Shown here in pieces: positions 1-64,000 of a DNA stretch of 64,000 bases. A program made the position numbers and the translations under genes. Position 1 is the first letter of the stretch, and the number at the start of each line of letters is the position of its first letter. The notes below the pieces were generated by a model, which was not told the DNA's origin, searched no databases, and saw nothing but the letters and a program-made list of their open reading frames with translations. Source of the DNA: Megasphaera stantonii (GTDB taxonomy: Bacteria > Bacillota > Negativicutes > Veillonellales > Megasphaeraceae); NCBI RefSeq assembly GCF_003367905.1, contig NZ_CP029462.1, positions 434,001-498,000 of the forward strand, given 5' to 3'.

Positions 1-971
1 GCCTGCAGCTGATGGAGGCCGCGGCGCGATTCGATGCGTTCCACCAAGTCATGATTCTGGCTCGACGGCAGGCCGTATACCAAGTCGACGCTGGCCTGGT
101 CGACGGCAAGAATATCCGTCGAGGCTACGATGCCAATATCGGGGATGGTCGGCTCCGCCGCGCTGGTGCCGGCGCAGTCGCAGTCGACGGACATGCGGCG
201 CATGACGTTGATAAACACGATGTGCTTGCCGAAATAATCGACAGTCGCCTTCGCCGAATCGGCCATGAGCTCCATGAGATGCTCCTTCGCCGGCCAGGCA
301 CCCCAGTCTTCCGGCGGCGTACCCGTCACGCCGTGAACCTGCCGCTTGCCAACCTGTCCCGACGCGCAGCCGATGGCGATATTCTTCATGGAGCCGCCGA
401 AGCCGCCCATGGCGTGGCCCTTGAAGTGGGTCAGGACGACCATGGAGTCGTAGTTTACGATGTGGCCGCCCATGGCGACTTCTTTCAAATGCTTGCCGCC
501 GCGGACGGGCAGATTGACGTCGCCGAATTCGTCCATAATATCGACGGGACAGAAAGTCCAGCCGTTGACTTTCAGCGTTTCCCGATGGCCTTCCGTCGTG
601 TAGCGGTCGCCGGCATACAGCGTGTTCGTTTCGACGATCGTGCTGTCGGGAATATGAGCCATGAATTCCTTTACCATATCCCGCGGCAGGATGTTCGGGC
701 CGTGCTTTTCGCCGGTGTGGAGCTTGACGGCTATCTTGCCGTAAATGCCTTCGTTGATCTTATCGTACAGCTGAATCAGATGGGCCGCGTCGATGTACTT
801 CGTAAAGTACACCTTGGCCCGCGAGCCCGCCGTCGCTTTACCCGTCACGTCGGCCGCCCCGACGACGGGAGCTTGGGCCAGCAAGTCCGTCAGGCCTACG
901 CCCGACAAGGCCACGCCGGCAGCCGTTACGCCGGCCAATTTAAAGAAATCTCGTCTCGACAAATCTTTCAT
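1..971 (-). CDS. DUF362 family protein with Tat signal (C-terminus cut off by window edge)
   Basis: The reading frame starts at an ATG at 971, preceded by a clear AAGGAG ribosome site, and runs off the left end of the window. The N-terminus reads MKDLSRRDFFKLAG followed by a hydrophobic stretch, a twin-arginine signal (SRRDFFK) implying export of a folded, probably cofactor-bearing protein. The rest resembles the DUF362 family: conserved segments such as KLHTGEKHGPNILP, THFKGHAMGGFGG and a Cys-containing DCDCAG segment. DUF362 proteins are often linked to Fe-S redox chemistry but have no firmly assigned reaction. It lies downstream of a MerR-type promoter (1040-1070) and next to the exported redox genes at 1.1-8.2 kb. 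Confidence 0.8.
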   Translation of the reverse strand, partial: MKDLSRRDFFKLAGVTAAGVALSGVGLTDLLAQAPVVGAADVTGKATAGSRAKVYFTKYIDAAHLIQLYDKINEGIYGKIAVKLHTGEKHGPNILPRDMVKEFMAHIPDSTIVETNTLYAGDRYTTEGHRETLKVNGWTFCPVDIMDEFGDVNLPVRGGKHLKEVAMGGHIVNYDSMVVLTHFKGHAMGGFGGSMKNIAIGCASGQVGKRQVHGVTGTPPEDWGAWPAKEHLMELMADSAKATVDYFGKHIVFINVMRRMSVDCDCAGTSAAEPTIPDIGIVASTDILAVDQASVDLVYGLPSSQNHDLVERIESRRGLHQLQ

Positions 972-1039
972 TTAAAGTCACTCCTTTGTGTAGTCGTCAT
1001 ATATAAATGTATATTATCTATATACTTTAATTATGTTTC

Positions 1040-1070
1040 ATTATAAATGTTAGAGTTAACTTTATGTCAA
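1040..1070 (-). promoter_or_regulatory. MerR-type promoter upstream of the DUF362 gene
   Basis: On the minus strand a consensus -35 TTGACA (1065-1070) and a consensus -10 TATAAT (1040-1045) are separated by 19 bp instead of 17. The spacer contains a dyad centred on AGTTAACT (1051-1064, TANAGTTAACTNTA). A stretched spacer holding the operator is the hallmark of promoters activated by MerR-family regulators. Two MerR genes lie in the same cluster (3803-4162 and 8375-8803); which one acts here is not known. Confidence 0.65.
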
Positions 1071-1103
1071 GATATTTCTCCGTAAAATTTGCCGTCCTGC
1101 AGC

Positions 1104-1547
1104 TTATTCGGCGTATACTTCCTTAGCCATGTTGAAGGCCGCCCAGGCCTTCGGCCAGCCGACGTAGAAACCCAGCTGCGTGATGATTTCCGCCATTTCT
1201 TCCTTCGTCACGCCGTTTTTCTTAGCCGTCGCCAAGTGGTATTTCAGCGAGCTGTCGATGACGCCCGAGCCGATGAGCGAGCACACCGTCACGATGCTGC
1301 GGTCGCGGAGGGACAATTTGTCGTTGCGCGACCAGACTTCACCGAATAAAATGTCGTCGTTGTAGCGGGCAAATTCAGGGGCAAATTCGCCGAGCTGATC
1401 CCGTCCTGCTGTCTGTACAATTTTTACTGCTTTCTTTTCCGTTTGATTTTCTGCCATTGCAATCGCTCCCATCGGTACTAATGTCGTCGTAATCATAGCT
1501 GCCGCAACGATAGCGGCAACTTTTTTCTGCATCTTCAAAAAGTTCAT
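1104..1547 (-). CDS. Exported carboxymuconolactone decarboxylase (CMD/AhpD-like) family protein
   Basis: A 147-residue protein. Residues 1-32 form a Sec signal peptide (basic MQKK, hydrophobic core, AMA cleavage-like site), unusual because CMD-fold proteins are normally cytosolic. The mature part has the CMD pattern LRDRSIVTVCSLIGSG...YHLATAKKNGVTKEEMAEIITQ followed by Y-x-G-W-P, but lacks the CxxC peroxidatic pair of AhpD, so a thiol-peroxidase role is unlikely. The start is supported by GGGAGG upstream. It is the last gene of the group MerR/cyclophilin-like/AKR/flavoprotein/CMD (4162 to 1104). Function is inferred only as electrophile or quinone-type detoxification. Confidence 0.8.
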   Translation of the reverse strand: MNFLKMQKKVAAIVAAAMITTTLVPMGAIAMAENQTEKKAVKIVQTAGRDQLGEFAPEFARYNDDILFGEVWSRNDKLSLRDRSIVTVCSLIGSGVIDSSLKYHLATAKKNGVTKEEMAEIITQLGFYVGWPKAWAAFNMAKEVYAE

Positions 1548-1590
1548 TTCAAGACCTCCCTATCAGGTACAGAATAATACATGTATAAGC

Positions 1591-2244
1591 TTATAAGCTG
1601 GCCCCCAGGCGGTAGGCCTGGTCGGGGAACTGGGACTGCTCGATGAGCGCCCTGTAGCCGCAGCCGACGGCTAATACTTGCCCGACGTCGGTCCATTCCA
1701 TGTAGCGCACGAGCGTTTCATAATGGTGGACGAGGGCCTCCATCGTCCAGTCAGCGCTGTTCCATGCCGTAGCCATGAGAATGGATTTCTTGCCGTGAAG
1801 CCGTCCCGTCCGCGAATAGAAGCGGTCGACGACGGTCTTGAGCTGAGCCGACATGCCGTAATAGTACAGCGGCGTGACCAGCACGATCAAATCCATTTCC
1901 AGCATCTTCGGCATGAGCTTCTGCGAAATAGCGTCGTTAAAGATACAGTCGCCGTCCATGCCGCAGTGGTCGCAGCCCTGACAGGGATGCGTATCTTCAA
2001 AGGCCGCGTCAAAGCGGAATACATTGTGCCCTGCCGACTGGGCTCCTTCGATAAACTGGTCGGCTAATACATCCGACGTTCCCTCTCTATGAGGGCTTCC
2101 CGTCACTACGACGATATTCATAGGCTTACCTCCTCCAACGATACCGGACGCGCTTTCGGCCCGGGTCAATATATTTCCGCAGCCGCTGAGAAACAAGGTC
2201 AGGGCGCCGGCTCCGGTCCATTTCAAAAATTCCCGCCGGTCCAT
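1591..2244 (-). CDS. Tat-exported lipoprotein flavoprotein with Isf-like cysteine motif
   Basis: A 217-residue NADPH-dependent FMN reductase/flavodoxin-fold protein. The N-terminus MDRREFLKWTGAGALTLFLSGC combines a twin-arginine motif (RREFLK) with a lipobox (LSGC), so it should be folded in the cytoplasm, exported and lipid-anchored. The FMN-binding loop is GSPHREGTS, near residue 50. A compact CQGCDHCGMDGDC motif (CX2CX2CX5C) matches the [4Fe-4S] motif of iron-sulfur flavoproteins (Isf). PLYYYGMSAQLKTVVDRF is the typical flavin-proximal segment. The start is preceded by GGGAGG. It sits 14 bp after the AKR gene, in the same operon. Confidence 0.85.
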   Translation of the reverse strand: MDRREFLKWTGAGALTLFLSGCGNILTRAESASGIVGGGKPMNIVVVTGSPHREGTSDVLADQFIEGAQSAGHNVFRFDAAFEDTHPCQGCDHCGMDGDCIFNDAISQKLMPKMLEMDLIVLVTPLYYYGMSAQLKTVVDRFYSRTGRLHGKKSILMATAWNSADWTMEALVHHYETLVRYMEWTDVGQVLAVGCGYRALIEQSQFPDQAYRLGASL

Positions 2245-2258
2245 GCCAACCGCCTCCC

Positions 2259-3269
2259 TTACGTCCCAACGTTGGCCGCCAGCACCGACGGCGACGGCTT
2301 GCCTTCGTCGAGGGCGCCGACGACTTTATGGGGCAGGTAAAATTGTTCCAGCCGCGCCATGTCGTCTTCCGTCAGCGTCACGTCAAATGCGCCGGCCGCG
2401 TCGTCTAAGTAGCTCATCTTCGTCGCGCCGATAATAGGAGACGCCACGCCCTTGGCAAACTGCCAGGCCAATGCGATCTGGGTCATCGTCGCTCCGTGTT
2501 CCGCCGCGATGTCCTGCACCTGTTTGACGATGCGCGAATCCATGACCTGCGTACTGTCGTACTTTTCTACGGCCACCTTGTCGGTCTGGCTGCGCAGGGT
2601 ATCAGCCTTCCACTCAGGCCGCGCCAGCCGTCCTGCCGCCAAGGGACTGTACGGCGTCAGGGATACGTTCATCTGGCTGCAGATGGGAATGAGTTCCCGT
2701 TCATCTTCACGGTACAGCAGGCTGTAGTGATTCTGCATGGACGAGAAAGGCGTCCAGCCGTTTCGCTCCGCTGCCAGCTGCATATTGTAAAACTGGTAGC
2801 CGTACATGGCCGACGCGCCTAAGGCCCGCACCTTGCCGGCTTTGACCAGGCTGTCCAACGCTTCCATCGTTTCCTCCATAGGCGTGCCGTAATCGAAGCG
2901 GTGAATAATGTACAAATCAAGATACTCCGTGCCGAGGCGGCGCAGGGTGCCGTCAATTTCCCGCTGTATGGCCTCCTTGGATAAATGGCCGTCGTTAAAA
3001 TAGACCTTCGACGCTAGGACGACCTTATCCCGGGCCGCGTTGCGTTTGATAGCCCGGCCCAGATACTCTTCGCTCGTGCCGGCAGAATAGCAGTTTGCCG
3101 TATCGAAAAAATTGATGCCCAAATCCAGGGCGTGCTTGATGATAGCTTCGCTGTCCTGCAGATTCAAGGTCCAGGCGTGCATCTGGCTGGCCCTGTCACC
3201 GAAGCTCATGCAACCGAGGCACAGCTTGGAAATCGTAATATCCGTATTGCCTAATTTCGTATACTCCAT
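2259..3269 (-). CDS. Aldo/keto reductase
   Basis: A 336-residue NADPH-dependent aldo/keto reductase of the YajO/Tas type. It reads MEYTKLGNTDITISKLCLGCMSFG, with the catalytic Asp and Tyr in NFFDTANCYS, the active-site Lys in KVVLASKV and the conserved His in LYIIHRFDY. NADPH-binding segment near the C-terminus: ASPIIGATKMSYLDDA. It reduces aldehydes or ketones in the cytosol; the physiological substrate is unknown. It lies 15 bp downstream of the cyclophilin-like lipoprotein gene and 14 bp upstream of the Tat flavoprotein gene, so it is probably cotranscribed with both. Confidence 0.88.
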   Translation of the reverse strand: MEYTKLGNTDITISKLCLGCMSFGDRASQMHAWTLNLQDSEAIIKHALDLGINFFDTANCYSAGTSEEYLGRAIKRNAARDKVVLASKVYFNDGHLSKEAIQREIDGTLRRLGTEYLDLYIIHRFDYGTPMEETMEALDSLVKAGKVRALGASAMYGYQFYNMQLAAERNGWTPFSSMQNHYSLLYREDERELIPICSQMNVSLTPYSPLAAGRLARPEWKADTLRSQTDKVAVEKYDSTQVMDSRIVKQVQDIAAEHGATMTQIALAWQFAKGVASPIIGATKMSYLDDAAGAFDVTLTEDDMARLEQFYLPHKVVGALDEGKPSPSVLAANVGT

Positions 3270-3284
3270 ATGATATCCCCCTCC

Positions 3285-3785
3285 CTATGGATGTACCTGC
3301 TCGATATGGAGCGTGCCGCTCAGCTTCTCAATCTGGCCGGCATCTTCTTCTACATATCCTAATTCGTACAGCTCGCCGCCGTTCAGAGGCGCGTAGAACA
3401 ATACGACGTCGTCCCACGGCGCGTAATAGGCTACCATGCCCACCTTCGGCTTAGCCATAGGCGTATCGGCCGTATTGAGCTTTTTCGGCGGATAGAAAAT
3501 CTTTTCATTCGTGCTGTAGTTTTCCACCGCAATATCCAGAGGCAGCTGAGCACATAAGTCCTTTGCCGCCGGGCTGCCGTTCAAATGCAGGGTCAGCGTC
3601 GTTCCTTGGCTGTCCGTCACGCGGACGATCTGCTCCGCCGCCGGCATTTGCTGTGCCGCAGCCTTTGCCTGTTCTGCCGGACGAGTGGAAGAACCCCTAC
3701 TCTCCGCCGCCGAGCCGCAGGCCGTCAGCGACAGGACGGTCAGGGCAACGGCCCCAGCCATTAGATACTGCTTGACCAGTCTCAT
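3285..3785 (-). CDS. Cyclophilin-like fold lipoprotein
   Basis: A 166-residue protein starting MRLVKQYLMAGAVALTVLSLTACGS, a lipoprotein signal with lipobox LTAC. I chose the ATG at 3785 because GAGGAGG lies at good spacing just upstream; a longer frame to 3806 would overlap the MerR stop. The body (VTDSQGTTLTLHLNGSPAAKDLCAQLPLDIAVENYSTNEKIFYPPKKL ... GMVAYYAPWDDVVLFYAPL ... YELGYVEEDAGQIEKLSGTLHIEQV) resembles the small cyclophilin-like family often found beside flavodoxins and AKRs. No peptidyl-prolyl isomerase activity can be assumed. Confidence 0.75.
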   Translation of the reverse strand: MRLVKQYLMAGAVALTVLSLTACGSAAESRGSSTRPAEQAKAAAQQMPAAEQIVRVTDSQGTTLTLHLNGSPAAKDLCAQLPLDIAVENYSTNEKIFYPPKKLNTADTPMAKPKVGMVAYYAPWDDVVLFYAPLNGGELYELGYVEEDAGQIEKLSGTLHIEQVHP

Positions 3786-3802
3786 ACTCTCTTTCCTCCT
3801 CG

Positions 3803-4162
3803 TCATAAAACTTTTTCCTTATGCTGACGGATTTGATAGCGCAGATAATCGAGCCAGTCCAATTTTTTCTGATGGAAATGGATTTCGTCAACGGCCTGCT
3901 GGCGCAGCTTGTCCAGCATCTTCAGCCGCGCGTCCCTCGTGTCGCCGCCGGACAAGAGAAGGCCCATGTACGCCTCTACCTCTTCGTTCGTAAACCCTAC
4001 GTCGTGAAGGGTCATGATCAGGCTCAGCCGCTCTACATCCATATCGTCGTACTGCCATTGGCCCATAACGCATTTTACGGAGCTGCACAAGCCCAGCTTC
4101 TCGTATTCCTCCAGTACGCTCTTGGGAATGCAGTACCGTTCGCATACTTCGTCAATGGTCAT
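3803..4162 (-). CDS. MerR family transcriptional regulator
   Basis: A 119-residue regulator beginning MTIDEVCERYCIPKSVLEEYEKLGL, a degenerate MerR winged HTH, followed by YDDMDVERLSLIMTLHDVGFTNEEVEAYMGLL and a C-terminal helix (LRQQAVDEIHFHQKKLDWLDYLRYQI) for dimerisation. The ATG at 4162 is preferred because GAGGAGG precedes it; a longer frame exists but lacks a ribosome site. The usual MerR RYY motif is altered to EYEKLGL. Effector-binding cysteines are not obvious. It heads the operon with the cyclophilin-like, AKR, flavoprotein and CMD genes and is the candidate local regulator. Confidence 0.78.
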   Translation of the reverse strand: MTIDEVCERYCIPKSVLEEYEKLGLCSSVKCVMGQWQYDDMDVERLSLIMTLHDVGFTNEEVEAYMGLLLSGGDTRDARLKMLDKLRQQAVDEIHFHQKKLDWLDYLRYQIRQHKEKVL

Positions 4163-4190
4163 CGGATCCCTCCTCTCGTCGTTCCTTTCT

Positions 4191-4256
4191 ATGGTTCCAG
4201 TATACGTCCCGCCGGAACCATCGTCCAATACTTGTATTCTTTGTTAAGAAATACAA
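4191..4256. promoter_or_regulatory. Two inverted repeats upstream of the MerR gene (candidate operators)
   Basis: The promoter-proximal DNA of the MerR gene has two dyads: ATGGTTCC (4191-4198) with GGAACCAT (4214-4221), and TTGTATT (4232-4238) with AATACAA (4250-4256). The second overlaps a possible -35. Either may be an autoregulatory site; this rests on symmetry alone. Confidence 0.35.
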
Positions 4257-4291
4257 TTCAGGCATGGTTTAACCAGCAGAGACCCTTAGGA

Positions 4292-4343
4292 AAAAAGAAA
4301 GGGGGCGCGGTGTCTCGGCCGCATAACCGGAGCGCCGCGCCCG
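4292..4343 (-). terminator. Intrinsic terminator after the 4354-4989 gene
   Basis: On the minus strand GGGCGCGG (pairing 4336-4343 with 4304-4311) forms a GC-rich stem followed by a CCTTTCTTTTTT tract. It separates the hydrolase-to-flavoprotein operon (8207-4354) from the MerR operon. Confidence 0.75.
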
Positions 4344-4353
4344 TTTCGAGGCG

Positions 4354-4989
4354 TTACCGTATGAAGTTGGTGTATATCTGTTCTTCCCGCTTAGGCAGGG
4401 ACACGCCGTTCTGCAGGGCCGTTTCCTTGCATTTCAAGAAGAAGGCCATGTTTCGAGCCAGGGTGCGCATGGTCTGCAGGCCTTCGGCGTCTTGCCGCAC
4501 GTCGTCAGGGCAGTGGCCGTGAACCATATTCCAGTACTGCGAGGAAATAATCGGCATCTGCATGAGGCCGAAGTATTTATTCAGCTGGTCGTACGTCGCC
4601 GTCGTGCCGGCGCGGCGGGCTGAGACGACGGCGGCCGCAGGCTTCAGGTAAAAGGGCATATCTTCCCGGCGCTGCCCGGCGTAGAAGGCCCGGTCCATAA
4701 AGGACGTAATGGCTCCGCCGGCGGCGGCCCAGTGGACAGGCGAGCCGAAGACAAACCCGTCGCAGTCTCCGGCCAGCTTCAAAAATTCGTTGACCTTGTC
4801 GTCGTCGAATACGCAGCGGTGCAGGTCGTCGCATCGGCAGCAGCCGATACAGCCGCGGACGGCCTGATTGCCGATCCAGAAATGTACCGCTTCTACGCCT
4901 TCCTCGCGCAATGTCTTCGCGACTTCGTCCAAGGCCGTATAGGTGCAGCCCTTTTCGTGCGGGCTGCCGTTGACTAAGATGACTTTCAT
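4354..4989 (-). CDS. Isf-like flavodoxin-fold NAD(P)H-dependent oxidoreductase (cytosolic)
   Basis: A 211-residue FMN-reductase family protein without a signal peptide: MKVILVNGSPHEKGCTYTAL carries the phosphate-binding loop. The segment CIGCCRCDDLHRC again fits CX2CX2CX5C, the iron-sulfur flavoprotein signature also present in the exported paralogue at 1591-2244. GSPVHWAAAGGAITSFMDRAFY is the flavin isoalloxazine-contact region. It is the distal gene of the hydrolase/cupin/flavodoxin/CMD operon, 19 bp after the two-domain CMD gene, and is followed by a terminator. Likely an electron-transfer or low-potential reductase; substrate unknown. Confidence 0.85.
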   Translation of the reverse strand: MKVILVNGSPHEKGCTYTALDEVAKTLREEGVEAVHFWIGNQAVRGCIGCCRCDDLHRCVFDDDKVNEFLKLAGDCDGFVFGSPVHWAAAGGAITSFMDRAFYAGQRREDMPFYLKPAAAVVSARRAGTTATYDQLNKYFGLMQMPIISSQYWNMVHGHCPDDVRQDAEGLQTMRTLARNMAFFLKCKETALQNGVSLPKREEQIYTNFIR

Positions 4990-5008
4990 ATTCCGTCTCT
5001 CCTATCAT

Positions 5009-5722
5009 TTATTCGCCTAATACTCTTTTCGCTACCGTCATGGCGTTATCGCCTGCCGCCTTGCCGACGCGCTGTCCCAGCAGCTTCGCCATGGCTTTCA
5101 GCTGATCGCCCGTCACGCCGTTATGCATAGCTACGTTCATATGAGACGCCAGCTGAGCGTTGACGTTGCCGATGCCTGCCAGCATAGATACGGTAGCCAG
5201 TTCCCGTTCGTTCCACATCAGAACCGTCCGTTCAAAAATATCTCCGAAAAGATGCTCCTTCAGAAAATCGCTGATCGTCGGGCAAAATTCATACACGTTC
5301 CCCTTGACCGGGTGGCCGACAAGCTTCGTCTGGTTCGCATCGCCAATGGCGTGACGATCTCGGTTCGGATCGACTGGGTCGGCGTCAGGCCCCATCGTAT
5401 CGGTAATGCCGCGAGCCTTTCGTTCTTCCAGCACCGTCATGAGCGTATTCAGTCCGTTCAGGCTGCGGGGAAATCCGGCATAAGCATAGAGCTGTACCAG
5501 CAGTTCCTTTTCTTCGTTGACCGTCAGGCCGTTGTTTAATCCGTCAGCCAAAGCAGTCTTCAAGCTTTCCAAATCGCCTTGGGCAGCAAAGGCCGATATG
5601 ACGACGATCGACTCCTGCCGAGGCGACAGCACCTTATCCTCCGCCGGAGCTGCCGCGAAAGCCGCGCCGCCGACGGTCATCAGAACGAACAGGGACATTA
5701 AGAAAAGCAATCGTTGTTTCAT
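5009..5722 (-). CDS. Exported two-domain carboxymuconolactone decarboxylase family protein
   Basis: A 237-residue protein with a Sec signal (MKQRLLFLMSLFVLMTVGGAAFAAAP). The mature protein holds two CMD repeats: residues about 35-110 (SPRQESIVVISAFAAQGDLESLKTALADGLNNGLTVNEEKELLVQLYAYAGFPRSL) and about 160-237 (WNERELATVSMLAGIGNVNAQLASHMNVAMHNGVTGDQLKAM). No CxxC pair is visible. It lies between the flavodoxin lipoprotein (24 bp upstream) and the cytosolic Isf-like protein. Exported tandem CMD proteins are common beside cupins and flavodoxins in anaerobes, but no reaction is established. Confidence 0.82.
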   Translation of the reverse strand: MKQRLLFLMSLFVLMTVGGAAFAAAPAEDKVLSPRQESIVVISAFAAQGDLESLKTALADGLNNGLTVNEEKELLVQLYAYAGFPRSLNGLNTLMTVLEERKARGITDTMGPDADPVDPNRDRHAIGDANQTKLVGHPVKGNVYEFCPTISDFLKEHLFGDIFERTVLMWNERELATVSMLAGIGNVNAQLASHMNVAMHNGVTGDQLKAMAKLLGQRVGKAAGDNAMTVAKRVLGE

Positions 5723-5746
5723 ACTCCTCCGCTCCCTTCTTCACGA

Positions 5747-6445
5747 TTATTTATATCCCAAATTTCCTAACCAGGCGTAAATAGGCGACGTCGACGCAAT
5801 ATCCGTGCGGTATACAGCAAAGGCGCTGCTGCCGAATTGCGCGCCCGGCTCGGCTGCCTGCAGGCGTTCCACCGTTCCCGTCAGTCCGCTGCCGCCGTGC
5901 GTCGCAAAGACGTATATCTGCTTGCCGGACAAATCGTAATTGTCCAGGAAGGTGTACACCGGCATAGGCGCGTCGTACCACCAAATAGGATAGCCGAGGA
6001 AAATCGTGTCGTACCGGCTCAAATCGCCGATAGTATCCTTAATGGCCGGATGAACACCTTGCTCCCGTTCGCTCTTCGCCTGGTCGGTCAGGGCGTCATG
6101 ATCCGTCGGATAATCGACTTGCCGTTCGATACGGAATATATCGGCGCCCGTCTTATCCTGAATCACCTGGGCCACGTACTGCGTCGAACCCTGTACGTCG
6201 TACTTCTGCGCCGTTTCCGGCTCGGAGAAATACACGACGGCAACGCGGCTCTGACCGCCGGATTTCGCTTCCGGCACGGCCGCGCCCTTAATAGAAGCCG
6301 AGGCGTCGGCGTCGACAACAGGCTTCGTCTGCTGCGCCGCCGGTTTCGTCTCCTGCTGCGAAGCCGTATCCGACGTAGCGCAGGCCGTCACCGTAAGGGC
6401 CGTCATAGCGGCCAATAATAAAGCTGCTAATTTTCGTTTGTTCAT
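5747..6445 (-). CDS. Flavodoxin-domain lipoprotein
   Basis: A 232-residue protein starting MNKRKLAALLLAAMTALTVTACATS, a lipoprotein signal with lipobox TVTAC, followed by a Gln/Ala/Pro-rich linker and then a flavodoxin domain from about residue 67 (RVAVVYFSEPETAQ is the FMN phosphate loop; LGYPIWWYDAPMPVYTFLDNYD and ATHGGSGLTGTVERL are the flavin-contact segments). A lipid-anchored extracytoplasmic flavodoxin is unusual. It is downstream of the cupin gene and upstream of the tandem CMD gene in the same operon. Confidence 0.85.
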   Translation of the reverse strand: MNKRKLAALLLAAMTALTVTACATSDTASQQETKPAAQQTKPVVDADASASIKGAAVPEAKSGGQSRVAVVYFSEPETAQKYDVQGSTQYVAQVIQDKTGADIFRIERQVDYPTDHDALTDQAKSEREQGVHPAIKDTIGDLSRYDTIFLGYPIWWYDAPMPVYTFLDNYDLSGKQIYVFATHGGSGLTGTVERLQAAEPGAQFGSSAFAVYRTDIASTSPIYAWLGNLGYK

Positions 6446-6537
6446 GATAGGTCCTCCTAAAAATACGTGTTGCCTTCACAGCTGCGGCGCAAAACGCGCA
6501 AGATCGCCCCCTACGCATCCCGCGCGCCCGCTGCGCC

Positions 6538-7008
6538 TTATTTCGGATACGAAGTATCACCGACTTCTTCCAGCCAGACAACAGGGTCCCCAACCTGGGA
6601 AATCGCCGTATGGCTCATAGCCGTCGCAGCTGTCGCGCCGTGCCAATGCTTGATGCCTGGCGGGCACCATACGACGTCGCCGGGATAAATCGTCTGCACA
6701 GCCTTCCCCCATTCCTGCGTGTAGCCGACGCCAGCCGTGACGATGAGTACCTGCCCGTTCGGATGAATATGCCAGTGCGTCCGAGCGCCGGGCTCAAAGG
6801 TGACGCTGGCTCCGTACGCCGTAAACTTCCCCTGGGCCTTAAACAGGGTTTCCATGCGGGCCTGCCCTGTAAAGTTGGCCTTCGGCACAGAGACAGACGG
6901 ATTCGTACCAGCACGCGTAACGACCTGTCCATCCGGCGCCGGGCCGGCCGCCAAGGCCGACGCCGACACCATGAGAGCCGCTATGGCCGTAAGTATCGTC
7001 TTCTTCAT
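6538..7008 (-). CDS. Exported cupin-domain protein
   Basis: A 156-residue protein with a signal peptide (MKKTILTAIAALMVSASALAAG) and one cupin barrel. Motif 1 reads FEPGARTHWHIHPNGQVLIV with metal-binding histidines; motif 2 reads YPGDVVWCPPGIKHWHGA. The ATG at 7008 is chosen because GGGGGAG lies just upstream; an in-frame start at 7023 has no ribosome site. Related cupins occur as partners or fusions of CMD proteins. It follows the hydrolase gene by 14 bp. Confidence 0.83.
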   Translation of the reverse strand: MKKTILTAIAALMVSASALAAGPAPDGQVVTRAGTNPSVSVPKANFTGQARMETLFKAQGKFTAYGASVTFEPGARTHWHIHPNGQVLIVTAGVGYTQEWGKAVQTIYPGDVVWCPPGIKHWHGATAATAMSHTAISQVGDPVVWLEEVGDTSYPK

Positions 7009-7022
7009 GGATCGCTCCCCCA

Positions 7023-8207
7023 TTATTTCAAATGTCCGTTAAAGAAGCTCGTCAGCTTCTGAGAAATAATATCGACGTATTCCGGTACCCAGTAGGTCTG
7101 GATATGCGTCGCTCCCGGCACGAGGAACAACTCTTTATCCTTCGTCCCCGTCGCCTTGGAAAACGCGTCCTGCGTCATGTACAGCGAGTCGGCCTTTTCA
7201 CCGGCAATCATGAGCAAGGGCTGATGAATCAAATCCATGTTGTGCGAGGCGTCGAAGGCCGTCAAATCCATCAGGCTGCTGACCGTATACGTAAAGGTCG
7301 AATTGGGATGGGCGTAGTTGACGCCGTAGTAATAATAGCCTTCGCGGTACAAATCAAAGGGCAGCTTGTCGGCCTGTTCCGGCGTAAGGACTTTTTCCGT
7401 CCGCGGCGTATAGTCGATTTGTCCCGTCGTCACTTCTTTCTGACGGGCCGCCGCAGCTTGGGCGATGGTCTTCTGCGCTACGGCCGGGTCAGGGGTCGTA
7501 GCGCCGTAGCCGTCCTTACGGACGATGCCGCTGTTGAACATGCTCAGCGTCGCCACGGCCTTGACGCGCGGGTCTGTCTGGACGGCCTTCAGCGTATAGC
7601 CGCCGCCTCCGCAAATGCCCAGCGCGCCGATGCGGCTTTCATCTACGCCGGGATAGAGGGAAATAATGTCGACCATGCCGTGAATATCTTCGACGCGGTA
7701 CTGGGGCTTATCGGTATGGCGGGGATATCCGCCGCTGGCTCCCTGGTAGGACGCGTCGGCGGCAATCGTGATATATCCCTGTTCAGCCAGCAGCTGGGCG
7801 TACAGGCCGGCGACCTGTTCCTTCGTGCCGCCGTTCGGATGGGCGACGACGACAGCTGCATAAGACTTATTGGGGTCGTAGTTCGCCGGCGTATAGACGT
7901 TGGCGGCAATCTGAATGCCGTTCAGGTCGTATGTAATAGGATGAATATTGACCTGGCCCGGCACATTTTCCTTAATAGCCCCGTCGTAGACAAGGCCGTA
8001 CGGATTGCCCTTGTATTTGACGACATCTTCTACCGGTACATTGGCAAAGGTCTTCGCCTGGCCGCTTTGCTTGTTAAATACAGGTAAATGACGCGTGCCG
8101 ATAGGCGGTACGGCGTTCGCCGCCGCGGCATAAGCCGGCGTAAAGCCGACGCCCATCGCGGCCGTTCCCAGTAAAGCGCACAGCAATGCTTTTTTATACG
8201 TTTTCAT
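7023..8207 (-). CDS. Exported alpha/beta hydrolase with cysteine nucleophile (dienelactone-hydrolase-like)
   Basis: A 394-residue protein with a Sec signal (MKTYKKALLCALLGTAAMGVGFTPAYAAAA). ATG at 8207 has GGGAGG upstream. The alpha/beta hydrolase domain covers about residues 85-390. The nucleophile elbow reads GICGGGGYT, i.e. Cys in place of Ser as in dienelactone hydrolase; the histidine is in PGATHIQTYWVPEY, and GEKADSLY probably holds the acid. It is the first gene of the operon running to 4354 and is divergent from the MerR gene at 8375, with a dyad-containing promoter between them. Substrate unknown. Confidence 0.83.
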   Translation of the reverse strand: MKTYKKALLCALLGTAAMGVGFTPAYAAAANAVPPIGTRHLPVFNKQSGQAKTFANVPVEDVVKYKGNPYGLVYDGAIKENVPGQVNIHPITYDLNGIQIAANVYTPANYDPNKSYAAVVVAHPNGGTKEQVAGLYAQLLAEQGYITIAADASYQGASGGYPRHTDKPQYRVEDIHGMVDIISLYPGVDESRIGALGICGGGGYTLKAVQTDPRVKAVATLSMFNSGIVRKDGYGATTPDPAVAQKTIAQAAAARQKEVTTGQIDYTPRTEKVLTPEQADKLPFDLYREGYYYYGVNYAHPNSTFTYTVSSLMDLTAFDASHNMDLIHQPLLMIAGEKADSLYMTQDAFSKATGTKDKELFLVPGATHIQTYWVPEYVDIISQKLTSFFNGHLK

Positions 8208-8302
8208 AATACATGCCTCCCGATACTTTAGATTTTCTATGGTTATAAGTCTCGCAGCGAAAGAAATGTACGTTGCCAATATCTCTCGCCTTTGATATAA
8301 TT

Positions 8303-8333
8303 AGTTTAAAACTTCAAGTCAACTTGATGTCAA
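8303..8333 (-). promoter_or_regulatory. MerR-type promoter/operator between the hydrolase operon and merR
   Basis: Minus-strand -35 TTGACA (8328-8333) and a TAAACT -10 (8303-8308) are 19 bp apart. A 20-bp imperfect dyad (8311-8330, core TCAAGT-N2-ACTTGA) fills the spacer and resembles the SoxR-type operator core CTCAAGTTAACTTGAG. An alternative 17-bp reading (TTGACT...TATATC) is possible. The divergent regulator at 8375-8803 is the natural candidate to bind here. Confidence 0.68.
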
Positions 8334-8374
8334 TAGGAAATGCAATGATGTTACGATAAACGAGGTGACATTTC

Positions 8375-8803
8375 ATGGAATACACCATCGGCGAATTAGC
8401 GCAGAAAATGAATATTTCCACGCCGACGCTCCGCTATTACGAAGACCAGGGCTTGCTGCGCCATATCAAGCGCCTGCCCAACGGCCGCCGCGTCTACACG
8501 CAGAAAGACGTCGTCATGCTCAACACCATCGAATGCCTGAAAAAGGCCGGCATGAGCCTCCAGGACATCAGCCAGTACATCGACTGGTGTGAAGAAGGCT
8601 TCCCGTCCGTCCAAAAACGCTACGAACTATTCGTCCGCAAGCAGGAAGAAATAGAGCAGCAAATCGCCGACTTGCAGAAAATCCTGGCGACGCTGCGGTG
8701 GAAACGCAATTTCTACCAAAAAGCCCTGGAGTCAGGCGAGCTTACCATCTGCGACGCCGACAGAGAAAAAATAGCTGAGGCCATCATCGACGACGCCCTT
8801 TAA
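8375..8803 (+). CDS. MerR family regulator (AdhR/NmlR-like)
   Basis: A 142-residue regulator: MEYTIGELAQKMNISTPTLRYYEDQGLL is a canonical MerR HTH with the RYYEDQGL signature, the wing is RLPNGRRVYTQKDV, and residues about 80-125 form the dimerisation coiled coil (KQEEIEQQIADLQKILATLRWKRNFYQKAL). A single Cys lies at about 71 (IDWCEEG) and one near the C-terminus (TICDADRE). In Bacillus, AdhR of this family senses aldehydes and controls an alcohol dehydrogenase and a CMD gene; the CMD, AKR and reductase genes here make a similar electrophile response plausible. GAGGTGA precedes the start. Confidence 0.88.
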   Translation: MEYTIGELAQKMNISTPTLRYYEDQGLLRHIKRLPNGRRVYTQKDVVMLNTIECLKKAGMSLQDISQYIDWCEEGFPSVQKRYELFVRKQEEIEQQIADLQKILATLRWKRNFYQKALESGELTICDADREKIAEAIIDDAL

Positions 8804-8817
8804 TAGATCACAGCAGA

Positions 8818-8843
8818 CCCTGCCTTGCGGCAGGGCTTTTTTT
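8818..8843 (+). terminator. Intrinsic terminator after merR
   Basis: CCCTGCC (8818-8824) pairs with GGCAGGG (8829-8835) around a TTGC loop and is followed by seven T residues. It sits between the convergent merR and AKR genes. Confidence 0.85.
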
Positions 8844-8857
8844 CTGCCGTTCCGCCC

Positions 8858-9718
8858 CTACTTCCGCAGCTTCCGGGCCTTTACCATGTCATAAAACCAT
8901 TCGACCATCTTCGGGTCGTAGTGAGAGAAAAACAGGCTTTCCTTTTCATCCAGTCCTTCGAGCTCCTTCATTTCGCTGTCCGATAAAGAAAAATCGAAAA
9001 TATCGAGATTTTGGGTCATGCGATCCTTATGGACCGACTTGGGAATGACGACGATATCCTTCTGCAGGAGGAAGCGCAGCGCCGCCTGGGCTGCCGTCTT
9101 GTGGTGAGCCGCGCCGATGCGCTGCAGCACAGGATGAGTAAAGAAATCCTTGCGGCCTTCGGCAAAGGGGCCCCAGGATTCGTGAACGACGCTGTACTTG
9201 TCCATAATAGCGTGCAGCTCCGCCTGCTGATGGAATACGTGCGTTTCTACCTGATTCACTGCCGGCATGACTTCCACATTGTGGCACAAGTCGATGAGGC
9301 GGTCGGCAAAGAAATTAGATACGCCGATAGCCCGCAGCTTGCCGGCCTTATACGCCTCTTCCATGGCCCGGTACGTTCCGTAATAGTCGCCGAAGGGCTG
9401 ATGAATCAGCATGAGATCGATATAATCAGTCTGGAGACGGCGCAGGGAATCGTCGATCGACGCCTTCGCCTTTTCGTATCCGGCATTGGCAATCCAGATT
9501 TTCGTCGTCAAAAAGATGTCGCCGCGCACGACGCCGGACTGCCGTAGCCCTTGCCCTACTTCGTATTCATTGTCATAGGACTGCGCCGTGTCGATGAGGC
9601 GGTACCCTGCATGCAGGGCGTCTTCGACGCAACGCACGCATTCGTCCGGCGAAACCTGATAGACGCCGTATCCGACGGCAGGCATTTCTACGCCGTTATT
9701 TAAGGTAATATAGTTCAT
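8858..9718 (-). CDS. Aldo/keto reductase (2,5-diketogluconate reductase/YvgN type)
   Basis: A 286-residue AKR: MNYITLNNGVEMPAVGYGVYQVSPDE, active-site Asp/Tyr in RLIDTAQSYDNE, catalytic Lys in IFLTTKIWI and His in DLMLIHQPFGDY, with the NADPH motif VIPKSVHKDRMTQN. It is distinct from the AKR at 2259 and belongs to a different subgroup. It follows the exported esterase gene by 26 bp, so the two form an operon, and it is convergent with merR. Confidence 0.88.
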   Translation of the reverse strand: MNYITLNNGVEMPAVGYGVYQVSPDECVRCVEDALHAGYRLIDTAQSYDNEYEVGQGLRQSGVVRGDIFLTTKIWIANAGYEKAKASIDDSLRRLQTDYIDLMLIHQPFGDYYGTYRAMEEAYKAGKLRAIGVSNFFADRLIDLCHNVEVMPAVNQVETHVFHQQAELHAIMDKYSVVHESWGPFAEGRKDFFTHPVLQRIGAAHHKTAAQAALRFLLQKDIVVIPKSVHKDRMTQNLDIFDFSLSDSEMKELEGLDEKESLFFSHYDPKMVEWFYDMVKARKLRK

Positions 9719-9744
9719 ACTCTCTCTCTCCTTATTAATCCATA

Positions 9745-10806
9745 TTAATCAAAATGTTTTTCTTTCATCCACCGTTCCATGACATCGGCGACGTCCCGGT
9801 TATTTAAATCCGACATGAGAAAATGCGTGTTGCCGTATATCCCTATATCGGGCAAATAGATAAGCGTCGCGTCGCCGCCGCAGCGGTTCACCGCGTCGAC
9901 CCAGGCCTTAGCAAGGTTCAGGCGCACCCGCCAGTTGTCCAATCCCCAGACAGGCGTCTGCTCCGCCGGGATATTGCCACCGTACAGCACCAGCACGGGA
10001 ATGCGGGTCAGCTTCATGAAGTCGTCCATCGGAACGCCTACGCCAGCCGCCGGGAAGGGGCTCGTCGTCTCCTCTACAGGCGGCACCTGCCCTTCAGGAA
10101 AAAAAAACGTCCCCGGCTCGAGGGCGATAATGCCTTTGACATGGCTGCTCTTTATGGCCGTACGCCAGCCCGGCCCGCCTCCTTGAGAATGGGTGATACA
10201 CACGCCGTCGCCGGCTTTGCCAAACACAGCCTTCATAGCGTCGCTGATAACGGCTTCGTCATAGGCTCCCGTATCGGGCGTCATTTGCCGGAAAAACTGA
10301 TCCCGCCACACCGCGTCATCCCTGACCTGGACATTGTCAAATTTCTGCGGCCACTGGCCAATACGGAAATTGTTGTACCACAGCTGGTCGTCAGGCACAG
10401 CGCCGATAGCCTGCGGCTCCGTCGACCGGCCGGCTCTGCCGCGCCGCGGCTGGTCTGCAATATAGGTCTTATAGCCTTTTTCTAAAAAAATATTTTGAAA
10501 TCCGTCGCGCCCGTCAGGCGTCGTTTCCCAGGTCTTGCCGGACTGACCGTACCCGTGCAGGAAAACCAGCGCCGTATTGTGGGCCTGAGCCGGTATCTGA
10601 TAAAACACGTAGGCGTGGTCGCCGTGCAGCGTCTGTCCAGCCTGATTCAGCGGATTGGTATTGCCGCCATAGGCTCCCGGAGCTGTGACGACCGTTCCGC
10701 CGGCCATAAAGCTGCCCTGGTCTGCGATCGTCACCGGCTTCATGGCAGAAGCAGGACTTGCCGCCAGCGACGCCATGACGGCGGCTGCAATCCATATTGA
10801 TTTCAT
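9745..10806 (-). CDS. Exported alpha/beta hydrolase, esterase-713-like
   Basis: A 353-residue protein with a Sec signal (MKSIWIAAAVMASLAASPASAMKP). The ATG at 10806 has GGAGG at suitable spacing. The fold shows an HGYGQSGKTWETTPDGRDGFQN segment and DQPRRGRAGRS as in the Alcaligenes esterase 713 family. The nucleophile elbow is THSQGGGPG (Ser), VLYGGNIP precedes the acid region, and the catalytic His is probably in GNTHFLM. An extracytoplasmic carboxylesterase role is inferred. It lies just downstream of the LysR terminator and upstream of an AKR. Confidence 0.85.
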   Translation of the reverse strand: MKSIWIAAAVMASLAASPASAMKPVTIADQGSFMAGGTVVTAPGAYGGNTNPLNQAGQTLHGDHAYVFYQIPAQAHNTALVFLHGYGQSGKTWETTPDGRDGFQNIFLEKGYKTYIADQPRRGRAGRSTEPQAIGAVPDDQLWYNNFRIGQWPQKFDNVQVRDDAVWRDQFFRQMTPDTGAYDEAVISDAMKAVFGKAGDGVCITHSQGGGPGWRTAIKSSHVKGIIALEPGTFFFPEGQVPPVEETTSPFPAAGVGVPMDDFMKLTRIPVLVLYGGNIPAEQTPVWGLDNWRVRLNLAKAWVDAVNRCGGDATLIYLPDIGIYGNTHFLMSDLNNRDVADVMERWMKEKHFD

Positions 10807-10840
10807 CGGTATCAACCTCCCCTCCTGATATCTATAGTAT

Positions 10841-10871
10841 AAAAAAACCGGGACTCCCACAGAAGTCTCGG
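10841..10871 (-). terminator. Intrinsic terminator after the LysR gene
   Basis: Minus-strand CCGAGACT...AGTCCCGG (10871-10848, one G-U pair) followed by a run of seven T residues. It ends the LysR transcript before the esterase gene. Confidence 0.8.
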
Positions 10872-10897
10872 TTAGTTTTACCGTATAAACGATTGGT

Positions 10898-11803
10898 TTA
10901 TACAGGCGTCTTCACAATATGAGTGACAGCGTCTAAAAAACGCTGCGTCGTGCCGTTTGGCTTCGGGCTGTGCACAATACAATAGGGCATGCTGCCGGCC
11001 TCGTCGATGGAAATAATCTTCAGCAGCGGATGCACGGCCTTCCAGAAGGGAAAGGCGATGAGCACGGCATGGCCGTTTTCACAGGCGTTAAATACCTGGG
11101 CGTTATAAAAATCAAAGGTCTGAATGTGAATATCAGGATAGTCCCGTTCAATCGTCTGCCGCAACGCGTCCATCGTCGTAGACCAGCCGGGCTTGATCAT
11201 GTACAGCGTCTCGCCAGCCAAATCAGACCAGCATAGCCGTTCCTTCCTCGCTAAGGGATGATCCAGGCTGACGGCGCCGCAAACCGGCACGTCTGCAATC
11301 TCGATAGTCCGGCAATAGGGATGATAGGCCAGCATGCCCTCGTCAAACACGCCGGCAACGATATCAATGCGCTCGCCCAGATTCCGCAAAATCTCCCTGG
11401 CGTTTTCCGGCGTGTTGTCAAAGGGCACGACCTGAAATTTGACGTCGGGAATCTGCTTATATATGCGCGGCCATAGCTCCAGCAAAATGTCGACAGGCGT
11501 CATGAGGGACGTGCCAATGCGGATGCAGGGGCCTTCCTGACGCGCCATGACGCGGGCCCGGTCCAGCGCACCGTCAGAATACTTCCGCATATACAGGGCA
11601 TCCTTGTACAGCGACTTGCCCGCTTCCGTCAGCGTTAAGCCCCGATGCGTCCGCACAAACAGGCGAAGCCTTACCTCCTGTTCCAAGCTGTTGATCTGCT
11701 TAATCACGGCGGGAGCCGAAATAAACAACTCCTCCGCCGCCTTATTGAAGCTGCCCGCTTCAGCGACGCATACAAACGTATCTAATAAGGGATTATACAG
11801 CAT
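10898..11803 (-). CDS. LysR family transcriptional regulator
   Basis: A 301-residue protein. Residues 1-60 form the winged HTH (MLYNPLLDTFVCVAEAGSFNKAAEELFISAPAVIKQINSLEQEVRLRLFVRTHRGLTLTEAG); residues about 90-295 form the periplasmic-binding-protein-like effector domain (IRIGTSLMTPVDILLELWPRIYKQIPDVKFQVVPFDN...). It resembles the common amino-acid or small-acid sensing LysR group, effector unknown. It precedes the exported esterase/AKR pair on the same strand, and a terminator separates them, so a regulatory link is only suggested by position. Confidence 0.87.
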   Translation of the reverse strand: MLYNPLLDTFVCVAEAGSFNKAAEELFISAPAVIKQINSLEQEVRLRLFVRTHRGLTLTEAGKSLYKDALYMRKYSDGALDRARVMARQEGPCIRIGTSLMTPVDILLELWPRIYKQIPDVKFQVVPFDNTPENAREILRNLGERIDIVAGVFDEGMLAYHPYCRTIEIADVPVCGAVSLDHPLARKERLCWSDLAGETLYMIKPGWSTTMDALRQTIERDYPDIHIQTFDFYNAQVFNACENGHAVLIAFPFWKAVHPLLKIISIDEAGSMPYCIVHSPKPNGTTQRFLDAVTHIVKTPV

Positions 11804-11890
11804 GATACCTTACATCCTTTTGTCAAAACCTCAAAAACCTAATCCGTATAGGTTTTATTATATCATACTTTTCGTCACAGAACGCATACG

Positions 11891-11931
11891 GAAACACAGC
11901 GCCGTACCGTTACCGCACGACGCTGTGTTTC
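11891..11931 (-). terminator. Hairpin downstream of ilvD, probable terminator
   Basis: A perfect 11-bp inverted repeat, GAAACACAGCG (11891-11901) with CGCTGTGTTTC (11921-11931). The 3' T tract is short, so termination may be weak. It lies between ilvD and the LysR gene, both on the minus strand. Confidence 0.55.
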
Positions 11932-11967
11932 CTTTGTATGTAATTTGTAGAGGTAAGGGTGAATGTA

Positions 11968-13635
11968 CTAATCGTCTTCGCGGTCTAAAATTGCGCCGTA
12001 GTTTGCGCTGCTGACCATAGCCCGGTACCGTTTCAGGTAGCCAGTCACCTTCTTAGGAGGCTGCGGGATGATAGAAGCCTTGCGGTGGGCAATTTCATCT
12101 TCATCGACGAGGAGTTCGATCTTATGATTAGGAATGTCGATGGAAATCTGGTCGCCGTCCTGCACGTAGGCCAGCAGTCCTCCTGCCGCCGCTTCCGGCG
12201 ATACATGGCCGATGGACGCGCCGCGGCTGACGCCGGAGAATCGTCCGTCCGTCACGAGGGCACAGGTGCTGTCAAGGCCCATGCCGGCCAAGGTCGCCGT
12301 CGGCCCGAGCATTTCGCGCATACCCGGCCCGCCCTTCGGCCCTTCATAGCGGACGATGACGACGTCGCCGGAAACGACCTTTCCTTCGACTAAGCCCTTG
12401 CTGCAGGCTTCTTCGCTGTCGAAGCATTTTGCCGGTCCGACGTGAACCATCATTTCAGGCAGCACGGCACCCTTTTTGACGACGGCTCCGTCGGGAGCGA
12501 GGTTGCCGTACAAGACGGCCAATCCGCCGGTCTGGCTGTAGGCGTGTTCTCTGTCGCGAATGACGTCTTCATCGGCGATGCAGGCCCCTGCTATGCGGTC
12601 GGCCCAGGTGCCGTCAACGGTGCGGGCCGTCGTATCGATGAGGCCCATGTCGTCGAGGCGCTTCATGACGGCGCTGAGTCCGCCGGCATTGTTCAAATCG
12701 ACAAGGAAATGATGTCCTGCCGGATTGAGCTTGACGATATGCGGCACCTTGTCGCTGATGGCGTTGACGCCGTTCAAGTCGAATTTCAGACCGGCTTCGT
12801 GAGCGATAGCCGGCAGGTGAAGCATCGTATTGGTCGAGCAGCCCAGAGCCATATCAGCGCACAGGCCGTTGTAAATGGCTTTGTCCGTCACGATATCGCG
12901 GGGCCGGACGTTGTCGCGGACTAAGTCCATGACCTTCATGCCAGCATGCTTTGCCAACAGGATGCGCTGGCTGTCTACGGCCGGAATGGTGCCGTTGCCG
13001 GGCAGGCCGAGCCCGAGAAGCTCCGTCATGCAGTTCATGGAATTAGCCGTAAACATGCCGGCGCAGCTACCGCAGCCGGGACAGGAATGCTCGACGATAT
13101 CGTCGGCTTCGTCCATGCTCATGCGGCCCGTATGGACGGCTCCGGGCGCTTCAAAGGCGTCGGTCAGGGCGACGGTCTTGCCGTTGGCCCGCCCCGGCAG
13201 CATGGGGCCGCCGCTGCAGAAGATAGACGGAATATTGACGCGCAGGGCCGCCATAATCATGCCGGGTACGATTTTATCGCAGTTCGGAATGAATACCAAC
13301 CCGTCGAAGGGATGGGCGTTGGCCATGATTTCTACCGAATCGGCGATGTGCTCGCGGCTCGGCAGGGAATAAAACATACCTTCGTGGTTCATGGCGATGC
13401 CGTCGCAGACGCCGATAGCCGGGAATTCGACAGGCGTGCCGCCGGCCATGCGGATGCCCGCCTTGACCGCTTCGGCAATCGTATCTAAATGCATATGGCC
13501 GGGAATAATTTCATTCTGGGCGCAGACGACGCCGATGAGCGGCCGGTCCAATTCTTCCTGCGTAAACCCCAGGGCGCGGAACAGCGCGCGGTGCGGGATA
13601 CGGTCTACGCCATGTTTCATCAAATCGCTTCGCAT
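11968..13635 (-). CDS. ilvD: Dihydroxy-acid dehydratase
   Basis: A 555-residue IlvD/Edd family enzyme, full length for IlvD. It dehydrates 2,3-dihydroxy-3-methyl acids to 2-keto acids in valine and isoleucine synthesis. Fe-S cysteines are visible in [12 protein letters not shown] and [20 protein letters not shown]; the C-terminal domain has [30 protein letters not shown] precedes the start. No other ilv genes are adjacent; it has its own promoter, and a BKACE gene lies upstream. Because IlvD/Edd relatives also dehydrate sugar acids, a catabolic role with the neighbouring lactonase cannot be ruled out, but the sequence looks like true IlvD. Confidence 0.88.
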
Positions 13636-13681
13636 AGGAAACCCTCCTTGTGTACCAGTTTTGCTGCGTATTCTATTCTTT

Positions 13682-13711
13682 ATTCTATGGCACAGTCTTT
13701 CATGCCGTCAA
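13682..13711 (-). promoter_or_regulatory. Promoter of ilvD
   Basis: Minus-strand TTGACG (13706-13711), 18 bp, TAGAAT (13682-13687). It lies in the 103-bp gap between the BKACE gene and ilvD, suggesting ilvD can be transcribed alone. Confidence 0.6.
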
Positions 13712-13738
13712 TGAATATGATGTTGCAAATTTCTCATA

Positions 13739-14677
13739 TTAGAAGTTGACCTTGTCCCTACCCTTCGTCTGCAGGATTTCGCGCGCTTCGTCGGGCGTTG
13801 CGATTTCAAAATCGAGGTCATGAAGAATCTTGACGACCTTTTCTACTTGCTGGGCGTTGCTGACAGCAAGTTCTCCCTGCGGATTGATGTACAGGCTGTC
13901 TTCCATGCCGACGCGCATGTTGCCGCCGAGGATCACCGACATGGTTTCAAAGCGGAAGGAGCGGCGGCCGCCGGCTACCATGGAGAAGTTGGCCTTGTCG
14001 CCGTAATCGGCCTTGACGTGGTTTACGAAGTACATCAGGTTTTCCGCCGTCATCGGAATACCGCCCATGACGCCGGGAACGAACTGGAAGTACAGCGGTT
14101 CGCGAATGAGGCCCTGTTTGTGAAGGGTCTTGATGTTGTTGAGCTGTCCCAAATCGAAGACTTCAAATTCCGGCACCGTACCGGCTTCATGCATCATGTC
14201 AAGGCATTTCTTCATGTCGGCAAAGGTATTTTGGAATACGTTTTTTTCCGTTCCCTTGAGGAAGGGGACTTCCCAATCGTATGTAGGGTTAGCTTCAATA
14301 GAAGCGGCCAGGCCGGCCAGGTTAAAGTTAACGGAGCCGCTGTTAAACGAGGCGATTTCCGGCTTGAAGCGAGGAATAGAGGCCATTCGTTCTTCGACGC
14401 TCATGCCGATCGCGCCGCCTGTCGTAATGCCGATGATGACGTCGCTGTTTTCTTTAATGCGGCTGAGAATCTGCCCCATCGTGTCGAGGTCCGACGTCGG
14501 TTTGCCGTTGTCTTCCCGGGCGTGGATGTGAACCATCGACGCGCCGGCGTTGGCGGCGTCAATGGCCGCCTGCGAAATGCCCTGCACGCCGCAGGGTAAA
14601 TACGGCGACATAGAGGGCGTATGGATCGCGCCGGTGACGGCGGCTGTTACGATGATTTTTCTTTCTTTTTTTGCCAT
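13739..14677 (-). CDS. Beta-keto acid cleavage enzyme (BKACE, DUF849) family protein
   Basis: A 312-residue protein homologous to 3-keto-5-aminohexanoate cleavage enzyme (Kce). Family members condense a beta-keto acid with acetyl-CoA to give acetoacetate and a new acyl-CoA, using Zn. Metal ligands are probably in SMVHIHARED (residues about 49-51). Other family segments: ITTGGAIGMSVEERM, FNSGSVNF, GGNMRVGMEDSLY. Which beta-keto acid is used cannot be read from the sequence. It follows the UlaG-like gene by 41 bp and is likely cotranscribed with it. Confidence 0.87.
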   Translation of the reverse strand: MAKKERKIIVTAAVTGAIHTPSMSPYLPCGVQGISQAAIDAANAGASMVHIHAREDNGKPTSDLDTMGQILSRIKENSDVIIGITTGGAIGMSVEERMASIPRFKPEIASFNSGSVNFNLAGLAASIEANPTYDWEVPFLKGTEKNVFQNTFADMKKCLDMMHEAGTVPEFEVFDLGQLNNIKTLHKQGLIREPLYFQFVPGVMGGIPMTAENLMYFVNHVKADYGDKANFSMVAGGRRSFRFETMSVILGGNMRVGMEDSLYINPQGELAVSNAQQVEKVVKILHDLDFEIATPDEAREILQTKGRDKVNF

Positions 14678-14718
14678 AGTGCATTCTCTCCCTTACCAAA
14701 ACGATATAAAATTACGTA

Positions 14719-15843
14719 TTACTTTTCGTTGCTTTTCAGCATTTCCATAACTTGCTGGTGCTGATGCTGGATGCGCTTGTAGACTTCGCCTCGTTCGAAA
14801 TGATAATCTTCGCTGCCGTCGGGATAGGCATAGCGGGTCATGTGCTTATCCTGCGGATAGAGGTAGCGTCCGCCGCAGGCCATGATCGTGATCTGTGTAT
14901 TCGGGCAGACGTCCTTGCCGAGATATTCCAGTTCTCTCGTCAGCATGGACGGATCGCCGGCGCAGTTGGCCCAGTTGTCGTAGTGATCGGGAATGAAGAC
15001 CTTGGCGTTTAAGGCCTTGCTGACGCGCACGCAGTCGTACGGCGTCATCTTGTCCGTCGCGCCGGGCGCGTTGAATCCCATGTCGGCGATGGCTACGTCG
15101 ATGTCGTAATCGTTGCCAATCTGCGTATAGCCGTCGTTAAACCATGTATCGCCCATAAACAGGATATTGCCGGCGCTGGTGCGGAACAAGAAGCTCGTGC
15201 AGGCCAATTCATAAGGCAGTACGTCGGGGCCTTCCGTCGTACGGATCGCCGTATCGTCGTAGCACATGAGGAATTCTACTGTCGCGCCTTTGAGCTGCAC
15301 GCTTTCACCTAAACGGGTCATGTGAATGCGCGATTCGGGAACTTCAAAACCGCGGAGCTTCTTACAGGCCATGTACGGCGCATAAAATTTTACGTCCGTC
15401 GTCTTCAAAGCCGCTTTGACAGCGTACAAATCACAGTGGTCCTGATGCATGTGCGTAATGAACGCGCCGTCCAAGCCTTTAAACTGCCACGGATCGATGA
15501 CCTGCGGGTTGAGGCGAAGCCAGTTGATGCTCTTCGCGCCGGCCTGCTTGCAGACGCCGCAGTTGCCGACGGCTTCTGTATACAAAGACGGGCCGCAGTA
15601 CTGGTCGATCCAGTAAATACCGCCTTCGTCGGTTTTCAATACCCACGACGGTCCGCCGCACCACCACAAAGCAACCTGGCCTTCCGGCACCTTATACGTC
15701 GCAATTTCCTGATTCAAAAAGGTTCCCCATTCGGGATAGCAGTCTTCCAGCCACTGCTGGCGGTCGATGTCCTGATTTGCCGTGACATACGTACCGGAAA
15801 TAATGCCTCTGCCGTCGCTCTTAGGAATAGTTTGTTGTGCCAT
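14719..15843 (-). CDS. UlaG-like metallo-beta-lactamase-fold lactonase
   Basis: A 374-residue MBL-fold hydrolase. The metal motif HMHQDH is at residues 131-136; GDTWFNDGYTQ and the late FIPDHYDNW supply further ligands. The N-terminal WLEDCYPEWGTFLNQEI and the segments ADMGFNAPGATDKMTPYDCVRVSKALNAKV align well with E. coli L-ascorbate-6-phosphate lactonase UlaG, though the partner genes (ulaABCDEF) are absent. It probably opens a lactone or a related cyclic ester. It has its own operator-bearing upstream region shared with the MFS gene and lies just upstream of BKACE. Confidence 0.85.
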   Translation of the reverse strand: MAQQTIPKSDGRGIISGTYVTANQDIDRQQWLEDCYPEWGTFLNQEIATYKVPEGQVALWWCGGPSWVLKTDEGGIYWIDQYCGPSLYTEAVGNCGVCKQAGAKSINWLRLNPQVIDPWQFKGLDGAFITHMHQDHCDLYAVKAALKTTDVKFYAPYMACKKLRGFEVPESRIHMTRLGESVQLKGATVEFLMCYDDTAIRTTEGPDVLPYELACTSFLFRTSAGNILFMGDTWFNDGYTQIGNDYDIDVAIADMGFNAPGATDKMTPYDCVRVSKALNAKVFIPDHYDNWANCAGDPSMLTRELEYLGKDVCPNTQITIMACGGRYLYPQDKHMTRYAYPDGSEDYHFERGEVYKRIQHQHQQVMEMLKSNEK

Positions 15844-15885
15844 GATAAAAAGCTCCTCTCATTGTTAAATACGTGTTAGTAAAGT

Positions 15886-15912
15886 ATTATATATTCATAT
15901 TATGTCTGACAT
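15886..15912 (-). promoter_or_regulatory. Candidate GntR operator and -10 element upstream of the UlaG-like gene
   Basis: The dyad ATGTCTGACAT (15902-15912) lies just upstream, in the direction of transcription, of a TATAAT hexamer (15886-15891). Its core TGTCTGACA is identical to that of the operator in front of the MFS gene (17215-17225), and ATGATGTA follows both. Such spacing suggests that bound repressor would overlap the -35 region. Confidence 0.55.
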
Positions 15913-15935
15913 GATGTATATTGTGGTAAAAAAAA

Positions 15936-17165
15936 TTATGCCGCTGCTTCTTCTTTTACAACAGTCCCTGCATACGTTTCCGGCATAAAAGCCAGCACGA
16001 CGCCGCAGAGACCAAACATGACAGCCGTAATGCCGATGCCGAACTCCAATCCATAAACCTGGCCGAGAACGCCAACTGTCAGCGGAGCCAAGACGGAGCC
16101 GAAGCGTCCCATGTTAAAGCAGAACCCGCCGGCCAAGGCCCGGATATGCTCGGGGAATAACTCGGAAAAATACGCGCCGACGACGCCGAAGGGACCGGAC
16201 ATGGAGAAGCCGACGACAGCGCCCCACCAGAATAAGAAGTTCCCATCACTGATGAATACGTACAGCGGAATCGCGACGACGCATAGGACGATGGATATCA
16301 TAATAGATTTCTTGCGGCCAATCTTATCGCCTAAATAGCCAAACACCTGATAGCCGACGAACATGCCGATATACATGACGATGGAAAAATTGGCCATCAT
16401 GACCAGGCTGAGTCCTCGCTCCTTAATGAGGAAAGTCGGAATCCATGTCGCCGCACCCCAGAAGGCGCCCAAGCTGAAGAATACCAGCGCCGTCCCCAGG
16501 ATAACCCGTTTAAGAGTCTCACCGACAAAGCTGTTAAAAATACTGATCTTCTGCTTCTTTTCCTTCGGCCCCGACGAAACGGTATCGGCAGGAACTGTCA
16601 CATAGGTATATATGGCAATAGGGATGGACAGCATGCCCAGCAGGAACAAGATCCGCCAGTCGATGGTCAGGAAAATCCGCCCGGCAAAGGACGCGAATAC
16701 GAAGGCCACGGCAAACATGCTCAGTACGAGAGACGTGACGCGGCTCTGATAAGCCGGCGCCCAATGCTCCATGACCAAGGCTACGCACGGCCCCCACACG
16801 CCGCCGATAGCAATGCCCGTAAAGAAGCGCAGGATCATCCAATGTTCCCAATCATCTACGAAAATGATGACGCCCGTGCCGAGGCCAAAGGCTACCAGGC
16901 TGAAAATCAGAGCAAAGCGCCGTCCCCTGTTTTCGGCGACAGTCCCCAGAATGATGCTGCCCAGCGCCGCACCGACCATCGTGACGGACACGAGCAGGCC
17001 GCCCTGGGCGTAGGAAATATTCAGCACGCTGATTAGGACGGGCATGGATATCGCCAAGATAACGTTATCGTAATTATCGAATATATACGACAAGAACGTA
17101 GAAATAAATACGGGCCAGCGATATTTCGTCCCCTTTTCATCCATTTCATACTGACTCACATACAT
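15936..17165 (-). CDS. MFS transporter, sugar/organic acid type
   Basis: A 409-residue protein with about 12 predicted membrane segments. Signatures: GAALGSIILGTVAENRGRRFAL (loop 2-3, Gly/Asp-like and RGRR) and GYLGDKIGRKK in the second half, with a charged central loop (SSGPKEKKQKIS). It resembles the metabolite:H+ symporter family that carries sialic acid, hydroxybenzoates or small acids. It lies between the GntR gene and the UlaG-like gene and has its own strong promoter with an operator, so it probably imports the substrate of this pathway. Confidence 0.85.
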   Translation of the reverse strand: MYVSQYEMDEKGTKYRWPVFISTFLSYIFDNYDNVILAISMPVLISVLNISYAQGGLLVSVTMVGAALGSIILGTVAENRGRRFALIFSLVAFGLGTGVIIFVDDWEHWMILRFFTGIAIGGVWGPCVALVMEHWAPAYQSRVTSLVLSMFAVAFVFASFAGRIFLTIDWRILFLLGMLSIPIAIYTYVTVPADTVSSGPKEKKQKISIFNSFVGETLKRVILGTALVFFSLGAFWGAATWIPTFLIKERGLSLVMMANFSIVMYIGMFVGYQVFGYLGDKIGRKKSIMISIVLCVVAIPLYVFISDGNFLFWWGAVVGFSMSGPFGVVGAYFSELFPEHIRALAGGFCFNMGRFGSVLAPLTVGVLGQVYGLEFGIGITAVMFGLCGVVLAFMPETYAGTVVKEEAAA

Positions 17166-17214
17166 CTTCTCCTCTCCATTACGTGAAAAACCGAACCTTG
17201 TTACTTATTACATC

Positions 17215-17267
17215 TTGTCTGACAACGTTTATGATGTAATCATAGCAGACAACTTGCGATTTGTCAA
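17215..17267 (-). promoter_or_regulatory. MFS-gene promoter with FadR-type GntR operator
   Basis: Minus strand: TTGACA (17262-17267), 17 bp, TATGAT (17239-17244). Downstream, over the predicted start of transcription, lies TTGTCTGACAA (17215-17225), which fits the FadR-subfamily consensus TNGTNNNACNA and is a perfect TTGTC-N-GACAA dyad. A second small dyad, TGATGTAATCA, overlaps the -10. Repression by the adjacent GntR protein is the likely arrangement. Confidence 0.7.
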
Positions 17268-17274
17268 CAGGTAA

Positions 17275-17301
17275 ACAAAAAACGCAGCCAATTTGCTGCG
17301 T
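17275..17301 (-). terminator. Intrinsic terminator after the GntR gene
   Basis: Minus strand ACGCAGC (17301-17295) and GCTGCGT (17288-17282) enclose a 6-nt loop and are followed by TTTTTTG. Confidence 0.8.
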
Positions 17302-17325
17302 CATTTTGTACTCATTCTATATTTC

Positions 17326-18030
17326 TTATTCTAAAGGTGCCGTAACGCAGCCGATGTGGGCTTTCATGGCGGCTCCCGCCCGTTCGGCGTCGCCGCTGGC
17401 AATCGCTTGGACGACTGCTTCATGCTGCGAATACATGTCGTGGAATATCTGCGGATTATGCGTCATGGCATGAAAGAAGTTGCGGCGCACGCCTTTATTC
17501 CACGCCAGCGTCATGATCACCATGACGGACAGTATCAGCTTATTGCCGCTCATCTTGCTGATAGCCCGATGAAACTCCATGTCCTTGGCGGCGACGTCGT
17601 CAATATGGCCGGCGTCGTACAAAGCCTTACTCGCCTTGATGATATCCTGCAAGGCGGCAATATCTTCTTTCGTCGCCCGTTCGGCCGCCAGCTCGGCGCT
17701 TCTGACCTCGACAACTTCGCGGAATTCGTTAAAATCCCGGCTGTCGGCGGAGACAAAGGCCTGCTTAATCGGCGTAGCGCTCAAGATGTCCAGGCGGCTG
17801 TTGACAAAGGTCCCCTTTTTGCTCCGCGTCACGTAGCCCGACAGCTCCAGGGCCTTATAGGCCTCGCGAATCGTACTGCGGCCGACGCGCAGCTCTTCGC
17901 AAAGAACGGCTTCGTTGGGAAAGACATAGCCCTCCGGCAGCTCGCCGGAAAGAATGCGCCGGCTGATTTCGTCAAATAATTTATCCGACATGCTCTTTGA
18001 AGAGCTGACTCGTATTTCGTTCCAATCCAT
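17326..18030 (-). CDS. GntR family (FadR subfamily) transcriptional regulator
   Basis: A 234-residue regulator. The winged HTH (residues about 15-75: ELPEGYVFPNEAVLCEELRVGRSTIREAYKALELSGYVTRSKKGTFV) is typical GntR; the FCD effector domain spans about 90-225, with metal-binding-type residues in DMEFHRAISKMSGN and HEAVVQAIASGD. FadR-subfamily regulators usually repress catabolic operons and respond to organic acids or sugar acids. Operators of the expected form lie in front of the MFS and UlaG-like genes. Confidence 0.9.
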   Translation of the reverse strand: MDWNEIRVSSSKSMSDKLFDEISRRILSGELPEGYVFPNEAVLCEELRVGRSTIREAYKALELSGYVTRSKKGTFVNSRLDILSATPIKQAFVSADSRDFNEFREVVEVRSAELAAERATKEDIAALQDIIKASKALYDAGHIDDVAAKDMEFHRAISKMSGNKLILSVMVIMTLAWNKGVRRNFFHAMTHNPQIFHDMYSQHEAVVQAIASGDAERAGAAMKAHIGCVTAPLE

Positions 18031-18132
18031 AAGTATCCATCCTGCAATCTATATACTCGGCGAACTAAGCGCCTTCCCCTATTGTAAAGAATCGCGGAGT
18101 TTCTGTAAAGTAGCCTCGCGAGTTTACAGCTC

Positions 18133-18585
18133 TTATTTTCCAGCGCGATTTGCCAAAAAGGCTTTGATCTGGCTTTCGCCGATGACGGTAATGCCGTGTT
18201 TCTTCAGCAGCTCCGCCGTCACGCCGTCGCCAGCCGTCAGCGTCCGCGTAAACGTGCCGTCGTAAATCCGGCCGCTGCCGCAGGACGGGCTTTTTTCTTT
18301 CAGCACGGCGACAGTGCAGCCGAAGGTCTGCGCCAGATTTAAAGCCATCGCCGCGCCGCGGTGATACTGCTCTGTCACGTCTCGGCCGCTTTGCGTCCGA
18401 ACTGCATCGCCCTGCCGTTCCGCCGGATCTCGCGGCGTAGCCAGTCCGCCGCCCTGCTCGGGACAAAAGGGAATGAGGTGAATGTCTCTCTCCTTCAGCA
18501 ACTCTTCGACGGCGGAATACTCTTTGCGCTGCCCGTCGTAGCGGCAGGCAAAGCCCAGCAGGCAGGCGCTTATCAATACGTTCAT
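18133..18585 (-). CDS. DUF523 family protein
   Basis: A 150-residue protein of the DUF523 family. Features: MNVLISACLLGFACRYDG near the N-terminus, PFCPEQGGGLATPRDPAE, and the invariant EKSPSCGSGRIYDGTF. The conserved cysteines (CLLG, CPE, SPSCG) suggest a metal- or Fe-S-binding site; no reaction is established. AGGAG lies upstream of the start. It stands alone between the GntR gene and the divergent acetolactate-synthase-like gene. Confidence 0.85.
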   Translation of the reverse strand: MNVLISACLLGFACRYDGQRKEYSAVEELLKERDIHLIPFCPEQGGGLATPRDPAERQGDAVRTQSGRDVTEQYHRGAAMALNLAQTFGCTVAVLKEKSPSCGSGRIYDGTFTRTLTAGDGVTAELLKKHGITVIGESQIKAFLANRAGK

Positions 18586-18735
18586 AGCTGCACGCTCCTA
18601 TTCTTAAAAATGCATTTTCATATATTAAAATAATTCTTTCCTTTCGATGACGGAAAAACCGCATATATACGGCATATACAGCCCATTTCCGCCATGAAAA
18701 AATATTAAATTTACATTAAATTATACGGGATAAAA

Positions 18736-18764
18736 TTGCAAAAGTACAGTGGTCATACTATAAT
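18736..18764 (+). promoter_or_regulatory. Promoter of the acetolactate-synthase-like gene
   Basis: TTGCAA (18736-18741), 17 bp, TATAAT (18759-18764). The spacer begins with AAAGTACAGTG (18741-18751), a word repeated in two other promoter regions of this window. Confidence 0.72.
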
Positions 18765-18800
18765 ACGGGCAAGATACGCAGCGACGAAAGGAGATTTCCT

Positions 18801-20459
18801 ATGACAAGAACGAAAAAACAGCGCAATACGGCCGATTTACTGGTCGAATGCTTGGAAGAAGAGGGAGTCCATTACATATTCGGCATTCCCGGCGAAGAAA
18901 ACCTGTCTATCATGAATGCCTTGGAACGTTCGAAAATCGAATTTATCACCGTCCGCCACGAGCAGGGCGCGGCCTTTATGGCCGACGTCTACGGCCGCTT
19001 GACCGGCAAGGCCGGCGTCTGCATGGCAACCCTCGGCCCCGGCGCGACGAATCTCATTACGGGAGTGGCCGACGCCGACTGCGACGGTGCGCCCCTCGTC
19101 GCCATTTCCGGCCAGGTCGGCACGGATAAGATGCATATTACGGCTCATCAGTATTTAGATTTGCGCTCCATGTTCGAGCCCATTACCCGCCGGGCCTACA
19201 CCGTCGTCCGTCCCGATACGATGGCGGAAATCACCCGCCTGGCCTTCAAATACGCCGAACGGGAAAAACCGGGGGCGACCTTCATCGACTTGCCCGTAAA
19301 CATCAGCCACATGCCCGTCGCCGATACGGAACGGCCTATGCAGCGCAAGGCTATCCTGCCGGAAACGGCCCTGCAGTCGCAGATCGAAGCGGCGGCGGCC
19401 ATGATTTCCTATGCCAAAAATCCGGTCATCCTGGCCGGCAGCAGCGCCATTCGCAACCACGCCTCGGAGATGCTGACAAAATTTGCCGAAACGCTGAAAG
19501 TCCCGGTCATCAATACGATGATGGCCAAGGGCGTCATTCCCTTTGACAACCCCTATTCCCTGTGGACCGTAGGCATTCCCATGGAAGATTACCAAACCAA
19601 GGTACTGGAACGGGCCAGCCTGGTCATCGCCATCGGCTATGACATCATCGAATACGCCCCGGCCAAGTGGCATCTGAGCCAGGCCGACATCATTCACATC
19701 GATACCATGCCGGCCGATATTAACAAAAACTACGAACCGGCCGTAGAAGTCGTCGGCGATATTACGGACTCCCTGAGCCGCATCCTGGAAAAGGCCGCCC
19801 GCCTGCAGAAACCGACGTACGCCCTGGATATACGCCGCCGCATGGTGGAAGAACACGAAAGCTACGCCTCCGACCTGTCCTTCCCAGTCAAGCCGCAGAA
19901 GGCCCTCATCGACTGCCGCCGGGTCATGGGCGAAGACGACATCGTCATTTCCGACGTCGGCGCCAACAAGGTCTGGATTGCCCGCCACTACAACTGCTAC
20001 AAGCCCAATACGTGCATTATTTCCAACGGCTTTGCAACCATGGGCATCGCCGTCCCCGGCGCCATCGCCGCCAAGCTCGTCCATCCCAACAAGAAGGTCC
20101 TGGCGATTACCGGCGACGCCGGCTTCATGATGAACTGCCAAGAGTTTGAAACGGCCTACCGCTTGGGCACGAATTTCGTCACCCTCATCTTCAACGACTG
20201 CAGCTACGGTCTCATCAAGTGGAAGCAGGACATGCAGTTCGGCCATCACGCCTACGTCGATTTCACCAATCCGGACTTCGTGAAATTCGCCGAAAGCGTC
20301 GGAGCCATAGGCTACCGCATCGAAAAGACGGAAGACCTGCTGCCTACGATGGAAGAGGCCTTCGCCCAGGACCGGCCGGTCATCATCGACTGCCCCGTCG
20401 ACTACGGCGAAAACATGAAGCTGACGGAACACTTAAAAGAGCTTATGCCAAATTTATAA
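18801..20459 (+). CDS. Acetolactate-synthase-like ThDP-dependent enzyme (catabolic AlsS type)
   Basis: A 552-residue thiamine-diphosphate enzyme. The N-terminal Pyr domain has the catalytic Glu in RHEQGAAFMADVYGR; the C-terminal PP domain has the ThDP/Mg motif GDAGFMMN...LIFND (about 440-468). Length and architecture match acetolactate synthase large subunits; no regulatory small subunit is adjacent, which favours a catabolic or stand-alone enzyme converting pyruvate to 2-acetolactate. Other ThDP enzymes of the family cannot be excluded. It has a strong promoter and a terminator directly after it. Confidence 0.82.
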   Translation: MTRTKKQRNTADLLVECLEEEGVHYIFGIPGEENLSIMNALERSKIEFITVRHEQGAAFMADVYGRLTGKAGVCMATLGPGATNLITGVADADCDGAPLVAISGQVGTDKMHITAHQYLDLRSMFEPITRRAYTVVRPDTMAEITRLAFKYAEREKPGATFIDLPVNISHMPVADTERPMQRKAILPETALQSQIEAAAAMISYAKNPVILAGSSAIRNHASEMLTKFAETLKVPVINTMMAKGVIPFDNPYSLWTVGIPMEDYQTKVLERASLVIAIGYDIIEYAPAKWHLSQADIIHIDTMPADINKNYEPAVEVVGDITDSLSRILEKAARLQKPTYALDIRRRMVEEHESYASDLSFPVKPQKALIDCRRVMGEDDIVISDVGANKVWIARHYNCYKPNTCIISNGFATMGIAVPGAIAAKLVHPNKKVLAITGDAGFMMNCQEFETAYRLGTNFVTLIFNDCSYGLIKWKQDMQFGHHAYVDFTNPDFVKFAESVGAIGYRIEKTEDLLPTMEEAFAQDRPVIIDCPVDYGENMKLTEHLKELMPNL

Positions 20460-20475
20460 GAGAAGTATACGAAAA

Positions 20476-20503
20476 AGGACTGAAATTTTTCAGTTCTTTT
20501 TCT
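20476..20503 (+). terminator. Terminator after the acetolactate-synthase-like gene
   Basis: AGGACTGAA pairs with TTCAGTTCT (one G-U) across a short loop, followed by TTTTTC. Confidence 0.75.
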
Positions 20504-20522
20504 GTATTATGACGTATATTTC

Positions 20523-20551
20523 TACAATACTTTAAAGTACAGTGCTATAAT
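20523..20551 (+). promoter_or_regulatory. Promoter region of the DASS transporter gene
   Basis: A consensus TATAAT (20546-20551) lies 17 bp from a poor -35 (TACAAT, 20523-20528). The spacer holds AAAGTACAGTG (20534-20544), identical to the word in the preceding gene's promoter. A weak -35 suggests activator dependence. Confidence 0.5.
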
Positions 20552-20623
20552 ATAGGTTGCTTATATCTGCGCGTCCTTCTTCCGCGCAGGCAAGTTGATT
20601 TTATGTGAAAGAGGTGCCCTATA

Positions 20624-22135
20624 TTGAGCCATACATCTGCATTTGATCGGAGAAGGCGGACCATCGGTCTGTTCGGCGCGCCTATCTGCGCCCTTCTCGT
20701 CTTTTTAACGCCCATGCCCGACTTATCCCTGGCAGCCCATAAGCTGCTGGCCTTGATGACGCTCGTCGCCTTATGGTGGATTACAGAGCCGCTGCCCCTG
20801 CCGGTCACGGCGCTCCTCGGCCCGACGCTGGCCGTCGTCATCGGCATCGTACCGGCCTCGACGGCCTTCAGCGCCTTTGCCAACCCGCTCATCTTCCTGT
20901 TTATGGGCGGCTTCATGCTGGCGACGGCCATGATGCATCACCATCTGGACAAGCGCTTCGCCTTTTGGCTCCTGTCGCGCCGCTGGGTCGGCTCGAATCC
21001 CAAGAAGATCCTCCTGGCCATGGGGCTGGCGACGGCCCTGTGCTCCGGCTGGGTCAGCAACACGGCGACGACGGCTATGATGTTCCCTATTGCCCTGGGG
21101 TTGTTAGGAGCTATTAAGGAAATGTTCGCTGCCCAAGGCAAAATGTTAGACTTGCACACGTCAAAATACGCTACGGGCATCATGCTCATGACGGCCTATG
21201 CCGCATCCATCGGCGGGTCGCTCACGCCGATCGGCGCGCCGCCCAACTTGATTATCGTCGGCTTTCTGAGCGAAATGAGCCACATTTATGTCTCCTTCTT
21301 CGACTGGATGGTCTGGGGGGCCGTCAGCACGATCCTGTACTTCATCATCGCCTACGTCGTCCTCGCCCGCATGTATCCGCTGGAGGTTTCGGAAATCGCC
21401 GGCGCCGACGAATTCATCGCCGCCCGCCGCCAGGAGCTGGGAAAATGGACGCGGGCCCAGAAAAATACGCTGATCGCCTTTATCGTCGCCATCGTCCTCT
21501 GGGTGACGCCGGGCATCATGAGCATCGTCCTCGAACCGGGCAGCCCGATGATTAAGCTGTACAACCGCCTGTTCCCCGAAGCTGTCGCCGCCCTCGTCGG
21601 CGCGCTGGCCTTATTCCTCCTGCCGGTCAACTTCAAGGAACGGCAGTTCACCTTGTCGTGGAAGGAAGCGGCTAAGGGCATCGAATGGGGTACCCTTCTC
21701 CTCTTCGGCGGCGGCCTATCGATGGGTACGATGATGTACGCAACGGGCTTGTCGACATGGTTCGGCACGCTCATCATCGACGCCCTCGGCGGTAATCCGT
21801 CGGAGGTAGCCCTCATCGCCGTATTCGCCGTCATGTCCCTCCTCATGTCGGAGCTCACGTCCCACACGGCAGCTACCAACATGGTCGGCCCCTTGGGCAT
21901 TACGGCTGCCATGGCGGCCGGCTTCAATCCTGTTCCCGTCGCCGTAGCCATCGCCCTGGCCTCGTCGCTGGGCTTCATGCTTCCCGTCTCGACGCCGCCG
22001 AACGCCATCGTGTACGCCAGCGGCTACATCCCCATTACCAAAATGATCAAGACGGGCGTATACATCGACATCATCGGCATCGCCTGCGTCACCATCCCCT
22101 TGGCAATATACGTCGTCAAATGGGTTATTTCCTAA
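20624..22135 (+). CDS. DASS (SLC13) family anion:sodium symporter
   Basis: A 503-residue polytopic membrane protein starting at a TTG codon with GAGGTG upstream. The two half-repeats carry the family substrate/sodium motifs: GGSLTPIGAPPNLIIVG (about residue 195) and the C-terminal PVSTPPNAIVYASGYI; SNTATTAMMFPIALG and TSHTAATNMVGPLG are the SNT-type sodium motifs. Typical substrates are succinate, malate, citrate or tartrate. It stands in its own transcription unit after the acetolactate-synthase-like gene. Confidence 0.88.
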   Translation: MSHTSAFDRRRRTIGLFGAPICALLVFLTPMPDLSLAAHKLLALMTLVALWWITEPLPLPVTALLGPTLAVVIGIVPASTAFSAFANPLIFLFMGGFMLATAMMHHHLDKRFAFWLLSRRWVGSNPKKILLAMGLATALCSGWVSNTATTAMMFPIALGLLGAIKEMFAAQGKMLDLHTSKYATGIMLMTAYAASIGGSLTPIGAPPNLIIVGFLSEMSHIYVSFFDWMVWGAVSTILYFIIAYVVLARMYPLEVSEIAGADEFIAARRQELGKWTRAQKNTLIAFIVAIVLWVTPGIMSIVLEPGSPMIKLYNRLFPEAVAALVGALALFLLPVNFKERQFTLSWKEAAKGIEWGTLLLFGGGLSMGTMMYATGLSTWFGTLIIDALGGNPSEVALIAVFAVMSLLMSELTSHTAATNMVGPLGITAAMAAGFNPVPVAVAIALASSLGFMLPVSTPPNAIVYASGYIPITKMIKTGVYIDIIGIACVTIPLAIYVVKWVIS

Positions 22136-22154
22136 CAGTATCTATATACAAAGA

Positions 22155-22196
22155 CAGCCCTGAAAACGGAATCGCGCCGTTTCAGGGCTGTTCTTT
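22155..22196 (+). terminator. Terminator after the DASS gene
   Basis: CAGCCCTGAAAACGG (22155-22169) pairs with CCGTTTCAGGGCTG (22177-22190), one bulge, followed by TTCTTTTC. Confidence 0.82.
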
Positions 22197-22219
22197 TCTG
22201 TATCGTTGAGTTATACCGC

Positions 22220-23257
22220 TTATTTCAGCGTCTTCATAAAGGCCAGCAGGGCGTCGACGTCTTTTTCCTTCGTCGCCCAGGACGTGCAGATGCGGATGGC
22301 AATGCGGCCGTCGGGTAAATCGGCGAAGTGGTCTACCGAATAGGATTGGCTGATTGTCTTCAGCTGTTCTTCCGTCACAATCGGCAGCTGCTGGTTCGTC
22401 TGATGCTCGTACAAGAAGGAATAGCCCGCTTCTTTCAGGCCCTTGTACACCTTGACGGCCAGGTCGGCGGCGTGACGGGCGCTCTTCATGTATAAGTCGT
22501 CCGTAAACAGCGCTTCGTACTGTACGCCTAAGAGCCAGCCCTTGGCCAGGAGGCCGCCGCGCTGCTTGATGTGGTAGGGAAATTCCTTAGACAGGTCTTC
22601 GTCCATAATGACGACGGCTTCGCCGAATAAGGCGCCCTGCTTGGTGCCGCCGACGGTAAAGACGTCGCAGATCTGCGGCAGGTCGGCCAGGGTCATGTCG
22701 CTGTCCGGCGCGGCCAGGGCGTAGCCGAGGCGGGCTCCGTCGACAAATAATTTCATGCCGTATTCCTTGCAGACGTCGTGAATGGCGGCGATTTCAGCAC
22801 GGCTGTACATGGTGCCGACCTCCGTCGTCTGGGAAATATAGACCATGCCGGGCTGTACAAAGAACAGGGCGTGCGTTTCCTTCCAGTACGCCTGGCAGAC
22901 GTCGCGTACCTGCTGAGCTGTCAGCTTTCCGTCCGCCGTTTCGACCGACAGGATTTTATGGCCCGTCGCTTCGATAGCGCCCGTTTCATGGTTGAAAATA
23001 TGGGACGTCTGCGGCGCAATGACGCCCTGATAGTTTTTCAGGCAGGAAGCGATGACCGTAAGGTTGGCCTGGGTGCCGCCGACGAGGAAATATACGCCGG
23101 CCTCCGGAGCCTGGCAAGCCTGGCGAATCAAGTCGCGGGCATGGTCGGAATGAGAGTCGAACCCATATCCCGGATTCTGCTCCAAATTAGCCTTGGCAAT
23201 GGCTTCCAGCACCGGCAAGGGCGCTCCCTCCAAATAATCGCATTCAAATCGTACCAT
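22220..23257 (-). CDS. Threonine aldolase family PLP enzyme
   Basis: A 345-residue beta-eliminating-lyase fold protein, full length for low-specificity L-threonine aldolase, which splits threonine or allo-threonine to glycine and acetaldehyde. Motifs: YGFDSHSDHARDL, GGTQANLTVIAS, HETGAIEATGHKI, LFVDGARLGYAL (PLP Asp), and VGGTKQGALFGEA with the PLP-binding Lys. It is followed 16 bp upstream by the exported unknown gene on the same strand. Confidence 0.86.
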   Translation of the reverse strand: MVRFECDYLEGAPLPVLEAIAKANLEQNPGYGFDSHSDHARDLIRQACQAPEAGVYFLVGGTQANLTVIASCLKNYQGVIAPQTSHIFNHETGAIEATGHKILSVETADGKLTAQQVRDVCQAYWKETHALFFVQPGMVYISQTTEVGTMYSRAEIAAIHDVCKEYGMKLFVDGARLGYALAAPDSDMTLADLPQICDVFTVGGTKQGALFGEAVVIMDEDLSKEFPYHIKQRGGLLAKGWLLGVQYEALFTDDLYMKSARHAADLAVKVYKGLKEAGYSFLYEHQTNQQLPIVTEEQLKTISQSYSVDHFADLPDGRIAIRICTSWATKEKDVDALLAFMKTLK

Positions 23258-23273
23258 CTGTATTCCTCCTCAT

Positions 23274-23951
23274 TTATTTTTTAGGCATTTTTTCAGCGTT
23301 TTTCAGCATATCTGTCATGACGGAAAGCAAGCTGTCGTCCTGATTGGCTTCATTGGCGAACAGGATGGCAATTTCTACGGAGCTGCCGTGCTGCCAGGCC
23401 AGGCAATGTATCGTTTCGGCAAAATTCGTCTCGTTGATGATAAGCTTGCGCTGGAGCGTGCATTCATAAAACATATGGCCTCTGAACTTTTTGGCGCTCA
23501 TAGGCTGCACAACCTTGAAGCCTTCGGGCAGGCACTGCTTCATCAACGCCGCCGTACGCTCCATGAGCACGTCCATATTCGGCTTGACGCCGGCGCTGTG
23601 CAGTATGCCGGCCTTTTCGCGCTGCCGGTCAACGGCCGCTTCGACCTCCCAAATATTGGCGCTGTAGCGGAGCATATATCCGTATTGGAACGAAGCGCCG
23701 TCCCGCTTTACCAGTTGATACGTCTGCGGCTCTATAGGATAAATCCGTTCCAGCATAGCCGCCACGTCGTTGCCGTAGCTTTCCGCCGTGAGCAGCGGCT
23801 GGTACCCTTCTTCCATATACAGGCCGTCGGGCACGGTGATAATCCCCCAGTTCGGAAAGGGCGTCTCCGTCCCCTTGTCTTTAGCCAGCAGCGGCATTGT
23901 CAGGGACAGTACGGCCGCCGCGGCGAGTATTCCTGCTTTTACCTTCACCAT
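23274..23951 (-). CDS. Exported protein of unknown function
   Basis: A 225-residue protein I do not recognise. ATG at 23951 follows GAGGAT; the N-terminus MVKVKAGILAAAAVLSLTMPLLAKD is a Sec signal. The mature part is soluble, with aromatic and charged residues (WGIITVPDGLYMEEGYQPLLTAESYG; QYGYMLRYSANIWEVE; CLAWQHGSSVEIAILFANEA), resembling the general layout of periplasmic DUF proteins. It shares a strand with the threonine aldolase gene 16 bp downstream and has a strong promoter. Confidence 0.7.
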   Translation of the reverse strand: MVKVKAGILAAAAVLSLTMPLLAKDKGTETPFPNWGIITVPDGLYMEEGYQPLLTAESYGNDVAAMLERIYPIEPQTYQLVKRDGASFQYGYMLRYSANIWEVEAAVDRQREKAGILHSAGVKPNMDVLMERTAALMKQCLPEGFKVVQPMSAKKFRGHMFYECTLQRKLIINETNFAETIHCLAWQHGSSVEIAILFANEANQDDSLLSVMTDMLKNAEKMPKK

Positions 23952-24005
23952 TGTCACATCCTCATTTGGATACATTTCCGTATTGTTGATACTCCCAATA
24001 CCGTT

Positions 24006-24034
24006 ATTCTATAATATTTAAAGTACGGTGTCAA
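24006..24034 (-). promoter_or_regulatory. Promoter of the 23274-23951 gene
   Basis: Minus-strand TTGACA (24029-24034), 17 bp, TAGAAT (24006-24011). The word AAAGTACGGTG (plus strand 24020-24030) overlaps the spacer and -35. Confidence 0.65.
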
Positions 24035-24051
24035 AAAATAGTGGCACAGTC

Positions 24052-24081
24052 TTGGCAAGTATGGTATAGTGGTACTGTAAT
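24052..24081 (+). promoter_or_regulatory. Promoter of the FlK-like thioesterase gene
   Basis: TTGGCA (24052-24057), 18 bp, TGTAAT (24076-24081), 26 bp before the start codon. Confidence 0.5.
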
Positions 24082-24106
24082 TTAATCGCAATTAGGAGGA
24101 ACAATC

Positions 24107-24511
24107 ATGGACTTTACAATCAAACCGAATTCGCAAGGTGAAATTTCCGAAGTCGTCGTACTGGACAATACGGCCATCAAAATGGGCAGCGGCAAATCGC
24201 CCGTATACGCTACGCCGGCCCTCGTCGCCCTGATGGAAAACGCAGCCATCCTGGCCTGCGAAAGCCAGCTTCCCGAAGGCTACAACACCGTCGGCATCGC
24301 CATCAGCGTCAAGCACCTGGCCGCAACGCCTATCGGCCTGACCGTAACGGCGAAAGCAACCCTCGTCGAACAGGACAGAAAGAAGCTGTCCTTCAAAATC
24401 GAAGCTTTCGACGACGCCGGCAAGGTCGGCGAAGCGACGCACGACCGCTTCATCATCGAATCGGCTCCCTTCCTGGCTAAAGCCGAAGCGAAAAAAGAAT
24501 TGAAAAAATAA
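24107..24511 (+). CDS. Fluoroacetyl-CoA-thioesterase-like hotdog protein
   Basis: A 134-residue hotdog-fold thioesterase of the FlK group. Segments: YATPALVALMENAAILACESQLPEGYNTVGIAISVKHLAATPIGLTVTAKATL, with the Thr/Glu/His-type catalytic positions of FlK represented by the PVYATP Thr, the LMENAA Glu and the SVKHLAATP His. AGGAGG precedes the start. FlK itself hydrolyses fluoroacetyl-CoA; relatives act on other acyl-CoAs, and here the neighbouring methylmalonyl-CoA decarboxylase hints only loosely at acyl-CoA metabolism. Confidence 0.83.
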   Translation: MDFTIKPNSQGEISEVVVLDNTAIKMGSGKSPVYATPALVALMENAAILACESQLPEGYNTVGIAISVKHLAATPIGLTVTAKATLVEQDRKKLSFKIEAFDDAGKVGEATHDRFIIESAPFLAKAEAKKELKK

Positions 24512-24528
24512 TCCATTCAGTGTGACAC

Positions 24529-24562
24529 AACCCGCCGGTTCAGCCGAACCGGCGGGTTCTTT
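24529..24562 (+). terminator. Terminator after the FlK-like gene
   Basis: AACCCGCCGGTTC pairs with GAACCGGCGGGTT over a 3-nt loop, followed by CTTT. Confidence 0.78.
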
Positions 24563-24619
24563 ACCTCTGGCAGACCTTGCAGCAGCGCGTCTCTATTCCG
24601 AGTCCAAATGAAGGCACGC

Positions 24620-24653
24620 CAAAAGGGCCAAATTCAGCGCAGAATTTGACCCT
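24620..24653 (-). terminator. Terminator after mmdC
   Basis: Minus-strand AGGGTCAAATTC (24653-24642) pairs with GAATTTGGCCCT (24635-24624), followed by TTT. It closes the mmdA-mmdD-mmdC operon. Confidence 0.68.
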
Positions 24654-24682
24654 CTCCGTTGCCAATATGATATACTTTTTTC

Positions 24683-25108
24683 TTACTGTACGATAACGGC
24701 CAAGGCGTCGCCGGTCTTGACATTGTCGCCTACGTTGACCCGCAGGCTGTGGAGCTTGCCTTCGGCCGTAGCCGTAATGTCGTTCTGCATCTTCATGGCT
24801 TCCAGTACGAGCAGGACGTCTCCCCGTTTGACAGCCTGGCCGGCTTCGGATTTCAGCGCCGAAATCTTGCCGGGCATGGGAGCTTTAATGACGACGGCGC
24901 CGTCGGGAATCGGTTCCATAGCGGCCGGAGACGGTGCAGCTGCCGCCGGCGCAGGCGCAGCGGCCGGAGCTGCCGGTGCGGCAGGCTGCGGAGCCGGAGC
25001 AGGAGCGGCCGGAGTCGGAACGGCGGCAGGAGCGGGCGCAGCGCCGCCGATTTCTTCTACTTCTACTTCATATGCTTGTCCATTTACCGTTATTTTAAAC
25101 TTTTTCAT
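24683..25108 (-). CDS. mmdC: Methylmalonyl-CoA decarboxylase biotin carrier (gamma) subunit
   Basis: A 141-residue biotin carboxyl carrier protein. N-terminal KFKITVNGQAYEVEVEE, a long Ala/Pro linker (about 23-68), then the biotinyl domain with the biotin Lys at 106 in VLEAMKMQND. GGAGG lies before the ATG at 25108. The length and Ala/Pro linker match MmdC of Veillonella-type decarboxylases. It carries CO2 from the carboxyltransferase (MmdA) to the membrane decarboxylase MmdB, which is not in this window. Confidence 0.9.
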   Translation of the reverse strand: MKKFKITVNGQAYEVEVEEIGGAAPAPAAVPTPAAPAPAPQPAAPAAPAAAPAPAAAAPSPAAMEPIPDGAVVIKAPMPGKISALKSEAGQAVKRGDVLLVLEAMKMQNDITATAEGKLHSLRVNVGDNVKTGDALAVIVQ

Positions 25109-25142
25109 TCTATATCCTCCTGGCGAAAAATATATATATCTA

Positions 25143-25628
25143 TTACCGCATACCGGCCAGGCGGCCGGCCATAATCCAGTGTGCATTCTGCCGTTTTTTC
25201 GCTTTGATCGAGCGGATAGCCGCCGGCGAATAGCCGTAAGCTGCGACAGCCGCCATGATCACGGCGACGACTTCCGGCGAAATGTCGGAAACGTCGGCCT
25301 GCGGCGCCGTCGGTTCCGCCGGAACAGTCGCCATAGGACGGGCGGCGACGACGGCGGGCTGCCGCTGCCCTACGGGCACGACAGACTGGTGCGCCGCTAC
25401 GGCATGGGTCGGAACGGGTTCTTCCTTCGGCGCGGCTGTTTGCGATGCTGATGCAGGCGCAGTCTGCTGCCCCTGCTTAGCCAACAGGCGCTGCAAATCA
25501 TCCTTCACCTCTGCCAGCTCGGCAATCTTCCGTTCCATCTCCTGCATGCGGCTTGCGGAATGACGCCACTGCAGCACGCACAGGATAGCCAAGACGATCA
25601 GGGCCAATAGTTGCAAATCCATAGCCAT
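25143..25628 (-). CDS. mmdD: Methylmalonyl-CoA decarboxylase delta subunit (OadG-like)
   Basis: A 161-residue protein. One N-terminal membrane helix (LQLLALIVLAILCVLQW) is followed by a coiled-coil stretch (RMQEMERKIAELAEVKDDLQRLL), a Pro/Ala/Gln-rich linker, and a conserved C-terminal domain (SPEVVAVIMAAVAAYGYSPAAIRSIKAKKRQNAHWIMAGRLAGMR) typical of the delta/gamma subunits that assemble Na+-pumping decarboxylases. It lies 8 bp after mmdA. Confidence 0.82.
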   Translation of the reverse strand: MAMDLQLLALIVLAILCVLQWRHSASRMQEMERKIAELAEVKDDLQRLLAKQGQQTAPASASQTAAPKEEPVPTHAVAAHQSVVPVGQRQPAVVAARPMATVPAEPTAPQADVSDISPEVVAVIMAAVAAYGYSPAAIRSIKAKKRQNAHWIMAGRLAGMR

Positions 25629-25636
25629 CCCTCCCC

Positions 25637-27166
25637 TTATAACGGCATATTGCCGTGCTTCTTAGACGGGCGTTCTTCCCGCTTGCTGTACAGCATAGCC
25701 AAGGCGTCGATGATGCGGGGACGTGTTTCCTTCGGCTCGATGATGCAGTCTACATAGCCGTGTTCCGCCGCTTTGTACGGTGTAGAAAATTCCGTAATAT
25801 ATTCTTGCTTCTTCTTTTCTTTTTCCGGATCGCGCTTAAAGATGATATTGGCCGCGCCGTCCGGACCCATGACGGCGATTTCAGCCGTCGGCCAGGCAAA
25901 TACCATGTCTGCGCCGAGCTGGCGGCAGCACATGGCGATATACGCGCCGCCGTAAGCCTTGCGCGTAACAACGGTTACCTTCGGCACCGTCGCTTCGCAA
26001 TACGCGTAGAGCATCTTCGCGCCGTGGCGGATGATGCCGCCGAATTCCTGCGTCGTTCCCGGCAGGAAGCCCGGCACGTCGACGAAGGTGACGAGGGGGA
26101 TGTTAAAGCTGTCGCAGAAGCGGATGAAGCGGGCCGCCTTATCGGACGCGTTGATGTCCAGGCAGCCGGCCAGGAATTTCGGTTGGTTAGCAATGATGCC
26201 GACAGTCTGGCCATCGAAGCGGGCGAAGCAGGTAATAATATTTAAGGCGTAATTTTCCAATACCTGATAGATTTCGCCGTTGTCAACGCAGGATTTAATG
26301 ACGTCGAGCATGTCGTAAGGCATGTTGCTGCTGTCGGGGATGACCGAATTCAGGCTTTCGTCCTGACGCTGCGGATCGTCGTTCGTTTCGGCGATAGGCG
26401 CTTCCTCCATGTTGTTGCTCGGCAGGAAGTCGAGGAGATATTTGATTTTAGCAATGCAGTCGTCTTCGTTTTCGCAGGCAAAGTGAGCTACGCCGGACAC
26501 GGAATTGTGCGTCATAGCGCCGCCTAATTCTTCAGACGAAACTTCTTCGGCCGTAACCGATTTGATAACTGCCGGGCCTGTAATAAACATATTCGACGTA
26601 TTTTTAACCATGAAAATGAAATCCGTCAAAGCCGGGCTGTATACGGCGCCGCCGGCACAGGGCCCCATGATGACCGAGATCTGGGGAATGACGCCCGAAG
26701 CCGACGTATTGTTCATAAAAATGCGGCCGAAGCCGGACAAGGCGTCTACGCCTTCCTGGATGCGCGCGCCGCCCGAGTCGTTGATGCCGATAATCGGAGC
26801 GCCCATCTTCAGGGCCATTTCCTGAACCTGGCAGATTTTATGAGCATGCATCTCGCCGAGAGAACCGCCTTCGACGGTGAAATCTTCGGCATAGGCGAAG
26901 ACGAGACGGCCGTTTACGGTGCCGTATCCCGTCACGACGCCGTCACCGGGAATGTCTTTTTCCTGCATGTTAAAATTCGTGCAGCGATGGCGGATAAACT
27001 GGCTGATTTCCGTAAAGCTGCCTTCGTCGAAGAGCTTGTTCAGCCGTTCCCGCGCCGTCATCTTTCCTTGTGCGTGCTGTTTATCAATGCGTTTTTGACC
27101 GCCGCCCATTTCAATGGTTTTCAGTTTTTCATGAAATTGAGCGATTTTTTCTTGAACTGTAGCCAT
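25637..27166 (-). CDS. mmdA: Methylmalonyl-CoA decarboxylase alpha subunit (carboxyltransferase)
   Basis: A 509-residue carboxyltransferase; the ATG at 27166 has GGAGGTG upstream, and the length equals known MmdA. It transfers the carboxyl group of (S)-methylmalonyl-CoA to biotin on MmdC. Features: two crotonase-like halves with acyl-CoA pockets (INDSGGARIQEGVDALSGFGRIF; GPCAGGAVYSPALTDF; VPGFLPGTTQEFGGIIRHGAKML; RKAYGGAYIAM). Homologous chains of propionyl-CoA carboxylase exist, but the adjacent mmdD/mmdC support MmdA. An integrated island begins 25 bp upstream of its start. Confidence 0.92.
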   Translation of the reverse strand: MATVQEKIAQFHEKLKTIEMGGGQKRIDKQHAQGKMTARERLNKLFDEGSFTEISQFIRHRCTNFNMQEKDIPGDGVVTGYGTVNGRLVFAYAEDFTVEGGSLGEMHAHKICQVQEMALKMGAPIIGINDSGGARIQEGVDALSGFGRIFMNNTSASGVIPQISVIMGPCAGGAVYSPALTDFIFMVKNTSNMFITGPAVIKSVTAEEVSSEELGGAMTHNSVSGVAHFACENEDDCIAKIKYLLDFLPSNNMEEAPIAETNDDPQRQDESLNSVIPDSSNMPYDMLDVIKSCVDNGEIYQVLENYALNIITCFARFDGQTVGIIANQPKFLAGCLDINASDKAARFIRFCDSFNIPLVTFVDVPGFLPGTTQEFGGIIRHGAKMLYAYCEATVPKVTVVTRKAYGGAYIAMCCRQLGADMVFAWPTAEIAVMGPDGAANIIFKRDPEKEKKKQEYITEFSTPYKAAEHGYVDCIIEPKETRPRIIDALAMLYSKREERPSKKHGNMPL

Positions 27167-27190
27167 AATGCACCTCCATTGCAACATGTC

Positions 27191-27211
27191 GCATAGTTTT
27201 ATAATATACCA
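27191..27211. repeat. Left attachment-site repeat (attL candidate)
   Basis: Shares GCATAGTTTTATA-N3-TACCA with 32973-32993. It lies 25 bp upstream of the mmdA start codon. Confidence 0.6.
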
Positions 27212-27244
27212 AAAACAGCTTAACCATGCCGTTCATCCCATTAA

Positions 27245-27265
27245 TTAGTGCTTATGAGTGCTTAT
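27245..27265. repeat. Left copy of a 21-bp island-end repeat
   Basis: Two tandem AGTGCTTAT words separated by one base, preceded by TT. The same 21 bp occurs at 32877-32897 with a single mismatch, about 75-100 bp inside the other end. Possible integrase arm-type or excisionase sites. Confidence 0.6.
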
Positions 27266-27510
27266 AGGATTATGGAGCTATCTATTTGGTCTTGTAGAAA
27301 GTCGTACAAGCCGTCCCGATGCACCAGCCACCGTGAGCCTACACGGAAGGCTTTTAGTTTACCAGAAGCACACAAAGCATAAATTGTTGACAACGGGACA
27401 CCCAATAGCTCATGGAGTTCCCGTGGCGTAAAGGTGATACGATTCTCCCACACATGGTTAGGGGTGGTAAGAAAAGATTCCTTTGGTAATTTGAGATAAC
27501 CATTAAGCAT
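27262..27510 (-). CDS. Excisionase-like helix-turn-helix protein
   Basis: An 82-residue protein with an N-terminal extension and a helix-turn-helix of the excisionase/MerR-like type (FTPRELHELLGVPLSTIYALCASGKLKAFRVGSRWLVHRDGLYDFL). Such proteins bind phage arms to direct excision, or act as recombination directionality factors. Its position at the left end, opposite the integrase at the right end, supports that role. The overlap of its 3' end with the island-end repeat (27245-27265) is notable. Confidence 0.75.
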   Translation of the reverse strand: MLNGYLKLPKESFLTTPNHVWENRITFTPRELHELLGVPLSTIYALCASGKLKAFRVGSRWLVHRDGLYDFLQDQIDSSIIL

Positions 27511-27846
27511 TATATCACATTCTCCTTCCTATGAAAATATGACAAGGGAAAATAAAGATAAGCATAAGAACAAATAAAGGTATCTCTATAGATAATCATT
27601 AATAATCAACTATAGAGATACCTTATGAATCATTAATTAATAATCATTAATTAGACTATAGAAACTCATAAGAACCGTAATGAACTTATAAGACCATAAG
27701 GGCACTTATGAGTACAATAATTATTCATACAATACTATGTTCATGGATGCTGTATGGTTCTTATTGGTACTATATGTAACCTTTTGGCACCTTCTTCAAT
27801 TAGTGCAACCAACCTAGACGTAGTGTATTAGTGCAACCAACCTATT
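27511..27846. repeat. Repeat-rich AT region between the excisionase-like and terminase genes
   Basis: No gene is seen. It holds a perfect 15-bp inverted repeat (AAGGTATCTCTATAG, 27577-27591, with 27610-27624; 18-nt loop); three copies of AATCATTAAT (27594, 27628, 27642); several CTTATRAG/CATAAG words (27660-27712); and an exact 18-bp direct repeat, ATTAGTGCAACCAACCTA (27799-27816 and 27827-27844), ending just before the terminase stop. It may be a packaging, replication or recombination region. Confidence 0.7.
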
Positions 27847-29556
27847 TCACCTCGTGTCCCTTATGGCTTTAACCATTGCATGTCTATAATCAATATTTGC
27901 ATATTCTTCCAACACGCTGACTTCCATCCAATGCTCAAGCTGTTCTTCCGTCAGTTCCATGATTTTATCTTCGTCTGCAACATCCATCATTTCCACAAAA
28001 TGACCAACACCCATTGCTAGGGCATCCAGACGGTCATCATGGGGCAGGGCGTTCTTTTCCCTGCACAAACGGGTCATCTGGTACACAAGGGAATACTCGT
28101 ACTTCTTTTCCGTAAATACCTTGTAGTCCGCTTCAATTATCGGACGGTTCACGATGAGCTTATGTCGCATCATGACAGGTTCAAGGGTATCAATAATACG
28201 AGCTTCCTTTTGGCCTGTGGATTTCACTTCTTCGATACCACAGGGATGAATTTTGTTGAATATCGGTGTCATGACTTTGGTAAACATACCATCCCCAAAG
28301 TTGGCTTCGACGATTACTAAGTCCACATCCCAGAATCTAGCACGTGTCGCAAGCTGGGTAAGCGTCAGGTCACTATAACCCTCACTGTATCCGCCGACAT
28401 CCATCAAGAACAGGTATCCGTTCAGATACTTCAAGACCACGTAGGACGTCTCATCAGTGCCACGCCCACTAGGGTCAATCGCCATGATCGTGGTGTCATA
28501 TGGCATCGTGTCGGGACTACGGGATAACTCGCTGTAGAAATAATCCCCCTTCATGGCCGTACAGGGAATATCCTTGATGAGGTTTTCACGTGATTTCGCC
28601 CAAGACCACTTCACGGACGATTCGTACATATCAAGGTCAGTAACGATGAGGTCAGACACTTTCAGAGGATACTTCTCGGCATCCGAGAGCCGTGTGTTGA
28701 GCATAAACTGTAATGCGAACCCAGCCTTGCCATAGGACAACGACCGCTTGAAGATTTCTTCCTCATTGAACCGCAAGGGGTCTGTAGGCTTGCCTTCGAG
28801 CGACGGGTCGTCCTTTAGCTTATTCCAGATAAATGGAGCAAGGTTCTGTCCATAGTGGTCTTCCACCTGATGCAACGCTGGGTACACGACAGGCCAGATA
28901 CGGGTGATGTACCCACGGTCGCCTAAGATGTTATAGAGAGACGATTCCGTCTGTGGTGTCCCAAGGTATATAATGCGTCCATTCGGTTTCAAGATAGCAT
29001 CAAATTCCTTGACGGCTTCCGACAGTTTTTCTCGCTGCGTCTGTGTCGCACTATTCTTCGGCACCTCTACGTCGTCGGCAATCAGGATGTCAGCACGGGT
29101 ACCTGTAATCTGCCCTGTGATACCAATAGACTTTACCGACGGGGAAATGTCGGGAATTGCTCCCCCTACGTCAAAAATGTTCTGTGTGTCCAGCTGCTCC
29201 TTCGACGCTTTCATATCAGCGAGGAAGGGTATGGTGTGAATAATCTGCTTGATAAAGCGAGCATTGGCATCTGCACGGTCGCCAGAAGCCGACACAATTT
29301 CTACCTTTAGCTGCCTATTAAGCCATAAGCACCACACGACAAACGCACAGGTAATGAAGGATTTTGCCACCCCTCGAAAGCCCTCGATGATGATACGGTC
29401 GCTGGGTGGGTGTTGCAGATAGTTTGCAATGTCTACCTGTATGGGTGTAGGTGGCGGCAGGGAAATACTTTTCCATACAATATAAAGGAACGCCCAGAAA
29501 TTCTCCTGAGCGTTCTCAATGTCACGTTTCGTCCATTCTGTTTTTCTTTCTATCAT
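27847..29556 (-). CDS. Phage large terminase subunit, T7 gp19 (DNA maturase B) type
   Basis: A 569-residue packaging ATPase/nuclease. Walker A GFRGVAKS at 59-66, Walker B ILIADD at 157-162, coupling motif YLGTPQT at about 197, nuclease acidic residues in AIDPSGRG (D361), VEANFGDG (E417) and HDDRLDALAMG (D507/D508). Phrases such as GFRGVAKSFITCAFVVW and LSDAEKYPL match T7 gp19 closely from memory, so this is an Autographiviridae-type terminase rather than a siphovirus one. It overlaps the small-subunit gene by ATGA, showing translational coupling. It looks intact. Confidence 0.92.
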   Translation of the reverse strand: MIERKTEWTKRDIENAQENFWAFLYIVWKSISLPPPTPIQVDIANYLQHPPSDRIIIEGFRGVAKSFITCAFVVWCLWLNRQLKVEIVSASGDRADANARFIKQIIHTIPFLADMKASKEQLDTQNIFDVGGAIPDISPSVKSIGITGQITGTRADILIADDVEVPKNSATQTQREKLSEAVKEFDAILKPNGRIIYLGTPQTESSLYNILGDRGYITRIWPVVYPALHQVEDHYGQNLAPFIWNKLKDDPSLEGKPTDPLRFNEEEIFKRSLSYGKAGFALQFMLNTRLSDAEKYPLKVSDLIVTDLDMYESSVKWSWAKSRENLIKDIPCTAMKGDYFYSELSRSPDTMPYDTTIMAIDPSGRGTDETSYVVLKYLNGYLFLMDVGGYSEGYSDLTLTQLATRARFWDVDLVIVEANFGDGMFTKVMTPIFNKIHPCGIEEVKSTGQKEARIIDTLEPVMMRHKLIVNRPIIEADYKVFTEKKYEYSLVYQMTRLCREKNALPHDDRLDALAMGVGHFVEMMDVADEDKIMELTEEQLEHWMEVSVLEEYANIDYRHAMVKAIRDTR

Positions 29557-29786
29557 TCGACTAACCTCATCAAGTCAGGGATATTGGAAACGTCCTGCTG
29601 AATTTCCGTTACCCCTTCGGTTTCAATGGTAGTTAGGAAGTTGTTATCTTTAAGGAACTGCCGTACCTTAGCAAGGAATGCAGGATTTTTGCGCAATTCT
29701 GGGTCTTGAAGACCTTCTAATAGTGCTTGCACCTCTCCCTGAGCTAACTGGTCAAGAAGTTCCTTAGGAAGCTCAAAATTAGCCAT
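29553..29786 (-). CDS. Small terminase subunit, T7 gp18-like
   Basis: A 77-residue acidic protein (MANFELPKELLDQLAQGEVQALLEGLQDPELRKNPAFLAKVRQFLKDNNFLTTIETEGV...). The segment L-x-D-L/Q-x-D-x-E-x-R-x-x-P followed by a helix and LKDNNF resembles the T7 gp18 DNA-packaging protein (LSDDERRSPQLYNAIAKLLDRHKF). Size and position directly in front of the large subunit, with an ATGA overlap, support it. AGAGGTGG precedes the start. Confidence 0.75.
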   Translation of the reverse strand: MANFELPKELLDQLAQGEVQALLEGLQDPELRKNPAFLAKVRQFLKDNNFLTTIETEGVTEIQQDVSNIPDLMRLVE

Positions 29787-29807
29787 TTTACCACCTCTTT
29801 CATAAAA

Positions 29808-29845
29808 ACAAAAAGCTCCCGTAGGAATTTACACCTAAAGGGAGC
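29808..29845 (-). terminator. Terminator between the Cys-rich gene and the small terminase gene
   Basis: Minus-strand GCTCCC (29845-29840) pairs with GGGAGC (29820-29815), extended by CCTA/TAGG pairs, and is followed by TTTTTGTTTTT. It implies either partial read-through or a separate promoter for the terminase genes. Confidence 0.72.
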
Positions 29846-29861
29846 AATACACACAAAAGTC

Positions 29862-30077
29862 CTACTCCTGACTGGGACTTTTTACAATTTTCACGTCATC
29901 CTTATATCTCTTTATGGCTGTATGGGGACTACACCCAAAACGATACGGGAATAAAGGACAACGAACCAAATCACACTTCATTACTTCTTGCGAACTTCCT
30001 GCACAGCAATCTAAACATTTTTCACGAATTGCAGACGCATAACTTACTGTGTCTGGGATATACATTAATCGCTTCAT
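29862..30077 (-). CDS. Small cysteine-rich phage protein
   Basis: A 71-residue protein with the recurrent phage motif AIREKCLDCCAGSSQEVMKCDLVRCPLFPYRFG: four to five cysteines arranged like a zinc knuckle and ending CPLFPYRFG. Such proteins are common near terminase genes of prophages; function unknown. Its ATG overlaps the stop of the coiled-coil gene (ATGA), so the two are translationally coupled. Confidence 0.78.
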   Translation of the reverse strand: MKRLMYIPDTVSYASAIREKCLDCCAGSSQEVMKCDLVRCPLFPYRFGCSPHTAIKRYKDDVKIVKSPSQE

Positions 30078-30397
30078 TTAATACACCACCCGACCAAGGC
30101 CACTCCTGCAAGAGCAGCCCACGTTTTATTCTGCCGTTCTTTGATCATCAGCTCGTGTTCCATTGATTCCATTTCGGTCTGCAATGTCGTTAAGGATTTC
30201 TTCAATTCGGTCAAATCGCTCTTTGCTGTCGTCAATGAGGTCTGTGCGTTCGTCAAGGCTTCCTTGCAATTCTCCAACTGAATCCTCAGCTCCGCTAACT
30301 TCGATTTGTCCTCGGTCGAGAGCTGCTCCAATCTCGTCAAGTTTTGCTCCAACACTGTCAGCTCCCATTTCAATTCGTTGTACTGTGTCACTGACAT
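30074..30397 (-). CDS. Coiled-coil protein with C-terminal hydrophobic segment (phage island)
   Basis: A 107-residue frame from the ATG at 30397 (a TTG at 30484 would extend it to 136). A long heptad-type coiled coil (YNELKWELTVLEQNL...TTLQTEMESMEHEL) is followed by a hydrophobic tail (WAALAGVALVGWCIK). It is coupled by ATGA to the Cys-rich gene, which supports it being translated. A second frame (30126-30482) overlaps it almost completely. The layout recalls phage lysis accessory proteins, but no family match is claimed. Confidence 0.55.
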   Translation of the reverse strand: MSVTQYNELKWELTVLEQNLTRLEQLSTEDKSKLAELRIQLENCKEALTNAQTSLTTAKSDLTELKKSLTTLQTEMESMEHELMIKERQNKTWAALAGVALVGWCIK

Positions 30398-30482
30398 GGT
30401 TATCGTCTGGGTGGTCGTGCTGGGAGTAGAGGTATACTCCGCCCCCAATGACAACGACGGCCAGCGGATACTTAACGCGCAC
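30126..30482 (-). CDS. Overlapping frame with N-terminal membrane helix and coiled coil (spanin-like?)
   Basis: A 118-residue frame starting at GTG 30482 and offset by one frame from the coiled-coil gene. It begins MRVKYPLAVVVIGGGVYLYS, an N-terminal membrane anchor, then an acidic coiled coil to the end (SVGELQGSLDERTDLIDDSKERFDRIEEILNDIADRNG). This is the topology of an inner-membrane spanin (Rz), and T7 places its spanin genes between the terminase genes. No good ribosome site is visible, and coiled coils can throw false coil-like frames, so it may be a shadow. Confidence 0.4.
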   Translation of the reverse strand: MRVKYPLAVVVIGGGVYLYSQHDHPDDNHVSDTVQRIEMGADSVGAKLDEIGAALDRGQIEVSGAEDSVGELQGSLDERTDLIDDSKERFDRIEEILNDIADRNGINGTRADDQRTAE

Positions 30483-30574
30483 AATTACAAAATATGTACG
30501 AAAAAAAGAACATCCAGAAACACATGACGAAAGAGAATCCTTAACAGAACTGTACCGAAAAATAGATAAAAAAT

Positions 30575-30605
30575 AGCCTATCTTAATTGATAGGCTTTTC
30601 TTTTT
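30575..30605. terminator. Bidirectional hairpin terminator in the island
   Basis: AGCCTATC (30575-30582) pairs with GATAGGCT (30589-30596). T-rich tracts follow on both strands: TTTTCTTTTT on plus and ATTTTTTATC on minus. On the minus strand it lies just after the stop of the 30604-31137 gene. Confidence 0.75.
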
Positions 30606-31137
30606 ATTTATGTTCTGTTATGTCTTTAAGAATATATTGTACAATAGGATATTCTTTTTTTAATGTAATTGGCCCTCTTTTACCTTGTGCGCCACTTTGT
30701 ACTAAATCAGTAATAATTCGCCCCTGCAATAAAACAGGTTTAGTATGTGTATTATAACTAGGTATGGAAAATTTTTCTGTACCAAAACAATATATAGGAA
30801 AGGAATATACATAGCTATTATCTTCTAAAAACATATATACATCGTAAATTCTCATTTTCATTTTTTCATTTATAGGGTGCGTAAACTCGTTAGGTATTTT
30901 AGATATTAAGAGGATACATCGGTATGAATTAGGTGATCCTTCAATCGCTTCAAAATTACGTGTATCTACACCGCTATTATAAGGGCAATTATAAGCGATT
31001 ATATTATACCTTGCGTCTTTTCCTGCTGCTAGTGTTATAATATCATTTATAACTATAGGTGTTTTATATGCATAACTATTTAAAGGGATAGTAACAAAAA
31101 GCATAAATAAAGTAATACAATATAAAAATTTACGCAT
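30604..31137 (-). CDS. Exported orphan protein of the island
   Basis: A 177-residue protein I do not recognise. The ATG at 31137 follows AGAGG; the N-terminus MRKFLYCITLFMLFVTIPLNSYAYK is a Sec signal peptide. The mature part is beta-rich and polar with two Cys (YNCPYNSG, RCILLISK) and a late KRGPITLKKEYPIVQYILKD. Very AT-rich compared with the host. It has its own promoter and terminator, so it is an independent unit, a candidate cargo gene; no function can be given. Confidence 0.65.
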   Translation of the reverse strand: MRKFLYCITLFMLFVTIPLNSYAYKTPIVINDIITLAAGKDARYNIIAYNCPYNSGVDTRNFEAIEGSPNSYRCILLISKIPNEFTHPINEKMKMRIYDVYMFLEDNSYVYSFPIYCFGTEKFSIPSYNTHTKPVLLQGRIITDLVQSGAQGKRGPITLKKEYPIVQYILKDITEHK

Positions 31138-31686
31138 AATAAATAACCTCTTTTTCACATGATGATACTTACATTTTACCGCATGTTTCCTAGCATTGTC
31201 TACTGGTTTTATATGCGTTCCTTTCGTACAGATGTTTTATAACAATTAAATAAACGTTTAATCGTCTTTTAGCCACCACACTACCATACCAGTCAAAACG
31301 TATAGATGCCCCTAGTCACAAACAGCACCATATTACTCCACTATCGCAAGCCTATAGATACACACATTTTCCCACGTCTCCACGTGTACCATTTATTAAA
31401 CGCATTAGACACAAGCAGGGCGCTTGATGTACAATAAGCACACAATAAGCGCCACAACAGCCATTACGGCGCTACAATATGCGCATAATGATATATCAAA
31501 AGATTATGGCATATGTAGCTTGATGTATCGTATGGTATGCAAAATGTTCGCAATGAGTGACATATGGTCAGCTGGCAGTTAATATGATTCAATGCAGGCA
31601 CCCCTACGGGGGAACACGCACGAATCCAATTCCATATATACCCACTCACAAATTTTTTAAAATTTTCAACTTAGGATGGTGATAAC
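31138..31686. other. Intergenic region between the exported orphan and the integrase
   Basis: About 550 bp without a convincing gene. It holds the orphan promoter at its left, a GCTTGATGTA word present twice (near 31423 and 31518), a GCGCTT/AAGCGC pair and a small CCCCTACGGGG hairpin (31601-31611) near the integrase. A 61-codon minus frame (31464-31649) is cysteine/histidine-rich and looks like noise. Confidence 0.5.
31173..31202 (-). promoter_or_regulatory. Promoter of the exported orphan gene
   Basis: Minus-strand TAGACA (31197-31202), 18 bp, TAAAAT (31173-31178). Confidence 0.5.
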
Positions 31687-32805
31687 ATGGCAACTAAAAG
31701 ACGGAACAAAGGTGAAGGCAGCATCACACAACTATCCAATGGAAAATACAAGATGACAATTACCATTGGAAAAGGATTAGATGGTAAACAGAAACGTAAA
31801 TCCATCACCGCAGCTACGAAAAAGGAACTATTTGATAAAGCAGCTTATGTAAAGGCGCAATATGGGGTGATGACACAAGCAGAAATACAAGCTCAGCTTA
31901 GCACCGAAACATATCGTGAGTTCTCAAAAAAGATGGCAGCATTACAAGAAGCTGGTCTGACGGAGAACACAAAGAACACCTACAATAATATAGACGAGAA
32001 ATACCTATTACCCCGTCTAGGAGACAGCAGGATGAAGGACATAACACCTCACATGTGCGAAACTCTTATCTGTGATTTATTATGGCAAAATAAGCTTTCT
32101 GGATCTACTTTACGAGGCATAAAGTCCCGAATGAGCTATATGTTTAAACAAGCAGTAAAACGAGACATACTTGCTGTTAACCCACTAGATAAAACAGACA
32201 TAACGTTGCCCCCTAAAAATAGGAAGGCACTTATGACCTTGCCTACAGTAGAAAAGATGCAGGAATTGTTGACATATATGAAAGAAAAAAGACCAAACTT
32301 ATACCCCATGGTGTACACAGCCATCTACACAGGAATGCGTAGAGGTGAGCTGTTAGGGCTTAAATGGCCTTGTGTAGATTTCGATAAAAAGACTATTACG
32401 ATCAATAATCAAATCACGGATAGAGGGAATAGCGATGCTCCTTTAAAAACAGAAACAAGCTATCGGACAATATATGTCAGCGATAAGCTATTAGCGGTAT
32501 TGAAAGATGTTCCACACAAATCCCAGTACGTGTTCACCTCACCTGCTACAGGTACACACTATTCTAGGGGTGTCACTACAAATCTAAAAAATATCTTTAG
32601 AGAGGTAAATATGCCTGAACACTTCTCCATGCACGACTTGCGCCATTTTCATGCGACACAGCTAATTATGCATAATGCAAATATTAAAGTTGTAAGTCGG
32701 CGACTGGGACACAAGGATATTAAAGTGACACTCGACCTATATTTCAACTTCATGCCATCTATGGATGAAGAAGCTAGTCGCATTATGGACACCATCATAG
32801 ACTAA
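31687..32805 (+). CDS. Tyrosine recombinase / phage integrase
   Basis: A 372-residue integrase. Residues 1-60 form an arm-binding domain (GEGSITQLSNGKYKMTITIGKGLDGKQKRKSI); about 75-165 is the SAM-like core-binding domain; the catalytic domain has R218 (TGMRRGEL), a candidate Lys near 254, H316-x-x-R319 (HDLRH), H342 (LGHKDI) and the nucleophile Y352 (LDLYF). All catalytic residues are present. AGGATGG lies upstream. Located next to the right attachment repeat and divergent from the terminase genes. Confidence 0.92.
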   Translation: MATKRRNKGEGSITQLSNGKYKMTITIGKGLDGKQKRKSITAATKKELFDKAAYVKAQYGVMTQAEIQAQLSTETYREFSKKMAALQEAGLTENTKNTYNNIDEKYLLPRLGDSRMKDITPHMCETLICDLLWQNKLSGSTLRGIKSRMSYMFKQAVKRDILAVNPLDKTDITLPPKNRKALMTLPTVEKMQELLTYMKEKRPNLYPMVYTAIYTGMRRGELLGLKWPCVDFDKKTITINNQITDRGNSDAPLKTETSYRTIYVSDKLLAVLKDVPHKSQYVFTSPATGTHYSRGVTTNLKNIFREVNMPEHFSMHDLRHFHATQLIMHNANIKVVSRRLGHKDIKVTLDLYFNFMPSMDEEASRIMDTIID

Positions 32806-32876
32806 AATCACCTTTCGCAAACTAAAGGATTTCTAACCTGGGCAATGCAGGTCACTTTAGTTAACTAAAGCTAATC

Positions 32877-32897
32877 TTAGTGCTTATAAGTGCTTAT
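32877..32897. repeat. Right copy of the 21-bp island-end repeat
   Basis: Matches 27245-27265 at 20 of 21 positions, again as two AGTGCTTAT words in tandem. Confidence 0.6.
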
Positions 32898-32972
32898 CGT
32901 TAGATTTTCGGGGATTATCAGAATAAGAATGGCTTAATGGAGCGGCTATTTAGCTACATTCTCCGTATTATG

Positions 32973-32993
32973 GCATAGTTTTATATTTTACCA
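32973..32993. repeat. Right attachment-site repeat (attR candidate)
   Basis: Shares GCATAGTTTTATA-N3-TACCA with 27191-27211; same orientation. Confidence 0.6.
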
Positions 32994-33286
32994 TAGAAAC
33001 TCGCATTTTAACAGTATAGTACTTATATATTATAATACATTTTCACTCTATATAAAAGGCCGCCTTTTCTCTATGCGCCGGCCTTTTCCGTATGCTGGAA
33101 TTTTATTTTAATATATACGAAATATACGTCGCGAATCCATTATAAATTAAAGAAAGGGCCCATTATTTTTAATATTTCCCATAGCAATACCAAACTATCT
33201 CGTCGGCATGAATAATAACATTTGCTACTTTTCCGCTTTTCCAGTACAATAAGAACAGTTTTTCAAAATGAAAAGAGGAGGAAGCC

Positions 33287-34156
33287 ATGGATTACGATAC
33301 GAGGGACAAAAAACGATATATACGCGCGTCCCGCTGGGTCAAGCCGGACCCGGACGTTCAGAATCCGACGCGGTACTACGCCGTCAGCAGAGGCCGGCGC
33401 ATCGGCATCTTTACGGATTTCGCCAAATACGAAAGGGCTACGCAAGGCTTTAAGGGCGCCCGCTCCAAAAGCTTCAAATACTATAAGCAGGCCCGGCGCT
33501 GGCTCTATCGGGAACTGTTCGCCAAGCCCGGCGAGTATCCCCTCGAAAGGCGGCAGAAAAAAGAGCTGGCCCGCCGCAGGTCTTTATCCTCTCAAGTCAA
33601 GGACTTCATCCGCACCCTCGACGCCAGCCGCATCTACGCCGTCGACGTCGAGATGACCGACCTTTCCTCCGACGGCGAAATTCTGCAGGTTTCCATCGTC
33701 AACGGCCGGAACGCCGTCATATACAACCAATATTTCAAGCCGGAACACCAAACGGAATGGGACGATACGGTACCCATCCACCACATCACGCCGGAACGCG
33801 TACAGGACTCCCCTTCCTTCAGCAGCTACGCCCCGCTGTTCAGCAAGCTGTTTGCCCAGGCCCAGCTTATCGTAGGCTACAATACGATGCAGGACGTGCG
33901 CATGCTGCAGCAGGCCGGCGTCGCATTTCCGCCGGCCCTGCCGATACTCGACGCCGGCGAAGCCTATTCCTTCATTCATTCGGAGCATCAGCCCGTGCGC
34001 TCCTACGCCAAGCTGAAGGACTGCGCCGCCCACTACGGCTACGGAGAAACTCAGTGGCACGACAGCCTGGCCGACGCAGCGGCGACGCTCTACTGCTTCC
34101 AGGCCATGATGGACGACGAAAACGCCCTGTTCCAGCTGTTCCACGCCAATCCCTAA
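33287..34156 (+). CDS. RNase H1 hybrid-binding domain fused to DEDDh 3'-5' exonuclease
   Basis: A 289-residue protein. Residues about 29-73 (RYYAVSRGRRIGIFTDFAKYERATQGFKGARSKSFKYYKQARRWL) match the viroplasmin/RNase H1 N-terminal RNA:DNA hybrid-binding domain. Residues about 115-285 form a DnaQ-like exonuclease: ExoI D120-x-E122 (VDVEM), ExoII D203 (NTMQDVRM), ExoIII H258...D263 (WHDSLADAA). All four catalytic residues are present. GAGGAGG precedes the start. Hybrid-binding domains are usually joined to RNase H; joining to an exonuclease suggests action on R-loops or primer RNA, an inference. Confidence 0.82.
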   Translation: MDYDTRDKKRYIRASRWVKPDPDVQNPTRYYAVSRGRRIGIFTDFAKYERATQGFKGARSKSFKYYKQARRWLYRELFAKPGEYPLERRQKKELARRRSLSSQVKDFIRTLDASRIYAVDVEMTDLSSDGEILQVSIVNGRNAVIYNQYFKPEHQTEWDDTVPIHHITPERVQDSPSFSSYAPLFSKLFAQAQLIVGYNTMQDVRMLQQAGVAFPPALPILDAGEAYSFIHSEHQPVRSYAKLKDCAAHYGYGETQWHDSLADAAATLYCFQAMMDDENALFQLFHANP

Positions 34157-34162
34157 GGCAGA

Positions 34163-34204
34163 CAAAACGCCCGCTCTTGCTTCTGAAAAGGCAAAAGCGG
34201 GCGT
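34163..34204. terminator. Terminator between the exonuclease and hpf genes
   Basis: ACGCCCGCTCTTGC pairs with GCAAAAGCGGGCGT (34191-34204), partly mismatched. On the minus strand it is followed by TTTT and ends the hpf transcript; it may serve both convergent genes. Confidence 0.75.
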
Positions 34205-34235
34205 ATCGTATATCTGTATCAGTCAAGCATGGCTC

Positions 34236-34760
34236 TTAGAGTTCCGGTTCAATCAAGCCGTATTTGCCGTGTTTCCGTTTGTATACGACGCTGATCGTAT
34301 CGGTCTTGGAGTTGAGGAATACGAAGAAGTCGTGGCCTACGAGGTTCATCTGCAAAATAGCTTCTTCGACGTCCATCGGGCGGGCGGCAAATTTCTTCGT
34401 TCTGGCGATTTCAAAGGTTTCTTCCGGTTCCGCCGGCCCTTCTACCAAGGCGGCGTTGAAGGACGAGCCCTTCATGCGGCGAGCCAATTTCGTTTTATAT
34501 TTATGGATTTGGCGAACCATCTTGTCGTATACCAAATCGATAGCGGCATACATATCGTCGTTCGCTTCGACGCCGCGGAGGACGACGCCGTCTACTTTCA
34601 AGGTAATTTCTGCAATCTTACGGTCTTTTTCAACGGAAAGCATCGCTTGTACGTTTACTTCGTTGTCGAAATATTTCGTCACTTTCTTTTCGCGTTTCAA
34701 TACATAGTCTTTCAGAGCTTGCGTAATTTCTAAGTTCTTGCCTCTAACAGTTGTTGCCAT
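34236..34760 (-). CDS. hpf: Ribosome hibernation promoting factor, long form
   Basis: A 174-residue long HPF. The N-terminal domain (about 1-100: VRGKNLEITQALKDYVLKREKKVTKYFDNEVNVQAMLSVEKDRKIAEITLKVDG) binds the 30S subunit at the decoding region; the C-terminal domain (about 120-174: RTKKFAARPMDVEEAILQMNLVGHDFFVFLNSKTDTISVVYKRKHGKYGLIEPEL) dimerises ribosomes into 100S particles in stationary phase. Single gene unit with a terminator after it. Confidence 0.93.
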   Translation of the reverse strand: MATTVRGKNLEITQALKDYVLKREKKVTKYFDNEVNVQAMLSVEKDRKIAEITLKVDGVVLRGVEANDDMYAAIDLVYDKMVRQIHKYKTKLARRMKGSSFNAALVEGPAEPEETFEIARTKKFAARPMDVEEAILQMNLVGHDFFVFLNSKTDTISVVYKRKHGKYGLIEPEL

Positions 34761-34940
34761 AAAAATCCCTTCCTTTCCGTCGGGAAGTCCATCAGATACG
34801 ATATGGCTTTCCTACCTCATGGTTGCTTCCCTTATATATATAATATTCCACAGGGATATAGGAAATCCTTCTTGTGATTTTAATTATTTTGCAGAAAACC
34901 TAAAGCCTGCAAGGGAGAGAAGCGCTCCAGCCTTTCCGGC

Positions 34941-36356
34941 TCACAACCCGCAGTCAAATAAAGCCTGAGGCTCGGTGAATTCAAGCATGCCGTCCATCCC
35001 GCCTTCGCGGCCGATGCCGCTGTGCTTAAAGCCGCCGAAGGGCGCCGTCACGTCGCGCGGCCCGTCGTTGATATAGACGTTGCCCGACCGGATGCGCCGC
35101 GCCGTCGCGACTGCCTGCTCTTTCGGCCCCCAGACGGCGGCGTTCAGGCCGTACGGCGTGTCGTTGGCAATGGTTGCGGCCTCTTCTTCCGTGTCATACG
35201 TAAGGACACAGAGGACGGGGCCGAAGATTTCTTCGCGGGCGATGATCATGTCGTTCGTCACATCGGTAAAAATCGTCGGATAGACATAATATCCCTTCTC
35301 CGGAGCCGGCGGCAGCCCTCCTGCCAGCAGGGCCGCGCCTTCGTCGATTCCCTTCTGGATATAGGAGCATACCGTCTGGAATTGATGCTCCGACGCGACG
35401 GGCCCCACCTTGACGGCCGGGTCGGTTGGATCGCCGACGACGTATTCCGGAAGCAGCTGCAGCAGCAGCCGTTCGACAGTCTCTTTATCGTCTTTCGGGA
35501 CGACGAGGCGCGACAAGGCCGTGCAGGTCTGCCCCGAATTGAGAAAGATGGAATCGAGGCACATGCGCGCCGCCCCTTCGTAGTCTGCGCCTTTCAAAAT
35601 AACGCAGGGCGACTTGCCGCCCAATTCCATGCTGATGCGCTTCATCGTCGCCAACGCCCTGCGGGCTACGCCGACGCCGGCTTCCGTCGATCCCGTAAAG
35701 GATATCATATCGATCAGGGGATGGTCGCACATGGCATTTCCGATTTGACTGCCCCGGCCGGTTACGAGGTTGAACACGCCTTTGGGGAATCCGGCCTTAT
35801 GAAAAGCCTCTGTCAGATAATAGGCAGCTAAGGGCGTATGCTGACTCGGCTTCAGCACAACCGTATTGCCTACGAGAATCGCCGGGACGACCTTCTGGAT
35901 AATCTGCCCCAAGGGATAATTCCACGGCGTAATGCAGCCGACGACGCCGACGGGCTCCCGGTATACCGTCGACTGGGGCAGGGTTTCCACCAAGGGAAGG
36001 CCAGCCGCCAAGTCGATATACGACTGGGTGCGCACGTACTGGTATCGGACGTGGCTGGCCGCGGCAAAGGACACGGGAGCTCCCAATTCCTTGACAATGC
36101 AGTCTGTCAGCTGCGGCTCCATCTCTTTAAAATACGTCAGCATCTTCTTCATGTACTCCATCCGTTCCGATAAAGGCGTCGCCGCCCAAGCCGGAAGGGC
36201 CGCTGCCGCAGCCTTCGCCGCTTTGTCGACGTCAGCGTCGTTTCCTGCAGGCACGCAAGCGAATCTCTCTTGATTCGCCGGATTTTCTACATCGATATAA
36301 GCTCCTGACGCGCTGGGCGTCCACGCTCCGTCTATGTACAGCATTTTAAAATTCAT
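34941..36356 (-). CDS. NAD(P)-dependent aldehyde dehydrogenase
   Basis: A 471-residue ALDH, full length. The start ATG at 36356 is preceded by GAGGTG. Cofactor motif ITPWNYPLGQIIQKVVPAILVGNTVVLKPSQHTP; GSTEAGVGV; catalytic Glu in SMELGGKSPCVI; catalytic Cys in NSGQTCTALSR; PFGGFKHSGIGREGG near the C-terminus. Oxidises aldehydes to acids; substrate not evident. The next minus-strand gene upstream is superoxide reductase, with a terminator between them. Confidence 0.88.
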   Translation of the reverse strand: MNFKMLYIDGAWTPSASGAYIDVENPANQERFACVPAGNDADVDKAAKAAAAALPAWAATPLSERMEYMKKMLTYFKEMEPQLTDCIVKELGAPVSFAAASHVRYQYVRTQSYIDLAAGLPLVETLPQSTVYREPVGVVGCITPWNYPLGQIIQKVVPAILVGNTVVLKPSQHTPLAAYYLTEAFHKAGFPKGVFNLVTGRGSQIGNAMCDHPLIDMISFTGSTEAGVGVARRALATMKRISMELGGKSPCVILKGADYEGAARMCLDSIFLNSGQTCTALSRLVVPKDDKETVERLLLQLLPEYVVGDPTDPAVKVGPVASEHQFQTVCSYIQKGIDEGAALLAGGLPPAPEKGYYVYPTIFTDVTNDMIIAREEIFGPVLCVLTYDTEEEAATIANDTPYGLNAAVWGPKEQAVATARRIRSGNVYINDGPRDVTAPFGGFKHSGIGREGGMDGMLEFTEPQALFDCGL

Positions 36357-36390
36357 AGGGCTCACCTCGATTTTCTCTCATACGTATGCC

Positions 36391-36431
36391 AAAACTGCCG
36401 CACGAAGAACAGGATTTCCTTCATGCGGCAG
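36391..36431 (-). terminator. Terminator after the superoxide reductase gene
   Basis: Minus-strand CTGCCGCATGAAG pairs with CTTCGTGCGGCAG, followed by TTTTGG. Confidence 0.78.
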
Positions 36432-36490
36432 CGCCTCGTTTCGTTTATCGGCAGAAACCATTGCCTCTGCCTATATGGGATATTTGCGAA

Positions 36491-36865
36491 TTATACTTCC
36501 GTTTTCCATAACCCGTGGAGGTTGCAGTATGCGTATACGACGCCGGAAGTTCCTTCAAATTCGGCCTTCGGCGCTTCGCCGGGATTCAGATAACGGATAT
36601 CAACGGATTTGTCCGATACCAGGGCAATCCATTCGATGTAGTGCTTTTCTTCCATCGGATGCGTTACCGAGCCGACTTCGACCAATAAGCGGCCGCCCTC
36701 TTTCCGTACAGCCGGCACGTGTTTTTCCTTCGCGGCGTCTACAGAATCGGCAACTAAGCGAACCAATTTCTGACCGTCTACGACGACTTCCTGTTCAGCC
36801 TGAACGCCTACGACTGCTAAAATAGAATTATCTTTTTCATTGCGGTAAAATTCTACATGTTTCAT
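36491..36865 (-). CDS. Superoxide reductase (desulfoferrodoxin family, no Cys4 domain)
   Basis: A 124-residue protein that reduces superoxide to peroxide in anaerobes. The Fe(His)4Cys centre is visible: H49 (EKHVP), H69 (HPM), H75 (KHYIEW), and C114/H117 (CNLHGLW). Unlike classic desulfoferrodoxin, the N-terminal desulforedoxin-like Cys4 site is missing: residues 1-36 have no Cys (MKHVEFYRNEKDNSILAVVG), though the length of the extension is retained, like class III enzymes that lost the site. Strong promoter with AT-rich dyads upstream. Confidence 0.87.
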   Translation of the reverse strand: MKHVEFYRNEKDNSILAVVGVQAEQEVVVDGQKLVRLVADSVDAAKEKHVPAVRKEGGRLLVEVGSVTHPMEEKHYIEWIALVSDKSVDIRYLNPGEAPKAEFEGTSGVVYAYCNLHGLWKTEV

Positions 36866-36917
36866 GGTGAAATCTCCTTTATCTATGCGTAAAATAATTT
36901 TAAAATTTCTTTCTATC

Positions 36918-36994
36918 TAATAATTATTATCTCTTGCTATGGTCTTATTGTATACCATTTCAGTGGAAAAGTCAATAATAAATAACGATTATTT
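36918..36994 (-). promoter_or_regulatory. Superoxide reductase promoter with flanking Fur/PerR-like dyads
   Basis: Minus-strand TTGACT (36970-36975), 17 bp, TACAAT (36947-36952). A perfect 12-bp palindrome TAATAATTATTA (36918-36929) lies in the leader, and AAATAACGATTATTT (36980-36994; AAATAA-N3-TTATTT) lies just upstream of the -35. Both resemble Fur/PerR-type AT-rich boxes, fitting a peroxide or iron response. Confidence 0.6.
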
Positions 36995-37222
36995 TTTATT
37001 ATTTTCTAATGAATACAGCATGTTATGGTAAAATAATTACGGAGAAACTTTACTGTATAAAAGCGAAAAATATATAAAGCAACGCCAATATCAGTACCGG
37101 CACGCTTCCCTAAAAAAACTCATTTCAATCTGATAAGAATAGAACACGGGATATTTTCATTTCTATTAGGGCTTAGTCACGTTAATTAGAACAGTAGGAC
37201 ACGTCGTATGTCCACTCTTTTT

Positions 37223-37266
37223 GAAAAAAATAAGGCAACGGCAGATATATGACACCTGTCGTTACC
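37223..37266 (-). terminator. Terminator after the 37289-38494 MFS gene
   Basis: Minus-strand GGTAACGACAG pairs with CTGCCGTTGCC (G-U allowed), followed by TTATTTTTTT. Confidence 0.78.
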
Positions 37267-37288
37267 CTAACATTTACTATAAAACCAA

Positions 37289-38494
37289 TTATTTCTGCGC
37301 CGTTGCCGGAACAACGCGGACGGCTTTCACGCTTCGACGTCCGTACAGGCCATAATATAAGAAAAAGCAGACGATGGCGATGACGCCGGCTACGGCGTAT
37401 AACTGGGGGAACGTAAGCATGCGGTGCAGCATTCCTAAGACGTACGGCCCTACGCCAAGGCCCAGATCCAAGGCGACGAAATACGTCGACAAGGCCACGC
37501 TGACGCGGTGAGACGGCGTCAATTTAATACATACGGCCTGTCCGTTCGACATAAACGTCCCGTATCCCAGCCCGACGAAAACGCCGGCCAGGAGAAGCTG
37601 CCATGCCGTACCTGTCGCATACAGCAGAAACAATCCGGCGGCCAGGCAGAGATAGCACGGATAGAGGACGTAATTTTCTCCCTTCCGGTCGAAGATAATG
37701 CCCGTCAGCGGCCTCGTCACCGTAATGACGACGGCGTACACGACGAAGAAGAACGTGCCAGCCTGTACGAGGTGAATTTCTCTGGCATAGGAAGCCAAAA
37801 ACGTCAGTACGCTGGAATAGGCGAAGCCCATGAGGAATCCGATAAAGGAAATCGTCATGACGCGGCGTTCCACGTAATTATCGACAGATATGGCTTTCAT
37901 ATACGCCCGTTCTTCCTCGCTCAGTTCGATTTCGTCTACGTGGAGGAAGACGCAGCCGACGGCACAGGCAATGACTAAGACCGTGCAGAGGCCAATGATA
38001 AAGCGGAAGTCCGTAATCAGCATGAGGAACATGCCCAAAAACGGCCCGATAGCCGCGGCCAGGCTGGTGCTCAAGCCGTAATAATTGATGCCTTCGCCCC
38101 GTTTATCTGCCGGGATACAGGCGGAAATAATCGTATTGGTAGCCGTCGAGACAATACCGTAAGCCAAGCCGTTCAGCAGGCGGATGATATACATGACGGT
38201 CAAATTCGGAATATAAAAGTATAATAATGTCGTAATCAGGTAAAATAAAATTCCTCCATACAAGGTGCGGCGGCGCGTATACAACTCGATGGCCTTGCCG
38301 AACTGCAGGCGCGCCAGCAGCGTGCCAACGATAAAGATGCCAGATGCCAGCCCGGCTTCGCTAAGCGACGCATTCAGCTGATCTTTCGCCACCACGGCGA
38401 TAATGACCATGAGCAAATAATAAATCAAATACACGACGAAATTAATTCCCGTATCCAACAGGAAATCTTTATTCCATAGCGATTTCTGTTCCAT
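37289..38494 (-). CDS. MFS transporter
   Basis: A 401-residue major facilitator with about 12 membrane segments: SLWNKDFLLDTGINFVVYLIYYLLMVIIAVVAKDQLNAS opens TM1, GIIFDRKGENYVLYP is the loop of the second half, and LLARLQFGKAIELYTRRRTLYGG is the loop 2-3 motif. Resembles the multidrug/efflux-like group in Firmicutes. ATG at 38494 has AAGGAG upstream at rather long spacing (14 nt), so a longer frame to 38527 (TTG) is possible. It lies downstream of a LysR gene on the same strand. Confidence 0.82.
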   Translation of the reverse strand: MEQKSLWNKDFLLDTGINFVVYLIYYLLMVIIAVVAKDQLNASLSEAGLASGIFIVGTLLARLQFGKAIELYTRRRTLYGGILFYLITTLLYFYIPNLTVMYIIRLLNGLAYGIVSTATNTIISACIPADKRGEGINYYGLSTSLAAAIGPFLGMFLMLITDFRFIIGLCTVLVIACAVGCVFLHVDEIELSEEERAYMKAISVDNYVERRVMTISFIGFLMGFAYSSVLTFLASYAREIHLVQAGTFFFVVYAVVITVTRPLTGIIFDRKGENYVLYPCYLCLAAGLFLLYATGTAWQLLLAGVFVGLGYGTFMSNGQAVCIKLTPSHRVSVALSTYFVALDLGLGVGPYVLGMLHRMLTFPQLYAVAGVIAIVCFFLYYGLYGRRSVKAVRVVPATAQK

Positions 38495-38599
38495 ACGTCT
38501 ACATACAACTCCTTTACTTGAATTCAAGGAGAATTGTACTCCTTCCCGTATGGTTTGTATAACAGAAAAAAACGATGTTTGTCATAAAAAACGGCGATG

Positions 38600-39496
38600 T
38601 CACGACGGTACGTGATACGTTCGCTTCATATAGTCGACAAAGACCTGAATGGCCTCGTACCTGGGATTGCTCCGCTTGTACAGCAAGTAGCAAGGCAAAA
38701 CGATCGGCGGATCTACGTCGTACCAGCCGCCGACGACGCCCAGGGCTTTTAAAAAACGCTCCGGCAGCAGCGCGCCGATGCGGTTAGCTTGGCAATAATT
38801 CATCATCGCGTAGGGCGTAGAAAACCAAGCCTGCGTTTGCAGCGGCAAGGACGTATGAGCCGATAAAAATTGATTTAAATACTCGTTCATGACGTACTGC
38901 GGCGAATATTGAGCCAGGGGCTGCGAAGCGATGAAATCGGCCGTCGCAACTCCTCCGGAAACGACGATATGGGGCGCGTAGTAAACGATGGTTTCCTTAC
39001 AGAAGCAGACTTGCTCATAGCCGTCGATATCCATAGAAGGCAGGCGAAATAAGGATATAATGTCGAGCTCGTCGTTTCGGAGCTTCTGCAGCAATTCCTG
39101 CGCTTCCAAATTATATACCTGAAAGGAGGCCCCGCTGTAGTGCTGCTGAAAATAGGCTAAATGGCGGTTCATATGAATATCGCCCAGCGACAGCATGATG
39201 CCGATGGAAAGAGGCTGGGCTCTGCCGTCCATAGAACGCACTTCGTCTAAGCAACCCTCTAATTCGTCCAATATGGGCTCCAGCCGCTGAAATAATAGTT
39301 CGCCGGCTTTCGTCAAATGGCTGCCGCGGTTCGACCGGGCGATCAGACGGACGCCGACGACGTCTTCCAGCTTTTTAATCTGCGCGCTGAACGCCGACTG
39401 CGTAATGTTGGCCGCGTTGGCCGCAGATGTAAAATTGCCGTATTTTCCATATATAATAAAATTTTTTAATTGCTGCATACTTGGTAATTCAGCCAT
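38600..39496 (-). CDS. LysR family transcriptional regulator
   Basis: A 298-residue protein; HTH at about 1-60 (MQQLKNFIIYGKYGNFTSAANAANITQSAFSAQIKKLEDVVGVRLIARSNRGSHLTKAGELLF). The ATG at 39496 has AGGAG at good spacing; a longer frame to 39529 overlaps a terminator hairpin. The effector domain follows from about 90. It precedes the MFS gene by 105 bp on the same strand and may regulate it; the inducer is unknown. Confidence 0.85.
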   Translation of the reverse strand: MAELPSMQQLKNFIIYGKYGNFTSAANAANITQSAFSAQIKKLEDVVGVRLIARSNRGSHLTKAGELLFQRLEPILDELEGCLDEVRSMDGRAQPLSIGIMLSLGDIHMNRHLAYFQQHYSGASFQVYNLEAQELLQKLRNDELDIISLFRLPSMDIDGYEQVCFCKETIVYYAPHIVVSGGVATADFIASQPLAQYSPQYVMNEYLNQFLSAHTSLPLQTQAWFSTPYAMMNYCQANRIGALLPERFLKALGVVGGWYDVDPPIVLPCYLLYKRSNPRYEAIQVFVDYMKRTYHVPS

Positions 39497-39517
39497 AACG
39501 TCTCCTGTCGTACGTAC

Positions 39518-39549
39518 AGAAAGAGGCATGCCGCGGCATGCCTCTTTCT
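39518..39549 (-). terminator. Strong terminator palindrome after the DUF1292 gene
   Basis: A perfect 32-bp palindrome (half-site AGAAAGAGGCATGCCG, 39518-39533). It ends the alaS/ireB/ruvX/DUF1292 transcript, just upstream of the LysR start. Confidence 0.8.
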
Positions 39550-39569
39550 ATGCTACTATATACCTGTTC

Positions 39570-39839
39570 TTATTCTTCGTCTTCAGCAGCCAATTCTTCA
39601 AAAGCCTTGCTGGCCGCTTCAAATTCTTCTTCCGTCGGTTCTACGTAAACGGGTTCGCCGTCTTCTTCGTCGACGCGGGCGATGATAGCTTCCGCTTCGT
39701 CTTCGTTTTCGCAGATTTCAAGGAGCAGCGAAAAGATTTTGCCGTCGATTTCGACTGCGTCTACTTCCTGAAAATCTTTTTCTTCACCATCGGGACTGGT
39801 AATCGTAATGACCATTACTTCTTCCATTTCTTCTGTCAT
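39570..39839 (-). CDS. DUF1292 family protein
   Basis: An 89-residue, very acidic protein (MEEVMVITITSPDGEEKDFQEVDAVEIDGKIFSLLLEICENEDEAEAIIARVDEEDGEPVYVEPTEEEFEAASKAFEELAAEDEE), typical of DUF1292. It regularly follows ruvX in Firmicutes; molecular role unknown. It lies 2 bp after ruvX. Confidence 0.85.
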   Translation of the reverse strand: MTEEMEEVMVITITSPDGEEKDFQEVDAVEIDGKIFSLLLEICENEDEAEAIIARVDEEDGEPVYVEPTEEEFEAASKAFEELAAEDEE

Positions 39840-39840
39840 G

Positions 39841-40257
39841 TTATCCTCCTTGAGCGTCTAAATAATTTTGTAATATGAGAACAGCCGCCATTTTATCGAC
39901 GAACTGTTTTCTCTTTTCCCGCCGTACATTGCCTTCCATCAGCACGTGTTCGGCCATGACGGTCGTTAGGCGTTCATCCCAATAGACAAAGTCCATATCT
40001 GGCATGACCTTTTTGAGTTCATCTACAAAGTGCTCGATCTTATCAATATTTTCGCTGTAGTCGCCGTTCATATGACGGGGACGGCCTACGACGATGCGGT
40101 GTACTTCCTTTTCGGCGACCAGCTCTTTCAGCCGCTGGAAGTCCTTTTTCTTGGAAACGCGCCGTATCGTCTCGACGCCCTGCGCCGTAATGAGCAAGGC
40201 GTCGCTGCAGGCTACGCCGATGGTCTTAGAGCCGACGTCTAATCCTAAAATCCGCAT
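39841..40257 (-). CDS. ruvX: Putative pre-16S rRNA nuclease / Holliday junction resolvase-like protein
   Basis: A 138-residue RuvX/YqgF protein with the RNase H-like fold: the first catalytic Asp in MRILGLDVGSKTIGVACSD, VVGRPRHMNGDYS and a late acidic site in YWDERLTT. YqgF of E. coli processes the 5' end of 16S rRNA, though older annotation calls it a resolvase. It follows ireB by 7 bp. Confidence 0.92.
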   Translation of the reverse strand: MRILGLDVGSKTIGVACSDALLITAQGVETIRRVSKKKDFQRLKELVAEKEVHRIVVGRPRHMNGDYSENIDKIEHFVDELKKVMPDMDFVYWDERLTTVMAEHVLMEGNVRREKRKQFVDKMAAVLILQNYLDAQGG

Positions 40258-40264
40258 GTTCCTC

Positions 40265-40525
40265 CTATAAGCCGCGATGCTTTACGTACGAACGGACCAG
40301 TTCTTCAATGAGTTCGTCCCGTTCGATGCGCCGGATGTTGCTGCGGGCGTTGTTGTGGCTCGTAATATACGTCGGGTCGCCGGACAGCAAATATCCTACG
40401 ATTTGGTTTACGGGGTTATATCCTTTTTCTTCCAATGCGTGATACACATCTTCTAAAATCATAGAAGCGACAGTCTGTTCTTCGTTTCTATTCCTGACGA
40501 TCATCGTTTCGTCGCTGATTGCCAT
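40265..40525 (-). CDS. ireB: IreB family regulatory phosphoprotein
   Basis: An 86-residue IreB/DUF965 protein with conserved [64 protein letters not shown]. In Enterococcus, IreB is phosphorylated by the kinase IreK and modulates cephalosporin resistance; Thr residues such as TMIV near the N-terminus are candidate sites. It lies in the usual Firmicute order alaS-ireB-ruvX. Confidence 0.93.
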
Positions 40526-40566
40526 AGAATCACATCCTTTACGACATTGCGTATGTAAATACTTTT

Positions 40567-43176
40567 TTATCCAATCAATTCACTGACGGCAGCTTTACCG
40601 GCCTTCAGGGCTTCGGCCAATTTTTCCGGAGCCTTGCCGCCGGCCTGAGCCATATCGGGACGGCCGCCGCCGTTGCCGCCGGCTGCCTGAGCCGCCGCCT
40701 TGATGATCTTGCCGGCATGGAGGCCCTTCTTCGTATCGGCTTTAGCGACCTTGCACACGAAGTTGACCTTGCCGTCATGAACGGCTCCGAGAAGGACGAC
40801 GCCGCTGCCGACTTTGTCCATGATCGTATCGGCCAGCTCGCGCAGGCTGTCCATAGAATCGGCCTGGGCTTCCGCCGCTACGACGGATACGCCGTTGACG
40901 TCTTCCTTAGCGGCCAGCATATCGTCCATATCGGACATAGCCGCTTCCTTCTTGAGCTGCTGCAGTTCTTTTTCCGCCGCTTTCAGCTGCGCCAAAACCT
41001 GGCTCAGTTTATCGGGAATTGCGTCGGCCTTGGCTTTCAGCATGTCGGCGACGAGACGCAGTTCCGCCGCGTCGTGCTGCGCTTTCTGCAGAGCCGCTGC
41101 GCCGGTAACGGCTTCGATGCGCCGTACGCCCGTGCCCGTGCCGGATTCCGATAAGATGCGGAAGGTACCGATGACGGCCGTCGACGGCACGTGGGAGCCG
41201 CCGCACAGTTCGCAGCTGAAATCGTCGACCGATACGACGCGGACGACGTCGCCGTATTTTTCGCCGAAGAGAGCCATAGCGCCCTTTTCCTTGGCCTTGG
41301 CAATAGGCATTTCTTCTATATCGACGCGTACGTTTGCCAAAATTTCTTCGTTGACCAGGTCTTCGACTTCGGCCAGTTCGTCTGCCGTAACAGGCGAGAA
41401 ATGGGTAAAATCGAAGCGCAGGCGGTCCGGCGTAACGAGAGAGCCGGCCTGGTTGACATGGTTGCCCAGTACCTTGCGCAGAGCGGCCTGCAGAAGATGC
41501 GTTGCCGTGTGGTTGCGGGCCATGGCCAGGTTGCGGTCCTTATCTACCTTGACGTCGACCATATCGCCGATGCACAGGGCCCCTTCCTGAACAGTCGCCA
41601 CGAGGTATACCAGGCCGTTCGGCAAGGCTCTGGCATCCGTTACGACGGCCTTGCCTTCTTTTCCTTCCAGCATGCCCGTATCGCCGAGCTGGCCGCCTCC
41701 TTCGGGATGGAAGGGATTGTTGTCGATGATGACCGTCACTTCTTCGCCGTCGCAGGCTCTCGCCACTTCTACGCCTTCCTTGCCCAGCATGACGACAGTC
41801 GCTTCAATGGCCGTCGGGTCGTTGACCAGCTTGCTCTGATCCAGTCTCGTCGTATCGGGCGTAGCCACTTTCGCCGACACGTCTTCGCGGGCGGCGCGGG
41901 CCCGTTCCTGCTGTTCCTTCATGGCGGCGTCGAAGCCGGCATGGTCGATGGTAATGCCGTTTTCACTGGCAATTTCTTCAGTCAGCTCGACAGGGAATCC
42001 GTACGTGTCGTACAGCTTGAATACGTCCTTGCCGTCCAGTTCCTTCGCCGGGCCGGCAGCGGCCATGAGCTGGTCGAGGAGTTCCGTCCCCTGGGCCAGC
42101 GTAGCGCTGAACTGCGTTTCTTCCGTATCGATAACTTTTTTGATTAATTCTTCATGTTCTTTCAGTTCGGGGTATTCTTCGCCGAGGATGCCGATCACCG
42201 TGTCGACGAGGCCGCTGAGGAACAATTCTTTAATTCCCAGCAGGCGGCCGAAGCGGACGGCGCGGCGCAGGATACGGCGCAGGACGTAGCCGCGGCCTTC
42301 GTTGGACGGCAGGATACCGTCGCTGATCATGACCGTAATCGCCCGGATGTGGTCGGCAATGACCTTCATGGCCACTTTCTGATGGGGATCGTTGTAATCG
42401 CCATGGCAGAGGGCGATGACGTCTTCGATAATCGGGAAAATCAAATCCGTTTCAAAGTTCGATTCCTTCTGCTGGATAACCGAAGCCAACCGTTCCAGGC
42501 CGGCGCCTGTATCGATGTTTTTCTTAGCCAGAGGCACGTATTCGCCGTCTTTAGTGCGGTCAAACTGGGTAAATACGAGGTTCCAGATTTCCAAGTAGCG
42601 GTCGCAGTCGCAGCCTACGGTGCAGGTCGGCTGACCGCAGCCCCGTTCCGGTCCCAGGTCGTAGAAAATTTCGCTGTCCGGGCCGCAGGGGCCTTCGCCG
42701 ATTTCCCAGAAATTGTCTTCAAATTTAAAGATGCGTTCGTCCGACAGGCCAATCATGTTGTGCCAGTAATCATAAGCTTCGTCGTCGTTCGGATAAATCG
42801 TAACGTACAGCTTGTCCTTGTCCAGCTCGAGGACTTCCGTCAGGAATTCCCACGCCCAGGCGATGGCTTCTTTTTTGAAGTAGTTGCCGAAGGAGAAGTT
42901 CCCCAGCATTTCAAAAAACGTATGGTGACGGGCCGTGCGGCCGACGTTGTCGATATCGCCGGTGCGGATGCACTTCTGGCTCGTCGTAACCCGGTAGGAC
43001 GGCGGTACGAGCTTGCCCGTAAAATACGGCTTCAGCGGAGCCATGCCGGCGCCAATGAGCAGCAGGCTCGGGTCGTCCTGGGGAATCAGGGGAAAACTAT
43101 GCAGAATCAAATGCTCCTTGCTTTTGAAAAATTCCAAATAGGCTTTGCGGATTTCATTACCCGTCATGTATTTCAT
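40567..43176 (-). CDS. alaS: Alanyl-tRNA synthetase
   Basis: An 869-residue class II synthetase. The ATG at 43176 has AGGAG at 10-nt spacing; an upstream GTG at 43185 would crowd it. Class II motif 1 region [16 protein letters not shown], aminoacylation site [17 protein letters not shown]-type ([18 protein letters not shown]), editing domain [11 protein letters not shown] and CELCGGSHV zinc/editing motif, and a C-terminal C-Ala domain with coiled coil. No T-box is visible; it has its own promoter. Confidence 0.94.
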
Positions 43177-43210
43177 CAACAACACTCTCCTGTATTCTTC
43201 ATATGGAAAA

Positions 43211-43240
43211 ATTATACGCTTATTTGCCCTCGTTGGGCAA
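43211..43240 (-). promoter_or_regulatory. Promoter of alaS
   Basis: Minus-strand TTGCCC (43235-43240), 18 bp, TATAAT (43211-43216). A 10-bp stem (ATGGCTAGCA/TGCTAGCCAT, 43292-43349) lies upstream, between this promoter and the NlpC/P60 gene, and has no clear T run. Confidence 0.6.
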
Positions 43241-43359
43241 CCTTTTCCCTTATATTTTTCACTTATTTTTACAAATTTTTCATTATAAGGAATGGCTAGC
43301 AGAAGCCGCTCCTGGGACGCCGCCGGAGGAAGGGCCTCTTGCTAGCCATCGTATTCTAT

Positions 43360-44148
43360 TTATCTGACCCGTTTGGCGCCGATATAGCGTTCGGACCAGT
43401 AGCCGCTTTTCAGGCTGTCTACGCGGATACCGCCGCTGCTCGTCGCGCTGATGAAGTTGCCGTCGCCGACGTAAATACCCGTGTGGGACACGCCCGGCTC
43501 ATATGTCGTAAAGAAAACCAAATCGCCCGGTATGAGCTCGTTTTTCCGCACGCGGAACCCCATGCGGTACTGCTCGTCAGCCATGCGCGGCAATTCAATG
43601 CCGTTGTGGGAAAAGACGTATTTCGTAAAGCCGGAGCAATCGAAGCCCTTAGGCGTATTGCCGCCGAACACATAGGGCACGCCGATGTACTGGTACGCCG
43701 AATCAACGAGCTGATGGCCGATGTGGTCGGAGCCCTTGAGGCTTTTCAGCTTCGTATACTTCAGCTTGGACGTCTTGTCGGCCTTTTTAGCCTTGGCCTT
43801 TTTGACAGGCTTCTTCTTGCTCTTTGCCGGCTTCTGTACGGCTTTGGAGCCGCTGTCCTTCGGCATGAGAGTCCGTTTGCCCGTCAGAAGATAGTACGTC
43901 CAGCCGCCGACCTTGCCGCTGACCTGTATTTTCTGATCCTTCTGGAATTTAGATACGGCTTTGGCCATATCCTTGGAAAATACGCCGTCGGCTTCGACGT
44001 CGTAGCCCCGCTTGATCAGCTGCTTCTGAAGAAGCAGCACGTCGCCGCCCTTATCGCCTACGGCGTAATAATCGGCGGCTCCAACAGGAAGAGCCATGGC
44101 AGCCAGCACGGCGGCCAATATCCATATCCGTTTTATTTCGTTTCGCAT
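43360..44148 (-). CDS. Exported NlpC/P60 peptidoglycan hydrolase with peptidoglycan-binding domain
   Basis: A 262-residue protein. Signal peptide about 1-25; PG_binding_1 domain about 28-88 (GDVLLLQKQLIKRGYDVEADGVFSKDMAKAVSKFQKDQ); Lys-rich linker about 100-135; NlpC/P60 domain about 145-262 with Cys171 (FDCSGFTKYVF) and His222 (SHTGIYVG). Cleaves cross-link or stem peptides between D-Glu and diamino acid. Upstream AAAGGAG supports the start. Lies between GT2 and alaS. Confidence 0.9.
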   Translation of the reverse strand: MRNEIKRIWILAAVLAAMALPVGAADYYAVGDKGGDVLLLQKQLIKRGYDVEADGVFSKDMAKAVSKFQKDQKIQVSGKVGGWTYYLLTGKRTLMPKDSGSKAVQKPAKSKKKPVKKAKAKKADKTSKLKYTKLKSLKGSDHIGHQLVDSAYQYIGVPYVFGGNTPKGFDCSGFTKYVFSHNGIELPRMADEQYRMGFRVRKNELIPGDLVFFTTYEPGVSHTGIYVGDGNFISATSSGGIRVDSLKSGYWSERYIGAKRVR

Positions 44149-44209
44149 ACAAGCTCCTTTCCGTCTCCGAAACGGCCCGGCCGTTCCGTACCCCGTGAGG
44201 ATTCGACTA

Positions 44210-45187
44210 CTATCGGTTGCGTTCCTCTGGTTCGCCGCGTCCGCCCAGCTCGGCCCGCAGCCAATAGAGGGGACGCTGCTTTACTTCTTCAAAAATACGG
44301 CCTATATATTCGCCTACGATGCCGATAAACATGAGCTGAAGGGCCCCTAAGATGCAGATGACGACGATGACTGTCGTCCATCCCGGCGCAGCCGAGCCGA
44401 CGGCGCTGGAATACAGGGCGTGCAGTATGATAAGGACGCTCAAAAAGGCGCTGACCAAGCCGGCGTAAAAGGATATGCGCAGCGGTATCTTCGAATAGGC
44501 CATGATGCCGTCTAAGGCAAAGTGCAGCATTTTCCGCACGGAAAATTTCGATTTGCCGGCAAACCGCGGCGGCGCTACAAAGTCGACGGTCTTCTGCTTG
44601 TAGCCGATGTCGTCAATCATTCCCCGGATAAACCGGTCGTGCTCCCGAAACAGCTTAAACGTCGCCAGCACGCGCTTGTCGATGAGGCGGAAATCAGAGC
44701 CGCCCGGCGCGATGTGCACCGGTGACAGGGCGTTCAGCAGGCGGTAATACCACTTGGACGTCTGCCGCTTGAGAAAGCCTACGCCCTTTGTGTCCTTGCG
44801 TATCGTCTGCACGACGTCGTAGCCTTCCCGCCAATACTGAACCAGCTGAGGAATCATTTCCGGCGGATGCTGCAGGTCGCCGTCCATCGTGACGATGGCG
44901 TCGCCCCTGGCGTGATCCATGCCGCAGGTAATGGCCAGCTGATGACCAAAATTACGGGCCAGCAAAAGCGCACGCACGTGCTCGTCCTGCTGCGTCAGCC
45001 GGCTGAGCAGCAGCGGCGTCGCATCCCTGGATCCGTCGTCGACAAATATAATTTCATATTCCATGTCCAGATTCTGAACTGCCTTTGTCGCTTCTGTATA
45101 AAACTTCTCAATGTTTAATTGTTCATTGTATACAGGAACGACAATGGACAGGAGCTTCCGGGCTTTCCCCTCAAAAAGTCTCATCAT
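44210..45187 (-). CDS. GT2 glycosyltransferase with C-terminal membrane segments (GtrB/DPM1-like)
   Basis: A 325-residue polyprenyl-phosphate sugar transferase type. The GT-A domain reads LSIVVPVYNEQLNIEKFYTE, DDGSRDATP (DxD-type EYEIIFVDDGS), TMDGDLQHPPEMI, and DFRLIDKRV; two membrane helices follow near the C-terminus (FYAGLVSAFLSVLIILHALYS; TVIVVICILGALQLMFIGIVGEYIGRIFE). It likely loads a sugar on undecaprenyl phosphate. The start has only a weak ribosome site (GGGATGG). Confidence 0.85.
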   Translation of the reverse strand: MMRLFEGKARKLLSIVVPVYNEQLNIEKFYTEATKAVQNLDMEYEIIFVDDGSRDATPLLLSRLTQQDEHVRALLLARNFGHQLAITCGMDHARGDAIVTMDGDLQHPPEMIPQLVQYWREGYDVVQTIRKDTKGVGFLKRQTSKWYYRLLNALSPVHIAPGGSDFRLIDKRVLATFKLFREHDRFIRGMIDDIGYKQKTVDFVAPPRFAGKSKFSVRKMLHFALDGIMAYSKIPLRISFYAGLVSAFLSVLIILHALYSSAVGSAAPGWTTVIVVICILGALQLMFIGIVGEYIGRIFEEVKQRPLYWLRAELGGRGEPEERNR

Positions 45188-45412
45188 TAACTATACCATC
45201 CCTACCAACGTACTGCCAAAACTTACAAAGTATAGAACCGGTAATCTGCCGTTTACGAATTACCGGTTGCGATATGCTGCATACGTTTTTTAATTTTTCA
45301 TCTGATGAACAGCTGCTTTATCTAATTTATTATAGCAAAAACGCCCCCGTTTTTCCAGTAAATTACTGTAAAACTCGATATAACAGGCGGCTTTGCTGCC
45401 GCTTCGGCCTTA

Positions 45413-45449
45413 TAAAAAACATCCGGCGCCGCAATAGGACGCCGGATGT
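45413..45449 (-). terminator. Terminator after ysxC
   Basis: Minus-strand ACATCCGGCG pairs with the segment CGCCGGATGT, followed by TTTTTTA. It closes the tig-clpP-clpX-lon-ysxC group. Confidence 0.82.
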
Positions 45450-45466
45450 ACGCAATGCCTGCGGCA

Positions 45467-46107
45467 TCACGGAAGGCTGCTCGCTTCGTCCAGGCTCATG
45501 AGGATGCGTTCTAACAACGCTGCGCTGCCTTCCTTCTTCAAGGAAGAGTGGACAACGGCGTCATGGCCCGTCGGAAAGATCTGTTTGAGCATTATCATAT
45601 TTTTTCTTTTTTCACTGGCCTTCAGCTTATCGGCCTTCGTCCCGACAATTTGCAGGGGAACGCCATGTTCCGACAGCCATTGATAGGCCTGCCGGTCGAT
45701 ATCCAGTCCGGGATGGCGCAGGTCGACGAGCAGGCACAGCATGACCAGGTGAGGCGACTGGGTGACGTATTCGCCGATAAAGTCGCTCCACATCTGCCGC
45801 TTTTGGCCGCCAGTCCGGGCAAAGCCGTATCCCGGCAAGTCGACGAGGAAAAAGGGCGTGCGGCGAATCGCTTCGCCGTCTTTTTCCCGCAGCTCGACGC
45901 TGAAGTAGTTGATGGTCTGCGTTTTTCCCGGTTCGCCGCTGACCCGGGCCAGGCCGCGGTAGTTGCACAGAGAGTTGATGAGGCTCGACTTCCCTACGTT
46001 GGAACGGCCTAAAAAGGCGATTTCCGGCAAACCGCTGTCGGGATACTGATCCTTGCGGACAGCCGACGCCGTATATTTCGGATTGATTATTTGCAAGCTC
46101 TTTGCCA

Positions 46108-46108
<1 letters not shown>
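45467..46108 (-). CDS. ysxC: Ribosome biogenesis GTP-binding protein
   Basis: A 213-residue YihA/YsxC/EngB GTPase needed for 50S assembly. G1 FLGRSNVGKSSLIN (about 32-45), G3 VDLPGYGFA, G4 TKAD (GTKADKL), G2 GKTQTINY. Its ATG overlaps the lon stop (TAATG), so translation is coupled. Confidence 0.93.
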
Positions 46109-48420
<2,312 letters not shown>

Positions 48421-48444
48421 GATGTATCACCTTCTTTAGTCTAA

Positions 48445-48485
48445 AAATAAAACTCATTTCCGACTGAGAGAAATGAGTTTTATTT
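48445..48485. repeat. Perfect 16-bp hairpin in the lon leader
   Basis: AAATAAAACTCATTTC (48445-48460) pairs with GAAATGAGTTTTATTT (48470-48485). On the minus strand it is followed by TTTTAG and lies about 25 bp before the lon start. It could be an attenuator, a terminator for upstream transcription, or a 5' stabilising stem. Confidence 0.65.
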
Positions 48486-48490
48486 CCATA
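48483..48490. repeat. Left target-site duplication of the lnu(C) element
   Basis: TTTCCATA, identical to 50215-50222 on the other side of the element. Confidence 0.9.
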
Positions 48491-48571
48491 GGCTATGTCA
48501 CAACAAACAGTTGATAAATAGCCATTTTTATAGGGGAGTATCAGAACTCCCCTACAAACTGTTATTTGCAG

Positions 48572-49066
48572 TTATCTATACTCATTTGGAATTTCGATAT
48601 GAAGTGTCTCACACAATAACTTCACATCATGTGCATCATTTTCATCAAACTCGTATCCCAGATGGAACATTACTTGACTATATGGTTCAATACAGGAAAC
48701 CTCTATTTCCTCAATTCTTCCTTTACCCGAAAAAGTTTCTACCGGAAAACAATCCCCATCATAAAGAATTTCACCTTCGTCCGTATATTCAAAACAATGC
48801 AAATCAATAATTCTGTTTTTCAAATCTTCCCATACAGTATGGTTCAATGTTGTATATTCCATCTTAATCTCATAAAAGCCATTAGCTTTCATTATTTCTA
48901 TAAAGTTCTGATAATCGTTCTTTTCTACAAAAATGTCAATATCATTATGGGCTCTTGACTGATATCCAAGAAGAGCATCTACACCCCAGCCACCATCAAG
49001 AAAGACTTTAATCTCCGCATCTATTGCAAATTGAAGAATCTGTTTTACATCTGTTATATTGACCAT
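48572..49066 (-). CDS. lnu(C): Lincosamide nucleotidyltransferase Lnu(C)
   Basis: A 164-residue nucleotidyltransferase that adenylylates lincomycin and clindamycin and inactivates them. The NTase core reads FLDGGWGVDALLG (about 22-34) and HNDIDIFVEKNDY with the catalytic D42-x-D44; FSGKGRIEEIEVSCIEPYSQVMFHLGYEFDENDAHDVKLL is the C-terminal helix region. ATG at 49066 has GGAGATG upstream. I recognise the sequence as Lnu(C) because of its length and context; allele identity needs comparison. Very AT-rich, unlike the host. Confidence 0.92.
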   Translation of the reverse strand: MVNITDVKQILQFAIDAEIKVFLDGGWGVDALLGYQSRAHNDIDIFVEKNDYQNFIEIMKANGFYEIKMEYTTLNHTVWEDLKNRIIDLHCFEYTDEGEILYDGDCFPVETFSGKGRIEEIEVSCIEPYSQVMFHLGYEFDENDAHDVKLLCETLHIEIPNEYR

Positions 49067-49089
49067 CTTATCATCTCCACAAATTCTAA

Positions 49090-50127
49090 TTAGGCGACCA
49101 GAGGAACTGCTGGTCTGTTTGATAAATCTCTGCATTTAGCAGTTTTCAATGTTGCCAAAACGAAAGTTAAGAAGATGTTCCTTTTCTCCATGTCGCTTTC
49201 TTTGGCGTAATTTACAAGGTTATTCCACACAAGATAGTTGTTCAGATACTTGGTAGAAACACCGTTAAAGCCACGCATAAACCTCTTTAGCTGGCTATGG
49301 TAGCTATTGATATGTTGGATATTATAAATGCCTTTCTTGGCTTTGCCAGTCTTTAACTGCACAAGGTCAATGCCATTGGCATTTGTAAATCTCACATAGG
49401 AGTTCATCTTGTCCGTAACAAGAGTGGAATTGGTCTTAATCCTACCATCATAAATATGATGTAAATCTCTTGTAGAAACTCTACCAGTATTCGTAATCTT
49501 GGAGATAGACAAGCCATTCCTATTAACCGCACAAGGAACACATACCTTTTCTTGGGACAAGCCTCTGATATGTGTAGAATGACCACGCTTATGAGCCTTG
49601 CGTGGCATAGCAAATGTCTTACTCTTGCTATGATTGCCCTTGTACGAGATGGCGAAAAAAGTTTCGTCAGCCTCAATAATGCCGTCAAGGGTAACATCGT
49701 CTGCCATATTCTGAAGTGCATCCAAAATCTTGTGTCTCCAAAGGAATGCGGTGTTTCTGTGAATCCCACAAGCAACAGCAGTCTTACGAATGGATAAGCC
49801 ATTCATCATACAATCAATGTACTGCTCCCACACGGACAAGTCTTTTCTTGTACCAGACACAATGGAGTTCGTAGCAATCACGAAGGACTTGCCACAATCC
49901 TTACATACATATCGCTGTGTGCCATCTTTACGATGACCATTGCGAACCACATGGATACAGCCACAAAGAGGGCATACACGACCATTTGCAAAGCGTTCCT
50001 TTGCTACGAAATCTTCAATATTCAAAGACTTTACAAAGGCAGGACTTAAAAGCATTGTTTTAAGGCTTTCCTGCTCTGCGACAGTCAACTTACCGATAAT
50101 ATCTAATGCGTCTTTGATAGTAGGCAT
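49090..50127 (-). CDS. IS1595-family transposase
   Basis: A 345-residue transposase. N-terminal zinc ribbon (CPLCGCIHVVRNGHRKDGTQRYVCKDCGKSF, about 53-83), HTH (LSIRKTAVACGIHRNTAFLWRHKI), and a DDE-type core (GIIEADETFFAISYKG; STLVTDKMNSYVRF; HINSYHSQLKRFMRGFNGV). The ATG at 50127 follows AAGGAGG. Full length, no frameshift. It sits in the same orientation as lnu(C), 23 bp upstream. Confidence 0.93.
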   Translation of the reverse strand: MPTIKDALDIIGKLTVAEQESLKTMLLSPAFVKSLNIEDFVAKERFANGRVCPLCGCIHVVRNGHRKDGTQRYVCKDCGKSFVIATNSIVSGTRKDLSVWEQYIDCMMNGLSIRKTAVACGIHRNTAFLWRHKILDALQNMADDVTLDGIIEADETFFAISYKGNHSKSKTFAMPRKAHKRGHSTHIRGLSQEKVCVPCAVNRNGLSISKITNTGRVSTRDLHHIYDGRIKTNSTLVTDKMNSYVRFTNANGIDLVQLKTGKAKKGIYNIQHINSYHSQLKRFMRGFNGVSTKYLNNYLVWNNLVNYAKESDMEKRNIFLTFVLATLKTAKCRDLSNRPAVPLVA

Positions 50128-50214
50128 ATCCAATTACCTCCTTCGGTGGTACTGTTTCTTACTATTATTATACGCTATTTCTCGTCAAAATCAACCATTT
50201 GTTGTGACAGAGCC

Positions 50215-50222
50215 TTTCCATA
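50215..50222. repeat. Right target-site duplication of the lnu(C) element
   Basis: TTTCCATA, matching 48483-48490. Confidence 0.9.
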
Positions 50223-50250
50223 TTATATCATTTTACCTGTTTTAATACAA
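50222..50250 (-). promoter_or_regulatory. Predicted lon promoter inside the end of clpX
   Basis: Minus-strand TTGTAT (50245-50250), 17 bp, TATAAT (50222-50227). The -10 directly abuts the target duplication of the lnu(C) element, which therefore entered at about the transcription start. Confidence 0.6.
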
Positions 50251-51460
50251 GGTCAGGCTCTGTCCCTTTTGTGACGCAATCTTCCGTTACGACGCATTTT
50301 TCCACGTCGTGACGGCTCGGCACATCGAACATGACGTCCAGCATGATCCGCTCGATGATGGAACGAAGGCCGCGGGCGCCGGTGTTGCGGCGCAGGGCTT
50401 CCTTGGCAATAGCCTGCAGGGCTTCGGGAGTAAATTCCAGCTCCACGTCGTCCATATCCAGCATCTTCTGATACTGCTTCACCAAGGCGTTCTTCGGTTC
50501 CGTCAAAATGTGAACCATTGCCTCTTCGTCGAGAGGATTCAGCGTGACCAGTACGGGAAGACGGCCGATCAATTCGGGAATGAGGCCGAACTTCTGCAAG
50601 TCCGTCGGAATGATTTCCTTCAGGAGCGATTCCATGGAATGCTCTTCCTTCGAATGGATATCGGCGCCAAAGCCCATATTTTTATCCGTCGTCCGGTTCA
50701 AAATGGTCTTGTCGATGCCGTCGAAAGCGCCGCCGCAGATGAACAGGATATTGGTCGTGTCAATCTGCAGCATTTCCTGATGGGGATGCTTGCGCCCGCC
50801 CTGAGGCGGCACGCCGGCCACAGTCCCTTCGAGGATTTTCAGCAGCGCCTGCTGCACGCCTTCGCCCGATACGTCGCGCGTAATGGACGGGTTTTCCGAT
50901 TTGCGGGCAATCTTGTCGATTTCGTCGATGTAGATAATGCCCCGTTCGGCCTTGGCGATGTCGTAGTCCGCCGCCTGAATCAGCTTGAGCAGGCAGTTTT
51001 CTACGTCTTCGCCGACGTACCCCGCTTCGGTCAGGCTCGTCGCGTCGGCAATGGCAAAGGGCACGTCCAGCAGCCGGGCCAGGGTCTGGGCCAGCAGTGT
51101 CTTACCGCAGCCCGTCGGCCCTACCATGATGATATTGGATTTTTGTAATTCTACGTCTTCTACTACACTGTTTGTCTGCAGTCGTTTGTAATGATTATAT
51201 ACGGCGACAGCCAACGTCTTTTTAGCCGCTTCCTGACCGATGACGTATTCATCCAGCGTCTCCTTGATTTGGCGCGGCGTCGGCAGATCTTTCAGTTGGA
51301 AGTCAGAAGATACTTCTTGCTTTTCTTCTTCCAAGATGTGCTGGGCAACGGCAATGCATTCGTCGCAGATATACACGCCGGGACCGGCGATCAGCTTCTG
51401 CACCTCGTTTTGCGAGCGGCCGCAGAAACTGCATCTCGGTTCGTTATTTCTATCGTTCAC
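50228..51460 (-). CDS. clpX: ATP-dependent Clp protease ATP-binding subunit ClpX
   Basis: A 410-residue AAA+ unfoldase. Zinc-binding domain [26 protein letters not shown] (about 10-35), Walker [16 protein letters not shown] (about 115), Walker [10 protein letters not shown], sensor regions and the IGF-like ClpP loop replaced locally by DKNMGFGAD. Partner of ClpP directly upstream. Full length. Confidence 0.94.
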
Positions 51461-51484
51461 AGCGTCTTCCTCCTGTATGGCCCG

Positions 51485-52084
51485 TTATTTCGCTTCTTCG
51501 TGAGGGCGGACGAGAATTTCGTCGACAAGGCCGTAGGCTTTGGCGTCTTCGGCTGTCATGAAGTTATCCCGATCCGTATCCTTCTGAATGACGTCTATGG
51601 GCTGTCCCGTGTGCTTGGACAACAGGCCGTTCAATTCCTTGCGCATGCGCAGAATTTCGCGGGCGTGGATTTCGATTTCTGTAGCCTGTCCCTGAACGCC
51701 GCCTAAGGGCTGATGAATCATGACCTGCGAATGGGGCAGGGCAAACCGCTTGCCCTTCGCGCCGGCAGCCAGCAGGACCGACGCCATGCTCGCCGCCGAG
51801 CCGACGCAGATAGTCGACACGTCAGGCTTAATATACTGCATCGTATCATAAATAGCCATGCCGGCCGTGACTACGCCGCCGGGGCTGTTGATGTACAGGT
51901 GGATATCCTTATCCGGGTTATCGGCTTCCAGGAATAACAGCTGGGCGATAATGATGTTAGCCGTCGTATCGTCAATGGGACCGCCTAAAAATACAATGCG
52001 GTCTTTGAGCAAACGGGAATAAATATCGTAGCTCCGTTCGCCCTGCGCCGTCTGTTCGACGACAATGGGGACATACATACTCAT
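51485..52084 (-). CDS. clpP: ATP-dependent Clp protease proteolytic subunit
   Basis: A 199-residue serine protease. Catalytic Ser99 ([11 protein letters not shown]), His124 ([16 protein letters not shown]) and an Asp in the late helix region (TDRDNFM). Starts [30 protein letters not shown]. Lies 17 bp after tig and 24 bp before clpX. Confidence 0.94.
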
Positions 52085-52101
52085 AAAAACACCTCCGGAA
52101 A

Positions 52102-53460
52102 TTACGCTTCCGGTTTGTCTTCAGCCGTTACCTGTTCTACGGCAGGTTCTTCAGCTTTTGCTTCTTCGTTTGTATCGACAGCATTCTTCAAGATGAAGCT
52201 TGCGGCCTTTTTGCGGCCGACAGACTGGACAAGCATCGGAACGCGATGTTCTTTCATAATAATTTTGTAAACTTCTTTCGGATCGGCGCCGAAGTTCTGA
52301 GCCATCGTGATGATTTCGGCCTGGAGATCGATATCCTTTACTTCGATGTTTTCAGCTTTGGCGATAGCTTCCAATACGAGGTCCATCTTGACGTTTTCTT
52401 TGGCCGGTTCGGCATACTGTTCTTTCAGTTTGTCCATATCCTGGCCCATGTATTTGAGGTAATCGTCAAGGTTCATGCGCTGCGTTTCCAATTTCATGGA
52501 CAGTTCTTCGATCATCTGGTCGATCTTGTCGTCGATCATGACCTGGGGAATGTCTACTTCTGCAGCGTTGACGGCAGTCTTTAATACTTCGGAATTGAAT
52601 TTTTCCAAAGCCTGGAAGGAAGCTCTCGATTCGAGGCGTTTGCGGATGTCGGCCTTCAATTCGTCGACCGTATCGAATTTGCCCGCTTCCTTTGCAAATT
52701 CGTCGTTAATAGCCGGCAGCTCGCTGCGTTTTACGTCGTTGACCTTAACGGCGAAAACGGCTTCCTTGCCAGCCAGGGATTTTTCAAAGTAATCTTCGGG
52801 GAACGTGACGGTTACGTCTTTTTCGTCGCCTGCCTTGCAGCCGATGAGCTGGTCTTCAAAGCCGGGGATGAAGCTGCCCGAGCCGATCTGCAGCGGATAG
52901 GCCTTGCCTTCGCCGCCTTCAAAAGCTACGCCGTCGACGGTGCCCTTGAAATCGATAACGGCAAAGTCGTCTTTTGCGATTTCCGTTCCTTCCGGAGCTA
53001 CGACGAGCTTGGAGTGCTGCTTCTGCAGGTTAGCCAATTCTTTCGCTACGTCTTCGTCGCTTACGGCAACGACGTCTTTAGCGACTTTGATGCCCTTGTA
53101 TTCGCCGAGCTTGACTTCCGGCTTTTTCGTAATCGTAGCTTCGAATACGACGTCCTTGCCCTTTTCATCGCAGATGACGTTGATTTCAGGGTCCGTTACG
53201 GGAACGATGTCTTTTTCTTTCAATGCGTCGCTGTACGCTTTATTGGCAATGGCTTCGAAGATTTCCTGTTTCACAGCGTCTTTGCCCAAGAAGCTTTCCA
53301 GCACCATGCGCGGTGCTTTGCCTCTGCGGAAACCGGGGATATTTACGCGGTTTGCCAAGTTTTTGCAAGCTGCTGCAGCCGCTTTCGAAGCGTCTTTTGC
53401 AGGCACTTCAATGTGCAGGGTTACTTTGTGCTGGTCTACTTCGTTAACTGTTACGTTCAT
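52102..53460 (-). CDS. tig: Trigger factor
   Basis: A 452-residue ribosome-associated chaperone. N-terminal ribosome-binding domain with [13 protein letters not shown] (about 44-56), FKBP-type PPIase domain about 155-245 ([44 protein letters not shown]), and the C-terminal SurA-like helical domain. Acidic C-terminus ([21 protein letters not shown]). Head of the tig-clpP-clpX-lon-ysxC group. Confidence 0.94.
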
Positions 53461-53528
53461 TCTAACTATGTCCTCCTCATGGGCCCAAAAGCCCTAATTT
53501 ATCTCTAAATTACCATATTACGCTCTAC

Positions 53529-53557
53529 ATCATACCACAAGTTTACTTTTTTTACAA
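53529..53557 (-). promoter_or_regulatory. Promoter of tig
   Basis: Minus-strand TTGTAA (53552-53557), 17 bp, TATGAT (53529-53534), about 70 bp before the tig start. No CIRCE or other heat-shock dyad is seen. Confidence 0.65.
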
Positions 53558-53560
53558 TAT

Positions 53561-53626
53561 AAAAGTAGGAGACAGGCTGGGCGGGCCTTTGACTTTCAAA
53601 GTTCTGCCTCCCTGCCGTCTCCTACT
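53561..53626 (-). terminator. Terminator after pheT
   Basis: Minus-strand AGTAGGAGACGGCAGG pairs with CCTGTCTCCTACT across a long GC-rich loop, followed by TTTTATA. Confidence 0.7.
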
Positions 53627-53648
53627 GTCCGCTATGCCGCTGTGCGTC

Positions 53649-56075
53649 TTACCGCAGTTCGCAGCCGAGCGTTTCTTTCAATTCTGCAATGATCGCGTCG
53701 ATAGGACCCTGAATATCGCTGTCCGTCAATGTCCCCGTTTCCGAACGGAATACGAGGGAATATGCCAGGCTCTTGAATCCCTTCGGTACCTGTTTGCCCG
53801 TGTACATATCAAAGAGGTGCACCGCTTCGAGGTACGGGCCGCCGTCCTTCTGAATGACGCCGATGATGTCGGCGTTGGACGTGCCGATCGGAGCCAGGAA
53901 GGCCAAATCGCGGCTCGACGCCGGGAACTTGGCGACCTTGTGGTAATCCGGAATCAGGTTGATGAGCGGCAGGATATCAGTCAAATTCATTTCAAAGACG
54001 TATACCGGTCCGGCTACGTCGTAGTTGTCGATGACCTTCGGATGAAGCTCGCCGAACTGGCAAAGCACCTTGCCGTCCTTGACGAATTTCGCCGCCTTGC
54101 CCGGATGGAGGGGCGCGAAATCAGATACTTCCAAGTCGGCCTGAATACCCAGGCTGGAAAGAATCGTTTCCACGATGCCCTTTATGTCGTAGAAATCGTA
54201 CTGTTCCGCTTTGTTCGGCCATTCGCCGGTCTGACGCTTGCCGTACAGGAGGCCTGCAGCGTACATTTCCTGTACGGGCAGCTCCGTAATGGGCAGCGAT
54301 TTCGGCTTATAGACCGGAGCGATTTCATAAATGCCGACCGATTCGTTCTTTACGGCCTGATTGCGTACGAGGACGTCCATGAGGGACGGCAGCAAGGTCG
54401 TGCGCATCCACGGGAATTCTTCCGTAATCGGGTTGAGAATCGGAACGGCTTTGTATACGTCGTCCCCTTCGGGGAAGAGCATTTTTTTCAGCGAGTCGGG
54501 ATGAACGAAGCTGAAGGTAACCGTTTCGTTCAAGCCGCAGCCGTTGAGGACGGCCGAGACTTTTTCGCTTACCTGATGGTGATAGCCTTCTTCCCCTTTG
54601 CTGATGTTGGACCAGGGGCGCGTCGAAGGAATGTTTTCATAACCGAAAATACGGGCGACTTCTTCGGCGATGTCCGGCATTTCCGTGCAGTCGCGGCGAT
54701 AAGACGGAACGACAGCCGTCAGCGTTTCGCCGTCTTTTTCGATAACGAACTGGAGCGTTTCCAGGATATGAATCATCTGTTCCTCCGGAATCTCCGTGCC
54801 GAGGAAGGCGTTGACCTGGGCAGCCGTAAAGGAAATGCGGACTGTCTGCTGCGGCCGAGGATACACATCGACGACGCCCTGGGCTACGTCGCAGGCGCCC
54901 ATCTGCTGCAGGAGCTGGGCACAGCGGTCGAGGGATGCAATGCAGCCTTCGGCGTCGAGGCCCCGTTCAAAACGGGCCGACGCTTCAGAGCGCAGGCCGA
55001 GGGACCGGCCGGTGTGACGGATACTCGACCCTTTGAAGGAAGCGCATTCGAGGATAACCGTCTTCGTATCGGCTGTGACTTCCGAGTCATAGCCGCCCAT
55101 GATGCCGGCGATGCAGCACGGCTTCGCCGGGTCGGCAATGACCAGCATGTTGCCGCTGAGCTTGCGGTCGACGCCGTCAAGGGTCTTCATATCTTCGCCT
55201 TCCTTGGCCCGCCGTGCGATGAGGTGATGGTCGACAACGTGGTCGTAGTCATATGCATGCAGGGGTATGCCCAGCTCGATCATGACGTAGTTCGTCACAT
55301 CGACGACGTTGTTGATCGGACGAACGCCGGACTTGCGCAGGCGCTGCTGCATCCATAAGGGCGATTTGCCGACCTTGACGTTGACCAGCAGACGAGCGGC
55401 ATAGCGGCTGCACAGTTCTTCGTCTTCGATGGAAACCTTGACCTTTCCGCTGATGGATTCTTCGCATTCGTCGACGACGATATCCGGATATTTGGCTTCC
55501 TGATTGCTCAGTACGGCAAATTCACGGCTCAGGCCGACCATGGAGAAGCAATCGGCGCGGTTCGGCGTCAATTCGTATTCGTATACGACGTCCTGCAGGG
55601 CCAGATATTCTACAGCGTCGACGCCTACGGGCGTGTCGTCCGGCAAAATCCAAATGCCGTTCCGTTCTTCCGGCAGGAGCACGCTGTCGTCAAATCCCAG
55701 TTCGTGAGCCGAGCAGAGCATGCCGTTCGATTCTACGCCGCGCAGCTTGGAGCGCTTGATCTTGACGCCGCCGGGAAGATGAGCGCCGTGGACGGCGACG
55801 GGAACGATCTGCCCTTCCCGCACGTTGGGAGCGCCCGTGACGATCTGCAGCGTTTCACTGCCTACGTCGATTTGGCAGACGACTAATTTATCGGCGTCGG
55901 GGTGCTTATCAATTTTCAAAATCTTGCCGGTGACGACCTTTTTGATTTCCGTCCCCCAGTGTTCTACCTGTTCGACAGGAATCCCCGAAATGGTGAGCGT
56001 ATCGGCAAAGGCCTGAGGGTCCTGCGTCATATCTACATGTACATAATCCTGCATCCATAACAAAGAGCTTTTCAT
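53649..56075 (-). CDS. pheT: Phenylalanyl-tRNA synthetase beta subunit
   Basis: An 808-residue chain. EMAP/OB-fold tRNA-binding domain about 40-150 (VTGKILKIDKHPDADKLVVCQIDVGSETLQIVTGAPNV), B3/B4 editing domain, B5 DNA-binding-like domain (RISFTAAQVNAFLGTEIPEEQMIHILETLQF), catalytic-like core (EVARIFGYENIPS; NPITEEFPWMRTTLLPSLM) and the C-terminal FDX-ACB anticodon-binding domain (KFPASSRDLAFLAP). Follows pheS by 14 bp. Confidence 0.94.
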   Translation of the reverse strand: MKSSLLWMQDYVHVDMTQDPQAFADTLTISGIPVEQVEHWGTEIKKVVTGKILKIDKHPDADKLVVCQIDVGSETLQIVTGAPNVREGQIVPVAVHGAHLPGGVKIKRSKLRGVESNGMLCSAHELGFDDSVLLPEERNGIWILPDDTPVGVDAVEYLALQDVVYEYELTPNRADCFSMVGLSREFAVLSNQEAKYPDIVVDECEESISGKVKVSIEDEELCSRYAARLLVNVKVGKSPLWMQQRLRKSGVRPINNVVDVTNYVMIELGIPLHAYDYDHVVDHHLIARRAKEGEDMKTLDGVDRKLSGNMLVIADPAKPCCIAGIMGGYDSEVTADTKTVILECASFKGSSIRHTGRSLGLRSEASARFERGLDAEGCIASLDRCAQLLQQMGACDVAQGVVDVYPRPQQTVRISFTAAQVNAFLGTEIPEEQMIHILETLQFVIEKDGETLTAVVPSYRRDCTEMPDIAEEVARIFGYENIPSTRPWSNISKGEEGYHHQVSEKVSAVLNGCGLNETVTFSFVHPDSLKKMLFPEGDDVYKAVPILNPITEEFPWMRTTLLPSLMDVLVRNQAVKNESVGIYEIAPVYKPKSLPITELPVQEMYAAGLLYGKRQTGEWPNKAEQYDFYDIKGIVETILSSLGIQADLEVSDFAPLHPGKAAKFVKDGKVLCQFGELHPKVIDNYDVAGPVYVFEMNLTDILPLINLIPDYHKVAKFPASSRDLAFLAPIGTSNADIIGVIQKDGGPYLEAVHLFDMYTGKQVPKGFKSLAYSLVFRSETGTLTDSDIQGPIDAIIAELKETLGCELR

Positions 56076-56089
56076 CGTTTTCGTACCTC

Positions 56090-57121
56090 CTAGAACTGGT
56101 TCAAGAACCGCATGTCGTTTTCATAGAACAGGCGCAAGTCGTCGATTCCGTATTTCAGCATGGCAATGCGTTCGACGCCCATGCCGAAGGCGAAGGCGCT
56201 GACCTGATTGGGGTCATAGCCGTTCATGCGGAGCACTTCAAAGTTGGTCATGCCGCAGCCGAGGATTTCCAGCCAGCCCGTGTGCGAGCAGACGCGGCAG
56301 CCCTTGCCGCCGCACATGACGCAGGAAATGTCGACTTCGGCGCTCGGTTCCGTAAAGGGGAAATAGCTGGCGCGGAAGCGGACCTTTGTCTGCGGGCCAA
56401 AGATGTCGCGCAGGAAGTCTTCCAGCATGCCCTTCAAGTCGGAGAAACGGATGCCCTTGTCGACGATCATGCCTTCCATCTGATGGAATACAGGCGAATG
56501 GGTTGCGTCGTAGTCGCAGCGGTATACCTTGCCCGGCGCGATGATTTTAAACGGTTCGTTTGGTTTATGAGCCTGCAGCGTCCGCGCTTCCAGCGGCGAC
56601 GTATGAGTCCGGAGCAGGATGTTCTGCGTTACGTACATAGAATCCTGCATATCCCGGGCCGGATGGTCTTCCGGCAGGTTCAGGCTTTGGAAATTGTAAT
56701 AATCCGATTCGATGTCCGGGCCTTCTACGATGGAAAAGCCCATGTTCAGGAAGGACTGTTCCATGAGACGGCGCGTCAAATGAAGGGGATGCTCGTGACC
56801 CATGACAGGCTTTCTGCCCGGCAGGGTAATATCTATTTTTTCCGACTGGATTTTCATTTCCAGGGATTTTTCCTTGAGTTCTTCCATACGAGCCTTCAAA
56901 TGGTCTTCAATGATGCCCCGGGCCGTATTGACAAGCTGGCCGACCTGAGGCCGTTCTTCCTTGGAAAGATTTTTTAAATCCTTCATAATAGACGTCAGCT
57001 CGCCTTTTTTGCCCAAGTATTTGACGCGTATGTTCTGCACGTCCTGCAGAGCTTCGCTCTTGGCTATTTGTTCGTCTACTGCCGCTTTGATAGCTTCAAT
57101 CTTATCGCTGATCATCGTCAT
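56090..57121 (-). CDS. pheS: Phenylalanyl-tRNA synthetase alpha subunit
   Basis: A 343-residue class II catalytic chain. N-terminal coiled coil, then [34 protein letters not shown] (motif 1), [37 protein letters not shown] (motif 2) and [20 protein letters not shown] (motif 3). GGAGG precedes the first ATG. Regulated by a T-box directly upstream. Confidence 0.95.
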
Positions 57122-57149
57122 TGATATATTCCTCCTCTAATACAAATAA

Positions 57150-57385
57150 AAAAACTTCCGCCCCATGCAGGGGCGAAAGTTTTAATTCCGCGGTACCACC
57201 CTAATTGTGTCTCTCGCATTCTGTAACGGGAATACCCGTCCTGCCTACTCTGTTCAGCAGGAAGCTCGAAAGTGAACGTCCTGAATCCTCCGGGTGAAAG
57301 CTCTCAATCGACGGCTCTCACTTCCTGTAACCGGCTGCAAATCCAGTCTCTCTTTCTCATCGCCATAATACCCTATGCGGGGCTG
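57150..57385 (-). promoter_or_regulatory. T-box riboswitch of pheST
   Basis: On the minus strand the leader contains the T-box sequence AGGGTGGTACCGCGG (57188-57202 complement), followed by a terminator hairpin (AAAACTTTCGCCCC/GGGGCGGAAGTTTT, 57151-57183) and a T run. The 5' part folds as a Stem I-type domain. Several UUC triplets (for Phe) occur in the specifier region; I did not fix which one pairs. Binding of uncharged tRNA-Phe would form the antiterminator. Confidence 0.85.
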
Positions 57386-57401
57386 TAACGTATATATTGT
57401 A

Positions 57402-58541
57402 TCAATATAACGTCTTATTTGCAATAACCAAACGCTGAATTTGGTTCGTGCCTTCGTAAATCTGCATGATCTTAGCGTCGCGCATGTATTTTTCGACAGG
57501 ATATTCCTTGATATATCCGTAGCCGCCCATAACCTGTACGGCGTCGGTCGTAACGCGCATTGCCACGTCGGAAGCGTTGCATTTGGCAATGGCCGCTTCG
57601 CGGCTGAATTCCATACCCTGATCCTTCATCCAGCAGGCGCGGTGTACCAGCAGGCGGGCGCCTTCGATCTGCATGGCCATGTCGGCAATCATGCTCTGTA
57701 CCATCTGGAACGAAGCGATGGGCTTGTCAAACTGCACGCGGACCTTAGCGTATTCGCAGCAGGCGCGGAAGGCAGCTTCAGCAATGCCGACGGAAACGGC
57801 GCCGACGAAGGGACGAGCCGCATCGAGGGTGTTCATGGCAATGCGGAAGCCCTGGCCTTCGCGGCCGAGACGGTCTTCCACGGGGACGAAGCAGTCCTGG
57901 AAAATGAGTTCCGTCGTATTGGAAGCGCGGATACCCATCTTATTTTCTTCCTTGCCGATCGTAAAGCCCGGCGTACCCTTGCGGACGATGAATGCCGTCA
58001 GGCCGCGGACGCCGCCAGTCTTGCGCGTATTGGCGAATACGACGAAGACTTCGGCCAAGGCGCCGTTCGTAATAAAGCATTTCGTGCCGTTCAGGATATA
58101 GCCCTTGCCGTCTTCAGTCTTGACGGCGCGGGTCGATACGGAACCGGCGTCGGAGCCCGTGCCCGGTTCGGTCAAGGCGAAGGCTGCCAAATTATCCTGG
58201 TTGATGATATCAAAATACCGTTTTTTCTGGTCGTCGTTGCCAGCGATGATAACCGGGTAGGAAGCCAACGCGTTGGCGGCGACCGTCGTAGCTACGCCGG
58301 CGCAGCCCTTGCCCAGCTCTTCATAAATACCGGCAATCGTAACGGCATCTAAGCCGGCGCCGCCGAATTCTTCCGGAATTGCTACGCCCAACAGACCCTG
58401 GGCGGCCAATTTTTCCAACAGGCCTTCGTGCAGTTTCCCCGTTTCATCCATTTCGGAAGCGTAGGGAACGATTTCCTTTTCTACTAAATCGCGGACGACT
58501 CTGATAAGTTCCTTTTGTTCGTCGTTATAAGCAAAATCCAT
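57402..58541 (-). CDS. Acyl-CoA dehydrogenase
   Basis: A 379-residue short-chain-type acyl-CoA dehydrogenase. FAD/substrate segments AFALTEPGTGSDAGSVSTRAV and FITNGALAEVFVVFAN, substrate loop KMGIRASNTTELIF, catalytic Glu in MRDAKIMQIYEGTNQIQ. Homologous to butyryl-CoA dehydrogenase of Megasphaera, though not identical to it from memory. Electron-transferring flavoprotein genes are not adjacent. Third gene of the operon with two hotdog proteins. The ATG at 58541 is preferred because a TTG at 58553 would sit against the ribosome site. Confidence 0.87.
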   Translation of the reverse strand: MDFAYNDEQKELIRVVRDLVEKEIVPYASEMDETGKLHEGLLEKLAAQGLLGVAIPEEFGGAGLDAVTIAGIYEELGKGCAGVATTVAANALASYPVIIAGNDDQKKRYFDIINQDNLAAFALTEPGTGSDAGSVSTRAVKTEDGKGYILNGTKCFITNGALAEVFVVFANTRKTGGVRGLTAFIVRKGTPGFTIGKEENKMGIRASNTTELIFQDCFVPVEDRLGREGQGFRIAMNTLDAARPFVGAVSVGIAEAAFRACCEYAKVRVQFDKPIASFQMVQSMIADMAMQIEGARLLVHRACWMKDQGMEFSREAAIAKCNASDVAMRVTTDAVQVMGGYGYIKEYPVEKYMRDAKIMQIYEGTNQIQRLVIANKTLY

Positions 58542-58575
58542 TGTACTGACCAACCTTCCTTATTTTTTACGTTAG

Positions 58576-59025
58576 TTAAAGCATGCCAATGATATAAAAA
58601 GAAGACCGTCCCTTGACGACGACTGCACCCTGTTCGTTAAAACATTCGCATTCGACGACGATCGTCTTGCCGCCGTGATGAACGACCTGGCCGACGCCGT
58701 TCAGGCTTTCGCCGGAATTGACGCGGCGGATATAATTCATATTAATCTCCAGCGTCGTAACCTTGTAGCCCAGCGTACGGCTCGCCATACCCATCAGGGT
58801 ATCGCAGAACGCAGCCAAAACGCCGCCCGAGGCGATGCCCCGGTAATTGCATAGATTCGGCGTAATTTCAAATTTAAGACGCACCCAACCTTCGGCGAAA
58901 TCTTCGATCTTGCAGGGAAGATTTTTAAAATAGTGCTTCGGGTCCCGCATATCTGAATAAATGCGGCTAAGCCGTCTCTGCAGCTCTGCGTTCACATCTA
59001 CATCTATGGGTTTATCAGCGGTCAT
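58576..59025 (-). CDS. PaaI-type hotdog thioesterase
   Basis: A 149-residue hotdog protein (NLCNYRGIASGGVLAAFCDTLMGMASRTLGYKVTTLEINMNYIRRVNSGESLNGVGQVVHHGGKTIVVECECFNEQG), with the GG-x-x-x-AFCDTLMGMA helix and the VVHHGGKTIVVECE strand of PaaI thioesterases. ATG at 59025 is used because GGAG lies close upstream. Overlaps the preceding hotdog gene by 11 bp, so the pair is translated in coupled fashion. Confidence 0.85.
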   Translation of the reverse strand: MTADKPIDVDVNAELQRRLSRIYSDMRDPKHYFKNLPCKIEDFAEGWVRLKFEITPNLCNYRGIASGGVLAAFCDTLMGMASRTLGYKVTTLEINMNYIRRVNSGESLNGVGQVVHHGGKTIVVECECFNEQGAVVVKGRSSFYIIGML

Positions 59026-59461
59026 GTCCCTCTCCACCTCCAAACGCATAGGGTCCGGTTACAAAAAACGTGCCCTTTCCATGAGCTAAATACCGGTCGT
59101 TGTTGTCATACAGGTCGCACAAGGCAACCATCGTCGTATGGCCGTTGTGAATGACCCGCGTTTCAGCGCGGATGACCGTATTGGAAAAAGCAGGACGAAG
59201 AAAATTCATGGACAAATCCAACGTGAGCACGGCTTTTCCATACACGGCGCAGGCCGTTTCCATCGCGGAAGCCGACATGGAATACAGGACGCCGCCGTAC
59301 AAGGTGCCGTTGGGATTATCCCATTTCGTCCCTTTGTTTTGAAACTCTAACACCGTCAGTTGTTTATCTGCTGCAATGACGTGGAAATCCATAAACTGAT
59401 CGAAAGGATTTCTCTGCAATTCGTCATCCAAGGCCTGTACATCAGCCTCCATCGACGCCAT
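59015..59461 (-). CDS. PaaI-type hotdog thioesterase
   Basis: A 148-residue hotdog protein paralogous to the next gene (NPNGTLYGGVLYSMSASAMETACAVYGKAVLTLDLSMNFLRPAFSNTVIRAETRVIHNGHTTMVALCDLYDNNDRYLAHGKGTFFVTG). AAAGGAG supports the start. The family hydrolyses aryl- or short-acyl-CoA. With the neighbouring dehydrogenase it probably acts in acyl-CoA turnover. Confidence 0.85.
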   Translation of the reverse strand: MASMEADVQALDDELQRNPFDQFMDFHVIAADKQLTVLEFQNKGTKWDNPNGTLYGGVLYSMSASAMETACAVYGKAVLTLDLSMNFLRPAFSNTVIRAETRVIHNGHTTMVALCDLYDNNDRYLAHGKGTFFVTGPYAFGGGEGHDR

Positions 59462-59503
59462 CCGCTCCTTTACTTCGTTGGATAAATATATAAATACCTT
59501 TAT

Positions 59504-59532
59504 ATTTTACTATATCGGCGCAAATACGTCAA
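59504..59532 (-). promoter_or_regulatory. Promoter of the hotdog/acyl-CoA dehydrogenase operon
   Basis: Minus-strand TTGACG (59527-59532), 17 bp, TAAAAT (59504-59509). Confidence 0.6.
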
Positions 59533-59561
59533 ACAAAATGGCGCAACTTCCTTGGGATGAC

Positions 59562-59590
59562 AAAAAAAGCTGTGCGCAATGCACAGCTTT
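59562..59590 (-). terminator. Terminator of the structured RNA
   Basis: AAAGCTGTGC (59567-59576 complement) pairs with GCACAGCTTT (59581-59590), followed by TTTTT on the minus strand. Confidence 0.8.
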
Positions 59591-59793
59591 GCAACATGCC
59601 TGACCTGGTCTTTACCCCCACACTCGCCTGCTGGAAGGTTCGCTCATAGATGTGTATCCCCCACTACTACTTCTCTCGCCGTTTCGCGGCAGGTCTTACT
59701 TCTAGGCCGCACTATGATCAGAGCTGCTTTGAGCTCCTTACGTGGATCGCTTCGCCTGCGACTGGCATCGACTTTCAACCACAGCGCATGTTA
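59562..59793 (-). ncRNA. Structured noncoding RNA, 6S-RNA-like (candidate)
   Basis: A transcription unit of about 230 nt without an ORF. It has a near-perfect promoter (TTGACA-18-TATAAT) and a terminator. The 5' end (AACATGC...CTG..TGGT) pairs with the 3' end (ACCA..CAG..GCATGTT) as a closing stem, and AAGGAGCTC pairs with GAGCGAACCTT further in, leaving a large internal loop. A rod with central bubble is the layout of 6S RNA (SsrS), which mimics an open promoter to bind RNA polymerase. The identity is an inference from fold and context; SRP, RNase P and tmRNA signatures are absent. Confidence 0.6.
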
Positions 59794-59799
59794 TTTCAT

Positions 59800-59829
59800 A
59801 TTATACGGAACGGAGCCGTTCCTTGTCAA
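59800..59829 (-). promoter_or_regulatory. Consensus promoter of the structured RNA
   Basis: Minus-strand TTGACA (59824-59829), 18 bp, TATAAT (59800-59805). Both hexamers are perfect. Confidence 0.82.
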
Positions 59830-59861
59830 TGGATACACCAAGATGCGGCCCTGCGGCGCGT

Positions 59862-59898
59862 ACTAAAAAGCGCCGCGTCAGTCCGACGCAGCGCTTTT
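59862..59898 (-). terminator. Terminator after the outer-membrane protein gene
   Basis: Minus-strand AAAAGCGCTGCGTC pairs with TGACGCGGCGCTTTTT, a strong GC-rich stem with T run. Confidence 0.85.
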
Positions 59899-59914
59899 GT
59901 TGATGAAATGAAAT

Positions 59915-60496
59915 TTAGAATTTGTAGCCCATACCGACCTGCCAGCCTTCTACGTCATCATCGTAGTTATCCACGTCTACGCTGGCGCTGCGGTATTTTA
60001 CATGAGCGTCCCAGCTCGACGTAATATCGTAGCCGACGCCGATTTCATAAGAATTAACGTCATCGCCGACGCCGACAGAAGCAAAGCCCTGCAGGCGGTC
60101 TGTAAGAGGCAGCTGGCCGCGGAGACCGAACTGATAACCATACGAATTCTTACCCGAATGCCACGTATCCGTGTCGACATAGGAGCCGCCGCCATAAATG
60201 GATAAATATGGCGCCAGGCGATAGTTGCCAACTACATAATGTTCGTTGATCTTATTTCCGTTATCGCCTTTCGTATAGTTATTAATATATTGAATATCCC
60301 ATTTATCATTAAGGACATAGGTCAAATCGCCGCCGACAAAACGGCTTTCCGCACTGCGGTCGCCTTCTTCCTGATCAAACCCGAAGTTGACATTTGCTTT
60401 AAAATCACCAGCCTGAGGATTTCGTATAGGTGCAGCAAAAGAAACGGCACTAACCGAAACGAGGGCCGCTAATACGCTGGCCAACACTATCTTTTT
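59915..60496 (-). CDS. Outer-membrane beta-barrel protein
   Basis: A 193-residue protein starting at GTG 60496, preceded by GGAGG. Signal peptide MKKIVLASVLAALVSVSAVSFAAP. The mature protein is a series of alternating amphipathic strands (FKANVNFGFDQ; RFVGGDLTYVLNDKWDIQYINNYT; HYVVGNYRLAPYLSIYGGGSYVD; QFGLRGQLPLTDRLQGFASVGVGDD; YEIGVGYDITSSWDAHVKYRSAS) ending in a terminal Phe (GWQVGMGYKF), the BAM recognition feature. About eight to ten strands. It fits a Negativicutes outer-membrane protein. Confidence 0.83.
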   Translation of the reverse strand, partial: KKIVLASVLAALVSVSAVSFAAPIRNPQAGDFKANVNFGFDQEEGDRSAESRFVGGDLTYVLNDKWDIQYINNYTKGDNGNKINEHYVVGNYRLAPYLSIYGGGSYVDTDTWHSGKNSYGYQFGLRGQLPLTDRLQGFASVGVGDDVNSYEIGVGYDITSSWDAHVKYRSASVDVDNYDDDVEGWQVGMGYKF

Positions 60497-60608
60497 CACG
60501 GGAAACACCTCCATCGTGTAATCATGCACTACTTATTTCATCATATGTCATATTACTTACATTATACTCTATTTGCCGCGAAAAGGCAAAAATAAGAAAG
60601 AGAAATTC

Positions 60609-61655
60609 TCATTCTTCTTTATAGCGCTCCAGCAATTCTTCTCCAGCCTGTATTACCTGGCTCAGAGGAATGACGGAAATGCCTTTGTATTTGCCTTCTT
60701 TAATGATTTTTTTCATGCTCTTGCCCACTTCGTAATGGGTCGTCGATTCCAATACGATAGCCCGGTCTGTATAGGGCCCGTAAAATTTGGGATTGCTCGG
60801 CCCGTACAAGGCGACGAGGGGTACGCGCTGGCTTACGGCAATGTGCATAGGACCGCTGTCGTTCGTAATAAACAGGGAGCAGCGCCTAATCGCAGCGGCC
60901 AGTTCGCCGATCGAAAATTTTCCCGTCCCTACGACAGGTTTATGCCGCATCAGCGATACGGCTTCGCCGACCATCTCTTCGTCCATCGTACCGCCAAAGA
61001 ATACGCACGTATAGCCTTTATCGGCAAAGTAATCGGCGACGGCGGCGAACCGGTCGGGAGGCCAGCGTTTCTGGGGCACGGCGCTGCCGATGTTGAAGCC
61101 GACGAGCTTATCATTCGGCCCTACGCCCTGAGACGCGTAGAAATCATCGGCCGTTTTATCCCATGCGGGGCAGGTAACCAGCTGCAGGCCGTCGTTTCGG
61201 TAATCGTCGATGCCCAGCTGAACCAGCACGTTGAGATACATATCGGCGGCGTGAAAATGGAGGCGATCCAGCCGCGTATACGTGTCCATAAAAGGCCGAA
61301 TCAAAAAATGACTCATGCCGACGAACTGCTTCGCCTGGATGGCCGCCGCTAAAAACGATGTCCGTTCATTAGGATGAAGATTTATCAAAATGTCGTAATG
61401 ATTTTTGTGCAGCTCCCGCCCAATACGCCACAGCGCGCCAACTGAATTGTCCTTGCCTTTTTTGTCGACAGTCACGATATGATCCACGTTCGGATTGTAG
61501 CGCACGACGTCGGCCACTTTTTCGTCAACGACGAGGGTGATATCCGATCCGTGAGCATGACGGCGCAGTACCTGCAGAAAGGGCGTAATCAGCACCAAAT
61601 CGCCTAAATGCATTAAGAAGGTTACGATAATTCGTTTGTGACGCAAATTAATCAT
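60609..61655 (-). CDS. GT9 glycosyltransferase (heptosyltransferase family)
   Basis: A 348-residue GT-B protein: RIIVTFLMHLGDLVLITPFLQVLRRHA opens the fold, with GFNIGSAVPQKRWPPDRFAAVADYF and ITNDSGPMHIAVSQRVPLVALYGPSNPKFYGP in the C-terminal nucleotide-binding domain. Transfers heptose (or a related sugar) to the lipid A inner core. Overlaps the preceding GT9 gene by 8 bp. Confidence 0.88.
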   Translation of the reverse strand: MINLRHKRIIVTFLMHLGDLVLITPFLQVLRRHAHGSDITLVVDEKVADVVRYNPNVDHIVTVDKKGKDNSVGALWRIGRELHKNHYDILINLHPNERTSFLAAAIQAKQFVGMSHFLIRPFMDTYTRLDRLHFHAADMYLNVLVQLGIDDYRNDGLQLVTCPAWDKTADDFYASQGVGPNDKLVGFNIGSAVPQKRWPPDRFAAVADYFADKGYTCVFFGGTMDEEMVGEAVSLMRHKPVVGTGKFSIGELAAAIRRCSLFITNDSGPMHIAVSQRVPLVALYGPSNPKFYGPYTDRAIVLESTTHYEVGKSMKKIIKEGKYKGISVIPLSQVIQAGEELLERYKEE

Positions 61656-62682
61656 TATCTGCCTCCTTTACGATGTCCGTATATGTCTCCCAGACCCTGT
61701 CGACGGATATCTGTTTCATGCAGTCCGGGTCGTCGACGAGGGGCTGCTCCTGCGTCGCCGCCGACGTAGGCGAAATAATCATATGGATGTATTCGCTGCG
61801 GGCGCCGCCGTACGGCCCCGTCCGATCCGGACAGGTCGGGCCAAACAGGGCGATCAGCTCCTTCTTCAGGGCATTGGCAATATGCAGCGGCCCCGTATCG
61901 GCACTGATGTACAAGCGGGACATGGCGATAGCCGCCATGAGCTCGCGTAAACTGGTCTTTCCTGTATAATCAAACAGACGCGGCGACGCAACGCCTTCGG
62001 CAATGGCCCTCCCCTTCGGCACATCGTCGCCGCTGCCCAACAGGACGACGTTCATGCCACCTTGGACAACGCGGCGCAGAAACTCCTGCCAATACGGAAC
62101 AGGCCATTCCTTTACGTCCCACCGCGCGCCGGGCACGACGGCAATATAAGGGCCCGTCATGCCATCGGCAGCAAATCGCCCTGAAAGCGACGCTTTTTCC
62201 GCGTCGACAGACGGAAGAGGAAATTCGACGCCGTCTACAGCGCCGCCTAAAGCGCGTACCGTATCCAAATACCGTTCGATGACGTGATCGAATTTATGCG
62301 TCCCCGTCAGCCCTTTGCTGACCAGAAAGCTGCCTTCGCGCATTTCCCAGTAGCCGTACTTTTCCTTCGCGCCGCTGCAGAAGGCGACGATCGCGCTTTT
62401 GGCCAGCCCCTGCAAATCGAGGCACATATCAAAATGATACTCGTGCAAGGTCCGGCGCAGCTCTTTCAAATAGGACAGCGATTTCAGCCCCTTCTTATCG
62501 ATATACACGATGTCGTCGATATAAGGTTTGCCCGGCAAAACGGCGGAAAACTGCTTGTGCACAGCCCAGACGATGCGCGCGTCGGGGCAGTTTTCCCGCA
62601 GGGCGTACAGCGTCGGCAGGGCGTGCAGCACGTCGCCGAGAGAACTCATTTTGACGATGAGGATATTCTTATATGGTTTCAC
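61648..62682 (-). CDS. GT9 heptosyltransferase (WaaC/WaaF-like)
   Basis: A 344-residue GT9 enzyme: KNILIVKMSSLGDVLHALPTLYALRENCPDARIVWAVHKQF resembles WaaC, DMCLDLQGLAKSAIVAFCSGAKEKYGY, VVPGARWDVKEWP and YISADTGPLHIANALKKELIALFGPTCPDRTGPYG (donor site). Its start overlaps the gmhB end by 14 bp. Confidence 0.88.
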   Translation of the reverse strand: MKPYKNILIVKMSSLGDVLHALPTLYALRENCPDARIVWAVHKQFSAVLPGKPYIDDIVYIDKKGLKSLSYLKELRRTLHEYHFDMCLDLQGLAKSAIVAFCSGAKEKYGYWEMREGSFLVSKGLTGTHKFDHVIERYLDTVRALGGAVDGVEFPLPSVDAEKASLSGRFAADGMTGPYIAVVPGARWDVKEWPVPYWQEFLRRVVQGGMNVVLLGSGDDVPKGRAIAEGVASPRLFDYTGKTSLRELMAAIAMSRLYISADTGPLHIANALKKELIALFGPTCPDRTGPYGGARSEYIHMIISPTSAATQEQPLVDDPDCMKQISVDRVWETYTDIVKEADND

Positions 62683-63190
62683 GGCATTTCCCTTCTTTTA
62701 CGACCTTTCGGACAAAATCGAGCAGAGAACCGCCTTCAAATAAATACGACGGCACGCCGGCACGTTCGCCGCACTCCACGTCGCGGGGCATATCGCCGAT
62801 CATAACCGACGAAGCCAGGTCAATATCCCAATCGGCTGCCGCCTGCAAAATCATGCCCGGCGCAGGCTTGCGCCAATCGCTCTTTTTATCGTACGCTTTG
62901 ACAGGCGCGCCTTCTAAATACGGGCAGTAATACACCGCCATGACCTTGCCGCCGGCTTCTTCAATCTGCCGGCACATCCAGTCGTGAAGGCGCCGCACGT
63001 CTTCTTCCGTATAATAGCCGCGGGCGACGCCGCTCTGGTTCGTCACGACGACGACGTCATAGCCTTCTTTCGTCAGCCAGGCGACGGCTTCCTTCGCTCC
63101 GTCCATCCATTCAAAATCTTCTACGCGGCTTAAATAACCCTTGTCGACGTTGAGGACGCCGTCGCGGTCAAAAAACACGGCCTTTCTCAT
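62669..63190 (-). CDS. gmhB: D-glycero-D-manno-heptose-1,7-bisphosphate 7-phosphatase
   Basis: A 173-residue HAD-family phosphatase. Catalytic Asps in VFFDRDGVLNVDKGYL; VVVTNQSGVARGYYTEED; a zinc-type Cys/His loop (YYCPYLEGAP) and KPAPGMILQAAADWDIDLASSVMIGDMPRDVECG. Removes the 7-phosphate in ADP-heptose synthesis. ATGA overlap with hldD; heptosyltransferases follow. Confidence 0.9.
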   Translation of the reverse strand: MRKAVFFDRDGVLNVDKGYLSRVEDFEWMDGAKEAVAWLTKEGYDVVVVTNQSGVARGYYTEEDVRRLHDWMCRQIEEAGGKVMAVYYCPYLEGAPVKAYDKKSDWRKPAPGMILQAAADWDIDLASSVMIGDMPRDVECGERAGVPSYLFEGGSLLDFVRKVVKEGKCRETI

Positions 63191-64000
63191 TCGTAATACC
63201 CGCCGCTCTTTTCGAGGATGCTGCAGTATTCCTTTACCGCTTCGCCGAGAAGGGTAAAGCCCCGGTCATAGCCGGCCTTCATCAGCTTCTGCGTATCAGC
63301 CTGGGTATAGCTCTGATATTTTCCCTTAAGGACTTCCGGGAAGGGGACGTACTCGATATGCCCTTTGCCGCAGTAATCGATGATGCCCTGGACAAATTCA
63401 TTGAACGTATGACCTACGCCGGTGCCGCAGTTGTAAATGCCCGACAGCTCCGGATGTTCCCAGAAATAAAATACGACGTTGACGACGTCTTTGACGTAGA
63501 TAAAATCGCGAATCTGGCCGCCGTCCTCATAGCCCGCCGTACCGGCAAACAAGGTGATTTTGCCCGTTTCCTGCAGTTCGTTGTATTTTTGGAAAATGAG
63601 GGACGCCATGCGGTCCTTGTGATTTTCCTGAGGCCCAAAGACGTTGAAGTACCGGAAGCCTACGATCTGGCTCTTCGCCAAGGGCATGACGCGGCGGACG
63701 AAGCGGTCGAACTGCAGCTTGGAATAGGCGTAGGGATTGAGAGCCTGCTCGCACTGCGGTTCTTCGCGGAAGCCGTTCTTGCCGCTGCCGTAGGTCGACG
63801 CCGACGATGCATACAGGAAGGGAATCTTGCGCTGCATGCAGTAGCGCAGCAGGTTCTTGCTGCCTTCGTAATTGTTCTTCATCATATAGCGGCCGTCGTA
63901 GTTCATCGTATCAGAGCAGGCTCCTTCATGGAATACGACGTCGATATAGCCGCAGTCAAAGGTATCGTCGGCCATCTGCATGTCGAAATCTTCATAGTCC
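63187..64000 (-). CDS. hldD: ADP-L-glycero-D-manno-heptose 6-epimerase (N-terminus cut off by window edge)
   Basis: Open to the end of the window; the start codon lies beyond 64000. The visible part reads DYEDFDMQMADDTFDCGYIDVVFHEGACSDTMNYDGRYMMKNNYEGSKNLLRYCMQ, followed by ASSASTYGSG and YAYSKLQFDRFVRR (Tyr-x-x-x-Lys), VGFRYFNVFGPQENHKDRMAS, RDFIYVKDVVNVVFYFWEHPELSGIYNCGTG, all as in HldD/RfaD. It converts ADP-D,D-heptose to the L,D form in LPS synthesis. The NAD-binding N-terminus is outside the window. Confidence 0.92.
   Translation of the reverse strand, partial: DYEDFDMQMADDTFDCGYIDVVFHEGACSDTMNYDGRYMMKNNYEGSKNLLRYCMQRKIPFLYASSASTYGSGKNGFREEPQCEQALNPYAYSKLQFDRFVRRVMPLAKSQIVGFRYFNVFGPQENHKDRMASLIFQKYNELQETGKITLFAGTAGYEDGGQIRDFIYVKDVVNVVFYFWEHPELSGIYNCGTGVGHTFNEFVQGIIDYCGKGHIEYVPFPEVLKGKYQSYTQADTQKLMKAGYDRGFTLLGEAVKEYCSILEKSGGYYE

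Follow-up and report, generated by a model that had tools for sequence, protein, structure and literature searches.

The minus-strand RNA gene at 59562-59829 is the Megasphaera copy of a known RNA family, the raiA motif RNA (ModT, Rfam RF03072), and it very probably forms its own transcription unit whose pseudoknotted product acts in trans to time the change from growth to stationary phase. The window in which it lies is the whole stretch of 64,000 bases that was analysed, and positions given without a contig refer to it. Across its order, Veillonellales, the RNA persists in the absence of Spo0A and, in most genomes, of c-di-GMP synthases. In what follows, f1 to f34 are codes for families within a sample of the class, f1 being the family of this genome, and G and L numbers denote genomes and loci.

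An Rfam covariance-model search placed a complete raiA motif RNA at 59591-59794 on the minus strand, with 184.1 bits against a gathering score of 101.3. The match covers the full length of the model (positions 1-209), and the RNA so modelled is 204 nt long. Model position 11 is missing from this copy, as it is from most f1 sequences aligned. The locus is the sole Rfam match at gathering score within the window and the only match to RF03072 in the whole genome. From the inferred start to the terminator, the transcript would measure about 230 nt, the length put forward in the original prediction. The claim that the region carries no ORF also stands for the RNA's own strand, on which no ORF of at least 60 aa overlaps it; on the opposite strand there are two overlapping mechanical ORFs, of 95 and 124 aa. 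The possibility of a new RNA family, which had been raised as well, gives way to the match with the known family RF03072.

The original prediction had suggested 6S RNA, an open-promoter mimic that binds RNA polymerase. The locus does resemble 6S RNA (RF00013) in its size of about 200-230 nt, its end-to-end pairing, its strong promoter and its housekeeping character. However, the covariance-model search for RF00013 gave no match here at E values up to 10, and the genome has a full-length 6S gene of its own elsewhere (G000:C1:1878920-1879097, 96.3 bits); a 6S match was found in each of the 20 genomes searched, that of Megasphaera included. The prediction had itself named an Rfam match to another class as the result that refutes 6S, and the Rfam/Infernal search, once run, returned such a match. 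With RF03072 at 184.1 bits, no 6S match at the locus and a 6S gene elsewhere, the 6S identity is refuted, and it is virtually certain that this RNA is something else.

The assignment to the raiA motif is accompanied by strong comparative support for the conserved helices. In an alignment of 56 distinct raiA RNA sequences of the order, onto which the structure was projected from the Rfam alignment of the Megasphaera copy with two P3 pairs added by hand, paired cells amount to 89.3%, against 80.5% in shuffles. Pairing drops to 33-45% when the partner strand is slid, although a structure taken from a single aligned sequence is in itself biased towards the unslid arrangement. The covariation score is 0.301 against 0.131 after shuffling, and none of 500 shuffles reached it; pairs with changes on both sides number 24 against a shuffled mean of 20.2, a value as high being found in 7 of 500 shuffles. 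The closing helix P1 (alignment helix 1) pairs the RNA's first nucleotides with its last through a 5' arm at 59782-59794 (columns 2-15) and a 3' arm at 59591-59602 (columns 211-222), both on the minus strand, and shows two-sided changes in relatives; the end-to-end pairing seen originally was thus correctly read. The 7-pair helix pk-1 (alignment helix 5, named as in PMC11751092) would connect minus-strand positions 59757-59763 in the P3 loop with 59705-59711 in the pk-Loop. Six of its seven pairs are standard in this copy, the seventh being an A-C mismatch, and 96.2% of its cells are paired in relatives; these pairs are mostly invariant, so that covariation says little on this helix. Helix 6 is the weakest, with 67.5% of cells paired and one projected pair standard in 0 of 56 sequences.

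The fold described for the family is compact and has two pseudoknots, as set out in PMC11751092. The large internal bubble of the original prediction does not fit it. A mostly unpaired middle does appear in the free-energy centroid, and this folding of the RNA strand is no better than that of shuffles (z 0.05). Free-energy folding was therefore set aside as structural support, having provided none; the opposite strand, taken over all of the reported stretch, gave the better folding (z -2.14).

Directly upstream of the RNA lies a sigma-70-type promoter that matches the consensus at 12 of 12 positions, with a -35 hexamer TTGACA at 59824-59829 (6/6), a spacer of 18 and a -10 hexamer TATAAT at 59800-59805 (6/6), all on the minus strand; transcription would start near 59793. 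Directly downstream, on the same strand, an intrinsic terminator occupies 59562-59590, with a 10-pair stem (59590-59566), a loop of 5 and a T run to about 59562. Both elements had been recognized originally, and the description of a strongly promoted, structured, housekeeping-type RNA was right as far as the sequence goes. Among 1067 random positions in loci of this order, 4 have a site scoring 11/12 or better. Of the order's 60 loci with the RNA, 56 carry a promoter of 10/12 or better that abuts it, compared with 12 of 1067 random positions, and a strict scan found a terminator after the RNA in 40 of 60 loci, compared with 39 of 1067. By family, promoter and terminator were found in 13/17 and 12/17 loci of f1, in 11/11 and 0/11 of f2, in 4/4 and 0/4 of f3, and in 28/28 and 28/28 of f4. 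Four loci of the genus (G004, G005, G008 and G014) lack a promoter of 10/12. We infer that the RNA is here independently transcribed from a vegetative promoter, as has been described for clostridial raiA RNA in the part of PMC11706538 consulted.

Spo0A-bearing genomes of the class sample show another layout. A promoter of at least 10/12 directly abuts the RNA in 0 of the 43 loci examined, and the scores in themselves are no higher than expected by chance: sites of at least 10/12 were found in 6/43 against 48/389 random stretches, and sites of at least 11/12 in 0/43 against 22/389. A site with a TTGC-type -35 is the best one within 200 nt in 26 of the 43, its -10 ending 14-18 nt (about 16) upstream of the start of the Rfam model, and the same layout is visible by eye in most of the remaining loci. 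It is this constant position, not the score, that speaks for a TTGC-type promoter in the Spo0A-bearing loci. The notion that these loci have no promoter of their own, such that the Megasphaera promoter was a later gain, was dropped given the TTGC-type site at constant offset.

The genes around the RNA bear on whether it acts in cis or in trans. Neighbours were surveyed by tblastn in flanks of 0.05 to 4.8 kb at 128 loci, made up of all 60 RNA-bearing loci of the order and 68 of the 88 other RNA-bearing ones of the class sample. The Megasphaera RNA adjoins an outer-membrane beta-barrel gene (59915-60529), as had been noticed originally, and on its other side lie two tandem 4HBT thioesterase genes (58576-59461, minus strand), then an acyl-CoA dehydrogenase gene and pheS-pheT. 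With this pheT as query, 7 loci were matched, 6 of which come from Megasphaera (Veillonellales, Negativicutes) with 76-81% identity, and the genus was read from these relatives. The tandem thioesterases are about 28% identical over 88 aa. Both thioesterase genes and the acyl-CoA dehydrogenase gene follow the RNA in 17 of 17 f1 loci. The outer-membrane gene is beside it in 11 of the 17, one of the other six having fewer than 300 bases upstream, and is not a constant neighbour in this family. In a number of Spo0A-bearing families (f5, f9, f17 and f20), thioesterase genes are found as well, immediately upstream of the RNA.

Frequent neighbours of raiA RNA are comFC and the raiA gene, given as 74% and 66% and as not defining the family in the part of PMC11706538 consulted. 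The direct neighbours here are other genes. The ribosome hibernation factor gene raiA/hpf, the namesake of the motif and the genome's one S30AE match (HPF/RaiA, with both S30AE domains), lies at 34236-34760 on the minus strand, 25 kb from the RNA, and a ComF-like gene lies about 1.74 Mb away along the contig. The hibernation factor gene is near the integrase side of a prophage part or remains at 27847-32805, which carries a gene for a large terminase subunit (phrog_38, 4e-117) at 27847-29556 and an integrase gene (phrog_1) at 31687-32805. Flanking genes differ between families. The gene cysS is downstream of the RNA in 11/11 loci of f2, and f3 combines cysS downstream with a divergent HD-type gene upstream (4/4); a divergent HD-type gene is also upstream in 27/28 loci of f4 and in all 18 examined of f18, where 25 have the RNA. 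Among Spo0A-bearing genomes, a small zinc-finger gene (PF13451) is downstream in 39 of 43 loci examined (51 have the RNA), the RNA being 34-118 nt before the aligned part of the gene. The distance of the raiA protein gene and this variation of neighbours argue against a cis role in Megasphaera.

Rfam nevertheless labels RF03072 as cis-regulatory, riboswitch, and the RNA could in principle be a leader that controls the downstream thioesterase genes. The first of these is on the same strand, about 130 nt downstream, and the constancy of both thioesterases in f1 and the close spacing to the zinc-finger gene in Spo0A-bearing loci would suit such a leader. Against it, an intrinsic terminator separates the RNA from the gene here and is present in 12 of the 17 f1 loci, the downstream genes of other families vary (cysS, SBP_bac_3, zf_Tbcl), and trans complementation has been reported in clostridia (PMC11706538, in the part consulted). 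The terminator and the varied neighbours make a riboswitch for the thioesterases very unlikely. The PF13451 zinc-finger protein was considered as a partner of the RNA and rejected, since it has no match in the Megasphaera genome and is present in 27 genomes of f14, a family lacking the RNA. Those 27 genomes lack raiA RNA but retain a member of the zinc-finger family that lies next to it where Spo0A is present.

Apart from its genomic place, with an outer-membrane protein gene on one side and thioesterase genes on the other, and its missing model position, the Megasphaera copy agrees with raiA motif RNA / ModT in its full-length match above the gathering score, its helices with covariation, pk-1, a vegetative-type promoter predicted from the sequence, and its character as a stand-alone gene. 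A further difference concerns the host, whose genome has neither a Spo0A nor a GGDEF match.

The raiA RNA was found in 60 of 61 genomes of the order, with one match each, and in all 53 of the near-complete ones. A search for Spo0A_C found a match in none of the 60 genomes of the order searched; among 14 control genomes, Bacillus subtilis alone was positive. A GGDEF match was found in 13 of 61 genomes (one below cut-off) and in 10 of the 53 near-complete genomes, and none was found in the Megasphaera genome; the control gave 8 positives in 14 genomes, and absence of GGDEF here means absence of a match to one Pfam model. Thus 43 of 53 near-complete genomes, that of Megasphaera among them, keep the RNA without a GGDEF match, and it is from these counts and the lack of Spo0A that the order is seen to keep the RNA without Spo0A and, for the most part, without c-di-GMP synthases. 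In the sample of 150 genomes of the class, the RNA was found in 116 (113 over cut-off) and Spo0A in 56; comparing the lists by hand, 51 of the 56 Spo0A-bearing genomes (49 over cut-off) and 65 of the 94 others have the RNA. The 34 class genomes in which it was not found belong mostly to f14 (at least 27 of 34), indicating that its role can be lost.

In C. difficile, raiA RNA has been tied to the growth transition, sporulation, toxin level and c-di-GMP, and in C. acetobutylicum to sporulation and aggregation (PMC11706538, in the part consulted). According to the same part, the sporulation defect in C. difficile runs through c-di-GMP, so that ModT might act through this signal in Megasphaera too. 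A one-domain HD-GYP-type gene is indeed kept here, and HD_5 matches are present in 56 of 61 genomes of the order. However, the 43 near-complete genomes without a GGDEF match, this one included, all keep the RNA, and the lysine after HD..G in the HDxxGK motif is leucine in 32/32 copies of f3 and f4 and is present in 1/16 of f18 and 1/3 of f1 among those aligned. A route through c-di-GMP is therefore unlikely in this organism.

The HD-type gene suggests a different idea, namely that the RNA has as its partner a conserved HD-GYP-type protein of one domain, which has given up its part in c-di-GMP turnover. The HD-GYP domain is typical of c-di-GMP phosphodiesterases. The gene is divergent from the RNA in 31 of 32 f3 and f4 loci and 18 of 18 f18 loci examined. 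Of these families, the GGDEF search covered f3 and f4 and found no match in 31 of their 32 genomes. The Megasphaera genome has one HD_5 match, far from the RNA, whose product is 62-69.5% identical to most f4 copies, 56.5-58% to six f4 copies, 47-57% to f3 copies and 50-58% to f18 copies; the gene is read as a putative ortholog of the RNA-adjacent gene of these families. The best NCBIfam match of its product is a c-di-GMP phosphodiesterase-type family, below cut-off. In every aligned copy of f3 (4), f4 (28) and f18 (16), the HD and HHE...DG.G.P motifs retain their histidines and aspartates; of two f2 copies, one no longer has the HD aspartate.

In Megasphaera, the HD-type gene is convergent with the ComF-like gene at about 2.234 Mb, 1.74 Mb from the RNA; the ComF-like protein matches TIGR00201 (E 3e-28) below the model cut-off. 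This convergent pair (L164:2149-3402) thus stands in a genome without a GGDEF match, and in its one-domain HD-GYP-type gene leucine replaces the lysine after HD..G. A ComF-like homolog is upstream of the RNA in 4/4 f3, 23/28 f4 and 1/18 f18 loci; it was found in 0/43 Spo0A-bearing and 0/17 f1 loci, misses that say little given a diverged query and short flanks. Since the HD-GYP gene stays beside the ComF-like gene even when separated from the RNA, its link may be with comFC, and the HD-GYP lead is given little weight. Near-complete genomes that have the RNA but gave no HD_5 match are G022, G034 and G038, and in G028 the sole match is below cut-off. G103, a genome lacking the RNA of which 77% was read, gives an HD-type match at 27-38% identity; of six control proteins tried there, hpf, pheS, pheT and hepA were found and ACAD and thioB were not. 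The ComF-like neighbour away from the RNA, the RNA-bearing genomes without HD_5 and the match in G103 leave the partnership a low probability and make it distinctly unlikely. Our literature search found no paper pairing the raiA motif with HD-GYP or with Veillonella; the synteny study of Soares et al. (2024, PNAS) lay outside this search, and the link is not claimed to be unpublished.

The preferred reading remains an independently transcribed raiA RNA acting in trans. In clostridia, raiA RNA is abundant, acts in trans and has a growth-phase phenotype (PMC11706538, in the part consulted), and by analogy the Megasphaera copy would do the same as clostridial ModT in its abundance, trans action and growth-phase role. 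The vegetative sigma-70-type promoter, recognized by its hexamers, would start the transcript, which would adopt the family's compact fold with its pseudoknots and end at the terminator some 230 nt later. As in clostridia, the product is most likely a stable, structured RNA that is present in abundance and acts in trans, and it would decide when growth gives way to stationary phase. At the molecular level, it may be a ribozyme, a scaffold of an RNP or a ligand-binding RNA; the distribution does not bear on this mechanism.

The distribution agrees with a more general core role of raiA RNA. The authors of the ModT study argued that non-spore-formers already point to such a role (PMC11706538, in the part consulted), and the GGDEF result adds to this argument and extends it to c-di-GMP. 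The kind of RNA is already known; the extra interest lies in a host with no match to the sporulation switch or to the signal-making enzymes linked to raiA RNA elsewhere. An order in which every near-complete genome has the RNA, none searched has a Spo0A match and most near-complete ones have no GGDEF match offers a background that separates the core role from sporulation and c-di-GMP, and on this ground the core job of raiA RNA would need neither Spo0A-driven sporulation nor GGDEF-made c-di-GMP.
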